The notes under the pieces were generated by a model, which was given only the letters and a program-made list of their open reading frames with translations, was not told where the DNA came from and ran no database searches. Source: Cystobacterineae bacterium (GTDB lineage: Bacteria > Myxococcota > Myxococcia > Myxococcales > Myxococcaceae). From it: a stretch of DNA of 50,550 bases. This document shows positions 1 through 50,550 of the stretch, in pieces (position 1 is the stretch's first letter; each line of letters begins with the position of its first letter). The translations under genes were made by a program, and so were the position numbers. The stretch lies in NCBI GenBank assembly GCA_009782175.1, contig WRKR01000020.1, positions 1 to 50,550 on the forward strand, in the 5' to 3' direction.

Positions 1-78
1 GTTTAAGTCGCCAGCGGTTGCTCGTATTAAAACCTTCCTGGGGCCATCCGTAAGCCCCCGGCAGGGTGATTTTTTTTG

Positions 79-110
79 GTTACTTTTTTTGTTCAGACAA
101 AAAAAGTGAC
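79..110. terminator. 14-bp hairpin with T-rich/A-rich arms
   Basis: Bases 79-92 pair with 97-110 (one T-G wobble) around a TCAG loop. The arms contain seven T and seven A, so the structure could terminate transcripts in either direction. It may serve whatever gene lies left of the window. It may equally be a repeated extragenic palindrome, since GGTTACTTTTT-type hairpins are common dispersed repeats in proteobacteria. Confidence 0.5.
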
Positions 111-200
111 TTGCCGAAGGCAAGCTGCGCCTGCAGGGCGAAAAAAGCCGGGCCGCAGGCCCACTCCCCCCCCGGATGGGAAAAAACAAAACCAACAGCG

Positions 201-223
201 AAAAACCCTTCGCCGGAGGCGAC
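201..223. repeat. Dispersed 23-bp repeat, copy 1
   Basis: The unit begins AAAAACCCTTCG and ends GAGGCGAC, with a GCC/GGC mini-hairpin. The copy at 325-347 is identical, and 46462-46484 differs at two positions, more than 46 kb away and just after alaS. Confidence 0.7.
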
Positions 224-324
224 TCCCCCTCCCCGGAGGGAAAAAAACAAAAACCCCCCCACAAAAAAACTTTTTCCTTTGAAAAGAGCCGGGCCGCAGG
301 CCCCCTCTGAAAAACAACCCTGCC

Positions 325-347
325 AAAAACCCTTCGCCGGAGGCGAC
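325..347. repeat. Dispersed 23-bp repeat, copy 2
   Basis: This copy is identical to 201-223. Both sit between poly-A tracts in the hairpin array. Confidence 0.7.
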
Positions 348-659
348 AAAAAAACCCTATTTAAATTGCCCGCCGCCAGGCGAAAAAACCATTCTGAAAC
401 CTTCCCAGAAACTTCCGGGAGACTTTCTCCGCTTGCTTTCCCAAAAAATTCAACTATGGTTCCTTCTAGGTGTTCAAAACACCAAACAGCGGATTTCTCG
501 CGCCCGACAGACGTGGTTTTTTTGCGCCATTTTTGGCTGGGTGTGGACGGATACAATACCCGAAAGGGGAAGAAGTCCACCGTTCTGTTTGCGGTTTTGA
601 GCACCCGGTCACCCTTCAAAAAGGTGCCCTCACTCAAAAAACAAACAGGAGGGCCAGAA

Positions 660-776
660 ATGGCTGACACCAACATGAAAAGCAAAGTCGGAAAAGAGAG
701 CAACACCGGGCCGCCTCGGGTGAAGCTGCGCATGCATGGAAATGCGCTTCCCGCCTTGGGCCGCCAAACGAGCTAA
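660..776 (+). CDS. 38-aa small protein, copy 1
   Basis: I do not recognise this family. The start is well supported: AGGAGGG lies six bases before ATG. The 38-residue product starts MADTN and carries the motif NTGPP-x3-LR-x-HGNAL, basic in the middle and with no membrane segment. The paralogue at 7245-7361 has the same length and about 22 of 38 identical residues. The HGNAL codons coincide with an inverted repeat (GCGCAT at 728-733, ATGCGC at 742-747). Conservation could therefore reflect RNA structure as well as the peptide. The ORF ends 28 nt before the hairpin at 804-834. It could be a regulatory peptide, a leader ORF, or part of a structured RNA. Confidence 0.6.
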   Translation: MADTNMKSKVGKESNTGPPRVKLRMHGNALPALGRQTS

Positions 777-803
777 CAAACCGGCATAAACCACAGCACA
801 AAG

Positions 804-834
804 AAACCCCTGTCTTCGCTGAAGGCGGGGGTTT
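804..834 (+). terminator. Conserved hairpin ending element copy 1
   Basis: Fourteen base pairs (804-817 with 821-834, including T-G wobbles) close on a GCT triloop, followed by only four T. The 39 bases around it (796-834) are identical to 7396-7434, the best conserved part of the element. It is a plausible intrinsic terminator with a weak T-run, or a stabilising 3' RNA structure. Confidence 0.65.
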
Positions 835-981
835 TCATGCACAACAACCCTCCTTGCAGCCCCTTAGCTTTGTTTTATTTTGTATATGCGTGTATTCTGC
901 TCTCTTGGAGGCGGCGTCCAGTGAAAGCAGAGGAGGGAGCGTGTTAGGAGAGAGATGATTTTGTGAAAAAAGAGGTTCTCT

Positions 982-1740
982 ATGAAGAATTTTTACAAAC
1001 TTTTGGGGAGCATTACTCTGGCGTTGGTTTTGTATTCCATAGCAGCCTGCGGTAGTGACTCGGATACAGACACCGACAACAGCCCTGGCGATAACCCTAA
1101 CAATACCGACACAGGCCCTGGCAACACCCCTGGCGATGACTCTCATAATGTCGCTTTCAAATACGATGAAAACGAAATTAAGAATAAATTAGGGGACAAC
1201 TATTGGATTATTTATGAGGCCACAGAATGGAAGGATGGAGCCATAACAGACACAACTTTCATTGAGCAGCGGCGTACACCAGAAGGTTTCTATTGGGACT
1301 ATCCCAGGGGAGAACCGCCGGAGTCAGGGGGGTTTTATATAAAAAATGCAGGCAACTATGACTGGTATATCAAAAACCCAGAGGGTGGATATTTCCAATA
1401 CCCTGGTCAGCTAACAGAGGAAGAAGCTGAATCTAATATGGATACCTTTGCGGCATCTCTGTATATGTCATGGTATACTGAATATAGATCTCAACTGAAA
1501 AGCGCCGGTTCCGAACAAGTCACTGGAAGGGATTGCGAAAAATATACATATACTCTATTCAGCGCCATCGACGATATAAACCTTCAAGAAACACATACAT
1601 ATTCCATTGATAAAGCAACCGGCGCGTGCCTCAAATATACATTGGAATTGACAGGCAACGCTATGAAACAAGACACCTATTTTGAATTTGTATGCACAAA
1701 ATTCCAAATGGGCGGTGTGAGTTTGCCCCCTTATCCTTGA
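982..1740 (+). CDS. Putative surface lipoprotein of unknown function
   Basis: The 252-aa product starts with a basic n-region, a hydrophobic stretch and a lipobox-like IAAC around residue 23, so it should be exported by Sec and lipidated. After the cysteine comes a disordered Asp/Ser/Thr/Pro/Asn-rich linker to about residue 55. A folded domain rich in Tyr and Trp follows, with three Cys (in RDCEKY, GACLKY and FVCTKF). The alternating pattern in the second half suggests a beta-rich fold, but I cannot assign a family. A GAGG lies about 6 nt before the ATG. The gene is AT-richer than those after it. It stands alone, 240 bp after the element at 422-838, and it opens the block bounded by the two element copies. 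Confidence 0.75.
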   Translation: MKNFYKLLGSITLALVLYSIAACGSDSDTDTDNSPGDNPNNTDTGPGNTPGDDSHNVAFKYDENEIKNKLGDNYWIIYEATEWKDGAITDTTFIEQRRTPEGFYWDYPRGEPPESGGFYIKNAGNYDWYIKNPEGGYFQYPGQLTEEEAESNMDTFAASLYMSWYTEYRSQLKSAGSEQVTGRDCEKYTYTLFSAIDDINLQETHTYSIDKATGACLKYTLELTGNAMKQDTYFEFVCTKFQMGGVSLPPYP

Positions 1741-1914
1741 GCTTGCTCCAAAACCAAACGCGCAGAACTCACCCCTGCCATCTGCTCCATGTTTTGCTTG
1801 AGCACCGCATATTCCCTGCCTCGCCGAACACCGCCTAGGCTTTCCTCGGGTACTCTGCGTTTTTCCAATACTTTGTGTTAGGGTGGCCCAGGAAACTAAA
1901 ACGGGGCATTTTTT

Positions 1915-1950
1915 CTCTCAAACATTCTCTCAAACATTCTCTCAAACATT
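1915..1950. repeat. Three tandem 12-bp repeats
   Basis: CTCTCAAACATT is repeated three times exactly (1915-1926, 1927-1938, 1939-1950), just upstream of the preferred start of the GLUG lipoprotein. The spacing is a whole number of codons and the frame is open through it, so a longer N-terminus cannot be excluded. Confidence 0.9.
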
Positions 1951-1970
1951 TTAAACACAGGGGCATAAGC

Positions 1971-3644
1971 ATGCTGCAGGCGTGGAGAAGAGAAGCGGAA
2001 GCACCCGGGGGAAGCACGCACAACTTCCACGCGCCCATGCGCTTTCTAAAGCGCCTCGCTGCGCGGCAGCCGGGTTTGAGGAGGCTGTGCTTTCTGCTGC
2101 TGGGTGCGGCATTGGGCGCCTGCTCTTCCTCGGAAGAAGAAGCGCAGAAGGACAACATGCTTGAGGTGCGCCCCCGTGCCATAGGCTTTTCGCCGCTGGG
2201 CGAAAACACTACCACCTTCAAAGTTATGGCTTCCGGGTTTGCCAACCGCGCCGAGGCAGACGCTGTGCAGCTTGAGCTTGTCCTTGAGGGGGCGCCCTCA
2301 TGGTTGTTGTTGGGGCCTGCCCTCAGCGAGGTTGCAGACAACAGCAAAACCTTTAGTGTCAGCCTTCAATATGTTGGCCAGGGGTTTATGGAGGCCCCGG
2401 CCATGCTCCACCTTTGGCTGAGCCATATGCCAGAGGGCTATGGCCCTGCCGCAACACAGACGCAAAGCATCCGCATTGTTGTGGGGAATGGCCAAAAAGA
2501 GCACCCCATTCCCCTAAACCAGGACAACATTAAAGCCTTCAACAGCTATGCAAACACGCAAGAGGGCCTGAGCCAGCACTATAAGCTGATTGAAAACATT
2601 GTATTGCCTCCGCCTCAGGGAGAGCCCAGCAACTGGACGCCCATAGGCGTATACGCCTATCCAATCAGCACCCCATTTGTGGGCAGTTTTGATGGTGACG
2701 GCTTTAGCATTTCCGGCCTCGTCATGGAGGTAGCTGAAGAAGAGCAGCAAGGTTTTTTTGGACAGAGCAGCGGAGAAATAAAAAACCTTGGGTTGATAGA
2801 GCTCCACGTTGCTGGGGGTGAATATATAGGCGGACTGGTGGGGAACAACTTGGGCACGGTGCAAAACTGTTATGCCACGGGCAATGTGAGCGGCTACGCT
2901 GAGGTGGGCGGCCTGGTAGGGAGCAACAGCGGCAGGATAGAAAAAAGCCATGCCACGGCCAACGTCAGCGCCAGCTTGGGTTTTGTAGGCGGCCTGCTCG
3001 GGGACAACCATGGCGGTGGCCGGGTAGAAAAAAGCTATGCCACGGGCAATGTGAGCGGTCGCTATAATGTGGGCGGCCTGGTGGGGAACAACGGCAATGC
3101 CAGCAGTGTGGAAAACTGCTATGCCACGGGCAACGTGGAGGGCAGAGAGAGTGCTGCCGCCGGCCTGGTAGCCCTGAATGACGGCGGCTGGGTGCAAAAC
3201 AGCTATGCCACAGGCAGCGTCCATGGCAGCTCGGATGTTGGCGGCGTTGTTGGACATAGCGAGATACTCTATAGCCCGGAGAGCAGGGTGCAAGGCTGCG
3301 TGGCTTTAAACCCAAGCCTTAGGCAAGCAAGCGACGAGAGCGCCTATATAGGACGCGTGCTGGGGAGCAACTGTGACATATATGAGCCAGACGAAGCATG
3401 CAGCACGCTCAGCAACAACCATGCACGCCACAACATGGTGCTGAGCTATAACAACGGCAGCAACAGCTATAGCCCCCACAACAGCCTGAGCTCCAAGGAT
3501 GGCCTGGCCAGCGCTGACTATAACAGAGAAACCTTCTGGAGAGGCCTGGGTTGGGATTTTTCCACAGTGTGGCAATGGGGCTCCAAGGGCCTTCCCATTT
3601 TGAGAGAGCTCAGCGGGGAGCAAAACCACACGGTGCTGCCCTAG
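1971..3644 (+). CDS. GLUG-repeat surface lipoprotein
   Basis: This is a large exported protein with six GLUG-type repeats (GGLVGNN, GGLVGSN, GGLLGDN, GGLVGNN, AGLVALN, GGVVGHS), each followed by a conserved C/SYATGNV-like strand, in roughly residues 285-430. GLUG repeats are known from bacterial surface proteins, including adhesins and peptidases, and fold as beta-helix-like stacks. The signal region contains RRLCFLLLGAALGAC, a good lipobox, then a Ser/Glu linker. Start choice: ATG 1971 has AGGGG seven bases upstream. ATG 2037 (MRFLKR) would give a more usual signal length but has no Shine-Dalgarno. The frame is open back to 1875. No catalytic motif was seen, so adhesion or cell-surface contact is the best guess. 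Confidence 0.8.
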   Translation: MLQAWRREAEAPGGSTHNFHAPMRFLKRLAARQPGLRRLCFLLLGAALGACSSSEEEAQKDNMLEVRPRAIGFSPLGENTTTFKVMASGFANRAEADAVQLELVLEGAPSWLLLGPALSEVADNSKTFSVSLQYVGQGFMEAPAMLHLWLSHMPEGYGPAATQTQSIRIVVGNGQKEHPIPLNQDNIKAFNSYANTQEGLSQHYKLIENIVLPPPQGEPSNWTPIGVYAYPISTPFVGSFDGDGFSISGLVMEVAEEEQQGFFGQSSGEIKNLGLIELHVAGGEYIGGLVGNNLGTVQNCYATGNVSGYAEVGGLVGSNSGRIEKSHATANVSASLGFVGGLLGDNHGGGRVEKSYATGNVSGRYNVGGLVGNNGNASSVENCYATGNVEGRESAAAGLVALNDGGWVQNSYATGSVHGSSDVGGVVGHSEILYSPESRVQGCVALNPSLRQASDESAYIGRVLGSNCDIYEPDEACSTLSNNHARHNMVLSYNNGSNSYSPHNSLSSKDGLASADYNRETFWRGLGWDFSTVWQWGSKGLPILRELSGEQNHTVLP

Positions 3645-3656
3645 CGCCAACCCTTT

Positions 3657-4433
3657 ATGCGTTTTTTCTCGCGTTGGCGCCGTGCGCGGATGTTGCAACG
3701 GAACGCCATTCCTGAAGCGTTGTGGAAAGAAGCCTTGGCCGCCTTGCCGTTTTTGGCAGATTGGCCCAGGAGCGAGCTGAATGCCTTGCGGGAAATGAGC
3801 GTGCTGTTTTTGTGTGAAAAAAACATTATCGGCGCTCAGGGTTTTGTGGTGACGCCCTTTCAGCGTGTTGTTGTGGCCATCCAAGCCTGCATCCCCGTGT
3901 TGAAGCTTGGGCTTGAATGGTATGAGGGTTTCAAAACCATTATATTATATTCCCATGAGTTCATCACCAACGCCGAGTGGGAGGATGAGGATGGGGTTAT
4001 CCATTGCGAGGAGGAGCCTCTCATGGGAGAAACCATGCTGGGCGGGCCCGTGGTACTCTCCTGGGCGGATTTAATGGATGCCGACAGAAAGCATGAGCCA
4101 AAGCGTGAGGCGCTGAAGCCACCTATTAACCCCGTCATCCACGAGTTTGTCCACAAGCTGGACATGAAAAATGGTGAAGCCAATGGCTGTCCGCCACTGC
4201 CGCCGGAGTTGCCAACAAAGCGCTGGCAGCAAATAATGGGAGCGGCCTATGCGGATTTTTGCCGCCGCACAGACGCGGGAGAGGATTTGGGGATAGACCC
4301 TTATGCCGCCGAAGAGCCGTCGGAATTTTTCGCGGTACTCTCTGAAACTTTTTTTGTGGCGCCAAAACGCCTGCGCGAAGCCTACCCAAAGGTTTATGAG
4401 TGCTTCCAGTTGTTTTATGGTTTTAAGGCATAG
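3657..4433 (+). CDS. mtfA: MtfA-family zinc peptidase (M90)
   Basis: The 258-aa protein has the gluzincin-like motif HEFVH at residues 162-166 in the context NPVIHEFVHKLDMKNG, and a downstream EPSEFFAVLSETFF (Glu 223) that fits the third zinc ligand region. This context is typical of MtfA. The E. coli protein binds the glucose repressor Mlc (DgsA) and has aminopeptidase activity; it is cytosolic. The length matches the family (about 250-270). No Mlc is seen nearby, so the partner here is unknown. The start lies 12 bp after the GLUG gene without a clear Shine-Dalgarno, suggesting cotranscription. Confidence 0.88.
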   Translation: MRFFSRWRRARMLQRNAIPEALWKEALAALPFLADWPRSELNALREMSVLFLCEKNIIGAQGFVVTPFQRVVVAIQACIPVLKLGLEWYEGFKTIILYSHEFITNAEWEDEDGVIHCEEEPLMGETMLGGPVVLSWADLMDADRKHEPKREALKPPINPVIHEFVHKLDMKNGEANGCPPLPPELPTKRWQQIMGAAYADFCRRTDAGEDLGIDPYAAEEPSEFFAVLSETFFVAPKRLREAYPKVYECFQLFYGFKA

Positions 4434-4452
4434 CTGATGAATTGTCCCCCAC

Positions 4453-4552
4453 GCTCAACCTGGCTGCTATGCTCAACCTGGCTGCTATGCTCAACCGGAC
4501 TGCTATGCCCAACATGGACCCTATGCTCTGCCCAACATGGACCCTATGCTCA
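4453..4552. repeat. 18-bp tandem repeats ending in a 23-bp duplication
   Basis: Units starting GCTCAACCTGGCTGC run at 4453-4470 and 4471-4488, then diverged units at 4489-4506 and 4507-4524. Bases 4507-4529 are duplicated with one mismatch at 4530-4552. The last duplication is 23 bp, not a multiple of three, so it changes the frame of the upstream ATG codons relative to the glycosyltransferase that starts inside it. Confidence 0.85.
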
Positions 4553-5994
4553 ACAATGTGAAGCCTCGCACGCTCAGGCGCGCCTATATGGCGGGGTTGG
4601 GCTTCATCTGCCTGGGCATTGTGCTCAACTGCTTTTTAAAGCTTTCTGCCGGCCCTTTGCAGGATTGGGATGAAGCCCGCCACGGAGTGAGCGCCTATGA
4701 GATGCTGCAGAGCGGCAACTTCCTGCTCAACACCTATGGCGGTATGCCGGATTATTGGAATGCCAAACCTCCCTTGAGCTTTTGGAGCATAGCTTTGGGC
4801 TATAGGCTGTTTGGCGCCAACCCTCTGGGGTTGCGTTTTTTTTCTGCCCTCTTTGCCTGCTCCATGTTTTTTTTGACGCTGATGTTTTGTTATAAAAAAA
4901 TGGCTGTGCGCGCCGCCGTCTTCTCCGGTTTGGTTTTCCTCTCTCTCAATGTGTTTTTTCAGCGGCACCATGCCCGCACGGCAGATCCGGACGCTCTTTT
5001 CCTTTTGCTCAACACAGCAGGGCTTTTGAGTGTGCTGGCTTGGCCCAAGCGCTATGGGGCTTATGCTGTGGCCGCCTTCCTTGCCGGCTTGGCTTTTTTG
5101 AGCAAAAGCTTCCATGCCGCCCCCATGGCTTTGTTGGTGTTGGTTTTTTTTCTGATGGATTTTCCCTTTTCCAAGCAAACCCTCAAACAGGGTATGTTGT
5201 GCCTGCTGCTTGCGCTTGCGCCGGTGGCGCTGTGGGCCATAGCGAGGCTCCAGGTGGATGGGAGCCTGTTTTTTGAGCATATGGTTTTTGACGATCTGCT
5301 CACCCGGGCAACCCAAACCATAGAGGGCCACCAGGGGGGCCCCTTCTATTATGTGGAGTTTGTTGCCCTCAAAAGCTACCGGTTTTGGATTTTGCCTCTG
5401 CTCCTCGCAGCCGCTGCTGTTTTTGCCCTGCGAAGGTATACGGCCCTGCCTGCTGCTCCCCTGCCTCTGGAGACAACTCCCCCCGCGGTGGATACCCCCA
5501 TGCTGTGCAAGCTTGTGCTTGCTGTGACGCTGCCCTTGCTCCTCTATTCCCTGTCAGCCTCAAAACTGTTTTGGTATAGCTACCCGACATTCCCTTTCCT
5601 CTCCTTGCTGCTGGGGCTTTTTTTGGACCGGACATGCACCCTTATGGAAACAAAAAACAAGCGGCTTGCCAAAACCTTCTTCTTTTGTGTTTTAGGCACA
5701 GGCCTGATGGGCGAAGCTTATACGCTGATGCGGATTTATAGGGACTCTGCCCAAACAAACCCTCTGCATGTGGCCATGCACAAGCTTGGGCAAAAGCCGG
5801 AAAACCACCATGCCGCATTGTTTGTGGATGAAGGCGACTGGAGGCCGGCGGATTTTTTGGCGGCAAAACTTTATGGTGGATTTTTGCTGATGGAAGGCGG
5901 AGCACCCGCCTGTGCCTCTGCTTTAGCGTTGAAAAAAAACTTCTTGTTGAGCCGAAATGAAAAATACACAAGGTGCACCAACACAAACAGCTGA
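4537..5994 (+). CDS. ArnT/PMT-like membrane glycosyltransferase (GT83 type)
   Basis: The 485-aa protein has about ten hydrophobic segments. After the first comes DWDEARHGVSAYEML, the acidic loop that in ArnT and related GT-C enzymes holds the catalytic Asp-Glu pair, followed by YWNAKPPLSFW and GLRFFSALFA, also typical. Such enzymes transfer a sugar from a polyprenyl-phosphate donor to lipid A, a glycan or a protein on the outer face of the inner membrane. The gene 21 bp downstream encodes a GT2 enzyme of the kind that makes such donors, so the two probably form one pathway. The start falls within tandem repeats; ATG 4537 and ATG 4546 are both possible and neither has a Shine-Dalgarno. The acceptor is not evident. 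Confidence 0.8.
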   Translation: MDPMLNNVKPRTLRRAYMAGLGFICLGIVLNCFLKLSAGPLQDWDEARHGVSAYEMLQSGNFLLNTYGGMPDYWNAKPPLSFWSIALGYRLFGANPLGLRFFSALFACSMFFLTLMFCYKKMAVRAAVFSGLVFLSLNVFFQRHHARTADPDALFLLLNTAGLLSVLAWPKRYGAYAVAAFLAGLAFLSKSFHAAPMALLVLVFFLMDFPFSKQTLKQGMLCLLLALAPVALWAIARLQVDGSLFFEHMVFDDLLTRATQTIEGHQGGPFYYVEFVALKSYRFWILPLLLAAAAVFALRRYTALPAAPLPLETTPPAVDTPMLCKLVLAVTLPLLLYSLSASKLFWYSYPTFPFLSLLLGLFLDRTCTLMETKNKRLAKTFFFCVLGTGLMGEAYTLMRIYRDSAQTNPLHVAMHKLGQKPENHHAALFVDEGDWRPADFLAAKLYGGFLLMEGGAPACASALALKKNFLLSRNEKYTRCTNTNS

Positions 5995-6015
5995 ACCCAT
6001 TTTGGAGAGCCTCCT

Positions 6016-6966
6016 ATGAAGCGCGCCACTCCCTGCCTTGCCTTGCTCATCCCCTGCTATAATGAAGAGGACACCCTGCCCCACCTGCTCCACACTTTGG
6101 ATAAACTCCTTGCCACGCTGAAAAGCGAAGGGCTGATCCACAACAACAGCTTTGTGCTTTATGTGGATGATGGCAGCCGCGACAATACATGGCAGATAAT
6201 TGAAGCGCACAGCCTCCAGAATGTGCATAGCAAAGGCCTGAAGTTGGCGGGCAACGTGGGCCACCAGAATGCTTTGCTGGCCGGTATGATGGAACTCCGC
6301 AACGAGGTGGATTGCCTGATCAGCATGGATGCGGATTTGCAGGATGATATAGCGGTTATTCCCAGCATGCTGAAGCACCATGCCGAAGGTTGTGAGGTCG
6401 TTTATGGTGTGCGGAACAACAGAGCTGCAGACAGCTTTTTTAAGCGCTATACGGCGGGGCTTTTTTATAAGCTGATGGGGAAAATAGGCGTGCGCATTGT
6501 CTCTCAGCACGCGGATTATAGACTGGTGAGCCAAACAGCCTTAAACGCGCTTGCGCAATATGGAGAGACGAACCTTTTTCTGCGCGGCATTTTCCCCTCC
6601 ATGGGCTTTCCCAGCGCCGTTGTGGCCTATGAGCGCAAAGAGCGGCAGCATGGAGAAAGCAAATACCCCCTCAAACGCATGCTCTCTTTCGCTTGGCAGG
6701 GGGTTAGCTCTTTCAGCGGCCTGCCCTTGCGTCTGGCCGGCGTGTGCAGCCTGGCCACTTTGCTGTTTGCCCTGCTGCTCAGCTTTCTGGCTCTTTTGGC
6801 CTGGGCACGCGGCGAAACCGTTTCCGGGTGGACTTCTCTTATTATTACTGTGCTGTTTTTAGGCTCCGTTCAGCTTTTCTGCCTCACCCTTATTGGAGAA
6901 TACCTCGCGAAAATTTATGCTGAGGTGAAACGCCGCCCCCGCTATATTGTAGAAAAAAAATGCTAG
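6016..6966 (+). CDS. Polyprenyl-phosphate glycosyltransferase (GT2, ArnC/GtrB-like)
   Basis: The 316-aa protein has an N-terminal GT-A domain with LIPCYNEE, YVDDGSRDNTW, a lysine-glycine-asparagine-histidine region (LAGNVGHQNAL), SMDADLQDD (the metal-binding DxD equivalent) and HADYRLVS. A positively charged KERQHGESKYPLKRM segment follows, then two C-terminal membrane helices. This matches the DPM1/GtrB/ArnC group, which transfers a sugar from a nucleotide to polyprenyl phosphate at the cytoplasmic face. GGAG stands 8-9 bases before the ATG. It is cotranscribed with the ArnT-like gene and should supply its lipid-linked donor. It ends 38 bp before the second 420-bp element. Confidence 0.9.
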   Translation: MKRATPCLALLIPCYNEEDTLPHLLHTLDKLLATLKSEGLIHNNSFVLYVDDGSRDNTWQIIEAHSLQNVHSKGLKLAGNVGHQNALLAGMMELRNEVDCLISMDADLQDDIAVIPSMLKHHAEGCEVVYGVRNNRAADSFFKRYTAGLFYKLMGKIGVRIVSQHADYRLVSQTALNALAQYGETNLFLRGIFPSMGFPSAVVAYERKERQHGESKYPLKRMLSFAWQGVSSFSGLPLRLAGVCSLATLLFALLLSFLALLAWARGETVSGWTSLIITVLFLGSVQLFCLTLIGEYLAKIYAEVKRRPRYIVEKKC

Positions 6967-7244
6967 GCCGCTTCCTCTTGAGGCAGTGCTCCACCACCTG
7001 GCCACTTTCTCCGCTTGCTTTCTCAAAAAATTCAACTATAGTCTCTCTTGGTGCTCAAAACACTTTACAAAGCGGTCTTTCCGCGCCCGACAGACGTGGT
7101 TTTTTTGTGCCATGCTTGGCCGGGTGTGAGACGGATACAATACCTGCAAGGGGAAGAAGTCCGCCGTTCTTTGTACGGTTTTGAGCACCCGGTCACCTCT
7201 CAAAAAGAGAACCGCCATTCAAAAAATACAAAGGAGGGCCAGAA

Positions 7245-7361
7245 ATGGCTGACGCAAACATAGAAAGAAAATTCGGAATAGAACGAAATACCGGGCCGCC
7301 TCAACGGCAGCTGCGCATTCATGGGAATGCGCTTCACGCCACAGACTCCCAAACGGGCTAA
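7245..7361 (+). CDS. 38-aa small protein, copy 2
   Basis: This is a paralogue of the ORF at 660-776, with the same length, the same Shine-Dalgarno and spacing, and the shared motif NTGPP-x3-LR-x-HGNAL. The rest differs (for example IERKFGIER in the N-terminal third). The HGNAL codons lie in a perfect 8-bp inverted repeat (GCGCATTC 7313-7320, GAATGCGC 7325-7332) that is stronger than in copy 1. The length is preserved despite many substitutions, which favours translation. The palindrome and 3' hairpin favour an RNA role. No partner gene is evident. Confidence 0.6.
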   Translation: MADANIERKFGIERNTGPPQRQLRIHGNALHATDSQTG

Positions 7362-7403
7362 GAATCCGACAAACCTTAAAAAACCTTAAACCAACGCACA
7401 AAG

Positions 7404-7434
7404 AAACCCCTGTCTTCGCTGAAGGCGGGGGTTT
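7404..7434 (+). terminator. Conserved hairpin ending element copy 2
   Basis: This is the same 14-bp stem with GCT loop as at 804-834, followed by three T. The flanking 39 bases are identical between copies while the rest of the element has diverged. Confidence 0.65.
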
Positions 7435-7441
7435 GCATGTG

Positions 7442-7463
7442 GGGGCAAGCTTCAGCTTGCCTC
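7442..7463. repeat. Inverted repeat GGCAAGCTTCAGCTTGCC
   Basis: GGCAAGC and GCTTGCC flank a four-base loop. A near-identical hairpin (TTTA loop) occurs at 11669-11688. It lies just downstream of element 2 and at the 3' end of the minus-strand gene 7486-7851, so it may terminate that gene. Confidence 0.6.
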
Positions 7464-7485
7464 CCGCTCAAAGAGGAAGCAGCCC

Positions 7486-7851
7486 TCACAAGGGGCGGTT
7501 TTTATTTTTCTTTAAATAGCGCAGCGGCCGTTTTTGCTCGCGGCTCTCTTGCACCAACAACTCAAGCTCCTCCAATTGCGCTTGCAGCTTGGAGAGTTGC
7601 TCCGGTTGGGTTTCTGCCAAGTCAAACAAAGCAAGGGCACGGTTAACACAGCGCTCAATATGCTCTGCGCGCTCTATGCTGATGCGGCGAAGCAACAAGT
7701 TGGCACCCGCTTCCATAAGTACACGCGCCACAGCATCCCTGGAGCTGAGTTTTTCAGCCTCCTTTTTTCCCTCACCTTCAATTAACCGCAAGCCACACGC
7801 GGAATGCCTTAAAGGCGAGCCCCTCAAAAACTCAGGCTTCCTTCGTCTCAT
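7486..7851 (-). CDS. Small helical protein of unknown function
   Basis: The frame runs 121 codons. The second half is a strongly amphipathic, Leu/Glu/Arg-rich pattern (AEHIERCVNRALALFDLAE, then LSKLQAQLEELELLVQES), likely two helices including a short coiled coil, with a basic tail. I do not recognise a family. The first 30 codons look less protein-like, so the true start may be internal: TTG 7791 is possible, and an AGGAGG lies near 7760 without a well-placed start codon. A 7-bp inverted repeat (7851-7857 with 7866-7872) overlaps the first ATG and could be an operator. Confidence 0.55.
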   Translation of the reverse strand: MRRRKPEFLRGSPLRHSACGLRLIEGEGKKEAEKLSSRDAVARVLMEAGANLLLRRISIERAEHIERCVNRALALFDLAETQPEQLSKLQAQLEELELLVQESREQKRPLRYLKKNKNRPL

Positions 7852-8159
7852 AGGCGCAAACCTATGCGCCTATAGCCAACAAAGAAAGAAAATGGCCTTT
7901 GAGCAGCCCCACCTCCCCAAAGCATGCCCCCTTTAAATAAAACAAAGCCCCCATACCTGGGCTGTACCCTTCGCCCAATAACAACATTGCCTCGGGCGAG
8001 TTTAACTTTGCCTCGGTTAAGCTTAACTTTGCCTCGGTTAAGCTTAACTTTGCCTCGGGCGCCGTGGAATTTGCCGTTATTGTGCTCAATATTCCCGTTT
8101 TTGAGCTTAACATGGGGCCCATTCCCCCCCTCGGAGAGGGAAAAACAAAAACAACCCCC
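7852..8159. other. Gap with tandem repeats and dispersed C-run/A-tract unit
   Basis: No convincing gene is seen. The stretch holds the 21-bp tandem repeats (7986-8069). It also holds, near 8123-8152, a C-run/GGAG/G-run/A-tract unit resembling those at 171-193 and 223-256. A minus-strand frame of 86 codons exists (to about 8122), but it consists largely of translated repeats. Confidence 0.5.
7986..8069. repeat. Four 21-bp tandem repeats with internal palindrome
   Basis: The unit is TTTGCCTCGGTTAAGCTTAAC. Units 8007-8027 and 8028-8048 are exact; the outer two (7986-8006, 8049-8069) are diverged. Each core contains the perfect palindrome GTTAAGCTTAAC. A 21-bp spacing would put the palindromes on the same DNA face every two turns, as in iterated operators, but the location downstream of rluA argues for simple repeat expansion. 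Confidence 0.85.
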
Positions 8160-9083
8160 TCAACCTCCCTCTATAAATAGCCTTAAATCCTCCGGCAAAG
8201 CGGACTCAAAACGCATGGGCTTTTGCGTATGCGGGTGCACAAAACACAAGAGGCTTGCGTGCAAGGCGTGGCGCGAAAGCCGAAGGCGCGCCATGGCCTC
8301 TGCCTCCAGGCAGTGCTTGGAAAAACGGTCGAAATACATTTCATCAGGCCCATATATTTTGTCCCCTACCAAAGGGAAGCCCTCATGCTTCAAATGTACC
8401 CGTATTTGGTGCTGCCTGCCCGTCAACGGCCTGCATTTTAACAGACAAAAAGGAGCACCCTGGCGAATAAAACGCTGGAGGACTTCCACCTGCGTGGCAG
8501 CGGGCCTCCCCTCGGGCGCAATGCGCACCGCAATGCGGATGGAGGCGGTGCCTTCAGCAATGGGGGCCTCTATGTTAAAGCGCGTTTTTTGTGGGTGCCC
8601 TTCAGCAATGGCAAGGTACTCCTTATATACACTTGAGGAGGCGAAGGCGCGTGCCATATGTTGGCCGGCTTTGAGGGTTTTGGTGCAAACGAGAAGGCCG
8701 CTGGTTTCCCTGTCCAAACGGTGTGCCGGAGAGGGCGACCGGGCATAGCGCTTGGCCAACTGCCCCACCACCGTGTTGTGGAAATAACGGGCAGAGGGGT
8801 GCACCGGAAGCCCCGGGGGTTTGTTAAGCACCAACAAGGCCTCATCCTCAAAAAGCGGAGTGAGGGCCTCCGGCCCGGGGACAGAGGGCTCTGCACAAAG
8901 CTTTTGCTTAAGCTGCAGGCGCATGCCAGGCCTAACGGGAGAGGAGGGTTTAAGGTGGGGCAACTGCCGGCGGATGAGGGCTTGGATGCGCGTACGCGAG
9001 AGGCGTCTGAGTTTCTGCCTTAAATAAAAATCCAACCGCCACCCCGCATAGTTGGCCTCTACCACAAACTCCACAAGGCGCAT
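8160..9083 (-). CDS. RluA-family 23S/tRNA pseudouridine synthase
   Basis: The 307-aa protein has an N-terminal S4-like RNA-binding domain (about residues 12-60, LDFYLRQKLRRLSRTRIQALIRR). The catalytic domain has LNKPPGLPVHPSA and HRLDRETSGLL, where the Asp is the nucleophile that isomerises uridine. KCRPLTGRQHQIRVHL and PLVGDKIYG follow. Domain order and length fit the RluD/RluC type; the target base cannot be read from sequence. Start choice: ATG 9083 has AGGAGGGG just upstream. The frame stays open to 9353, but that would overlap the divergent gene at 9193. The genes are separated by about 110 bp that must hold both promoters. Confidence 0.88.
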   Translation of the reverse strand: MRLVEFVVEANYAGWRLDFYLRQKLRRLSRTRIQALIRRQLPHLKPSSPVRPGMRLQLKQKLCAEPSVPGPEALTPLFEDEALLVLNKPPGLPVHPSARYFHNTVVGQLAKRYARSPSPAHRLDRETSGLLVCTKTLKAGQHMARAFASSSVYKEYLAIAEGHPQKTRFNIEAPIAEGTASIRIAVRIAPEGRPAATQVEVLQRFIRQGAPFCLLKCRPLTGRQHQIRVHLKHEGFPLVGDKIYGPDEMYFDRFSKHCLEAEAMARLRLSRHALHASLLCFVHPHTQKPMRFESALPEDLRLFIEGG

Positions 9084-9192
9084 TTCCCCTCCTGCCTCCC
9101 CCAAAACCTCGTCCACCCGTGGAGGCCGCTGCATTTTTGAGGCCCCCTCTTCCTCCATGGTGGGCGCCACGTGCTTGGTATAGGCTTGAGGC

Positions 9193-10992
9193 ATGCGTAT
9201 GCGTTTTATAGCAGCGGTTTTGGGGCTTGTGGGCTTTTCTTGCGCCACAGCGCCCCTGCATGACACGGTGCCCAAACGAGAGGTAGCCCAAGCAGAGGCC
9301 ATCCATTTTGTGCTGCTGGCGACGAATGACTGGCATGGCCAGCTGTTTGCCACAAAGCCCGAGGAAGGGGCCTTGCCTCAAGGGGGAGTGCTGGCCTTCT
9401 CCTCCATGCTGTCAGCCCTGCGGGAGGCCTTCCCCGAGAGGACAATATGGGTAGACGCGGGGAATATGCTGGGAGAGGAGTGGGCCTCCCCACAACAAGG
9501 GCAATTGCTGGTGGACGCTTTTTCCCTCTTGGGCCTGGAGTTTGCAACCCTGGGCAACGGCGAGTTTGATTTGGGGCCCCTCGAGGAAGAGGCCCAGGGG
9601 GCACTAAAAGCCCACCTCCTGCGGGCGAAATTTCCGTGGAGCTCCGCCAATGTTTATTTGAAGGCAACCGGTAACCACCCGGCCTGGTTGGGTACGGGCC
9701 TGCACATGCTGGAGAGGCAAGGCGTGCACCTGGGGTTTATAGGCTTAACCACGCCGAATACCCCTCAATATAGCCATGCCTCCAACCTGAGAGGCCTCTA
9801 TTTTGGCGACATGGCATGGGCGGCAGAGCAGGGAGCATTGGCCTTGAGAGAGAAAGGGGCGGAGTTGGTTATATTGGCCATACACGCGCCTGGAACGTGC
9901 GCGCATGGGGACAAGCCTGAGGCATTGCCCGCTGAGGCGCTGCCCACCGAGGCGCTGCCCACCGAGGCGCTGCCCACTGAGGCATTGCCCCCCTGCAACC
10001 TGGAGGAAGGGGAAATATGGCCGTTGTTGGAGGCCTTGCCTGAGGGGCTTGTGGATGTGGCCATAACCGGGCATACGCTTCAGCCTCTGGGGCATTTTTA
10101 TAAGGGAGTTCCGGTGGTGCAAACACGAGGCATGGGCAAAAGCTTTGCGCTTGTCCACCTCTATTGGGAGCCCAAGGCACGCCGGCTTTTGCGCGAGAGG
10201 ACGCGCATAGAGGTGGAGGTGCCCATTTGCGAAAAAATATGGCCCAGCAGCCAAAACTGCAAGGGCCCCCCCAAGGAGGGGGAGGTGGCCGTGCCCAGCA
10301 TGTTTTTAGGGAAGGCAGGGCGCGTGGATGCCAAGCTTGAGGCTCTGCTGAGGCCTTTTGAGGGGAATGCCAGAGAGAGGAGAGCAGAAAGCCTGGGTGT
10401 GGAAGTGGGGGAGCGGCTTTCCATGCATGGAGAGGAGGCCTCCGCATTGGGTGGCATGTGGGCAGAAAGTGTGTTGTTGGCGAGCAAGGCGGATGTTGCT
10501 TTGCTCAGCCGGGAGGTTTTCCGTGCGGATTTGGAGGCGGGCATGCTTTCGGCAGGCAAGCTATATGAGAGCATGCCTTATGGCAGCCGTTTGGCCTTGG
10601 TGCGCTTTTCAGGGGAGGAGCTTCGGCGCCTCATGCAAGCGGCACTGGGGCAGACCCGTTTTCGCTTTGATGTTGCAGGTGTGGAGTTAAGGCTAAGCTG
10701 CTTTCCCTCAGGGCGCAGGCGGGTGAAGACGCAGCTGGTTTCAGCGGAGGGGAAAAAGAGGGAAATAGAGGACAAGGCCTTCTATTGGGTAGCCATGCCC
10801 GAGTTTTTGGCACAAGGCGGAGGTGGCCTCGAGGGAGTGTTGGACACAGGGCCTCGACAGACAACACTGAAAAAGGACTTCAGAGAAGAGGTGCTGCACT
10901 TTTGGCAACAAAGGAAGCAAGCTTTGCTTGCACCTCATAAACCAAAAATTTTATGGGAGGGTATGCTAAACTCTTGCCACAATGGTGGTTGA
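9193..10992 (+). CDS. UshA/5'-nucleotidase-like lipoprotein, probably catalytically defective
   Basis: The 599-aa protein starts with a lipoprotein signal (LGLVGFSC). A calcineurin-like metallophosphatase domain follows (about residues 38-330), then a 5'-nucleotidase C-terminal domain (about 370-560, with PYGSRLALVRFSGEELRRLMQ). Compared with UshA, D46, H48, N122, D126, H231 and H294 align with conserved residues. The bridging metal ligand Asp of the GGD motif is N91 (DAGN), and the catalytic His of GNHEFD is G123 (GNGEFD). Loss of both predicts weak or no hydrolysis. Five tandem EALPT-type repeats are inserted near residues 243-267. ATG 9199 has the better Shine-Dalgarno (GAGG). It is likely periplasmic, anchored to a membrane. 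Confidence 0.82.
   Translation: MRMRFIAAVLGLVGFSCATAPLHDTVPKREVAQAEAIHFVLLATNDWHGQLFATKPEEGALPQGGVLAFSSMLSALREAFPERTIWVDAGNMLGEEWASPQQGQLLVDAFSLLGLEFATLGNGEFDLGPLEEEAQGALKAHLLRAKFPWSSANVYLKATGNHPAWLGTGLHMLERQGVHLGFIGLTTPNTPQYSHASNLRGLYFGDMAWAAEQGALALREKGAELVILAIHAPGTCAHGDKPEALPAEALPTEALPTEALPTEALPPCNLEEGEIWPLLEALPEGLVDVAITGHTLQPLGHFYKGVPVVQTRGMGKSFALVHLYWEPKARRLLRERTRIEVEVPICEKIWPSSQNCKGPPKEGEVAVPSMFLGKAGRVDAKLEALLRPFEGNARERRAESLGVEVGERLSMHGEEASALGGMWAESVLLASKADVALLSREVFRADLEAGMLSAGKLYESMPYGSRLALVRFSGEELRRLMQAALGQTRFRFDVAGVELRLSCFPSGRRRVKTQLVSAEGKKREIEDKAFYWVAMPEFLAQGGGGLEGVLDTGPRQTTLKKDFREEVLHFWQQRKQALLAPHKPKILWEGMLNSCHNGG
9919..9993. repeat. Five in-frame 15-bp repeats
   Basis: GAGGCGCTGCCCACC and variants are repeated five times, encoding EALP(A/T/P) pentapeptides within the UshA-like protein. 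The insertion lies in a surface loop between the histidines at 231 and 294. Confidence 0.9.
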
Positions 10993-11011
10993 ATTTTTCC
11001 AAGGAGCAGTT

Positions 11012-11389
11012 ATGCGCTCAAACAAACCCTCGCCTCCTTCCGCGAAAGCGCCTTCACCCCTTGCCCCAAACCATGTGCGGGATAGCATGCCGCAGGAAAC
11101 TCTGCTCCCCCCCCCTGAGCTGCACCCGCCTCCTGTGAAAAAGCGCATGCGCCGCAGCGCAGAGTTGTTTGACGCCGAGGGAAACCCCGTCCACATTCGG
11201 CTGACATGCCTGTGCTGCAAGGGAATAAAGCCGCTGGCTTCCTTTGGGCTGAGAAAAATGTCCAACGGCACCGTGCGGAACCAACCCTGGTGCCGCAGTT
11301 GCCGCTCTACCAAAAACACCACAGCCAAGCCTTCTGCAGCCAACCCCACAGAAGAAAAAAAAGACAGGGAAGACAAAACACCTCTCTAA
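11012..11389 (+). CDS. Small zinc-ribbon protein
   Basis: The 125-aa product has a Pro-rich N-terminal half, a basic patch (KKRMRRSAELFD), then a likely zinc site. CLCC (C66, C69) and CRSC (C94, C97) are separated by a K-x-L-x-x-F segment. The pattern CxxCxxxKPLxxFxxR...WCRxC resembles the N-terminal zinc motif of recombination endonuclease VII-like and related small phage/plasmid proteins, but the nuclease HNH part is absent. The tail is Lys/Glu/Asp-rich. Start: AAGGAG five bases before ATG 11012; the frame continues upstream to 10982 inside the preceding gene. It may bind nucleic acid; its function is unknown. Confidence 0.7.
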   Translation: MRSNKPSPPSAKAPSPLAPNHVRDSMPQETLLPPPELHPPPVKKRMRRSAELFDAEGNPVHIRLTCLCCKGIKPLASFGLRKMSNGTVRNQPWCRSCRSTKNTTAKPSAANPTEEKKDREDKTPL

Positions 11390-11549
11390 CATGCTTGTAT
11401 AGGCGCGACACATAGGCAACAGCGTGCCCGCACATGGACACGCTCGCCGGGCGGCCTAGACCGCTTCCACTTTGACATGATCTCTTCGTTGGGCTCGTTT
11501 TTGTTCGGGTCATGCACTTAAGTGCACTCCCTACCACCTCCCTTCCGTC

Positions 11550-11572
11550 AGCAAGCTCCACCGGAGCTTGCT
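11550..11572. repeat. 10-bp stem hairpin
   Basis: AGCAAGCTCC pairs perfectly with GGAGCTTGCT across a three-base ACC loop. The arms share AGCTTGC with the hairpins at 7442 and 11669. Confidence 0.75.
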
Positions 11573-11622
11573 CCTCACAAAAGCCTCGTCCGCCTCGACC
11601 TCATGTCCAAGCGGAGCGGAGG

Positions 11623-11654
11623 GAATGAAGAAAAAGCATGCTTTTTCTTCATTC
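11623..11654. terminator. 32-bp perfect palindrome, likely bidirectional terminator
   Basis: The sequence is centred on GCATGC with five A before and five T after, flanked by GAATGAAG and CTTCATTC. Its symmetry and the convergent flanking genes fit a two-way terminator, though the long T-run is inside the stem rather than after it. Confidence 0.55.
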
Positions 11655-11668
11655 ATGGAGCGTAGTGC

Positions 11669-11688
11669 AGGCAAGCTTTAGCTTGCCT
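11669..11688. repeat. Inverted repeat AGGCAAGCTTTAGCTTGCCT
   Basis: It has an 8-bp stem and a four-base loop, the near twin of 7442-7463. It lies 49 bp beyond the end of the Omp85 gene. Confidence 0.7.
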
Positions 11689-11736
11689 CAATTGAAACCG
11701 GTCTGGATAATCAAATCAATTTAACCTGAAAACGGC

Positions 11737-14736
11737 CTAGAAAACACCAATGCTAAAATAGAAATTCAGCAAACTCTCATTCAGCAGGCTGTCAGGGTTT
11801 AAATTAAACCCTAAATCAACAGCCAGGGGGCCGACGGGCGTTCCATAGCGCAGTCCAAAGCCCGCAACAGGACGCAAGGCAAAAGGAAACTTCGGCGTCT
11901 CCAGCCAAAGGTTTCCGGCTTCTGCAAACACACCCAACTCCAACTTTTCAAAAAGAGGCACCCTCAATTCTGCTTTAAGCAGCAAGAAGAATTCTCCCCC
12001 TTGGGAAAAAAATTTCTCTCCTCGCAGAAAACTGCGTGCCGTATCACTGCACCCCGTTTGAGAAATAACCCCCTTGCATTTATATACCTCTTCTCGGTAG
12101 CTCTGCCGAAAATCCGCAGCCAACAACCCATCTTCTGAAAAACCACGCAAGCTGGTGGCTCCCCCCAAATAAAAACGCTTCACCGGGGGGCTGATGCCTT
12201 TGTTGAGTGGAAAAATTTTTCCTCCTCGCAAAGAAAATGCCAGCACGTTTTTCTGCACCGGAATATAAAAACTTAAATTGCCGGACAGCTTTAAAAATTG
12301 GACAACCACAGGGCTTCCTTTTTCATCCTTTGCATATAGGTCGCTCACCCAGTCCAAGGAAGCTTGAGTCAAAAAACCTTTCTTCGGAAAAATGGGGTTG
12401 TCTCGAGCATCTAAAATGGTAGAGGCTCGCAAAACCGAAAGCACAAAAATTCCATCTAAAAAACGCAGCCTCTCCACATCTGAGCGAAGCAAATGTTGAA
12501 TGTTCTGCCCTTGGTAAGGCAATTTTTTGACGCTGGAATATTCTGTCTCCCATTGCAAAAGGAATGTCAGTTCCGGCCAAATTCCAAAAGCCCAAGGGAC
12601 GCGCAAGTGGCGTGTCCAATCCACACCCGGTCCCAGGGCCACACGCATAAAGTGGTAGGAGGGACGAAATACACGCTCAGCAGCCAAATCCACACGGAAG
12701 CCAATGTTGTTGGGCAGCAGGGAGCGGTTTTGCAAAGACAGGTTGACGCGTCCACCCAGCAATTCAAAACCAGACAAGTCTTCTATATCCACTTGGCCAA
12801 GCAATGCAGGCGCACTGGCCGCATAATAATTAACGGCCAACCGCCCCGCCAACGCAAGCGCAAGCCCACCTATGTTGGGATAGGCAAAATCAAAAACCAA
12901 CCGGGGGCCATCGGCCATAAAATAACCAAAGCTGGACTCCCATGAGAGCATGGGACGCTCTTTCAACTCTACCAAAACATCCTTCTGTGCGGCCTGCACA
13001 TCCGGTTCCATCAACCGCACCTCTACAAAACGGAATGTGCCCAACGCGGAAAGGCGACGTTGCAATGCCAGGAGTGCTCTTGGGTTGACAACCTGCTCCT
13101 CAACCAAAAAAACTTGTGAGTTGGCCGTCGTCAGTTGGGTTTTTTCCAAACCGCGAAAAACAACCTTGCCCAGACGTACTTGTGGGCCAGGCGTTGCGCT
13201 GAACGCCAAATCCACATTCCCCTCTTCATCTTTCTTCAACTGGGATTGGATGCTTGCAAACCAATATCCATCATCCATCAACTCCGCCAACAGCCTCTGC
13301 CGCTCAGATTCGATATGGGATTCAGAAACAACCATGTCCGGCATGAGCTTTAGGCTGCGTTTTTGCTGGCGCCTGCCTTCAGGAAACCCTTCCATGCTCA
13401 GTTTTCGAAAACGGAATTGAGGGCCTTCATGAATGTCAAAATAAACAACAATGCCTTCATCATCCCATTGTGTTTTGGAAAGAATGACGTTCGCATGGAG
13501 AAAGCCACGCTCTCTATATAAACTCGTCATCCCAGCAGCCGTTTGAGGCCACACTTCCTCAACAAACACCTGCTCTGCCCTGGGCACATGGCTCCATTTC
13601 TGCGCCTTTGGGCTTGAGCCTTGCAACATGAGCGGATCGACCATCGAGTCATCCAAAACACTCGTCGTTGAAGCTGCCGCATTCATCATGTCAACAATAA
13701 TGTGGATCAACTCATCATCCGCAAGCCGCTCATTTCCACGAAAAACAATGTGGCGTACAAGCAGCTGACGTCCTTCCTCTATGAAGAACGCCAGGCTGGC
13801 ATGGCTTTTGTCTGCTGAAAAAAACTGCGCATGACGAATTCTCACTTCTGGATAACCACGAAAGCGATAAAAGTCCGCCAACTTCTGCTGGATGCGTTCC
13901 AGCTCCCAGCGGTTTAAAGTCAGTGTGCTTCCAGAGTGAACGAGCTTTCCGAGCAACCTGTCTGATGTTTGCTGGTTCCCCCGAAAAACAAGCCTCCACT
14001 TGGGGCCTAAAACAATGGAAAAACAGAGGACTTCTTCTGCTTTCTCCAGGCGTGTCAGTTGGACTTGCCAATAACCTTCTTTAACAAAAAAGTCCCGAAG
14101 CTTTTGCTCGTCTTCTGCAACCTGCTCGAGGTTAAAAACCTTTCCTTCCCTCAAATCCATTTTCTGTTTTAAAAAATTTTCTTCAAAAGGAAATTGGCCC
14201 TCAAAGGTTATTTGGCGGATGTACAGCGGAGCGCCTTCGCTAAGCTCTATAATGGCTTCTGTCCCTCCGGGCTGCACACTCGCAGACACGGATATTTGTG
14301 CTTGGGGGTAGCCCAGTTTTTGGTAGCGCTCTTTCAACCGCTCTCGCGCCAAAAAAATGGTCTCATTGCTTAACTCACTCCCCGCTATCAACCCAGAAGC
14401 GCTCGCAATGTCCGCGTTTGACAAACGCGTATTGCCCACCACAACAAGTCGAGTCAGCTTTCTTTTGGCCCATAAATCAAACCTCAACAACAAGCCTTCT
14501 TGGCCTGGAGTTGAAAATACGGCCACATCCGCAAACCGCCCTGTTTCAAAAAGCCGAAGCAAACTCTGCCGCACCGCTTTGGGAGAGAGTTGTTGCCCTT
14601 TGCGCACAGAAACCAAAGCGTCCAGGCCTTCCAGCTCGGAAACCTCTCCTTCCATGAGGCGCAATTCCACATTCTCCACCTCTTTTGAGGGTGAGGTGCA
14701 CAAAAGCAGCGTTGTTAATAAAGCCACTATTCCCAT
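11737..14736 (-). CDS. tamA: Omp85-family outer-membrane assembly protein (TamA/BamA-like)
   Basis: The 999-aa protein has a short signal sequence, then about 580 residues of repeated POTRA-type units (for example LTRLVVVGNTRLSNADI, IRQITFEGQFPFEENFLKQKM, RHIVFRGNERLADDELI, LGKVVFRGLEKTQ). A 16-strand barrel follows from about residue 600 to the C-terminal Phe. The barrel holds the SLRGF motif of the family's loop 6. The N-terminal length would fit about seven POTRA domains, more than TamA (3) or BamA (5). It inserts or helps fold outer-membrane proteins. Its ATG overlaps the tamB stop (ATGGGAATAG, 14727-14736), implying translational coupling and a TamA-like partnership. A BamA role cannot be ruled out. 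Confidence 0.88.
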   Translation of the reverse strand: MGIVALLTTLLLCTSPSKEVENVELRLMEGEVSELEGLDALVSVRKGQQLSPKAVRQSLLRLFETGRFADVAVFSTPGQEGLLLRFDLWAKRKLTRLVVVGNTRLSNADIASASGLIAGSELSNETIFLARERLKERYQKLGYPQAQISVSASVQPGGTEAIIELSEGAPLYIRQITFEGQFPFEENFLKQKMDLREGKVFNLEQVAEDEQKLRDFFVKEGYWQVQLTRLEKAEEVLCFSIVLGPKWRLVFRGNQQTSDRLLGKLVHSGSTLTLNRWELERIQQKLADFYRFRGYPEVRIRHAQFFSADKSHASLAFFIEEGRQLLVRHIVFRGNERLADDELIHIIVDMMNAAASTTSVLDDSMVDPLMLQGSSPKAQKWSHVPRAEQVFVEEVWPQTAAGMTSLYRERGFLHANVILSKTQWDDEGIVVYFDIHEGPQFRFRKLSMEGFPEGRRQQKRSLKLMPDMVVSESHIESERQRLLAELMDDGYWFASIQSQLKKDEEGNVDLAFSATPGPQVRLGKVVFRGLEKTQLTTANSQVFLVEEQVVNPRALLALQRRLSALGTFRFVEVRLMEPDVQAAQKDVLVELKERPMLSWESSFGYFMADGPRLVFDFAYPNIGGLALALAGRLAVNYYAASAPALLGQVDIEDLSGFELLGGRVNLSLQNRSLLPNNIGFRVDLAAERVFRPSYHFMRVALGPGVDWTRHLRVPWAFGIWPELTFLLQWETEYSSVKKLPYQGQNIQHLLRSDVERLRFLDGIFVLSVLRASTILDARDNPIFPKKGFLTQASLDWVSDLYAKDEKGSPVVVQFLKLSGNLSFYIPVQKNVLAFSLRGGKIFPLNKGISPPVKRFYLGGATSLRGFSEDGLLAADFRQSYREEVYKCKGVISQTGCSDTARSFLRGEKFFSQGGEFFLLLKAELRVPLFEKLELGVFAEAGNLWLETPKFPFALRPVAGFGLRYGTPVGPLAVDLGFNLNPDSLLNESLLNFYFSIGVF

Positions 14737-17700
14737 TCGAAACGAAACTTCAAGTCAAACCCCGGATTTCCAATGGAAAGAGCCTGGTTCCAGTTATCCC
14801 ACTGCGCACGCAACGAAACCCTATCATTCATTCGCCACTCCGCTTGGACCTTGGTTCCCCTCCCTGTAAACAATGGCTGAACAACTCCAAACCTAAACTG
14901 CTCTGACAACAGCTTCGACTCTAAACGCACAGAAGGCTCTGTACGCCCTGTAGCCTCATCCAAGGTCGTCGCAAACTGCATCATCTGCTGGCCTCGCAAT
15001 AAGGAGCTACCTGAAAACAAGTTTTGAAGCCAACGCTCCAAACCCGAAACACTGAAAAAAGCCTGTGCCACCAAACTCACTCCTGCACTGGACAACTGCT
15101 CATTGGAGGCTGTGCCCATCGTCAACACGCTGAGAATGTCCGTCTCCGTCAAACTCGGCTCGCTGCTTAAAACAACTTTGGGGTGGCTTAAATCCCCAGA
15201 GGCTCGAATAAGCACAAGGTATTCTTGAATTTGAGACTGCGCCATAAACTGCAACGAGGTTGTTTTTCCAGCAAACTGCAAAAGCCCTCGCTGCACCGCA
15301 AAGGTATTCCCTCTAAAATAGGCCTCTCCTCCTGGAGCCGTCTCTATGGTTCCATAGAGGTTGGGCTGCACGTTGTTTCCCATAAGGCGTGCCTGGCCCA
15401 GCAAGTGTACACGCGCGAGGTTGTTATCCACGCGCACATCGCCTGCTTTCAAGGTTAGATCATATTTCAACCATTCTTCTGGAGGCTTGGCATCTCCATA
15501 ACTTCGAGCTTCTACTTGCCAGAGCAAGTCTTGCAAAGTCAGCGGCTTCTCATAACGGAGTTTCTCAACCTCTATCAACCCGGATAAGTTTAATAAACGT
15601 TGTGAGCCTTCAAGCTGAAGGTTCCCGGAAAACACGCCTGGAATCCCCGGCAAAAACTCTACATTTATTTTTTGAAACTGCCCCTCTATGGCCACATCCT
15701 CCAGGCCGGATGAGCCCCAACTCAATGCACCTTGGGCCTGCACTTGGCCTCCGTTGGCCAAAGCCCGCGCATCATGTATCCACATCCTCTGGTTGGAAAA
15801 TTCAATTTGCGCATTAATCTGCTCTAAGGCCAGTGGCCATGCTTTGAGCATGGCTTGAGCTTTGTTCAGCTCGGCCACACCGGCAATGGAGGGGCTGAGC
15901 AAACTTCCACCTATAACAGCCGTAATTCCTACTTCTCCGGCACCCTCTCCAATGCCAGGCAACAAAGTCTCCAAAAGCCTTAAGTCAAACGTTCCATAAA
16001 TGCTGAAGTTAGAGTCCTTAAGCCCTAAAACACCCTGAGCCAACAACGTGGTGTTGGGGCCTTCCATTTGCAAAAAGGGGAGTTTGAGTTTTTCGTCCGC
16101 ATAACTCAATTGCACAGGAGCTTTATTGGAAACAGAAAAACCTTCCCGGGAAAAACGAAGCAACTCAATGTCTGCTTCTGCCATCAACCTCCTCGGGTTG
16201 TTCAACTCACCTTTGGCTTGCAACTGTGCTGTGGTGGAAACCAACATCGGCAGCCCAAATGAAATGCCTGACAACTCTATGGCGGATGACACATAATAGG
16301 CATAAGGCTCTCTCAACGTCATGCCTGCACTCAAATGTATCCCTGTCATCGGAGAGCCCAAAAGCGTCAACTCCCTGCCTAACACTCTTCCTTCAACGCG
16401 CATAGGCCCAAGGTTTTTGTTTTGCCAAAGCAGCTGCGCGGAAGAAATGGAAAGCTGTAGCTCAGGCACCGTCGCATCTCCAAAAACGTGGGCTTTTATG
16501 GCCAATGGGCCTGAAAGCTCCTGCGCTGCGGGGAAGGAGGCGCCAAGCCATTGTCCAAGGGCTTTGGTTTCATAGTTGGCTAAAAAATCCATCGAGCCAT
16601 TAAAATCCCAGCTGCCAGAAGCCTGAAGTTGGCCAAACTCGCTTGTGAGCAAGGTGGGCAAAAGGCGAAGCGTTTGGCCATCTGTCAGCGAAAGCTTTAT
16701 GCTGCCTTTCCCCAAGGGCAACTGCATCAACTCCACTTCATCCACATCCAGCTGAATGCTTCCACTCCATGTTTCGAGTGGGCTTGAAAAGGCCAAGGAG
16801 CCTGAAGCGTTTCCGTGAAATTTTCCCTGGAGCGCTTCAAATGCCGGGTGGAGCGGCAATAAAATTTCCAGTATGTCTTCAACACGGCCATTGGGGAGTT
16901 GGGCAAAGGCCATCAACGTTGAGGCAGCCCCTTTAAAATTCAACTCAGCACGTCCAGAAAAAGACGTCTTGCGCTTTTGCCCCACAACACTGGGGAATGA
17001 AAGCACACCCTTCTCTGAAGCCAGAGAAGCTTGGACAGCGCCCAGGGCATAATTCCCAAAAACAAAGTCTTGAAAACGGGCTTCTCCTCGCACCTTCACA
17101 TCTTCCCTAAATTGCCCAAATACGCTAACACGGCCGCTCCCGTTGCCTGCCCAGGGAATTTTTGCAATGTGCCCAAAGTCTGACAGGTGGAGTTTGGGGG
17201 CTCTCGCTTCTACGGAAATGCCGCCTCCATCCTTGAAAAAAATAACGACCACCCCTTCAGCCTGGCTGAGCCAGTTTTGCCCTGCCTCCACATGTATGTT
17301 TTGGAATTCAACCCTGTCTCCCAAAATTCCAAAGCGGAACTTCATTCGGCTCTGGCGAAATTGCAAAATGTCAACTCCCTCGCGCTTTGGAGCACGGAAG
17401 GAGCGCGAAGCCAAAATAAATGGCCCGGTGTTCGCGTCTATGTCGCCCCAAATGCTCAACTTGGGAAACAGCTGGCCAACAAACTTGCCCTTCACATTGG
17501 CTTCAAAATCTACCCAGGAGCCTGGCACACCAGAGCGCTCTAGCACTTGTGCCAGAGAAATATTTCGCGTCACCACTGAAAAGCGGACTGGCCAAGCGTC
17601 TTCCAGCTCCAGCTCTCCTTGAAACTGCGCATCCCCTTCGCCCATGGGAATGCGCAATTCTTCTATAAACAATGTCTTTCCAGCAAAAGCCAGCTTGGCA

Positions 17701-18602
17701 CGAAAATCACCCGGCCGCATGCTATCCAACACCAACCCCACAGCATCCAGCTCTGCGCGAGCTGTCAAGTGCTGGCTTCGCCCATTCAGTGAAATGCGGG
17801 TCCGAAAATGGCCTTCTGCTTCAGAAAAATTCAACCAGCGCGTCAGCATATGTGCCGGCAGATAAACTTGGGAGACCATGCCCACATAAGGCTGTGCAGC
17901 ACATAGATCTTCAACCTCCCCCGAAGAACGCCAAAACATTTGCCCCAGGTTAAACTCTCCACTGCTGAGCCTTAGCCGCTCTTCTCCAACATCCAACTCC
18001 GCTTCCAGGCGCAACCGCCCTATATGTTCTTTTCGTTCCCCCCATTGAAGCTGTCCTTCCTCCGCACCCATGCGAAATTGCACCTGTCCAGCTTTTTGGG
18101 ACCATTGCAAAGAAAACCCCTGAAGCTGTGCTCCCAAAGCTTCAGGAAATTCCAGTTGAAATCCCCCATCCCTTATCTCAAGCTTTTGGACAACCCAGCG
18201 GTTTAAATGTTTAAGCCAACACTCCTGCCTTGCAGGAAAAGCAAAAAACTCAGGAGACATTTTGAAACGCACATGCGGCCTTTCAATAATAACCTCTTGC
18301 AACTCCAAGCCGCGCCAACGCAAGCCCCCAAGTTTAATCTCGAGTGCTTCCAAGCTTAAGGAAAACCCCTCCGCCTCCACTGTCAACGTGTGCAAAGAGG
18401 CCTTGCGTTGCAACAGGCTGACAGCGCAACCCTCAAAATGGACTTCCCCTCTTGTCTGCTCCGAAAGCTGTGCCTTAAGTTGCTCACACAAAAAAGGCGA
18501 AGCACGCTCCATGCCCTTCCACACCACGGCCACGGCTGCTATAGCCAATGACAGAAACAATGCGAGGAAGACAAACCTTCGTCTGTGTCTTGGATAAGCC
18601 AA
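14727..18602 (-). CDS. tamB: TamB-like translocation/assembly module protein
   Basis: The 1291-aa product has one N-terminal membrane anchor (FVFLALFLSLAIAAVAVVW). A long series of AsmA/TamB-type beta repeats spans the periplasm, ending in the conserved TamB C-terminal region (DUF490; GLLQFAGKTTSLQFMAQS, SDTETDILSVLTMG-like segment, final FDLKFRFEWE). TamB proteins form a hydrophobic groove across the periplasm and act with TamA in outer-membrane protein and phospholipid transport. The length is similar to E. coli TamB. The start lies 3 bp after the exeA stop and the end overlaps the Omp85 gene by 10 bp, so all belong to one transcript. Confidence 0.9.
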   Translation of the reverse strand: MAYPRHRRRFVFLALFLSLAIAAVAVVWKGMERASPFLCEQLKAQLSEQTRGEVHFEGCAVSLLQRKASLHTLTVEAEGFSLSLEALEIKLGGLRWRGLELQEVIIERPHVRFKMSPEFFAFPARQECWLKHLNRWVVQKLEIRDGGFQLEFPEALGAQLQGFSLQWSQKAGQVQFRMGAEEGQLQWGERKEHIGRLRLEAELDVGEERLRLSSGEFNLGQMFWRSSGEVEDLCAAQPYVGMVSQVYLPAHMLTRWLNFSEAEGHFRTRISLNGRSQHLTARAELDAVGLVLDSMRPGDFRAKLAFAGKTLFIEELRIPMGEGDAQFQGELELEDAWPVRFSVVTRNISLAQVLERSGVPGSWVDFEANVKGKFVGQLFPKLSIWGDIDANTGPFILASRSFRAPKREGVDILQFRQSRMKFRFGILGDRVEFQNIHVEAGQNWLSQAEGVVVIFFKDGGGISVEARAPKLHLSDFGHIAKIPWAGNGSGRVSVFGQFREDVKVRGEARFQDFVFGNYALGAVQASLASEKGVLSFPSVVGQKRKTSFSGRAELNFKGAASTLMAFAQLPNGRVEDILEILLPLHPAFEALQGKFHGNASGSLAFSSPLETWSGSIQLDVDEVELMQLPLGKGSIKLSLTDGQTLRLLPTLLTSEFGQLQASGSWDFNGSMDFLANYETKALGQWLGASFPAAQELSGPLAIKAHVFGDATVPELQLSISSAQLLWQNKNLGPMRVEGRVLGRELTLLGSPMTGIHLSAGMTLREPYAYYVSSAIELSGISFGLPMLVSTTAQLQAKGELNNPRRLMAEADIELLRFSREGFSVSNKAPVQLSYADEKLKLPFLQMEGPNTTLLAQGVLGLKDSNFSIYGTFDLRLLETLLPGIGEGAGEVGITAVIGGSLLSPSIAGVAELNKAQAMLKAWPLALEQINAQIEFSNQRMWIHDARALANGGQVQAQGALSWGSSGLEDVAIEGQFQKINVEFLPGIPGVFSGNLQLEGSQRLLNLSGLIEVEKLRYEKPLTLQDLLWQVEARSYGDAKPPEEWLKYDLTLKAGDVRVDNNLARVHLLGQARLMGNNVQPNLYGTIETAPGGEAYFRGNTFAVQRGLLQFAGKTTSLQFMAQSQIQEYLVLIRASGDLSHPKVVLSSEPSLTETDILSVLTMGTASNEQLSSAGVSLVAQAFFSVSGLERWLQNLFSGSSLLRGQQMMQFATTLDEATGRTEPSVRLESKLLSEQFRFGVVQPLFTGRGTKVQAEWRMNDRVSLRAQWDNWNQALSIGNPGFDLKFRFEWE

Positions 18603-18605
18603 GCA

Positions 18606-19547
18606 TTACCCACTAGCTTTCCCAAGCCCTTCCAAATACCGGTCGATTTCCGCCAAGTCGATGTTGGTTTTGGAAGCACCAGGGTGCGGATTGAGCGATT
18701 CCAAAGTCTCTTCTTTGGGCGAATTTTGACGTGGAAAATCCAAACCCATGTTGCTCGCCACTTGCCCGATTAATACCGGGTCGATATAGTGCTGGCGCGT
18801 CAAAAAAGCCTCGAATAAAGCATTGTCACACAAAATGTTGATGAGTCGAGGAACCCCCCTCACATAGCGGTGAATGGCTTCAATGGCTTCTTGAGAAAAA
18901 GGCACCTGGGGGCATTCCACAAGGCGCAAACGGTGGTGTATATAGTCCGAGGTGGATTCCGCAGTGAAGGGCTGCAGCTTATAGCGCAAAGCAACGCGCT
19001 GAGCCAAAGGCGGATCCAACTTGAGGTTTTGCTCAAGCTCAGGAAGGCCGAAGAAAACGAAAGAAATGAGCTTTGCCCCCGGCACTTCAAGGTTGAGCAG
19101 TCCGCGGAACTCTTCCATCAGCTCGCGGCTTTGAAGCATTTGAGCTTCATCCACCAACACCACAGCCTTGCGCCCTGAGTCATAAATTTCCAACAAGCGC
19201 TGATAAAGCTGTGAGAGCAACGTCAGCTTTTCCGTGCCGGCATCCTCAACGCCCAGTTGCATGGCAATGCGCCGAAGCAGCCACGTGGCTGAAATGCCGG
19301 AGTGGATAATAATCAGCAGCGCAGCTTCATATTCTTCTTCCGGCAAAGTATCCAACAAACGCCGGGCCAACATGGTTTTTCCCGCGCCAATGTCACCCAC
19401 CAAAAGGGACAAGCCCTTCATGCCTTGCACCGCGTGCAACAGCCGCATTAAGGCCTGCTCGTGCTGAGCCGAATGAAAATAAAAATGGCTGAGCGGGGCA
19501 TTTGAAAAAGGCTCTTGCCTGAGTTGGAAAAAATCAAGGTAGGTCAT
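18606..19547 (-). CDS. ExeA/GspA-type AAA ATPase
   Basis: The 313-aa protein has Walker A GDIGAGKT (about residues 51-58), Walker B VVLVDEAQ, and a sensor/arginine-finger region (LDPPLAQRVALRYKLQPF). It begins MTYLDFFQLRQEPFSNAP, the usual opening of ExeA-like ATPases. In Aeromonas, ExeA works with ExeB and peptidoglycan to let the type II secretin assemble. No PG-binding domain or membrane helix is visible here, so only the ATPase part is present. It lies 6 bp after the TPR gene in the transcript that also carries pilQ, so a role in secretin or envelope-complex assembly is plausible but inferred. Confidence 0.82.
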   Translation of the reverse strand: MTYLDFFQLRQEPFSNAPLSHFYFHSAQHEQALMRLLHAVQGMKGLSLLVGDIGAGKTMLARRLLDTLPEEEYEAALLIIIHSGISATWLLRRIAMQLGVEDAGTEKLTLLSQLYQRLLEIYDSGRKAVVLVDEAQMLQSRELMEEFRGLLNLEVPGAKLISFVFFGLPELEQNLKLDPPLAQRVALRYKLQPFTAESTSDYIHHRLRLVECPQVPFSQEAIEAIHRYVRGVPRLINILCDNALFEAFLTRQHYIDPVLIGQVASNMGLDFPRQNSPKEETLESLNPHPGASKTNIDLAEIDRYLEGLGKASG

Positions 19548-19553
19548 AAGCGC

Positions 19554-21884
19554 CTATAAGTAACCGACTTTGCGTGAAACTGTGGATTTGGGTTTGTCAC
19601 CCGGCGTGTCTGTGCCAAAGCCCACGGGCCCTCCCACGCCTCCCAAGCGCTGCTCCACATCTCTAAAGCCCGGTTGTTTTGCCAAGAGCCGTGAATAGTG
19701 GACCCGCGCATCCTCTCTGCGCCCAATGGCCTCCAGCAGAACGGCCAATTCATAACGCAACGAAAGCTCGCTTTCTGGAGCCAAGGCAACGCGTGCAATG
19801 GCCGACTCATAGGCATGAATGGCTTCAGCCCATTCTTGTTTTGCCGCAAACAGCAAAGCCATCATCGTCAAACAATCCAACTCTTTTTTTGTCCCCTGGC
19901 ACCCTTGGAGCGCTTGTCTAAACTCGGAGAGCGCATCATCCATAAGCCCCATCTCTTTATAGGCGATGCCCAGATCATAATGAGTCTCCACATCCCCACC
20001 TTGAACAACCTGCTTGAGGCCTTTTTTAAATTCCGAGAAAACATCATCAACGGAATATTGGAATTCATCAGCCGGGAGGGAGGGCTCCTCATCCATAATG
20101 ACAAAGTCATCCTCCTCCTCCATGAGGGCCAAAGAAGCCGGGGAAAGGGGCTGCGAGGGGGTTAAGGATTTGAGGGACTCCAGCTTCGCAAGCAAGGCCG
20201 TTGCTCGCGCATGGCCCGGGCGCGAGGACAACATCGCATTTAAAATGACGCGGGCCTCGGCTGCAATGCCTTGGTTGATAAAAAACTCGGCCTCGTTGCA
20301 CTCCTCTGTGCCCGTCTCAATGCTTCCAATAACGGGCGTTTTGTTTCCGCTTGCCCAAGTATCCTCTGCAGGAGCAGCAACGGGTTTGAAAACCTCCGGA
20401 ACTTTTCCAACAGGAAAGGAAGAGGGCTGCACAACATTGGGCAAGGCAGCTTCAAGTGCTTCTGCTACACTTTCTGTGGGAAGCAGAGGAGCGCCAACCT
20501 TCAACTCATCGGCAAAGGCCAAGTCTTTGGCGGGTGTGCTGTCCCCTTCTGCCTCAAATATGGCAGGTGAAGCTTCCACTCCGGCCCCCAACACGGCCTT
20601 AAAGGTGGGTACCTCAGGGTGGTTTGGGTTCTCTTCAAGAATTTTTGCCAGAAAAAACCGTGATCGATTTGACTTCCCAAGCCGCGTGTGCAAACGCAAC
20701 ACATTCAACAGTTGCTCTTCTGCTAAGCCCAGGCTGTTGGATTCAGCATAAATGTGGTATGCCTTTTCATGAGCGTCGATGTTTTCAGGCTCCACTTGAA
20801 AAATTTTCTTGAGATGATCGAGCGCCTTCTCAAACAACCCATATTTAATGTAGACGTCTGTCTCTGTTAAAACACGTCCAAAAATTTCTTCTTCCGGCGA
20901 AGGCGTAGGGGCTTTCACCCAGGGGCCACTCGTCGTTCTCTGGGGCACTGCCGGAAAATGTACAGCGGGAGAGTTTGCATGTGCGGTTGAGGCATAATGC
21001 TGTCGCACATCTACATCGCCCGGGGCCAGCTGCGCCAAATGAGCCCACACTTGCTCCGCCTCTGCCATATTTTTTTGTTCCGTATAAACGCGCACCAATT
21101 CTTTGTATACGGAGAGGACTTTAGGCAATTGCCCCAGCTCCTCAAAAGCCATGCCCATCATGCGCAATGTTTCTATGTCTTTCGCATTGGCCTTAAAGCA
21201 AGGTTGGAGTTTGCTTAAAGCGCGTTTGGGCTCTCCTTCTGACAAATAAATTTGTGCCAATTCCTTGGCCAAATCCACGCGCTCTGGAGAGAGGGTTAAA
21301 ATCCGCTCTACAACTCGCGCATATTCATCTAAGCGCCCCTGCTCGCGAAATTCCAATGCCGCCTCTTCAAACATTTTGAGAGACTCTGTCTGTTTATTTT
21401 GGCGTGCATAAAGCTCGGCAAGCTTGGCGCGAATGGTGACATTTTGCAAATCCAAGCTTGACATTTTTTCTAAAACTTCAATGGCAGAAGCCCAGTTCCC
21501 CTGCTGCTCAAAATAGCCGATGGTGGCCTGATAATAGCCCAGTGCTTCACCCAAGAGGTGCAGTTGTTGGTGCAACTCTGCCAGCTTCAAGTTGACTTCC
21601 ACCAAGGAGGGATCCAACTTCAAAACTTGTTTATATAAGGCCACCGCTTTGAGAAAAAAACCATCACTCGCATAGCTTTCAGCTACGCGCATAAAATAGA
21701 GCGATGCTTGCTTGGGCTCGTTCTTCTTCTGGTAGAGCTCCCCCATTTTTTGCAGGGTACGCACATCCCGAGAATCAACGTCCAAAATACGCTGGTATTC
21801 CTTAATGGCTTTGTCATAGGCTCCTTTAGCAACCAGCTTGCCAGCAGCCTCGATAATTTTGTTCTTGTCCAAGGTAGTCAACAA
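19554..21884 (-). CDS. Large TPR-repeat protein linked to the pil cluster
   Basis: The 776-aa protein is built of tetratricopeptide repeats (AYDKAIKEYQRILDVDSRDVRTLQKMGELY and many similar), in an N-terminal block (about residues 1-290) and further blocks at 340-420 and 640-750. These are separated by Ala/Pro/Glu-rich linkers. There is no signal peptide, so it is probably cytoplasmic and serves as a scaffold. Near the C-terminus lies FSEFKKGLKQVVQGGDVETHYDLGIAYKEMGLMDDALSEF, a segment I associate with TPR proteins of T4P and secretion loci in deltaproteobacteria. The start codon is TTG (no ATG is available). It lies between accC and exeA. Confidence 0.82.
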   Translation of the reverse strand: MLTTLDKNKIIEAAGKLVAKGAYDKAIKEYQRILDVDSRDVRTLQKMGELYQKKNEPKQASLYFMRVAESYASDGFFLKAVALYKQVLKLDPSLVEVNLKLAELHQQLHLLGEALGYYQATIGYFEQQGNWASAIEVLEKMSSLDLQNVTIRAKLAELYARQNKQTESLKMFEEAALEFREQGRLDEYARVVERILTLSPERVDLAKELAQIYLSEGEPKRALSKLQPCFKANAKDIETLRMMGMAFEELGQLPKVLSVYKELVRVYTEQKNMAEAEQVWAHLAQLAPGDVDVRQHYASTAHANSPAVHFPAVPQRTTSGPWVKAPTPSPEEEIFGRVLTETDVYIKYGLFEKALDHLKKIFQVEPENIDAHEKAYHIYAESNSLGLAEEQLLNVLRLHTRLGKSNRSRFFLAKILEENPNHPEVPTFKAVLGAGVEASPAIFEAEGDSTPAKDLAFADELKVGAPLLPTESVAEALEAALPNVVQPSSFPVGKVPEVFKPVAAPAEDTWASGNKTPVIGSIETGTEECNEAEFFINQGIAAEARVILNAMLSSRPGHARATALLAKLESLKSLTPSQPLSPASLALMEEEDDFVIMDEEPSLPADEFQYSVDDVFSEFKKGLKQVVQGGDVETHYDLGIAYKEMGLMDDALSEFRQALQGCQGTKKELDCLTMMALLFAAKQEWAEAIHAYESAIARVALAPESELSLRYELAVLLEAIGRREDARVHYSRLLAKQPGFRDVEQRLGGVGGPVGFGTDTPGDKPKSTVSRKVGYL

Positions 21885-21956
21885 CGAAAGCGAACAGTGA
21901 GAAACTGCCCCAGCCTAGCAACGAAATGCCACTGAGGCCAAGTTTTTCGATTGAGC

Positions 21957-23342
21957 CTATGGCATTTCTTCAATGGCCCGTTTAAGCCTCTGTACACCCA
22001 ACTCAGAATCCTGCATCCTCTCCACAAAACGCGTGTCATATTCGCCAAGCACAAAATCCTCTTCCTGAAGGGCCGCCCGATGAAAAGGAATGTTCGTTCG
22101 AACACCTCGAATAACATATTCAGACAAAGCCCGCTTCATCCGCGCAATGGTTGTAGGGCGATCTTCACCATAAGCAATGAGTTTGGCCAACAATGAGTCA
22201 TAATAGGGCAATACGGTATAATTCTCATAAGCCGCCGTGTCCACGCGCACCCCCGGCCCGCCAGGTGCACTATAAGCGGTTATTTTTCCAGGAGAAGGTG
22301 CAAAAGTAACCGCATCTTCCGCGTTGATGCGACATTCCATCGCGGCGCCACGAAAATGCACTTCTTTCTGCGTCAACTTCAGTTTCTGGCCAAAACTCAT
22401 GAGCAATTGGGTTTTGAGTAGATCTACCCCCGTCACCTGCTCCGTCACAGGGTGCTCTACTTGGACACGTGTATTCATTTCCATGAAATAAAACTCCCCC
22501 CTCTCATCCAATAAATATTCAATGGTACCCAGGCTGTTATAGCCTATTTCCTTCATGGCCTTGACGGATACTTCCCCCATTTTTTCACGCAACCTGGGGG
22601 TTAAGGCACAAGAGGGCGATTCTTCTATCAGCTTTTGGTGGCGCCTTTGCACAGAGCACTCGCGCTCCCCCAAGTGGATGATGTTGCCATGCTCATCGGC
22701 AACAATTTGAATTTCTATATGCCTTGGTCGCTCGACATAGCGCTCCAAATACATGTCCCCATTGCCAAATGCGGCAACAGCCTCCGCAGAAGCCGTTGCA
22801 AATGCCTTGGCAAGCGCTTCTGGAGCCCTGACAATTTTCATGCCGCGCCCCCCGCCACCCGCGGATGCTTTCAAAATGACAGGAAACCCTATGTGCTCGG
22901 CAAGACGCTTGGCCTCCTCAATGTCCTCAATAACCCCTGGAGAGCCCGGCAACAAAGGAAGCCCCGCCGCCTTTGCGGCTTCTCGAGCATGCACTTTGTT
23001 GCCCATCAGCCGAATAACCTCAGGCTTGGGGCCTATAAAGTGGATTTTGCAGGTTTCGCAGATTTCCGCAAATTCTGCATTTTCGGACAAAAACCCATAG
23101 CCGGGGTGGATGGCATCCGCCTGGGTTATTTCCGCAGCCGAAAGCAGGGCGGGAACATGGAGGTAGCTTTCTCTGGAGGGGGGGGGGCCAATGCAAACCG
23201 CCTCATCCGCAAAACGCACGTGCAGGGCATTGGCATCCGCTGTTGAGTGTACCGCCACGGTGCGAATGCCCAACTCACGGCAAGCCCGAATAATACGGAG
23301 GGCAATTTCTCCGCGGTTGGCAATGAGAACCTTCTTAAACAA
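21957..23342 (-). CDS. accC: Acetyl-CoA carboxylase, biotin carboxylase subunit
   Basis: The 461-aa protein is full length for AccC. It has [35 protein letters not shown], the glycine-rich ATP-grasp loop [39 protein letters not shown] and a C-terminal [10 protein letters not shown]. It carboxylates biotin on AccB using ATP and bicarbonate, the first half-reaction of malonyl-CoA synthesis. The start is TTG with GGAAGG upstream. It lies 23 bp after accB. No accA or accD is in the window. Confidence 0.97.
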
Positions 23343-23365
23343 ATGCCCTTCCTCTCCTAAGCAAG

Positions 23366-23974
23366 CTATGGACTTGGCTCCAAGCGGAACAAGGCTTGCC
23401 CAAACTCCACAGGCTGAGCGTTGTCAACCAGAATGGCAACCACCTTCCCTGAAACATCCGCCTCAATCTCGTTCATCAATTTCATCGCTTCCACAATGCA
23501 CAAAGCTTGCCCCTTGCGCACATGGCTGCCCAACTCTATAAACGGCGGCTGCTCCGGCCCCGGCGCCCTATAAAAAGTCCCCACAAAAGGTGAAGCAATG
23601 ACATGCCCCTGTGGCTCTGCCGCCTCCGCGGGCGCGGCGCTTGCCCCTGCATGGGGAATGTCGGCTGCAGCCAACAATGCTGAAGGCGCCGGCGCCAAGG
23701 CAGCAGCCACAGCTTCCTGAGGCTCGCGTACAATGCAAAGCTTCTCATCCGCACGTTGCCAAACCAGGCGGGAGAGTTTCGACCTCTCTACAGCTTCAAT
23801 CAAAACTTTCACGGCATGAACATCCAAGGCCCTCCCCTTTTCAGGCGTGGCCCTGTCAGGAGTGGCCCTGTCCAAAACAGCTTTGTCCGAAACAGCTTTT
23901 CCGGGAGCGGCTTTGACAGAAACAGCTTTGGCGGCTGGTTTTGTGCCAACGCCTTTCTTTGTCTTTGGTTGCAT
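23366..23974 (-). CDS. accB: Acetyl-CoA carboxylase, biotin carboxyl carrier protein
   Basis: The 202-aa protein has a C-terminal biotinyl domain with the EAMKLMNEI motif, so K165 is the biotin attachment site, and the thumb region [19 protein letters not shown]. It is longer than usual (about 150-170). The first 50 residues are an extra Lys/Ala/Asp-rich stretch made of imperfect pentapeptide repeats ([20 protein letters not shown]), encoded by short repeats near 23849-23935. A second Ala/Pro-rich linker precedes the thumb. The gene sits 5 bp after efp, with GGGAG in the efp end as Shine-Dalgarno. Confidence 0.95.
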
Positions 23975-23979
23975 GGGTT

Positions 23980-24558
23980 TCAGCTCCCTGTTGATACCCG
24001 GGTTAAATATTTCCCATCTCGGGTGTCAATTTTCAAAACATCTCCTTCATTAATAAACAGGGGAACATTCACCGTATAGCCCGTTTCCAGCTTGGCAGGT
24101 TTGCTGGCCCCCGTCACGGTGTCTCCGCGTACACTGGGGTCGCACTGAAGCACTTTCAAGTCCACCGAGTTGGGCAAAGAAATACCGATGGCTGCACCAT
24201 TATAAAAGAGGATGGAGACGTTGATGTTCTCCTTCAAAAAATTGCGCGCATCTCCGAGCACAGGAGCTAAAACAAAAGTCTGCTCATAGCTCCTGTTGTC
24301 CATAAAATAGAATTCTTCGCCCTGCTGATAGAGGAACTGCATCTCCTTATCTTCAATGTCGGGCTTTCCAACTTTTTCCCCGCTTTTAAGTGTGGGCTGC
24401 AAGACGCGACCTGTTATCAGGCTTTTTATCGTCGTGCGCACAAAAGCCGAACCCTTGCCCGGTTTTACATGTTGAAAATCCACAATCTCAAAGGGCTCAT
24501 TGTCCATCTCAATCTTCAACCCTTTTCTGAACTCTGATGTATCAATCACTCCAGCCAT
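23980..24558 (-). CDS. efp: Translation elongation factor P
   Basis: The 192-aa protein has the three-domain EF-P layout. The KOW-like N-terminal domain carries HVKPGKGSAF, so K35 is the residue that is post-translationally modified in EF-P proteins of the lysine type. The C-terminal domain ends in the signature GYTVNVPLFINEGDVLKIDTRDGKY. EF-P relieves ribosome stalling at polyproline. AAAGG precedes two adjacent ATG codons (24561, 24558); the second gives better spacing. The frame is open to 24645. No modification enzyme (EpmA/EpmB) gene is in the window. Several neighbours encode Pro-rich products. Confidence 0.95.
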   Translation of the reverse strand: MAGVIDTSEFRKGLKIEMDNEPFEIVDFQHVKPGKGSAFVRTTIKSLITGRVLQPTLKSGEKVGKPDIEDKEMQFLYQQGEEFYFMDNRSYEQTFVLAPVLGDARNFLKENINVSILFYNGAAIGISLPNSVDLKVLQCDPSVRGDTVTGASKPAKLETGYTVNVPLFINEGDVLKIDTRDGKYLTRVSTGS

Positions 24559-24654
24559 CATTTGCCTTTCGAAAACAAGTACCCTTGCCTCTCTAGGCGC
24601 TTCAAGCAAGGAGAGCAAGCCCGTCGAAGAGCTCTTGACACCCAAGCTTCAATT

Positions 24655-25038
24655 TCAAAGCTCAGACTTGAGTTGTGGAACAACCAGCCGCAGCAAATAA
24701 CGCCCTTTTCCCAGGTTGCCATCTGGAAGCATGCCCAGCACAACAAAATAGTCATGGCTCACCAAACGCATGAGCGTAAAAAGTTTCTCCGTCCCCACAT
24801 GAAGCTCAACCACATTGCCCGTTCGCAAAATTTCAGCAGCATTCTTCATCTGCGAGAGAACGTTCGAATATTCTATCCAGGCACTGAGCAAATCCACAGA
24901 AAAGTCCAGCTCCTCCTGCCGCGGATATGTGGAAACAGCAATGCCGTCAAACCCCATCAAACTACAAGCCACAGCCCCTTCGACACCTGAAACCACAGCT
25001 TTCAAATGCGCTTCAAACGCCATGTTATCAAACGGCAT
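24655..25038 (-). CDS. Roadblock/LC7-domain protein
   Basis: The 127-aa protein is a single-domain match to the Roadblock/LC7 fold. An N-terminal helix (AFEAHLKAVVSGVEGAVACSLMGFDGIAVSTY) is followed by a long helix (SVDLLSAWIEYSNVLSQMKNAAEIL) and strands VVELHVGTEKLFTLMRLVSHDYFVVLGM. In Myxococcus the LC7 protein MglB is the GTPase-activating partner of MglA, which sets cell polarity and pilus placement. No GTPase gene is adjacent. Its place between the pilus lipoprotein and efp suggests a pilus-related role, but this is inference. Confidence 0.82.
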   Translation of the reverse strand: MPFDNMAFEAHLKAVVSGVEGAVACSLMGFDGIAVSTYPRQEELDFSVDLLSAWIEYSNVLSQMKNAAEILRTGNVVELHVGTEKLFTLMRLVSHDYFVVLGMLPDGNLGKGRYLLRLVVPQLKSEL

Positions 25039-25057
25039 GTCAACCCCGACGTGGATG

Positions 25058-25774
25058 TTAGTTCACACACTCTCCATCGGTTGCACCTAAAACGCAACAA
25101 ATTGGAACAAAGGCGTCTTGCCCACCATGCAAAGCACAAGGCCCAACAGGTGCCAAACGCTCACCTTCAGCACATAGGGGGAGCTCATCCCCCAAATATA
25201 CAAATATTGGAAATTCCATGGAGGGGGTTTCCAGTTTTTTTCCTGAACTCATTATTTTCCCCCGAATTTTAAAGCGTACAACCATGTCTGTCCCCACGGA
25301 GGCCCCCGCGCCTGCCTGCAACAATACACGCTTTATTTCACCAGCACCCAAGGGGCCAACCATAGAGAGCGGGACACGCAGCAACGTTTCGGCATTTGGC
25401 TCCAAAACTCCCGAAAAAGGCTCACTTTCTTCCAAAATAAGCCTTGAAGTCCCCTCGGCTCCATAAATAAAATATTGGCGCGTCCATTCTGTTAAAATAA
25501 CCCGGTTCTCTTTTCCACTGGCCAAAAGCTGTCCCCCGGCGCCTTCTATGTCTACACCTTCAAGAATGTTCTCCAATTCAACAGCAAGCAAATATTGAGA
25601 GCTGGCGTTGATGTTTAAAGCGCCTCGAGCAATGGAATGCTCCCTATCCACCCTACAATCTGCATCTAAAGGCCGAATGGCACTCACCATGATGGATACG
25701 CCCGGTGCCCGACAAGCCCCCATAAGCAGCCCCAAACCAAACAAAAACAATGTATATATTTTCCATGAACGCAT
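25058..25774 (-). CDS. Cys-rich lipoprotein of the pil cluster
   Basis: The 238-aa product has a lipobox LMGAC at residues 17-21 and is therefore probably lipidated. The mature part starts with a conserved-looking SIMVSAIRPLDADCRVDRE, and the body looks beta-rich. The last 41 residues contain five Cys (PLC, GPC, ICC, GEC), which with DADC gives six, enough for three disulfides. It has no TPR repeats, so it is not the Tgl-type pilotin. It begins 12 bp after the pilQ stop with GAAGG as Shine-Dalgarno. An accessory or pilotin-like function for the PilQ secretin is a reasonable hypothesis. Confidence 0.8.
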   Translation of the reverse strand: MRSWKIYTLFLFGLGLLMGACRAPGVSIMVSAIRPLDADCRVDREHSIARGALNINASSQYLLAVELENILEGVDIEGAGGQLLASGKENRVILTEWTRQYFIYGAEGTSRLILEESEPFSGVLEPNAETLLRVPLSMVGPLGAGEIKRVLLQAGAGASVGTDMVVRFKIRGKIMSSGKKLETPSMEFPIFVYLGDELPLCAEGERLAPVGPCALHGGQDAFVPICCVLGATDGECVN

Positions 25775-25786
25775 GACTTCAACCTT

Positions 25787-28093
25787 CTATAGACTTTGCA
25801 TAACCGGCTTTTTGTTTAAAATGCGCGGTGTTATAAAAATGAGAAGCTCCTGGCGATTTTCTGTCTCTCTATAATTTTTGAAAAGGTGGCCCAAAATGGG
25901 AATTCGGCTCAGCCCAGGAACCGATGCGCTGTTGGATGAGCCACTGCGTACATAAATGCCGCCAATAACTGTTGTTTCTGCATCCTTAACCAAGACTTGC
26001 GTCGTGGCTTCTTTGCGTTGGATGGCGGGTTGGCCGTTGGCTCCGGTGTTGGATGGATCTGGCTGGTTGTTTTCTGCGCGAATGTTCATCAACACGCTCC
26101 CATCCGCCGTAATGTGCGGCGTCACTTCAAGTGAGAGGCGAGCTTCAACGAAGGCCGTGTTCACCCCGGAAGCCGAAACTTGTGAAAAAGGCAAGGAAAT
26201 ACCCTGGCTAATGCGGGCTGTTGAGTTGTTCATCGTCGTGACTTTGGGAGCCGAAATGGTTTTGACATGCCCTTGGGTTTCCAAGGCGGAAAGGCGAAGG
26301 TTGAGCTGGAATGCGCCCCCGGCGGAGCCAAAAACAAAGCCTAAACCACCACCGGAACCTGCCCCCACGGCCACAGGAAGGTTGACAGCATATTGAGGTG
26401 CTGATGAAGTTCCCGCATTGGGTGTGTCTCCCGCCGCGCCACCAATAGAAATGGTGTTAGGGAAAGCAATGCCCGTTGCATTGCCTGTTGCCGGAGACAT
26501 GGAGGCATTTCCACCCCATTGAATGCCAAACTCTTTAGTATAATTGGTATTGGCTTCAACAATTCGGCTCTCAATTAAAACCTGAGGTGTCTGCGTATCC
26601 AAACTGCTCACCAGCGAACGCGTTCGTTCCATGTTGGAGGCAACTTCTCGAACAATTAATGTATTGGTGCGCGTATCCACAGAAACAGTGCCACGTTCTG
26701 TCAGCAACTCTTTGACGCGATCTTTCATCTGATCAGCATTGGCATAACTCACAGGAATTAATTGAATAACCAAAGGCTCTTGGCGAACCATTGTTCGAGC
26801 TCTCTCTTCACGCAAGCGTGCTTCTTCTTCCAGAACTCTTAAGGGAGCAACGCGAATAATGTTATTGCCCAGGGTTTCTTTCCCTAAACTTTTGGACCTT
26901 AAAACCAACTCCAGAGCCTGATCCCAAGGAACATTTTTGAGGCGAATGGTCACCTTCCCCTGCACATCGTCCGCGACAACAATGTTCTTCTGAGCAACTT
27001 CGGCTATCATCCGAAGCAAATTGTGAATGCCAATGTCTTTAAATTCAAAAGAAACACGTTTTCCAACAAAGACATTTTTTGAAAAAGGCTCTGGCTCCTG
27101 AGAAATGACTTCTTTCGAGAGTTTGCTGTTGTTGGATGCCACCATCACATCCACTTTGCTCTCTTGAATAACCGCCTGGGGTGCAATAAATTTCCATAAC
27201 AAGCCATTTTTTGTCTTTTGAATCACTTCTTTCAATTCCATTTCACCTGTCACCACAATTTGAACATGTTCATTCTCCGCTCCAGCCTTAAAGGTGTTGA
27301 TCATATGAATAGGCGTGTCATAACCGCTCACATCCAAATTGCGCTCAAGTTTAGCCGGCAAATGTGCATGGCTAACTGTGAGTATTGCACTTTGTGAGTC
27401 GGGTCTATTGACTTTCCATTTGGGCATATGAGACGAAATAATTTCTATGTTTCCCCCGGTGGGTGTTTCTTTAAAACGAATATCTCTCAAAAGAGTGGGC
27501 TGCTGGGCACGCTGAGTTTTCTTTGACAATTCAGAAGGCTTGGTTTTTTTAGACGCTATGTTTGGATGGTTGTCAACCAATGTTAAAACCAATCCAGACT
27601 TCAGTCTGGCCGTTGTCCATGAAAGGGGGGGCTCATTCAAGTCCCAAACGAGACGAATTTTGTCTTCATGTTTTCCCTGACGAAGCGGGGAGGCCAAACG
27701 GACATCCGAGTGGACGTCAAAAATATCGATGGCAAGACGTGGAGGGTTTCTTAACTCATAAACATCAAATTTGTTGAATTCTCCGTCCGCCAAAACAGTG
27801 AGTTTGTTGTTATGAATGCGGACGGATTGAAGTTTTTTAGCTTTCTTTTTAACAGGTTGCTCATCTGTTTTTTTAGAAACAATGTCCAATGGTTGTTGAG
27901 GCGTTGCAGCCTGAAGAAGCCATGGAATGTTTATGTTTCTTTTCAATGCAAGGGGGTCCGCTTTCCCCAAAGCAGTTTGAGGGACCCACAAAAATATTTG
28001 AATGGCTATTATTCCTATAGCCGTCAAAATATTTTTGGACTTTAGAAAACCAGAAATACGAATAAACCCTAAAAAACACACAACAAGCCTCAC
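25787..28093 (-). CDS. pilQ: Type IV pilus secretin PilQ
   Basis: The 768-aa protein has a signal peptide (about residues 1-43) and an AMIN domain (VRIHNNKLTVLADGEFNKFDVYELRNPPRLAIDI), which binds peptidoglycan, followed by a second AMIN-like region. The N0 domain follows (VSFEFKDIGIHNLLRMIAEVAQKNIVV), then the N1/KH-like domain. The secretin core ends in VPGLSRIPILGHLFKN and QELLIFITPRIL. It forms the outer-membrane channel for the pilus. It is shorter than M. xanthus PilQ (about 900 aa). The start is GTG 28093 in a GTGA overlap with the pilP stop. Confidence 0.96.
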   Translation of the reverse strand: MRLVVCFLGFIRISGFLKSKNILTAIGIIAIQIFLWVPQTALGKADPLALKRNINIPWLLQAATPQQPLDIVSKKTDEQPVKKKAKKLQSVRIHNNKLTVLADGEFNKFDVYELRNPPRLAIDIFDVHSDVRLASPLRQGKHEDKIRLVWDLNEPPLSWTTARLKSGLVLTLVDNHPNIASKKTKPSELSKKTQRAQQPTLLRDIRFKETPTGGNIEIISSHMPKWKVNRPDSQSAILTVSHAHLPAKLERNLDVSGYDTPIHMINTFKAGAENEHVQIVVTGEMELKEVIQKTKNGLLWKFIAPQAVIQESKVDVMVASNNSKLSKEVISQEPEPFSKNVFVGKRVSFEFKDIGIHNLLRMIAEVAQKNIVVADDVQGKVTIRLKNVPWDQALELVLRSKSLGKETLGNNIIRVAPLRVLEEEARLREERARTMVRQEPLVIQLIPVSYANADQMKDRVKELLTERGTVSVDTRTNTLIVREVASNMERTRSLVSSLDTQTPQVLIESRIVEANTNYTKEFGIQWGGNASMSPATGNATGIAFPNTISIGGAAGDTPNAGTSSAPQYAVNLPVAVGAGSGGGLGFVFGSAGGAFQLNLRLSALETQGHVKTISAPKVTTMNNSTARISQGISLPFSQVSASGVNTAFVEARLSLEVTPHITADGSVLMNIRAENNQPDPSNTGANGQPAIQRKEATTQVLVKDAETTVIGGIYVRSGSSNSASVPGLSRIPILGHLFKNYRETENRQELLIFITPRILNKKPVMQSL

Positions 28094-28653
28094 TGAACTT
28101 GTCTGTTGCTCATCAAATCAACAGACGCTGAATTCATATCTTCAGATTTAACACACAATGTTGTATCTCTCACACCACTTTTAAGCTCTTCACTGGGTTC
28201 AGAAACCACCAGACAATTTTGATAGATATGGCTAATCCGCCCACCATGTTTGCCAATTCGATTGTTCTTCTTAACAATATAACCCGTGCCTTGCGTGTCT
28301 TCCAGCATTGCGACAGGGTTTGCATCGCCGCTGATAATAGCTACCAATGAAAGCTGGCCTATTTCAAGACCACACAATAGCTCTTCACATAAATTGTCTT
28401 CATTCTCGGCATCCGACAATGCGGGGCGAGTTTGAATGAAGGCAAAAGGGTCTCTGGGTATATTGATTAAGGAATGGTTGTTATCCTCAAGTTCGACAAT
28501 TGTTTTAGCTAATTCATCAATTTTGTTGTCGGGCGCTCTATCCACATGGACTTTTTTCTCCGGAGAATTTTGCACAGGTTGAGGTGTTATATTCACTTTA
28601 TCCTCACCGCAGCTCCATAGAACAAATGCCAGCATAATAAAAAAAGGTCTCAT
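28090..28653 (-). CDS. pilP: Type IV pilus lipoprotein PilP
   Basis: The 187-aa protein has a short signal and lipobox (VLWSC), a disordered linker, a motif RDPFAF typical of PilP just before the folded domain, and a C-terminal beta domain (LSLVAIISGDANPVAMLEDTQGTGYIVKKNNRIGKHGGRISHI). PilP links the inner-membrane PilM/N/O platform to PilQ in the periplasm. It overlaps pilO by 4 bp (ATGA) and pilQ by 4 bp, so all are translationally coupled. Confidence 0.95.
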   Translation of the reverse strand: MRPFFIMLAFVLWSCGEDKVNITPQPVQNSPEKKVHVDRAPDNKIDELAKTIVELEDNNHSLINIPRDPFAFIQTRPALSDAENEDNLCEELLCGLEIGQLSLVAIISGDANPVAMLEDTQGTGYIVKKNNRIGKHGGRISHIYQNCLVVSEPSEELKSGVRDTTLCVKSEDMNSASVDLMSNRQVQ

Positions 28654-29273
28654 GGCTTTGCTCCTCCCGTATTTTGCGCATTTGTGGGTTGAGCACCCAA
28701 AAACCGAAAAGTATTTGCTAAAAAGTCCGCTTTTAAAACAGGAGAAGAAGCTGCTGCATCTGGCTTTGTCAATGAAGCCTTGCTCAGTCGAATATTGCTG
28801 ACATTAACAATTCTGCGCATATGAGATATTTTTTGAAAAAACAAAGATATCTCTTGAAAATTTCCTCTCACGGTCATTTTAACAGGAATTTTTGAAAAAA
28901 ACCCAGCAGGCACTTCACGCAAGGGTTCAATTTGAGCAATGTCTAAACCGGATTTTCTAGCCACCTCGCTGAGTTGCCATAACAATTCATCTATATCTTT
29001 CTCATCAGGAAGCTCTTCAAGCGCTAATTTGAAACCTGATTCAAGTTGAAGCATCTCTTCTTGAAGTTTGCGAAGGTTTTCTGGGACTTTTTGCTTTTCA
29101 GCCAAAGTTTTCTCAAGCTGTATCTTGTGGGAATTTTGTTTTTTTATTTTCGTTTCAATGGGGATGATCATAAAATAATAGTTCATACCTGTCAGCAGCA
29201 AAGCCACACCCATTGTTCCAAGCACTTTTGCAACCCAGCTGGCATTATTAAGTTTTTCAAGGTATTTTTCCAT
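28650..29273 (-). CDS. pilO: Type IV pilus alignment protein PilO
   Basis: The 207-aa protein has one N-terminal membrane helix (VLGTMGVALLLTGMNYYFMI), a periplasmic coiled coil (NSHKIQLEKTLAEKQKVPENLRKLQEEMLQLE) and a ferredoxin-like domain (FSKIPVKMTVRGNFQEISLFFQKISHMRRIVNVSNIRL). It dimerises with PilN in the alignment complex. It lies 8 bp after pilN and overlaps pilP. Confidence 0.95.
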   Translation of the reverse strand: MEKYLEKLNNASWVAKVLGTMGVALLLTGMNYYFMIIPIETKIKKQNSHKIQLEKTLAEKQKVPENLRKLQEEMLQLESGFKLALEELPDEKDIDELLWQLSEVARKSGLDIAQIEPLREVPAGFFSKIPVKMTVRGNFQEISLFFQKISHMRRIVNVSNIRLSKASLTKPDAAASSPVLKADFLANTFRFLGAQPTNAQNTGGAKP

Positions 29274-29281
29274 ATGCCACC

Positions 29282-29965
29282 CTAGCCAAGATAATTGACA
29301 CTCAGCTGAATCTCAAAATTCACCCGCATCCCAGAAGGAGTTCCTGGCAAATTATCCGCCTTTTGCTCAGCACGTTTTAATTCTATATTTTGAAAAAAAT
29401 ATTTGACACTGTTTGCCAAAACATTTTCTGTCTTTCCCGGAATTGACAAAAATTCGACTCGAACTTGAAAACCATTTCTAGGTTTATCAACAATGCGGGC
29501 AATGCCTTGCGGTGTGCTCACAATTGCCTGAAGTTGCCGCATAAATTCTGCAACATCATCATGTGAGCTTGCCCTCCCTTTTAAAAAGCTCGGCCTAACA
29601 TTTTCATCCACCTCATCTAAAACAACCCCTGAAGGCACAGCCAATGCCAATGTGTTTAAAACAAGTGCAGCACCTTTTCTGTTTCCCTTCAACTCCTCGA
29701 GGACTTTTAGCCTCTCTATAATTTCATCCCGCCTCTTTTCGACAATCCCAATTTCAACAACCGTTTTCTCTAACTCTTGTATTTTAGACTGCATGGAGGC
29801 AATCCGTCTTGCTTCACGTTCTTGAGTCGACAATATATTTCTGTGCCAAATAAAATTTAAAACAATTGCAGCAACAAGAACCAACCCCAATAACACCAGT
29901 GTCTGGATGCCATATTCTCTGCGTTTCACCTGTCTGACAGGCAATAAATTTATATATATATACAT
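29282..29965 (-). CDS. pilN: Type IV pilus assembly protein PilN
   Basis: The 227-aa protein starts MYIYINLLPVRQVKRR, the conserved cytoplasmic INLLP motif that binds PilM. A membrane helix and coiled coil follow, then a periplasmic ferredoxin-like domain (AEFMRQLQAIVSTPQGIARIV). ATG 29965 is chosen because TAGGAG stands 4-5 bases upstream and the motif begins there; the frame extends to 30019 inside pilM. The start region is an unusual run of TA repeats (TATATATATATA). Confidence 0.95.
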   Translation of the reverse strand: MYIYINLLPVRQVKRREYGIQTLVLLGLVLVAAIVLNFIWHRNILSTQEREARRIASMQSKIQELEKTVVEIGIVEKRRDEIIERLKVLEELKGNRKGAALVLNTLALAVPSGVVLDEVDENVRPSFLKGRASSHDDVAEFMRQLQAIVSTPQGIARIVDKPRNGFQVRVEFLSIPGKTENVLANSVKYFFQNIELKRAEQKADNLPGTPSGMRVNFEIQLSVNYLG

Positions 29966-29972
29966 AACACTC

Positions 29973-31043
29973 CTAATATAATTTATCGCCTGCTCTGCGC
30001 AAAGCAAGACCCACGGCAACTGCGCCTAGCGTTCCCATTTCTTCCATAAAATGAGAGCTAAAACGCTTTGAGTCCACATGAATTTCCTTGAAAGGGTGAA
30101 GGGCTTCTGTCTGTGTCCGCGTCCTGTTTTGAATGGCCTGAATTAACCTGGGCGTCTTGGCTGCTCCTCCGGAGACATAGACTTTAGCGAGATGGGAATC
30201 GCCATTGGTTCCTGAATAAAAATCTAAAGAACGCTGAATTTCACCCGCAACTTGTTCGGCTATTTTTTCTAAAGAGCTTTGAATTTGTTTTTGTGTTTCT
30301 GGAGCTAACTGAGCTTCATGGCTTGCAGATTTGAGTATTTCAGCTTCATCAAATGAAACATTGAATTGTTTTTGTATTTCTTCGCTAAACTGTTGACCAC
30401 CAATGTGAACATCCCGAGTAAACTGAGACACCCCTTTTTGAATAATATTAATGTTAATCACTTCTGCACCAATATTGATCAACGCAACAGTCTCTTTTTC
30501 ATTGATGCCATAATTGGCATGAAAACAATTTTGAATCGCGAAAACATCTACATCAACAACAACGGGCTTTAGCCCGGACTCACCCACAACCGACATATAA
30601 TCATTAACAATTTCTTTCTTGGCCGCCACAAGAACAACATCCATCTGAGCACTGTCCTCATCCTTGCCCTCCGGAAGTATGAATGTGTCGACAAAAACAT
30701 CTTTCGCATCAAAGGGAATGTATTGTTGCATTTCTGCGGCAATGGTCTCATCCAGCTCAAAATGAGACATCATCGGCATGGTTAATTTTTTTATAATAAC
30801 AGAATTGCCATTGATTCCAATGGCAACTTCTTTTCTGGGGACACGCAGTTCTTTCACAAGCTCTTGAATAGACTTGATGACAACAGATGAATTCATCAAC
30901 GCACCATCGACGATGCTTTCCGGAGGAATGTGTTTTATTCCAAAATATTCCAACACATAACGGTTGCGTTGTTTTTTGAGACCCACAAGCTTTATGCTTG
31001 TTGAGCCAATGTCCAGTCCTATGGCTAGTTTTTCACTTGCCAA
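29973..31043 (-). CDS. pilM: Type IV pilus assembly ATPase-like protein PilM
   Basis: This is an actin-like cytoplasmic protein of about 356 aa with LAIGLDIGSTSIKLVGL (phosphate-1), ALINIGAEVININIIQ (phosphate-2) and VYVSGGAAKTPRLI (adenosine motif). It binds the PilN tail and helps couple the motor to the alignment complex. TTG 31043 is preferred: GGAGG (31050-31054) is exactly six bases upstream and the protein then starts like known PilM. ATG codons at 31061 and 31082 lack a Shine-Dalgarno. A gap of about 210 bp separates it from pilD, so it may have its own promoter. Confidence 0.94.
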   Translation of the reverse strand: MASEKLAIGLDIGSTSIKLVGLKKQRNRYVLEYFGIKHIPPESIVDGALMNSSVVIKSIQELVKELRVPRKEVAIGINGNSVIIKKLTMPMMSHFELDETIAAEMQQYIPFDAKDVFVDTFILPEGKDEDSAQMDVVLVAAKKEIVNDYMSVVGESGLKPVVVDVDVFAIQNCFHANYGINEKETVALINIGAEVININIIQKGVSQFTRDVHIGGQQFSEEIQKQFNVSFDEAEILKSASHEAQLAPETQKQIQSSLEKIAEQVAGEIQRSLDFYSGTNGDSHLAKVYVSGGAAKTPRLIQAIQNRTRTQTEALHPFKEIHVDSKRFSSHFMEEMGTLGAVAVGLALRRAGDKLY

Positions 31044-31252
31044 GCGAAGCCTCCATTCCATTCTCTTACATTGTAAAAGCAAACACCAAACCCACGACAG
31101 GACACATGCTCACAACCTCGAGACATGCCCACAAGTCTGCTGTTGTGTGCCTTTGAAAACAATTGCGTATATATTAAAAAATCCAGCTCTCGATTAACAA
31201 CCATCGTAATTGATCATCTGCAGAGCGAGCGCTGCAATGTCAACCAAGAGTG

Positions 31253-32278
31253 CTATTTTATTAAAAGCCACACCAAGCTTGAATTTTCTAACCAACGGGT
31301 TAGGCTTGGCGCCAGCAACATGTATTCGAGCCCGGCAAGCGCTAACCATGGGCCAAATGGCATATTTGTTGCTCCAGGCTGCCACTCTTCTTCGGGAAAA
31401 TCCGCTTCCTCATATACCTCGTCGTCAGGTATGGGCTGAACAAACAGCGTATAAGGAATGAATGCCAAGCGCTGCCAAAACCGCAGCCCTGGGCGACAAG
31501 AAGCCGGCAGAAAAGTGGGCTGCGGCGCCTCTTCTGTTTCAACAGAAGGCTCTGCGGGCTCCGTGCTGGGCGCTGGGCTCGGTTCCACACGGGGGCCCGC
31601 GCGACCTGTCAGCAACAGCTTGAGGCCGCCAAACAATGCCCCCTGGAGGGATGCAAACAACAAAACACTTAAGAGCGCCTTCCAGCCCAAAAATGCCCCC
31701 AAAAGCGCAAGCAAATATTTATCCCCTCCTCCCAGTGCCTCTTTGCGGAAAATAAGCCAGCCCAAATATTCCAACAGCCGAGAAGCCAAAAAACCCACCA
31801 AAGCCCCCACCAGCGCCATCTCAAATGCAGGCCAACCTTGAAATAAACCACACAATAAACCTGCAGCAATGCCAGGCAAGGTGAGCTCAAAGGGCAAAAT
31901 CCAATGCTTGGCATCAATGAACGTGAGCGGCACAATAAAAACAATCAGAATAAGCGCCTGAAATAACTCAAATGTCCAAGCAAAACGCCAAAGGCATAAC
32001 AAAAACAAAGCCGAAGTTAAAAACTCAACAAGGGGATATTGAATGGATATATTTTGCCGGCAATGTCGGCACCGTCCTTTAAGAAAAAGCCAGGAAAAAA
32101 CAGGTATATTGTCGAACCAGCGGATGGGGGCCTGGCACGCCATGCACGCAGAGCGCGGCTTCCAAAGGCTGCGCCCTTCGGGCAGCCGGGCAATCACCAC
32201 GTTCAAAAAGCTGCCGATGCATAACCCCAAAACAGCGAGCCAACTATAACCCATGACGCCATCAAGCAATTGGACCAT
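31253..32278 (-). CDS. pilD: Type IV prepilin peptidase with acidic insertion
   Basis: The 341-aa membrane protein has the zinc tetracysteine (C45, C48, C70, C73), aspartyl-protease residues D122 (FIDAKHWILP) and D186 (GGGDKYLL), and about eight membrane helices. It cleaves the leader of PilA and methylates the new N-terminus. Residues about 226-303, before the last helix (MPFGPWLALAGLEYMLL), are an extra Pro/Glu/Asp-rich loop (EPSPAPSTEPAEPSVETEE; later DDEVYEEADFPEEE) not found in minimal enzymes. The start is ATG 32278, 12 bp after pilI; the frame extends upstream into pilI. Confidence 0.94.
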   Translation of the reverse strand: MVQLLDGVMGYSWLAVLGLCIGSFLNVVIARLPEGRSLWKPRSACMACQAPIRWFDNIPVFSWLFLKGRCRHCRQNISIQYPLVEFLTSALFLLCLWRFAWTFELFQALILIVFIVPLTFIDAKHWILPFELTLPGIAAGLLCGLFQGWPAFEMALVGALVGFLASRLLEYLGWLIFRKEALGGGDKYLLALLGAFLGWKALLSVLLFASLQGALFGGLKLLLTGRAGPRVEPSPAPSTEPAEPSVETEEAPQPTFLPASCRPGLRFWQRLAFIPYTLFVQPIPDDEVYEEADFPEEEWQPGATNMPFGPWLALAGLEYMLLAPSLTRWLENSSLVWLLIK

Positions 32279-32289
32279 GGTTATCCATA

Positions 32290-33075
32290 TTAGTGGAAAT
32301 CGCGCCGTTGGAAAACAAGGCAAGCGGCCAACACAGCAAAAACAGCATAAGTAACGCTATATCCTAATGAAGAAAATACTTCTGCCCAGGGAACATCCAC
32401 CCCATAAGAGGCCTGGGACTTAAAATCTGAACGGTGCAAATTGGGCAGAACATAATACAGGCCCTTGCCTAAAAAATAAGTTGCCCCTCCAGAAGCCCGT
32501 TCTGCCATAAAAAACAACTCATCCGTCTGGTTGCTCACCATATAAGTCAAAATCAACAGCGTTCCTGCAACAACCTGGCTGCATAAACAACTCAGCAAAA
32601 TGCCAATGGCTGAAAATATAATTAATTGTGAGCTAATGCCTATGAGCGCTGCAACTTGAGATTGTGTGAAAACCACTTTCAACAATTGCATTTGAAACAA
32701 AAAAACACAAACCATCAAAAGCTGCAAAACAAACAACGTAAAAATATTTCCAAAATATCTGCCAATGAGAAAATTCGCTCTTGAAATGGGTGCTGAAAGA
32801 ACAAGACAAGCCGAGCGCTCTCTGAGTTCTCTGGAAAAGCTTCCCGCCGTTAAATAGATTGACATTAAAATCAGCACGAAACTCATGGAGGCAATCGCAA
32901 CATCCACCAATACCCTATCTAAGGTGAAAACTGTCACTCGCATAACCAGGGTTGTTGAAAGAAGCAACACCACTGCAAATGCAACAAGAACAATCATAAT
33001 GCGGTTTCTTCTGGCTTCAGAAAAACCATTCCATGCAATAGCCAAAATTTTCATTAATGTTTCATTGGTTTTCAT
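32290..33075 (-). CDS. pilI: ABC transporter permease PilI
   Basis: The 261-aa protein has about six membrane helices and the ABC-2 permease pattern, including a conserved cytoplasmic SFSRELRERSACLVLSAPISRANFLIGRYFGN. In M. xanthus, pilG, pilH and pilI lie inside the pil cluster and are needed for pilus formation; the substrate is not settled. It overlaps the pilH end by 14 bp; ATG 33054 is an alternative start. Confidence 0.88.
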   Translation of the reverse strand: MKTNETLMKILAIAWNGFSEARRNRIMIVLVAFAVVLLLSTTLVMRVTVFTLDRVLVDVAIASMSFVLILMSIYLTAGSFSRELRERSACLVLSAPISRANFLIGRYFGNIFTLFVLQLLMVCVFLFQMQLLKVVFTQSQVAALIGISSQLIIFSAIGILLSCLCSQVVAGTLLILTYMVSNQTDELFFMAERASGGATYFLGKGLYYVLPNLHRSDFKSQASYGVDVPWAEVFSSLGYSVTYAVFAVLAACLVFQRRDFH

Positions 33076-34006
33076 AAATAGGCTTGTCCCCCAAAACTGC
33101 TTTAAAAAACACTTCTTCCAGGTTTTGAGCAGATGATTCTAATTTTTTAATGTCTGCCTTTTTTGACAACAAAAAAGTCAAAAATTCAGAAGCTTTATCT
33201 TCCTCAACAGAAACTTCTATGGTGTTGTTTTTTTCTGCAAGCAACTCAAAGGAAACGGGAGAAGGCAAAAGCTGCTCTGGTTTAACTCCAGAAAAACAAA
33301 CTTTCTGTTTGGGGGAAGAGCTTGACAATAAAGCATTCAAATTTCCCGAACAAACCACAGAGCCATTGGCTAAAACCACCAGCTCATCACATAACATTTC
33401 TGCATCTGATATGATATGAGTACAAAATAAAATGGTGGTGTTCTTTTTTTTCTCTCTTTGAATAATCTCTCGAATTTTAACGCGCCCAACAGGGTCCAAC
33501 CCAGAAGTAGGCTCATCCAGAATGAGCAGCTTGGGTTGTGACAGCAAAGCCTGTGCCAACACAATGCGCTGCATCATTCCTTTGGAATATTGTCTGATCA
33601 GCATTCTTGAGGACTCAGACATTCCGACCCATTCTAAAACATCGGCCATTTTTCTTTTTCTTTCTTTGGAAGGCAATGCATGCAACCTTGAAGAAAGCGA
33701 CAGAAACTCCCATCCCGTCAAATAGCCATATAACATGGGGTGTTCTGGGACATAGCCTATGGACTTGCGAGATGTCCAGTCTCGGACATCCTTCCCAAAA
33801 ACACTTGCATTTCCAGAGGTTGGATAAACTAAACCCAGCAATATTTTGATGGCTGTGGATTTTCCCGCGCCATTGGGGCCTAAGACACCAAACACTTGTC
33901 CTGGGGTTACGTTAATGGAAAACCCCTTTAAGGCCTGAAGGGTCTTTTTTTTCAAAAAACCACTTTTGTATGTTTTTGTTATATCTTTCATTGAAATGGC
34001 AGACAT
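33062..34006 (-). CDS. pilH: ABC transporter ATPase PilH
   Basis: The 314-aa protein has Walker A GPNGAGKST (about residues 43-51), the signature YSKGMMQR, Walker B LLILDEPTSGLDP and switch His THIISDAE. A C-terminal extension follows, typical of ABC-2 type exporters. It pairs with the PilI permease. AAGGA lies eight bases before ATG 34006; the gap to pilG is 5 bp. The gene is AT-rich like the rest of the pilus genes. Confidence 0.92.
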   Translation of the reverse strand: MSAISMKDITKTYKSGFLKKKTLQALKGFSINVTPGQVFGVLGPNGAGKSTAIKILLGLVYPTSGNASVFGKDVRDWTSRKSIGYVPEHPMLYGYLTGWEFLSLSSRLHALPSKERKRKMADVLEWVGMSESSRMLIRQYSKGMMQRIVLAQALLSQPKLLILDEPTSGLDPVGRVKIREIIQREKKKNTTILFCTHIISDAEMLCDELVVLANGSVVCSGNLNALLSSSSPKQKVCFSGVKPEQLLPSPVSFELLAEKNNTIEVSVEEDKASEFLTFLLSKKADIKKLESSAQNLEEVFFKAVLGDKPIYENQ

Positions 34007-34011
34007 GTCAT

Positions 34012-34869
34012 TTATCCTTCAGAAAACATTTTGAGACGGCTGGAAATAGAAGTGGAATGTGCCTTTCCATCAGCACTGATATAGAATTCCTTTTCAAAAG
34101 GTTCTTTAGGCAACCTAGACAACACTCCCATGGTTATCAGCTCATCAACTGCTTTTGGAAGTCGCCCATATCTATTTTGAAACTCGTCAATGCCATTGTC
34201 CAAAACAGTTAAAACTTGTTCGAGCTGTATTTCTTTTATTCTTTTTTCTAAAACCTCTCGCTCCATATCATCCGTCGCTGCTTCATGCATGAAGGCCATA
34301 AACTCCAATGCAGAATCAAAATTTTTGTTTTGTGCCAAAATTCGACTTGCCAACATGCCGGCATAGGGGGGAGCGTCTTTGTTTTTCGACAAATCCATCA
34401 ATAATTCTGCTGCCTTAAATTGGTTTTGCCGATAAAACAATTCATTGCTTGCATAATAAATAAGCAGCTTTGTGTTGTTTGGGAATGAATGCAGACCTCT
34501 TTCATATATTTGAGAAGCCAGCTCTGCATTCTCCCAACCATGGGCTGTCTGAAAGGGAAGATTGAGTCCTGAAAGCCAATAGTTTTGCAGAAGTTTCGGG
34601 TCCAAATCCGCAATAAAATTCCCATAAGCAAACAATTCCTTTGCTTCTTCTGGAGATTTTATCTCACCGGCGACATTAATGGCTTTTAACCAATATATGT
34701 CTGCAACAAGAGAGATGTGAGAGCGTGCAACCCATTGAATCAGTTTTGCGTTGGGAAGCAAAACAAAGCCATACATTTGTCTGTGCACAACGGGTTTCTC
34801 TGCAAAAACCAGAGTCGCCACAAACGCCATCAACATGAGCAGAGTTAAATAAAACCACCGCACTTTCAT
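34012..34869 (-). CDS. pilG: PilG-like pilus accessory protein
   Basis: The 285-aa protein has one N-terminal membrane helix (FYLTLLMLMAFVATLVFA). The rest is predicted helical, with TPR-like spacing (LPNAKLIQWVARSHISLVADIYWLKAINVAG; LASQIYERGLHSFPNNTKLLIYYASNELFYRQNQFKAAELLMDL). The C-terminal part (FQNRYGRLPKAVDELITMGVLSRLPKEPF) resembles a motif also seen near pseudopilin-like C-termini. Position between pilA and pilH identifies it as PilG by synteny with M. xanthus. It starts 22 bp beyond the pilA terminator, so it depends on readthrough or a promoter in that short gap. Confidence 0.8.
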   Translation of the reverse strand: MKVRWFYLTLLMLMAFVATLVFAEKPVVHRQMYGFVLLPNAKLIQWVARSHISLVADIYWLKAINVAGEIKSPEEAKELFAYGNFIADLDPKLLQNYWLSGLNLPFQTAHGWENAELASQIYERGLHSFPNNTKLLIYYASNELFYRQNQFKAAELLMDLSKNKDAPPYAGMLASRILAQNKNFDSALEFMAFMHEAATDDMEREVLEKRIKEIQLEQVLTVLDNGIDEFQNRYGRLPKAVDELITMGVLSRLPKEPFEKEFYISADGKAHSTSISSRLKMFSEG

Positions 34870-34891
34870 ATAAGTTAAATAATAAGCCCAT

Positions 34892-34925
34892 AAAAAAAGG
34901 ACAACTCGAAGTTGTCCTTTTTTTT
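34892..34925. terminator. Intrinsic terminator after pilA
   Basis: The hairpin pairs AAAAAAAGGACAACT (34892-34906) with its complement at 34910-34924 across a CGA loop, with A and T runs on the two sides. It can work in both directions. On the minus strand it lies 19 bp after the pilA stop and before pilG, which would set pilA expression above that of pilGHI. Confidence 0.92.
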
Positions 34926-34943
34926 GTTTTGCAGAATAGAATA

Positions 34944-35591
34944 TTAGCAATTCACATCGTTCAGGATGTTATAGGCTGAGCCGGCCGGGTTTTCAGTGCC
35001 AGCGTCTGTAGCCTCGTTGCAGTTTCCTGTGGCCACGGTGGATTGAGCCGAAGCAATAAACCACCAGTCAACCTCTGTGTCATTGTCAATATTTCCAATA
35101 GCATCTGCCGCAAAATCAGCAATGCCTGCAGTGCTTCCAGAAACGGCGGCAGCTGTAGAGTTAAGGCCTGCAAGTGCATTTGTGAATGTGACGGCACCAG
35201 GAGTGTCTGTGCTTGTTGGAACATCTACTGTGCCACCATATCGCGCACGGTCCACGCCAACGCAATTCGCTGTGGGTGCCGCGGTAGTGGTGCCAGATAC
35301 TCTGGATTCTGTCGCTGTACATGTGCTGTCCAAACGATAGGCATAACGGTTTCCACGCTCAGGCGCGAAACCAATTTTGCCTGTTTGATTAGAATATTTA
35401 TCGTTTTCAGCAAAGAAAGCCTTTTGTGCCGTAAAAATAGCTTTTAAGTTTGCTTTGGCTTCGCTTTGCTTGGAGCGTGCCTGAAATTTAATAAAGTTGG
35501 GAATGGCTATTGCCGCAAGCACACCAATAATGGCGACAACAATCATCAATTCAATAAGCGTAAAACCTTTTGACATCCTTTTTCTTAACAT
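34944..35591 (-). CDS. pilA: Type IV major pilin PilA
   Basis: The 215-aa prepilin has leader MLRKRMSKG and then FTLIELMIVVAIIGVLAAIAIPNF. Cleavage is after G9, F10 becomes the methylated N-terminus, and E14 is the essential Glu+5. The mature protein is about 206 aa, long like M. xanthus PilA. The globular part is Ala/Thr/Asp-rich with four Cys (DSTC, ANC, GNC and the C-terminal VNC), allowing two disulfides. Starts at ATG 35591 or ATG 35576 are both possible. An isolated transcript is likely: 590 bp of AT-rich DNA upstream and a strong terminator downstream. Confidence 0.96.
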   Translation of the reverse strand: MLRKRMSKGFTLIELMIVVAIIGVLAAIAIPNFIKFQARSKQSEAKANLKAIFTAQKAFFAENDKYSNQTGKIGFAPERGNRYAYRLDSTCTATESRVSGTTTAAPTANCVGVDRARYGGTVDVPTSTDTPGAVTFTNALAGLNSTAAAVSGSTAGIADFAADAIGNIDNDTEVDWWFIASAQSTVATGNCNEATDAGTENPAGSAYNILNDVNC

Positions 35592-36180
35592 TCGTATCAA
35601 CTTCCTTTCGTAAAACAAAAACCATATTAATATTGCTGTTTAGTTATCTATCCAACAATATCAATGCTAGCCATGTGAAGAATGACTGTCTTATAAACAG
35701 CAGCACGTAGTCTTCATAGGCATGCAAGAAACATCCATCGTCTCTCTACACTGCTAAGGATATAACTCCCTTTTTTCTGCTATCAATTCAAACGAACATA
35801 CTTAGAAAAAACCTGAAGAAATTCATGTCAATAGGTGTTTTAAAAAATAAAATTAACTTCAATTCATGTCCTTTTCTTAAGTTGTCTTTTATTTGGCGTC
35901 TTTAGCATATAGCAGATTTTTCTTGTTTTTCTAATATACCTAAATACATTTCAAACAAAGGAGCTAAAGTGGGATAGCTGAGTATTTTCAGGCACCAAGC
36001 TTCTTTATTGCATCGCTTCAAACAGTGGAGTTTTGAGCTCCCCCCATATTTTGCAAGGGTGCAATGGGTTGAAGAGAACAAATATTAACATTCTTTTAAG
36101 AGAACGAATGTTAGTCTTTTTTTGAGAGAATTTTTGAGAGAATAAATGTTAAAACTTTTTTGGCGAACGGATTTTGAAAC
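35592..36180. other. AT-rich gap between pilC and pilA; pilS/pilR absent
   Basis: No ORF of note is seen here. In M. xanthus this interval holds pilS and pilR. It should contain the pilA promoter. I searched the minus strand for a sigma-54 site. The closest, TGGATGTTTCTTGCA near 35720-35735, has the GG and GC one base too close, so I do not call it. Close to pilC lie three copies of AGAGAAYRAATRTTA (about 36074, 36100, 36137) and an 8-bp inverted repeat TAACATTC/GAATGTTA (about 36085-36112). Confidence 0.7.
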
Positions 36181-37470
36181 TCACTGAACGACAGACACGA
36201 GAGAAAAGATGGGCAAATACATGGCTATCAAAAAACCTCCTACAATTCCGCCAACAACCACCATCATGAGAGGTTCAATGAGAGCGGTCAATCCACCGAC
36301 GGCAGCATCGACTTCATCGTCATAAAAGTCTGCTATTTTGCTAAGCATTTGGTCCAGGGCCCCCGTTGCTTCTCCAACACCTATCATCTGCACAACCATG
36401 GAAGGAAAAACTTTTCTGTTGGACAAGGGTCCAGCAATGCTTTTGCCTTCAGAAATTTCATTGCGTACATCCATAATTGCTTTTTCAATCACTTTATTTC
36501 CTGCCGTATTCGCAGTCACATCCAAAGCATTCAATATGGGAACGCCTGCGCTGATCATCGTTCCTAAAGTCCTTGAAAACCTGGCCACAGCAACTTTGGT
36601 AACCAGTGGTTTTAATACAGGTAACTTCAAAACAGCCGTATCTATCATCATCCTGCCTTTGGGCCAGCGAGAAAATAGAATATAGCCGATGACGGTTGCG
36701 AAGATGATTCCAAAAACATAAAAAATATTTTTTTGCATCCACTCAGACAAGCTGACCACAAACTGTGTGGGCCAGGGCAATTCAGAGCCAAAATCTGAAA
36801 ACATTTTGGCAAAGACAGGTGTCACTTTCCATAAGAGAACAATCACCACCGCTATGGCTATCACCAAAACAACAACAGGATAAACCATGGCTCCGCGCAC
36901 TTTTCTTGCCAGTTTTTCAGCTTTTTCTCTATAATTTGCCAGGCGCTCAAGAATGGTGTCCAAAATGCCACCGACTTCTCCTGCTGCGCACAATTGAACA
37001 AAGAGTGTATCAAATATTTTGGGGTGCTCTTTGAGGGCTTCTGAAAAGCTTGAGCCAGATTCTATTTTTTCCTTTACTTGTGTTACAACAGCTCGCAAAC
37101 GCTTGTTTTCTATTTGGCCTGCCAATATTTCCAAACCTTGTACCAAAGGCAGCCCTGCATCTATCATGGTGGATAGCTGCCTTGTAAATATCAGCAGATC
37201 TTTCCCGGAAATTCCTGAAAAACCCGGGATGGATAATTGGATGCCTTGAGGCTTCTTCTGTATTTTTTGAGGTGTAAACCCAATGGATTTCAGCTTGGCC
37301 TCTACAGACTTTGCGTCCATCCCTTCCATTTCTCCACGCTTTTTCACGCCCTCCCGGCTTAAGGCCTCCCATTTCCATAGGCTGGGTTTGGTTGGTTTTT
37401 TAGACGTTTTAATAGACGTCTTGGACATAGACGCACTGTTATCTTTTTTAGAGCTTGAATCTGATAACAT
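36181..37470 (-). CDS. pilC: Type IV pilus platform protein PilC
   Basis: The 429-aa protein has two GspF-type domains, each with a helical cytoplasmic bundle (FTRQLSTMIDAGLPLVQGLEIL; FSRTLGTMISAGVPILNALDV), and three membrane segments. It is the inner-membrane platform on which PilB and PilT act. A Lys/Ser-rich N-terminal extension (about 30 residues) precedes LWKWEALSREG. AGGAG is seven bases before the ATG. It is last in the pilB-T-C group. Confidence 0.95.
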   Translation of the reverse strand: MLSDSSSKKDNSASMSKTSIKTSKKPTKPSLWKWEALSREGVKKRGEMEGMDAKSVEAKLKSIGFTPQKIQKKPQGIQLSIPGFSGISGKDLLIFTRQLSTMIDAGLPLVQGLEILAGQIENKRLRAVVTQVKEKIESGSSFSEALKEHPKIFDTLFVQLCAAGEVGGILDTILERLANYREKAEKLARKVRGAMVYPVVVLVIAIAVVIVLLWKVTPVFAKMFSDFGSELPWPTQFVVSLSEWMQKNIFYVFGIIFATVIGYILFSRWPKGRMMIDTAVLKLPVLKPLVTKVAVARFSRTLGTMISAGVPILNALDVTANTAGNKVIEKAIMDVRNEISEGKSIAGPLSNRKVFPSMVVQMIGVGEATGALDQMLSKIADFYDDEVDAAVGGLTALIEPLMMVVVGGIVGGFLIAMYLPIFSLVSVVQ

Positions 37471-37499
37471 GTCGTACTCCTGAATATAGCTCTGCTGTT

Positions 37500-38561
37500 T
37501 TAATTGCCTAACATCCTCTGTAATTCTCTTGTTTCAGAACTCATGCTCAAACCCATCTCCTCACTAATAAGTCCTTTTTTGATTAAAGAGATGAGAGACT
37601 GGTTAAGTGTTTGCATGTGGCTTCTTTCTTGCCCAGATTGCATCAATGAATAAATTTGGTGTACTTTATCGTCGCGGATGAGGTTTCTGATGGCCGCATT
37701 GGGCAAAAGCAGCTCTACGCCTAAAACCCGGCCAGACGTATCTGAGCGCGCTAAGAGCCTTTGTGAAATAATGCCTTCCAAAACAAATGAAAGTTGCGAA
37801 CGCACATAAGAGCGTTGGCCCGCAGGAAACATGTCCACCATTCTGGTTATTGTTTGAACGGCACTGTTGGTGTGCAATGTGGTTAAAACCAGGTGCCCCG
37901 TCTCTGCTGCGGTGAGAGCGGCGCCCAAGGTTTCTAAATCTCGAACTTCTCCAATTAAAATAACATCTGGATCTTGCCTGAGTATATAACGGAGGGCATC
38001 TTTAAATGATTCTGTGTCAACCCCTACTTCTCGCTGAGTGATGATGCTGTTTTTATTTTGATGCAAGTATTCTATGGGGTCTTCTATGGTTATAATATGC
38101 CCTTTTCGTTTTTCATTAATCTCATCCACAATGGAGGCTAAGGTGGTTGACTTCCCAGAACCCGTAGGTCCTGTCACCAAAACCAATCCTTGAGGTTTCT
38201 TGGCCAACTCTAAAACAACGGGAGGCAAGCCCAGCTCTTCGGCACGTCTGATCAACAGGGGGATCATCCTAAATGCGCCAGAAACAAAACCTCTTTGCCA
38301 ACACAAATTGGCTCGAAACCTAGATAAGCCTGTGAGGCTAAATGAAAAATCAAGCTCGTGTTCTTCTTCGAATTTTTTCTTTTGAGTCTCGTTGAGGATT
38401 GAATAACATATTTGTTTTGCATCTTCTGGGCTTAAGTTTTCCATTTTTAATGCAACAAGTTTTCCATCAATTCTTAACTGCGGCGAGGCATTCACTGTTA
38501 TATGCAGATCGCTCGCATTATGAACGACCATCGTTTTAAGCAATTGTTGCAAAGAGATCAT
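37500..38561 (-). CDS. pilT: Pilus retraction ATPase PilT
   Basis: The 353-aa protein has Walker A GPTGSGKST, an Asp box region IIGEVRD-like (LIGEVRDLETLGAALTAAETGH), the His box TLHTNSA, and the C-terminal AIRNLIRD motif that marks PilT and is needed for retraction. It is a hexameric cytoplasmic motor. It lies 11 bp after pilB and 29 bp before pilC. Confidence 0.97.
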   Translation of the reverse strand: MISLQQLLKTMVVHNASDLHITVNASPQLRIDGKLVALKMENLSPEDAKQICYSILNETQKKKFEEEHELDFSFSLTGLSRFRANLCWQRGFVSGAFRMIPLLIRRAEELGLPPVVLELAKKPQGLVLVTGPTGSGKSTTLASIVDEINEKRKGHIITIEDPIEYLHQNKNSIITQREVGVDTESFKDALRYILRQDPDVILIGEVRDLETLGAALTAAETGHLVLTTLHTNSAVQTITRMVDMFPAGQRSYVRSQLSFVLEGIISQRLLARSDTSGRVLGVELLLPNAAIRNLIRDDKVHQIYSLMQSGQERSHMQTLNQSLISLIKKGLISEEMGLSMSSETRELQRMLGN

Positions 38562-38572
38562 AAAAGGGCCGT

Positions 38573-40270
38573 TTATTGATAGACATCAGGAGCTGTGTTG
38601 CCTAAAACTTCTTCTAAAGTGGTAACCCCCTCCATAACCTTGTTTAAAGCAGACATCCTGAGTGTCTGCATTCCCAGCCTTATCGCTTCTTGTTTGAGTT
38701 CTGCTGCTGAAGCCCCGTTAATGACCAAGTCTTTGAGGCCATCCCAAAAAGGCATCACTTCATATACGGCCACTCGGCCCCTATAGCCCCGCTCATTGCA
38801 TTCACGGCAGCCTATGGGCTCATAGAGTTGAAAGCTTTGTATTTTTTCATGAGGTAGCCCTGCCTGGAGCAAGCGTTCTGTGTCCACAACGGCAGCAGGG
38901 CGCTTGCAAGCCGTGCACAACTTCCTGCAAAGGCGCTGAGCTAAAATGAGGTTGAGAGAAGCTGTCACCAGAAAAGGCTCTATGCCCATGTTGAGCAATC
39001 TGCTCACTGTCCCGGGTGCATCATTGGTGTGCAAGGTGGACAATACCAAGTGTCCCGTCAACGCTGCTTTGACGCCAATTTCAGCGGTCTCAAAGTCTCT
39101 TATTTCGCCGATCATAATAATATCGGGGTCTTGCCTCAAAAATGAGCGCAGGGCTGCCGCGAAAGAAAGGCCAATTTCATCATGCATTTGGACTTGGTTA
39201 ATTCCGGCAAAGTTAAACTCAACAGGGTCTTCCGCTGTGCATAAATTGGAGCCCACCTCGTTTAAAGAGGACAAAGCGGAATAAAGCGTTGTCGTTTTCC
39301 CGGAGCCTGTGGGGCCTGTCACCAAAACCATGCCATAGGGCCTGTCAATGGCCTCACGAAACCAACTCAAAGGCTCAGGCTCGAAGCCAAGCTTGGTCAT
39401 ATCCAACTGCAGATTGCTTTTGTCGAGCAGGCGCAAAACAACCTTTTCGCCAAACAGCGTAGGGCAAACGCTGACGCGAAAATCCATCTCCTTCCCTTGT
39501 GCCAGCCGCACCTTAATGCGTCCATCCTGGGGCAAGCGCCGCTCGGAAATATCCAGCTGGGCCATAATTTTGAGTCGAGAAATAATGGCATTGCGCAACT
39601 GGAGGGGGGGCTTCATCACCTCATAAAGCACACCGTCAATGCGAAACCTCACGCGAAAATCATGCTCATAGGGCTCCACATGAATGTCCGAGGCCCGCTT
39701 GGCAATGGCTTCTTTTAAAACCAGGTTCACCAGTTTGACGACAGGCGCTTCTTCCGCAGAGCGAATGCTTTCCTCCGCCTCTGTTTTGTCGTCGGAAGTC
39801 GCCACATCCATGACTTCGTCAAAAATGTCATCAAAACTGGGGCCCTTTTCTGCATAATAATGCTCCAGGGCTTCACGAATGGAAAGCTCAGAAGCAACAA
39901 CGGGTTCGACGTTGTAGCCCGTTAAAAATTTAAGCTCATCCACAGCATAAATATTGGACGGGTCGCTCATGGCCACCATTAAAGAGGAGCCTGAGCGTCC
40001 CACGGGCAACAGCAAGTGCTTTTTGGCAATCTCATATGGAATTAATTTGATAATTTCGGGCTCAATTTCAATTTCCCGCAGCTCGACCACAGGTACGCCA
40101 TATTGCTTGGATAAAAAATCCGTCAGCTTCCTGGCTTCAATGGCTCCTGTTTTGATCAGCGCTGCCGACATTTTTGTGCCGCTGCGCTGCTGTTCTTCCT
40201 GGGCTTTACGCAGCTGCTGCAAGGAGATCATCTTTTCTCTAACCAGCAGTTCTCCCAAACGAGCTGACAT
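38573..40270 (-). CDS. pilB: Pilus extension ATPase PilB
   Basis: The 565-aa protein has an N-terminal GspE/MshEN domain (LGELLVREKMISLQQLRKAQEEQ), Walker A GPTGSGKTTT, Asp box MIGEIRDFETAEIG, His box STLHTNDAPGT, and the zinc tetracysteine of PilB/GspE enzymes (LCTACK and GCRECN). It powers pilus extension. The MshEN-type N-terminus binds c-di-GMP in some homologues; whether it does here cannot be read. It is the first pilus gene, 68 bp after ribF. Confidence 0.97.
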   Translation of the reverse strand: MSARLGELLVREKMISLQQLRKAQEEQQRSGTKMSAALIKTGAIEARKLTDFLSKQYGVPVVELREIEIEPEIIKLIPYEIAKKHLLLPVGRSGSSLMVAMSDPSNIYAVDELKFLTGYNVEPVVASELSIREALEHYYAEKGPSFDDIFDEVMDVATSDDKTEAEESIRSAEEAPVVKLVNLVLKEAIAKRASDIHVEPYEHDFRVRFRIDGVLYEVMKPPLQLRNAIISRLKIMAQLDISERRLPQDGRIKVRLAQGKEMDFRVSVCPTLFGEKVVLRLLDKSNLQLDMTKLGFEPEPLSWFREAIDRPYGMVLVTGPTGSGKTTTLYSALSSLNEVGSNLCTAEDPVEFNFAGINQVQMHDEIGLSFAAALRSFLRQDPDIIMIGEIRDFETAEIGVKAALTGHLVLSTLHTNDAPGTVSRLLNMGIEPFLVTASLNLILAQRLCRKLCTACKRPAAVVDTERLLQAGLPHEKIQSFQLYEPIGCRECNERGYRGRVAVYEVMPFWDGLKDLVINGASAAELKQEAIRLGMQTLRMSALNKVMEGVTTLEEVLGNTAPDVYQ

Positions 40271-40338
40271 GTAGGCTTGGCCTCTTTCGGCTATGAGTTA
40301 AAAAGTAAAAGCCTACAATGATTAATCAGCAGAGGCGC

Positions 40339-41307
40339 TCAAGGCTTTAGAAAAGGCTTCGCCGCTATAATATCTGCTCTTATTTGCTCTTTTAGAGCTT
40401 CAACAGAGGCAAAGCGGCGCTCGTCGCGCAATCGACTTAAAAAACGGATGGTGGCTTTTTCTCCATACCACTCACCTGAAGCCTCCAGGACGTGGACTTC
40501 AAGCTCGGCCCTCAAGGAGAGAGCGGTGGAGGGCGGAGGGGCAGCAGCAGAGGCATGGCCACTGGCCTCGGCAGCAAAGGTGGGCTTATAGCCCAAATTG
40601 GCCACGCCGCCCCGCCATAGCCTTTGGGAGTCCAGGGAAAATTGCACTGCATAAACACCAGGCTTTGGCGTCAACATATCCGCACAACATATATTGGCCG
40701 TGGGAAAACCCATTGCCCGCCCCCGCTTTTGGCCTTCAACAACCTCTCCTTCCAATTCGAAAGGCCGCCCTAAATATACTTTGGCTTCCTCTATATTTCC
40801 TGAAGCAACCCATCTGCGGATTTGGCTTGAGGAGACCACTTTCCCTTCTATTTTTAACTCGGGAAATATGAACAGTTTCCCCTTCAGTCGCCTGCTGGCC
40901 TCCTGCAAAGTTTGGACATTCCCACAACGCCCAGCACCATAAGTAAAATTGGCCCCTATGGCTATGGCGTGGGCACCTAAGTCCGAAAAAAGCAAGCGCT
41001 CAAACTGAGCAGCGGAGGTGGAGGCAAAAGAGGCATCAAAGCTCTGGCTAACAACGGCCATAACGCCCTGCTGCGCCAACAAGGCCAGTTTTCGCTCCGG
41101 CGTTGCTATGCGCTTGGGCGCACGTTCGGGAAACAGCATAACCACAGGGTGCGGCTCAAAGGTCAGCACCAACACAGGCCCCAACGCTTTGGCGCAGTGC
41201 AAAAGCCCAACATGCCCTAAATGGACGCCGTCAAAATTGCCTATGCACACAACTCCACGCCACCCTCCCTGGGCAATAAGCTGCTCTGCTGACGAAAAAA
41301 GTTTCAT
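40339..41307 (-). CDS. ribF: Bifunctional riboflavin kinase/FAD synthetase
   Basis: The protein is about 322 aa. The N-terminal nucleotidyltransferase domain has GNFDGVHLGH, LTFEPHP and VSSSQIRRWVASGNIEEAKVYLGRPF. The C-terminal flavokinase domain has GRAMGFPTANI and NLGYKPTF. It makes FMN and FAD. A 20-residue Ala/Pro/Ser insertion (SGHASAAAPPPSTALSL region) sits in the kinase domain after NLGYKPTF. ATG 41307 is preferred; TTG 41313 is also in frame. It diverges from trmB with about 90 bp between. Confidence 0.94.
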   Translation of the reverse strand: MKLFSSAEQLIAQGGWRGVVCIGNFDGVHLGHVGLLHCAKALGPVLVLTFEPHPVVMLFPERAPKRIATPERKLALLAQQGVMAVVSQSFDASFASTSAAQFERLLFSDLGAHAIAIGANFTYGAGRCGNVQTLQEASRRLKGKLFIFPELKIEGKVVSSSQIRRWVASGNIEEAKVYLGRPFELEGEVVEGQKRGRAMGFPTANICCADMLTPKPGVYAVQFSLDSQRLWRGGVANLGYKPTFAAEASGHASAAAPPPSTALSLRAELEVHVLEASGEWYGEKATIRFLSRLRDERRFASVEALKEQIRADIIAAKPFLKP

Positions 41308-41395
41308 ACCCAAAAAGCGATACGCTTATGCTTGGCCTTTCTATCCATTTCCCATATTTTTTTCACGGAAGTTTCCTTTATTGCCTTATCTCACC

Positions 41396-42019
41396 ATGTC
41401 CCGCATCCCTTTGCGTTTAGAGCCAGCCGGCCTTGAGTTTGTTAACATCCAACCCCCTGTGGACTGGGCTCGCATTTTCGGATTTTCAGGTCCGCTGGAG
41501 TTGGAAATTGGTTGCGGCTTGGGAGAGTTCGCCCTCGCTTATTGCCAAGCCAACCCTCATGTTAGATATGTTGCTTTTGAGTGGCGTAAGAAATATGCTC
41601 GAGAAACATATTATCGCGCCCAAAAACGCAACCTCCTTAACCTAAAAGTCCTTGAGCTTGACGCACGCCTCTATATTCCAAAATTGTTTTCCCCCCAAAG
41701 CCTCTCTGGCATCCACCTCCAGTTTCCAGACCCATGGTGGAAAACAGCCCACAAAAAACGAGCCATCCTCCTCCCTTCTTTCGCCCAGCTGCTCTTCTCC
41801 TTGCTGGCTCCCAAGGGCTTTTTTGACTTGAGAACGGATGTGGAAGAGCGTGCCGCTTCTATGCTTCGGACACTCGAGAATACGGGTTTGCGAAACCCTC
41901 TGGGTGAAGGACATTTTCATCCCCGCCCTGAAAATGATATCCCTTCTTCCAGAGAACAGCGTTATCTCATTACAGGTCAACCCGTTTATCGCGCACAGCT
42001 CTTCAAACCCCAGGGTTGA
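41396..42019 (+). CDS. trmB: tRNA (guanine-N7-)-methyltransferase
   Basis: The 207-aa protein has the SAM-binding motif LEIGCGLGEFA, VAFEWRKKYARETYYRA, and the family motif QFPDPWWK (usually PDPWPK), followed by KKRAILLPSF. It methylates G46 in the tRNA variable loop. The start at ATG 41396 gives normal length and no overlap with ribF; the frame extends upstream but would be antisense to ribF. No clear Shine-Dalgarno is visible. Confidence 0.92.
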   Translation: MSRIPLRLEPAGLEFVNIQPPVDWARIFGFSGPLELEIGCGLGEFALAYCQANPHVRYVAFEWRKKYARETYYRAQKRNLLNLKVLELDARLYIPKLFSPQSLSGIHLQFPDPWWKTAHKKRAILLPSFAQLLFSLLAPKGFFDLRTDVEERAASMLRTLENTGLRNPLGEGHFHPRPENDIPSSREQRYLITGQPVYRAQLFKPQG

Positions 42020-42073
42020 CGAAGACAGCAACTCTGCATTAGTGGACTCTCTCCCCTAAGAGGTTCTTGGAAT

Positions 42074-42484
42074 ATGAGCCCGATAAAAAGTCGGATATTT
42101 GCTTTCATCGCCTTCTGTGCTTGCTCTCCCCCTGTGGAGGCATTAACTCCTGAAAACACGTTGCGAGAGTTTTTCAACGCATTATCTCAAGGAGAAAGGG
42201 GAAAGGCCTGGGAAATGCTTTCAGCAGATACGCAAATATTTTTGACGCACAAAATAAAACTCGTTTCTGAAAACGCTTCAGGGCTTATTCCTTCAACCCC
42301 AGAAAACCTTGTATTTATGCCTACATCAGCTGTGCCTGTCCTTGAAAAAGTTGAGCTTGTCGAAGCTGACGAGAAAACAGCTCGCCTGCGCGTCCTCGCC
42401 AGCCAAAAAAGTACCTCGCTCACCATGAAAAAAGAAGCTGGCCAATGGAAATTGGCTCTTAACCACGGAGTTTCAGATGAATAA
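42074..42484 (+). CDS. Small exported protein, NTF2-like fold suspected
   Basis: The 136-aa product starts with a hydrophobic signal (IFAFIAFCACS); the lipobox is imperfect. The mature part reads TPENTLREFFNALSQGERGKAWEMLSADTQIFL, then strands VELVEADEKTARLRVLASQ and GQWKLAL. This pattern is like DUF4878 and other small NTF2-like envelope proteins, whose role is unknown. AAGAGG lies about ten bases before ATG. The last 8 bp overlap the start of the Hfq-like gene, so the two are probably coupled. Confidence 0.68.
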   Translation: MSPIKSRIFAFIAFCACSPPVEALTPENTLREFFNALSQGERGKAWEMLSADTQIFLTHKIKLVSENASGLIPSTPENLVFMPTSAVPVLEKVELVEADEKTARLRVLASQKSTSLTMKKEAGQWKLALNHGVSDE

Positions 42485-43553
42485 GCGCTTTAAAGAGCTT
42501 CGCAACCCTGTCCAAGTCGAAGTCATCCGGCGCCCAAGCGTTGGAAAGCTCTCTCCCGTTCAACCTGAACCTTTCACAAAATCCAGCTCTGCTTTGCCCA
42601 GAATAACAAGCTCTGCGCTGCCCAGAATAACAAGCTCTGCGCTGCCGAGAATAACAAGCTCTGCTCTGCCGAGAATATCCAGCCCTTCTTTGCCCAAAAT
42701 AACCGACCCTGTTTTGCCCAGAATAACCAACTCCTCATTGCCCAAAATAGAAGAGTCGACGCACCCCTCATCCAAAACCGCTCCAACCTCCTCAGGGCGA
42801 CGTATGCGTATGCCCCTCACACCCGCCAGCATTGAGGCACTGGCTAAAAAAGAGCGCGTTCCCGTTCGAATTGCCAAAGGAGAGCTTGAAGGCAAAATGA
42901 AGTGCCGCATCTGGAAACGCTTGCACCCCAAAGAAGCAGAGCACTTTGAAAGGGCCTATCAGCTATTAGATAAACACCCCCACCTCAATTTGAATGATGC
43001 TTTTGGACTTTTGCAAAGCAATTTGACTTTAGACGAATTCACCAAACGCAAGGCGCGCATCAAAAAGAAAGATGAATTGCGAGTGGCCAGAGCCAGCGTC
43101 TCCAGCATCGAAATTGATGCTTGGTTCAAAACCCTCATGGAAAACCAAGAAGAGCTTTCTTTTGTCTTCGCGGAAAGCACCTTAAGAGACAAAATCCGCG
43201 GCCTGGCTCCACTTGAGCTTGAGTTGGAAAAAACAGGCCTCATCGAAAAAATACAAATTGTCGCCGTCGCCAGGCCCAAAACATGGGAGCAAATAACCTT
43301 CCAGCTTTTGAGAGATTTAAAGCTTGCCCAAAAACCCAGTCCCGTTCCCAGACAGCCTACACAACGAGCTGTTGGAGATCCACGCCCCTTTCTCGCCCAC
43401 CGAGGAAAAACGTTGAGCCTCTTCTTGAGAAATGGCATCAACTTGGAATTGCCCTTGGTGACAACAGGCCCCTTTGACTTGTTGCTGGGTATTCCAGGAA
43501 ATGAAGTACTCATCCCCTTGCACGCCTTGCTGGGATGGAACCCTATAGACTAG
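42477..43553 (+). CDS. Repeat-bearing protein with C-terminal Hfq/Sm-like domain
   Basis: This is a 358-aa protein in three parts. Residues about 36-92 are seven octapeptide repeats of the SSALPRIT type. Residues about 115-250 form a charged helical domain (KKERVPVRIAKGELEGKMKCRIWKRL; HPHLNLNDAFGLLQSNLTLDEFTKRKARIKKK). Residues 309-358 (RGKTLSLFLRNGINLEL... EVLIPLHALLG) resemble the Sm fold of Hfq: FLRNGINL matches Sm1 (YLVNGIKL) and IPLHALL matches Sm2 (VYKHAIS), keeping the His but not the Lys of the proximal RNA-binding rim. M. xanthus lacks a standard hfq as far as I recall. An RNA-binding role is inferred. Confidence 0.72.
   Translation: MNKRFKELRNPVQVEVIRRPSVGKLSPVQPEPFTKSSSALPRITSSALPRITSSALPRITSSALPRISSPSLPKITDPVLPRITNSSLPKIEESTHPSSKTAPTSSGRRMRMPLTPASIEALAKKERVPVRIAKGELEGKMKCRIWKRLHPKEAEHFERAYQLLDKHPHLNLNDAFGLLQSNLTLDEFTKRKARIKKKDELRVARASVSSIEIDAWFKTLMENQEELSFVFAESTLRDKIRGLAPLELELEKTGLIEKIQIVAVARPKTWEQITFQLLRDLKLAQKPSPVPRQPTQRAVGDPRPFLAHRGKTLSLFLRNGINLELPLVTTGPFDLLLGIPGNEVLIPLHALLGWNPID
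42585..42752. repeat. Seven 24-bp coding repeats
   Basis: The unit is 24 bp, about AGCTCTGCGCTGCC plus CAGAATAACA, encoding SSALPRIT; the first four are nearly identical and the last three diverged (SPSLPKIT, DPVLPRIT, NSSLPKIE). Copy number changes would keep the frame. Confidence 0.92.
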
Positions 43554-43591
43554 ACCGCTTTCAGGTTGAATTGAGCCTTCAAAGAGACAGA

Positions 43592-43619
43592 GTTGAGGCA
43601 AGCAAAACTTGCCTTCAAC
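43592..43619. terminator. Hairpin after the Hfq-like gene
   Basis: GTTGAGGCAAG pairs with CTTGCCTTCAAC (one bulged base) across a CAAAA loop, 39 bp after the stop codon. There is no T-run, so terminator function is uncertain. It shares GGCAAG/CTTGCC with the hairpins at 7442 and 11669. Confidence 0.45.
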
Positions 43620-43637
43620 CGCTGTTTCAGCAAAGCC

Positions 43638-43717
43638 CTCTTGCAGCAAAGTCCTCTTGCAGCAAAGTCCTCTTGCAGCAAAGTCCTCTTGCAGCAAAGT
43701 TCTCTTGCAGAAAAGTC
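43638..43717. repeat. Five 16-bp tandem repeats upstream of alaS
   Basis: CTCTTGCAGCAAAGTC is repeated at 43638, 43654, 43670 (exact), 43686 and 43702 (one mismatch each), 80 bp before the alaS start. It is non-coding and probably in or near the alaS promoter/leader. Confidence 0.92.
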
Positions 43718-43797
43718 CTCAGCACATAAAACCCGCCTTCTTGTGTCGCTTTCACTTGCGGGTTGCTTCTGTGGAATACGTGACATAATCCGATGGC

Positions 43798-46449
43798 ATG
43801 TTGAGTGCACCACACATCCGCGAATCCTTCCTCTCTTTCTTTCAAAGCAAAAACCACCTGCGCCTTCCTTCTTCCAGCCTCGTCCCCCAGGGCGACCCCA
43901 GCTTGCTTTTTACAAATGCGGGCATGGTGCAATTTAAAGACGTTTTTACGGGACAGGAACGCCCTCTGGCACCACGCGCATGCACAGTGCAGAAATGTGT
44001 TCGCGCCGGCGGCAAACACAATGACTTGGACAATGTAGGCTATACGGCGCGCCACCATACTTTTTTTGAAATGCTCGGCAACTTCTCCTTCGGCGATTAT
44101 TTTAAAAAAGATGCCATCCGCTGGGCCTGGGAATATGTCACCCAATGCCTTGGGCTTCCTCCTGAGCTTTTGGCCGTCACCGTCTTCAAGGGCGAAGAGG
44201 GCATTGAGGCCGACGACGAGGCCTTCGAAGCGTGGGCAAGCGTGGGGGTTCCTCGAAACCGCATCCACCGGCTTGGACTTGGGGACAACTTCTGGGCCAT
44301 GGGAGACGTGGGGCCTTGCGGGCCTTGCTCCGAAATTTATTTCTATGTCCCAGGTACGCAGCCCAAAGCAACAGACTTGCCAGGCGAAAGCGACAACTGG
44401 CTTGAAATTTGGAACCTCGTCTTCATGCAGTTTGAGCGCAAAACCAAAGACAGCCCACTGACGCTTCTGCCCAAACCTTCCATTGACACAGGCGCAGGCT
44501 TAGAGCGCCTGGCCGCTGTCGCACAAAAAAAAGCATCCAACTATGACACGGACGTGTTTGTGCCTTTGCTTGGAAAAATTTCAAAACTTTCCCAAAAACG
44601 CTATGGCGAGACAGAAGCCGATGACGCCTCCATGCGGATTCTCGCCGACCATGCACGCGCAACGGCTTTTTTGATGGCCGACGGCGTGCTCCCTTCCAAT
44701 GAAGGGCGAGGCTATGTGCTTCGGCGCATTGTGCGGCGCGCCATCCGCCATGCAGAAAGGCTGGGCCTCAAAACCCTCGTCTTCCACCAGGTGGTTGAAA
44801 AAGTCGTTGAGCTTATGGGCGAAGTCTATCCGGAACTTCAAGAAAACCGCACCTTGTTGACGGAGGCGACGCGGCACGAAGAAGACGCTTTCAGAAATAC
44901 CCTCGAAAAAGGCCTGCGCAAAATAGACGAAGAGTTGGAGGTACTCCAAAAAAACGGCCAGAACACCCTCTCAGGAAAAACCCTCTTCTTCCTGCATGAC
45001 ACGCATGGCTTTCCGTGGGACTTGACGCAAACCATTGCGAGGGAGCGCGGCTTTAAGGTGGACATCGCCGGCTGGGAAAAGGAAATGGAAAAGCAACGCA
45101 GCCGCACAGGCTTTTCAGGCTCCGGCGAAACGGCTGTGCAGGAAACCTATTTGCAGCTTGCCAAAACCTTGGCCCCCACCGCTTTCGTCGGCTATGAGGC
45201 CCTCTCTTGCGAAACCCAAATAGTTGCCATCCTCAAAGACAACCAGCCCGTCCAAAGCGCAAGCGCCCCCGACAAAATATGCCTCGTCTTCGCACAAACC
45301 CCCTTCTATGGCGAGTCCGGCGGCCAAGTCGGCGACATGGGCCACCTGGAAAGCCCCCATGCCTTTGGGCATATTGCTCAGGCCCAAAGGCCCCTCCCCT
45401 CCCTGGTGGTGCACCCCACCTCCCTCTCCCGCGGAAGCGTTAAGCTTGGCGACACACTAACGCTGCAGGTGAATGCCCAACTTCGCAAAGCGACGCAAGC
45501 CAACCACTCGGCTACGCACCTCATGCATAAGGCCCTCAAAACCGTCCTCGGCAGCCACGTCAAACAAGCCGGCTCCGTCGTCAGCCCCGAAGGCCTGCGC
45601 TTTGACTATACGCATTTTGCGGCGCCTGAAAGTGCACAGCTGGAAGCCGTCGAAGACTGTGTCAACCAGTGGATTTGCGAAAATGAGGCCACGCACACCC
45701 AAACCATGTCGCTTGCACAGGCCAAAGCAGAAGGCGCCGTGGCCCTCTTCGGCGAAAAATATGGCGAAACCGTGCGCGTCGTCAGCGTACACCCTAAGTC
45801 CAAAGAGTTGTGCGGCGGCACGCACACCCAGCGCACAGGGGACATTGGACTTTTCAAAATTGTCGCGGAGTCCTCCATCGCCTCGGGCGTGCGGCGCATT
45901 CAAGCCCTCACGGGCGCCAAGGCCTTCGCCTGGCTTCGCGACGCGGAGAAGGAGCTGAAACGCGCTGCGGAAATTGTCAAAGCCCCCCCCAGAGAGCTTG
46001 GCGCGCGCATGCTGCACATTCAAAAACGCATGCGGGAGTTTGAAAAGCGCCTCGAAATGTCTCTTCTGGCCTCGCAAGTCTCCACCCAGGAAGCCACAAC
46101 CACTTTAAGAGAAATTGCGGGCATCCGCCTGCTTGTCCAAAACTTGGGCAACGTCACCCCCAAAACCATGCGGGCACTCGCCGACAAACACCGCGAAGAG
46201 TTGAAGTCCGGCCTCGTCGCCCTCACGGGTACCACGCCGGACAACAAGGCTGTTGTCCTCCTCGCCGCTACCCCTGACGTCGTCGCCAAAGGGGTGAAGG
46301 CCGCGGAGCTCATCAAAGGCATGGCCGAGGCCATGGGAGGCACAGGCGGAGGCAAAGCGGAGCTGGCCCAGGCAGGGGCGGCAGATGCTTCGCGCCTTTG
46401 GGCAGCACTCGAAAAATTGGAGCAGCTTTTGAAGTCTTCCAACTCTTAA
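43798..46449 (+). CDS. alaS: Alanyl-tRNA synthetase
   Basis: The 883-aa protein is full length. The class II catalytic core (about residues 1-240) includes LLFTNAGMVQFKDVF and the Gly-rich GAGLERLA. The editing domain holds the four metal ligands (HSATHLMH and CGGTHTQRTGD). The C-terminal DHHA1/C-Ala part (about 720-883) ends in a Gly-rich segment (GGTGGGKAELAQAG). It charges tRNA-Ala and clears mischarged Ser/Gly. GC content is higher than in the pilus genes. It has no strong Shine-Dalgarno at ATG 43798. Confidence 0.97.
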   Translation: MLSAPHIRESFLSFFQSKNHLRLPSSSLVPQGDPSLLFTNAGMVQFKDVFTGQERPLAPRACTVQKCVRAGGKHNDLDNVGYTARHHTFFEMLGNFSFGDYFKKDAIRWAWEYVTQCLGLPPELLAVTVFKGEEGIEADDEAFEAWASVGVPRNRIHRLGLGDNFWAMGDVGPCGPCSEIYFYVPGTQPKATDLPGESDNWLEIWNLVFMQFERKTKDSPLTLLPKPSIDTGAGLERLAAVAQKKASNYDTDVFVPLLGKISKLSQKRYGETEADDASMRILADHARATAFLMADGVLPSNEGRGYVLRRIVRRAIRHAERLGLKTLVFHQVVEKVVELMGEVYPELQENRTLLTEATRHEEDAFRNTLEKGLRKIDEELEVLQKNGQNTLSGKTLFFLHDTHGFPWDLTQTIARERGFKVDIAGWEKEMEKQRSRTGFSGSGETAVQETYLQLAKTLAPTAFVGYEALSCETQIVAILKDNQPVQSASAPDKICLVFAQTPFYGESGGQVGDMGHLESPHAFGHIAQAQRPLPSLVVHPTSLSRGSVKLGDTLTLQVNAQLRKATQANHSATHLMHKALKTVLGSHVKQAGSVVSPEGLRFDYTHFAAPESAQLEAVEDCVNQWICENEATHTQTMSLAQAKAEGAVALFGEKYGETVRVVSVHPKSKELCGGTHTQRTGDIGLFKIVAESSIASGVRRIQALTGAKAFAWLRDAEKELKRAAEIVKAPPRELGARMLHIQKRMREFEKRLEMSLLASQVSTQEATTTLREIAGIRLLVQNLGNVTPKTMRALADKHREELKSGLVALTGTTPDNKAVVLLAATPDVVAKGVKAAELIKGMAEAMGGTGGGKAELAQAGAADASRLWAALEKLEQLLKSSNS

Positions 46450-46461
46450 AAAAAATGGGCA

Positions 46462-46484
46462 AAAAACCCTTCGTCGGGGGCGAC
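46462..46484. repeat. Dispersed 23-bp repeat, copy 3
   Basis: This copy matches 201-223 and 325-347 with two mismatches; it begins AAAAACCCTTCG and ends GGCGAC. It lies 13 bp after alaS and may also act as its hairpin end. Confidence 0.65.
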
Positions 46485-46502
46485 GCCCGCCGCCACCAAG
46501 CT

Positions 46503-46550
46503 AAAATACCTCAGCACAAAGGTACCTCAGAACAAAATACCTCAGCACAA
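46503..46550. repeat. Three 16-bp tandem repeats
   Basis: AAAATACCTCAGCACA and variants are repeated three times in the short gap between the convergent genes alaS and 46566-47105. Confidence 0.85.
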
Positions 46551-46565
46551 TGGCACTCTCCCTCC

Positions 46566-47105
46566 TCAAAATACCCATGGGCTTTTTCGAGTATCCAAAA
46601 AGCCACCCAAAAAAACCCCCGAAATAAAAACGAAAGCGGCAAGCAGTCCCCCCATGAGGAGAATTTTCCAGCGGTAGCTGCGGCCTCTGTCCTGGCATAG
46701 GCGAAAAGCCTCTTTGACGCGAAGCTCCGGTTTTTCGGCAAGGGGCAAAAGAACCAAGAGTTGAGGCGAATAGCGGAAGAAGAGGAAGGCCAAGAAGACG
46801 AGGCCAGTCGCCAACAGCATGAAGAGTGCCTCCAGGGGGGAAGTTTCGCCTGTTGTATTTTTCAACTTGCTGAGCAACAAAACCGGGCCGCCGCCAAGGA
46901 TGCTGGCGAAAAGCCAGACACAGGACATAGAGAGGGTGACGCGAAAACCCGCTGCGGCTGCTTTGAGGCCTACCTTAAAATTGAAAAGGGCGTTGAGCCT
47001 CGGCTTTTGGCCACTCCAAGCCGTGTTTGCCATTTCGAGGAGGCCACGCGTAAGCATGCACTGCACCGCAAACAACGCCGCTACCAACAAAAAATTTCTC
47101 AGCAT
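46566..47105 (-). CDS. Four-helix inner-membrane protein (DUF975-like)
   Basis: The product is about 179 aa with four hydrophobic segments (FLLVAALFAVQCML; MSCVWLFASILGG; LFMLLATGLVFLAFLFF; WKILLMGGLLAAFVFISGVFLGG). The third is followed by LLPLAEKPELRVKEAFRLCQDRGRSYRWKIL, which resembles the xPxLxxxEALxxSxxLxxGxxWK pattern of DUF975 and related membrane proteins. Function is unknown. ATG 47105 is preferred over TTG 47111. On the minus strand TATAAT stands at 47116-47121, only ten bases before the ATG. If this is the -10 box, the mRNA would be nearly leaderless. Confidence 0.62.
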   Translation of the reverse strand: MLRNFLLVAALFAVQCMLTRGLLEMANTAWSGQKPRLNALFNFKVGLKAAAAGFRVTLSMSCVWLFASILGGGPVLLLSKLKNTTGETSPLEALFMLLATGLVFLAFLFFRYSPQLLVLLPLAEKPELRVKEAFRLCQDRGRSYRWKILLMGGLLAAFVFISGVFLGGFLDTRKSPWVF

Positions 47106-47193
47106 TGGCAAATTAATTATACAACACGGGTTTCCTTAAGACTGTTTATCTATATGCAGCTATGCTCTAAAACCCATGCTTCTATCCTCTCAA

Positions 47194-47230
47194 GCACGGC
47201 TCAACCTTCGCCACTGGGTTGGAGCCGTGC
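47194..47230. repeat. Inverted repeat GCACGGCTC/GAGCCGTGC
   Basis: A 9-bp stem (47194-47202 with 47222-47230) is extended by AACC/GGTT with one bulge and has a ten-base loop. It lies 52 bp before the GTG of the next gene; it could be an operator or a hairpin from transferred DNA. Confidence 0.6.
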
Positions 47231-47281
47231 CCCCGTAGGCATGGCACAAGCTTTATTCTCCACGGGCGACCGGAGCTAACC

Positions 47282-47776
47282 GTGGGCAGTGTGGAGCGGG
47301 AATATAAATACCAGCACAAGTGGACCACAATTGTCCTTTGTGCCGCGTTCTTCGGCCTGTGCACCGTTGTCCTCGGCTTCGAAGCCACAGGCAACAACCG
47401 CGACCTCGTCATCAACCACCTCGTCGAGCTCAGCCCGGACTGGGCGATCAGGTTTCATTGGCTGCTGACTGCGTTCGGCGCCGGCTCTGTCGTCATCACC
47501 GCCTTCCTTGCCTACCACCGACTCACCTTCCACCAGCGGCTGCTATTTGGCCCGACGGCTATGCGCGTGCCAACGTCCTCGTGGTCGCGGAATGAGAAGG
47601 AGATTGCATACCGGGACATTCAGGCACTGTCTGAGCTGAACATCCGCGGCCAGCGCCTCCTTTTTGTCACGCACTCTGGCGGCACAGATATCATCCAGGC
47701 GTCCATGCTCCCGTCCAAGGCGGTGTTCGCGGAAGTCTGCGAGCTGTTGGCTGCTCGCAAACAGGACAACGCCTAA
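47282..47776 (+). CDS. Two-helix membrane protein with foreign-looking codon use
   Basis: The 164-aa product has two membrane segments (TTIVLCAAFFGLCTVVLGF; WLLTAFGAGSVVITAFLAY), then a soluble C-terminal domain of about 70 residues (RLLFGPTAMRVPTSSWSRNEKEIAYRDIQALSELNIRGQRLLFVTHSGGTDIIQASML) whose strand pattern suggests a PH-like fold. I do not recognise a family. The start is GTG 47282 with GGAG exactly six bases upstream. Codons end strongly in C or G (GTC, CTC, GAC, AAC), unlike the pilus genes. The stop codon lies inside GCCTAAC, see 47771-47801. Both facts suggest recent transfer. Confidence 0.72.
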   Translation: MGSVEREYKYQHKWTTIVLCAAFFGLCTVVLGFEATGNNRDLVINHLVELSPDWAIRFHWLLTAFGAGSVVITAFLAYHRLTFHQRLLFGPTAMRVPTSSWSRNEKEIAYRDIQALSELNIRGQRLLFVTHSGGTDIIQASMLPSKAVFAEVCELLAARKQDNA

Positions 47777-47801
47777 CTTTGCGCTCAAGCGGATGGAGCC
47801 A
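47771..47801 (+). other. Half attC-like sequence
   Basis: GCCTAAC (47771-47777) fits the RYYYAAC inverse core of integron attC sites and overlaps the stop codon, as is usual for gene cassettes. It is followed by TTTGCGCTCAAGCGGA, like the L-type box of such sites. The matching GTTRRRY half was not found in the next 200 bp or just upstream of the gene, so a complete attC is absent. Confidence 0.4.
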
Positions 47802-48070
47802 CCTTGGAATGTGTCGTCTCTAAGTCGCTCACCGCACAAAAACAACGAGGAGCTCTGAACACAGTCCTTTGGGCAGAGTTTAATATTGGGCAAATATTGA
47901 ACTTTGCCCAATGTTCAATAAAATCAGCGCATGAGAATGCTCGGAGCGACACCCTCTCGCTAGAAGTGCTCTGGGGATACGCTTGCAGGTGCATGCTCAT
48001 TTTCACAATACTCTCTTTTTAAAATATGAGAAACTGCGCTTGAAGTTACTCGTCATGCCATGCCAACACT
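47802..48070. other. Intergenic stretch with one strong palindrome
   Basis: No gene is supported. The main feature is the hairpin at 47885-47912. GC content falls towards the palindrome and changes again before the malonyl-CoA decarboxylase gene. Confidence 0.5.
47885..47912. repeat. Perfect 10-bp inverted repeat
   Basis: ATTGGGCAAA and TTTGCCCAAT flank an 8-base loop. The flanks also contain TATTGAAC and TTCAATA, so it may form an extended structure. It could be an operator or a hairpin; there is no T-run. Confidence 0.65.
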
Positions 48071-48109
48071 GTGTTGGTGCTTTGTGTTGGTGCTTTGTGT
48101 TGGTGCTTT
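48071..48109. repeat. Three 13-bp tandem repeats
   Basis: GTGTTGGTGCTTT is repeated three times exactly, about 100 bp before the malonyl-CoA decarboxylase start. Just before it, CCAACAC/GTGTTGG forms an inverted repeat with the first unit. Confidence 0.88.
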
Positions 48110-48212
48110 GCCCGCCATGCACATGGGCTGCGTCTGCTGCAGCGCTCGGGGCTTTGGGGGGGGGGTTGTGCATGCATGCGAGCATTCATTGCTGAAGGAG
48201 TTGAAGGAGACC

Positions 48213-49604
48213 ATGACAGCAAGCAATCTCGTCAAGCGCAGCTTCAATCGCGTTAAACAACTTTGGTCCGGCAAAAGTTTGCCCCCGAAGGAATGGAAAC
48301 GCGTCCACGAATTGTTGCGTGACTGCGCTGCAAACCTGGGTGGCGAAGTTTCAACGCAGCTGCGCGCCGCAAAACTGAGTGAAACCTATCTCAAGTTTGA
48401 CGACGAAAACCGCAAAGCCTTTTTGCGGCTCATTGTGCATGAGTTCGGCCCTGACTCTAAAAAAATCGCCACGGCCTATCAAACTTGGCAACAAGCCATG
48501 GGCAGCGATGAACAATGGCAGGCAGAAGCGGCTTTGCGCATGGCATTGCGCTCGCCGCGCCTGCGCATTCTGACGCAATTCAACGCCTTGCCTCAGGGCG
48601 TCAAATTTCTGGTCAACCTGCGCTCTGACTTGATGCGCTATATGGAGGACAATCCAGCACTGCGCTCCCTGGACCGTGAGCTTGAATACCAGTTGGGCTC
48701 CTGGTTTGATGTGGGCTTTCTCGAGTTGCAGCAGATTACGTGGCACTCGCCGGCAAGCTTGCTGGAAACGCTCATCCGCTATGAAGCTGTCCACGAAATA
48801 CGCTCCTGGGCAGACCTCAAAAACCGCCTGGACTCTGACCGGCGCTGCTATGCCTTCTTCCATCCGCGCATGCCTGAAGAGCCTTTAATTTTCGTCGAAG
48901 TTGCTCTCATCAACCGCCTTGCCGACAACATTCAAACCATTCTCGACGAGCATGCACCATTGCTTGACGAAAAACGCGCCGACACGGCCATCTTCTATTC
49001 TATTTCAAATACGCAAACGGGGCTTCGCGGTGTCAGCTTCGGAAATTTTCTGCTCAAGCGCGTTATTGATGACTTAAAACACCACTTCCCCCGCCTGACA
49101 ACCTTTGCCACTTTGTCGCCCCTGCCCTTGCTGCGCCGCTGGGCACAAAACAATGACGACGCGTGGAAACATGCCTTCACCCCAAGTGACGTTAACAACA
49201 TCAGCAAAGCAGGCTCCATTGAAAATTCACGCACCGCCATCCGACAATTGCTCGACGACAAACGATGGACGGATGACAAACGTCTTGCACCACTTCTCTA
49301 TGCACCGCTCACCCGCCTCGCCGCACGCTATCTCCTCAACGCCAAACAACCCGGAAACGCTCCCGTTGAGCGTCCTGCGGATCCGGTTGCCCGCTTTCAC
49401 TTAGGCAATGGCGCACGCGTTGAACGCCTTAACCACTTGGGCGATCATTCCGAAAAAGGCTTCAACCAATCCTATGGTATGATGGTTAACTATTTATATA
49501 ACCCCGACACCATCGAAACCAATGTCGAAGCCCTGCTGCGCAAGGGCAAAATCGACGCCGCATCCCACATCCATAACATGGCCAAAATGACGGACACCAA
49601 ATAG
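48213..49604 (+). CDS. Malonyl-CoA decarboxylase
   Basis: The 463-aa protein has the N-terminal helical domain (LVKRSFNRVKQLWSG; LRLIVHEFGPDSKKIATAY) and the C-terminal GNAT-fold catalytic domain. The latter has FFHPRMPEEPLIFVEVAL, ATLSPLPLLRRW (catalytic Ser region) and the closing FHLGNGARVERLNHLGDHSEKG with the catalytic His region. It converts malonyl-CoA to acetyl-CoA and CO2, opposing acetyl-CoA carboxylase. AAGGAG lies three bases before ATG 48213. The frame is open upstream to 48060, but that part is translated repeat. It stands alone rather than in a malonate operon. Confidence 0.92.
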   Translation: MTASNLVKRSFNRVKQLWSGKSLPPKEWKRVHELLRDCAANLGGEVSTQLRAAKLSETYLKFDDENRKAFLRLIVHEFGPDSKKIATAYQTWQQAMGSDEQWQAEAALRMALRSPRLRILTQFNALPQGVKFLVNLRSDLMRYMEDNPALRSLDRELEYQLGSWFDVGFLELQQITWHSPASLLETLIRYEAVHEIRSWADLKNRLDSDRRCYAFFHPRMPEEPLIFVEVALINRLADNIQTILDEHAPLLDEKRADTAIFYSISNTQTGLRGVSFGNFLLKRVIDDLKHHFPRLTTFATLSPLPLLRRWAQNNDDAWKHAFTPSDVNNISKAGSIENSRTAIRQLLDDKRWTDDKRLAPLLYAPLTRLAARYLLNAKQPGNAPVERPADPVARFHLGNGARVERLNHLGDHSEKGFNQSYGMMVNYLYNPDTIETNVEALLRKGKIDAASHIHNMAKMTDTK

Positions 49605-49648
49605 CTGGAGCTGCTGGTTTGGGCCTTGGGTTTTCTCCCGGCCTATGC

Positions 49649-49668
49649 ACGCGGGGAAAGCCCCGCGT
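49649..49668. terminator. Perfect hairpin ACGCGGGG/CCCCGCGT
   Basis: An 8-bp GC-rich stem with a four-base loop lies 45 bp after the malonyl-CoA decarboxylase stop and directly against the stop codon of the minus-strand frame 49669-49956. It may terminate either; it has no T-run. Confidence 0.5.
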
Positions 49669-49956
49669 TCAACGAAAGGCCAATGGGCCATTATGAGTGA
49701 CCGTTGACTCAAAGACGCGCTGAGAGAAGCTTGGTGTGGCAAGGTTTTCGACAAACAAACGCAGAATGTCGATGCTACCTGCAGCGGCGGTACCTTGGGG
49801 GTGGACATATTGCCAATCCACATCCGTGACGACGAGAGCTTGCACTTCAGTGAGGCGTGGCTGAGACGCGCCTTCGCATTTTCGTATTTCGAGGCATAGG
49901 CGAAAGCAGACTGGGCCGAATGGCCCACTCTGCCCCGGAGGCGAGAAAAAAACCCC
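49669..49956 (-). pseudogene. Open frame in phase with the upstream hydrolase, after its TGA
   Basis: On the minus strand the reading frame of the hydrolase continues past its TGA (49957-49959) for 95 codons to TGA 49669-49671. It reads ...EVQALVVTDVDWQYVHP, then SIDILRLFVENLATPSF, a composition that looks like real protein. There is no ATG; GTG codons occur at EVQ and DVD. It could be a separate gene with an unusual start, a remnant, or a readthrough extension. A hairpin TGGGCC/GGCCCA (about 49916-49931) lies near its beginning and a strong hairpin follows its stop. Confidence 0.35.
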
Positions 49957-50550
49957 TCACTGTCCAGCTGAACGCTCCCCCTCTCGCTGAATGGGGATGA
50001 ATGCATATTTCTCGGTGGATTGTTTTTCGAGCTGGCCGATGCCGGGGAAGGGGAAGTGGGAGCCGGCAATCCACAGCTTTTCATGTGCGGCTTTTTCCAT
50101 CCACTCAAGGCGCGTCTCTATGCCCATGGGCGCATCCGCATCAAAGGCAATAGAAACTCTGGGGAAGGCTGTTTGGAGCTGAACATTCAAAACCATATCC
50201 CCCACAAACAGCATTTTTTGGCCCTCAGAGCTCAACAAGAAGGCCGTATGCCCCGCCGTATGCCCCGGCGTATGCAAGGCTTGAATGCCCGGAAGCAGCT
50301 CTTGCCCTGAGCTGAAAGTTTTGAGTGTGTCACCCAAAAGCGCGCGAAGGAGCTGCACGCCTTGCTGTATTTGAGCGCATTCGTTTTTTTGCGCTTCCGG
50401 GCACATTTCCATAAGGCCGGGGCTTGTCCAAAACGCCAATTCCGTTTCGTGTACCCAGACGGTGGCATTGGGGAAGCGGGGTTTCATGCCTTCAGTCAGC
50501 TCCATAAAAATTCCGCCCATATGGTCCACATGCGCATGCGTCAACAGCAC
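49957..50550 (-). CDS. Metallo-beta-lactamase-fold hydrolase, 5' end outside window
   Basis: The visible 197 residues contain the zinc motif THAHVDHMGG (HxHxDH), HTPGHTAGHTAF (third His), FVGDMVLN (bridging Asp) and IAGSHFPFPG (last His), so both metal sites look complete. About 60-90 N-terminal residues lie beyond the right edge. Family members include lactonases, thioesterase-like and other hydrolases; the substrate cannot be told. It ends with a TGA in frame with the ORF below. Confidence 0.88.
   Translation of the reverse strand: MLLTHAHVDHMGGIFMELTEGMKPRFPNATVWVHETELAFWTSPGLMEMCPEAQKNECAQIQQGVQLLRALLGDTLKTFSSGQELLPGIQALHTPGHTAGHTAFLLSSEGQKMLFVGDMVLNVQLQTAFPRVSIAFDADAPMGIETRLEWMEKAAHEKLWIAGSHFPFPGIGQLEKQSTEKYAFIPIQREGERSAGQ

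Follow-up and report, generated by a model that had tools for sequence, protein, structure and literature searches.

In two diverged direct repeats of the 50,550-nt stretch of DNA analysed here (hereafter the window), the segment that precedes a 38-codon ORF is the RNA sRNA-Xcc1 (Rfam RF02221), and each repeat is very probably an antisense-RNA module of the C4 type, complete in itself and derived from phages. Modules of this kind are known; what is new is the minimal payload, the copy-specific keys and the abundance of C4-type RNAs in the genus.

Copy 1 (422-839) and copy 2 (7004-7439) are direct repeats with 81% identity (blastn E 2e-112), also found by a repeat finder, so that the original prediction of two diverged direct copies sharing one plan was borne out. 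A third copy, likewise with an ORF of 38 codons, was located close to a contig end of the same genome (C11:248-683), and blastn showed that module copies are scattered across the contigs of this source genome, with truncated ones at C2:127258, C29:363 and C24:336. Together with two sister genomes, the source genome yielded a genus set of 11 copies. No phage gene was recognised among ten neighbouring window proteins that were scanned, no antirepressor was found beside the copies, and a pattern search of viral contigs gave no close relatives of the two module blocks. The window also contains a low-complexity intergenic repeat at 60-350 (CGCCGGAGGCGA, GGGCCGCAGGCCC, TTTTTTTGTCTG), which recurs at several contig ends (L011, L013, L014) and beside truncated module copies, and short tandem repeats, between or in genes, at 4447-4554, 7983-8079 and 9919-9993 (periods of 18, 21 and 15 bp).

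A covariance-model search matched both window RNAs to RF02221 over its full length (model positions 1-87), with 68.2 and 71 bits against a gathering threshold of 53 bits, and the copies on C11 and C2 also scored above gathering. The leader, which had at first been reported as unrecognised, is therefore a known RNA with a C4-type architecture. The TACAAT sequences (552-557 in copy 1 and 7136-7141 in copy 2), proposed earlier as a possible -10 element, belong to the conserved core of the sRNA-Xcc1 alignment, ATACAATACCCGAAAGGGGAA, and are thus no promoter. Both RNAs start with GG, at 535 and 7118. The Rfam C4 model (RF01695) gave no gathering-level match in the window and none at E<=1 in 400-860, which is why we class these RNAs as C4-type and not as C4; RF02221 itself stands outside Rfam's C4 clan. 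The parts of the two modules are listed below.

433 to 460, + strand: putative promoter of copy 1, TTGCTT-16 nt-TATGGT, suggested by the blocks TTGC and CTATRGT, conserved across the 11-copy alignment
473 to 480, + strand: b1 site of copy 1, TTCAAAAC, complementary to b'
483 to 489, + strand: a1 key of copy 1, CAAACAG, followed by CGG (three-way key test)
498 to 523, + strand: terminator-like hairpin of copy 1, TCGCG-loop-CGTGG then T7, read from the sequence and conserved in 11 copies
535 to 618, + strand: sRNA-Xcc1 RNA of copy 1 (RF02221, 68.2 bits)
585 to 591, + strand: a' key of copy 1, CTGTTTG, in the third-hairpin loop (key test)
594 to 601, + strand: b' site of copy 1, GTTTTGAG
633 to 639, + strand: b2 site of copy 1, CTCAAAA
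642 to 648, + strand: a2 key of copy 1, CAAACAG, abutting the Shine-Dalgarno sequence (key test)
647 to 652, + strand: Shine-Dalgarno sequence of copy 1, AGGAGG
660 to 776, + strand: 38-codon ORF of copy 1, MADTNMKSKVGKESNTGPPRVKLRMHGNALPALGRQTS (coding 660-773, stop 774-776)
764 to 784, + strand: 3' block of copy 1, CCAAACGAGCTAACAAACCGG, containing the stop codon and conserved behind differing payloads
804 to 834, + strand: 3' hairpin of copy 1, a likely terminator (31 nt, identical in both copies)
7015 to 7042, + strand: putative promoter of copy 2, TTGCTT-16 nt-TATAGT, suggested by the 11-copy alignment
7050 to 7061, + strand: b1 site of copy 2, GGTGCTCAAAAC, a 12-nt complement of b'
7066 to 7072, + strand: a1 key of copy 2, TACAAAG (three-way key test)
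7081 to 7106, + strand: terminator-like hairpin of copy 2, CCGCG-loop-CGTGG then T7, read from the sequence and conserved
7118 to 7202, + strand: sRNA-Xcc1 RNA of copy 2 (RF02221, 71 bits)
7169 to 7175, + strand: a' key of copy 2, CTTTGTA (key test)
7178 to 7189, + strand: b' site of copy 2
7218 to 7224, + strand: b2 site of copy 2, TTCAAAA
7227 to 7233, + strand: a2 key of copy 2, TACAAAG (key test)
7245 to 7361, + strand: 38-codon ORF of copy 2, MADANIERKFGIERNTGPPQRQLRIHGNALHATDSQTG (coding 7245-7358, stop 7359-7361)
7404 to 7434, + strand: 3' hairpin of copy 2, a likely terminator (31 nt, identical in both copies)

As had been predicted, both copies carry a consensus Shine-Dalgarno sequence at equal spacing and share their 3' hairpin. 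The promoter of copy 1 is likely to lie upstream of 467, judging from the conserved blocks; a consensus promoter scan, at its threshold, reported no site for the proposed promoter of either copy, and a terminator pattern scan, at its threshold, did not detect the proposed hairpins. Minimum-energy folds of the window RNAs consist of a closing stem and two inner hairpins with a' in a loop, and b' is complementary to b1 and b2 in both copies, with G-U pairs in b1 of copy 1 and in b2 of copy 2. All sRNA-Xcc1-type modules of the genus, whatever their payload, end with a GCCCAAACGAGYTA(G/A)..CCGG block (764-784 and 7349-7367 in the window, 7517 and 10559 in L010 from contig C2, 2674 in L019 from contig C19). 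The reverse complement of this block corresponds to the third hairpin, b' and part of the closing stem in the C4-type RNAs that this genome carries.

The evidence for an antisense function comes from one short sequence that occurs three times in each window copy: before CGG in the upstream part, complemented in the a' loop of the RNA and again directly before the Shine-Dalgarno sequence. These keys (a1/a'/a2) read CAAACAG/CTGTTTG/CAAACAG in copy 1 and TACAAAG/CTTTGTA/TACAAAG in copy 2, and in the genus copies GGAG directly adjoins the downstream key and CGG comes after the upstream one. We asked whether the RNA contains a 7-mer with complements both upstream and downstream, and parts shuffled between copies served as a control. 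An exact three-way key was present in 10 of the 11 genus copies (shuffled mean 0.54, max 3), in 35 of 59 loci collected from other bacteria with the RNA core pattern (shuffled mean 0.59, max 4) and in 37 of 62 non-redundant viral loci (shuffled mean 0.49, max 3); these statistics ignore relatedness within the sets, and shuffling among relatives errs in the conservative direction. The key covaries with the Shine-Dalgarno flank of the ORF and therefore the start codon is, or was, regulated. At three Xanthomonas loci (L036, L039, L050), a1/a' are kept (and b1/b' as well in L039) and no a2 is found at the Shine-Dalgarno sequence, as if the cis target had been lost.

The six copies of the source genome have six different keys, 1 to 5 mismatches apart. 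Since each copy has its own 7-nt key, the copies would regulate mainly themselves; the closest keys, those of copy 1 and the C19 copy, differ by a single base, so that cross-talk between these two is possible. Over the whole region, predicted duplexes averaged -27.0 kcal/mol with cognate targets and -20.2 kcal/mol with non-cognate ones, the cognate duplex not being better in every pair because the C19 target (L019) pairs with the conserved stem.

These keys also bear on whether the elements could be decayed antirepressor modules that spread as repeats with no present function. The truncated copies, the variable payload and the lack of phage genes among the ten scanned neighbours would all fit such decay. 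However, different keys matched in 10 of 11 copies would require either selection or three sites that have all changed very recently, and the Shine-Dalgarno sequence and start codon are intact in all short-ORF copies, so that we consider decay rather unlikely.

We propose that each C4-type module would work from a single transcript, running through b1/a1, a weak terminator-like hairpin, sRNA-Xcc1, b2/a2, the Shine-Dalgarno sequence and the small ORF to end at the 3' hairpin. In the uncut transcript, a1/b1 would hold a'/b' and keep the RNA inactive until processing, and folds of the full transcript indeed predicted that a1/b1 pair with a'/b' in both copies. Cleavage at the GG 5' end, a step that RNase P performs in P1, would probably release the RNA. 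The freed loop a' and junction b' would then pair with a2/b2 of their own mRNA and block the Shine-Dalgarno sequence, so that the ORF, a reduced or replaced payload of the module, would normally be silent. When the transcript was cut in silico at the 5' end of the RNA, a'/b' were predicted to pair with a2/b2 over the Shine-Dalgarno sequence in copy 1, and no cis pairing with a2 was predicted in copy 2. This modelling suggests that cleavage may switch the RNA from an inactive to an active form.

Such an arrangement closely resembles the C4 RNAs of P1/P7, which owe their specificity to a', mask ribosome-binding sites with their loops and are matured by RNase P (PMC5320573). The window copies share with P1/P7 C4 (RF01695) and its c4-a1b1 (RF03163) the order a1/b1, antisense RNA, a2/b2 and Shine-Dalgarno sequence, the variable a' key, the closing stem with two hairpins and the GG at the 5' end. 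In both window copies, a' is complementary to an upstream a1 and to an a2 at the ribosome-binding site, as in C4. Unlike P1/P7 C4, they miss the C4 model, lack icd/ant genes and carry a tiny ORF; control of an antirepressor operon, which is seen in phage relatives, is replaced in the window by a 38-codon ORF with no family match. Acinetobacter baumannii C4-like sRNAs are similar in having many copies per genome, a conserved body and a variable a' loop, but their targets were left open (PMC5320573), whereas here a cis target carries the same key. IsrK of Salmonella Gifsy-1 (RF01394) is comparable in that one prophage locus is reported to give rise to a short RNA and a longer mRNA; isrK had no Rfam match in the window. 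In the openly accessible literature, we found no paper linking sRNA-Xcc1 with C4 by mechanism, and C4 antisense RNA and sRNA-Xcc1 are mentioned together only in the annotation table of one paper.

In Xanthomonas, sRNA-Xcc1 is described as trans-acting and located in integron cassettes (PMC12444791), whereas the window RNAs lie outside any recognised integron, with a predicted cis target at the Shine-Dalgarno sequence and a 38-codon ORF. That the elements are integron gene cassettes too is very improbable, considering that the copies are scattered over contigs. A cassette origin was rejected when the three genomes gave no integrase at the NCBIfam cut-off (best 83.8 of 265 bits).

What follows the RNA in other genomes supports a phage origin of the module. 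The next gene is annotated as an antirepressor in four of five phage matches (Aaphi23, IFTN1, Rac-SA53 and Pmp3) and as a hypothetical protein in the fifth, Mcat15. Of the ORFs that follow this RNA in other bacteria, 56 were compared with Pfam, which recognised Bro-N (13), P22_AR_N (7), KilA-N (6), Rha (3), AntA (3), helix-turn-helix (2) and SymE (1) domains, counts that may overlap. In Neisseria weixii, a 1-kb stretch (L083:4610-5651) contains matches to sRNA-Xcc1 and to C4 in alternation. Within the phylum, the RNA was found in 3 of 195 genomes, solely the three of this genus, and was therefore probably acquired horizontally. The same three genomes have 18, 15 and 4 matches to RF01695. In the source genome (G000 L093-L104, L106-L110), these are about 18 C4-type RNAs of 28-46 bits, many near contig ends; those examined mostly have an upstream a1/b1 (7-12 nt) and no comparable a2 before the next ORF.

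We then turn to the ORF itself, which the original prediction had taken for a selected microprotein family behind an ordinary 5' leader, an explanation that we regard as possible but doubtful. The 38 codons of each window copy, with 22 identical residues, stand, and a short ORF of the form MAD...N[TR]GPP... recurs with its Shine-Dalgarno sequence and start codon in eight copies from the three genomes; NTGPP/NRGPP residues survive synonymous changes in the sister species (L022-L026), and the antisense key is aimed at this very start codon. On the other hand, length is not exactly kept in the genus: three copies have 38 codons and those of the sister species 33-40, one of them with a one-base frame change. 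Values of dN/dS among the three 38-codon copies were 0.84, 0.61 and 0.72 (Nei-Gojobori), which, with few substitutions and little power, point at most faintly to a selected microprotein. The LRxHGNAL codons overlie a GCGCAT...ATGCGC hairpin and are nearly unchanged, so that constraint on the nucleic acid may explain this motif. The peptide matches no family in Pfam or PHROGs, and unrelated ORFs of 101-128 aa occupy the same slot behind the same leader in other copies, including a 128-aa ORF at 112 and 115 kb of contig C2. Of the earlier alternatives, a "dual-function RNA" comes close, since this multi-copy family joins an RNA part and a translated part. On our reading, the start codon is a regulated one and the peptide would be either a new product of minor importance or a payload that has shrunk. 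By inspection of the sequence, a HicA/HicB-like pair follows the 128-aa-ORF module at 112 kb of C2 (L010:7660-8230), and on C19 a single sRNA-Xcc1-type leader whose a2 key is lost precedes three paralogous ORFs in tandem, each of about 100 aa (L019:1592-2700).

An antisense RNA lying over the Shine-Dalgarno sequence of a tiny ORF, in several copies with separate keys, also recalls type I toxin-antitoxin systems in which a peptide toxin is silenced by RNA, all the more so as one sampled locus, like Xanthomonas cassettes (PMC12444791), has SymE behind this RNA. Nevertheless, we judge this improbable: the peptide is charged, contains proline, has no membrane segment by inspection and shows no similarity to the SymE that occupies the same position, and the RNA is C4-like, placed upstream on the same strand and not opposite the gene. 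A SymE remnant was rejected, Pfam PF08845 being unmatched and no alignment with SymE being obtained.

The C4-type reading of the modules has consequences for sRNA-Xcc1 as a family. Published work treats this RNA as a virulence sRNA that acts in trans and as a vesicle cargo for which plant targets have been predicted. The covariation described here indicates that what it ordinarily pairs with is, as a rule, the ribosome-binding site of the next gene, which in most sampled cases is a phage-type antirepressor. This provides a direct and testable mechanism for a widespread family, together with a natural set of orthogonal antisense keys. A single 2.7-Mb genome contains six or more sRNA-Xcc1-type modules, each with a key of its own, and about 18 C4-type RNAs; on this basis, we tentatively speculate, without considering it likely, that a genus with reduced genomes may have converted phage immunity RNAs of the C4 type into a set of antisense switches insulated from one another, some of which would drive new tiny peptides or act in trans on incoming elements that carry the same key.
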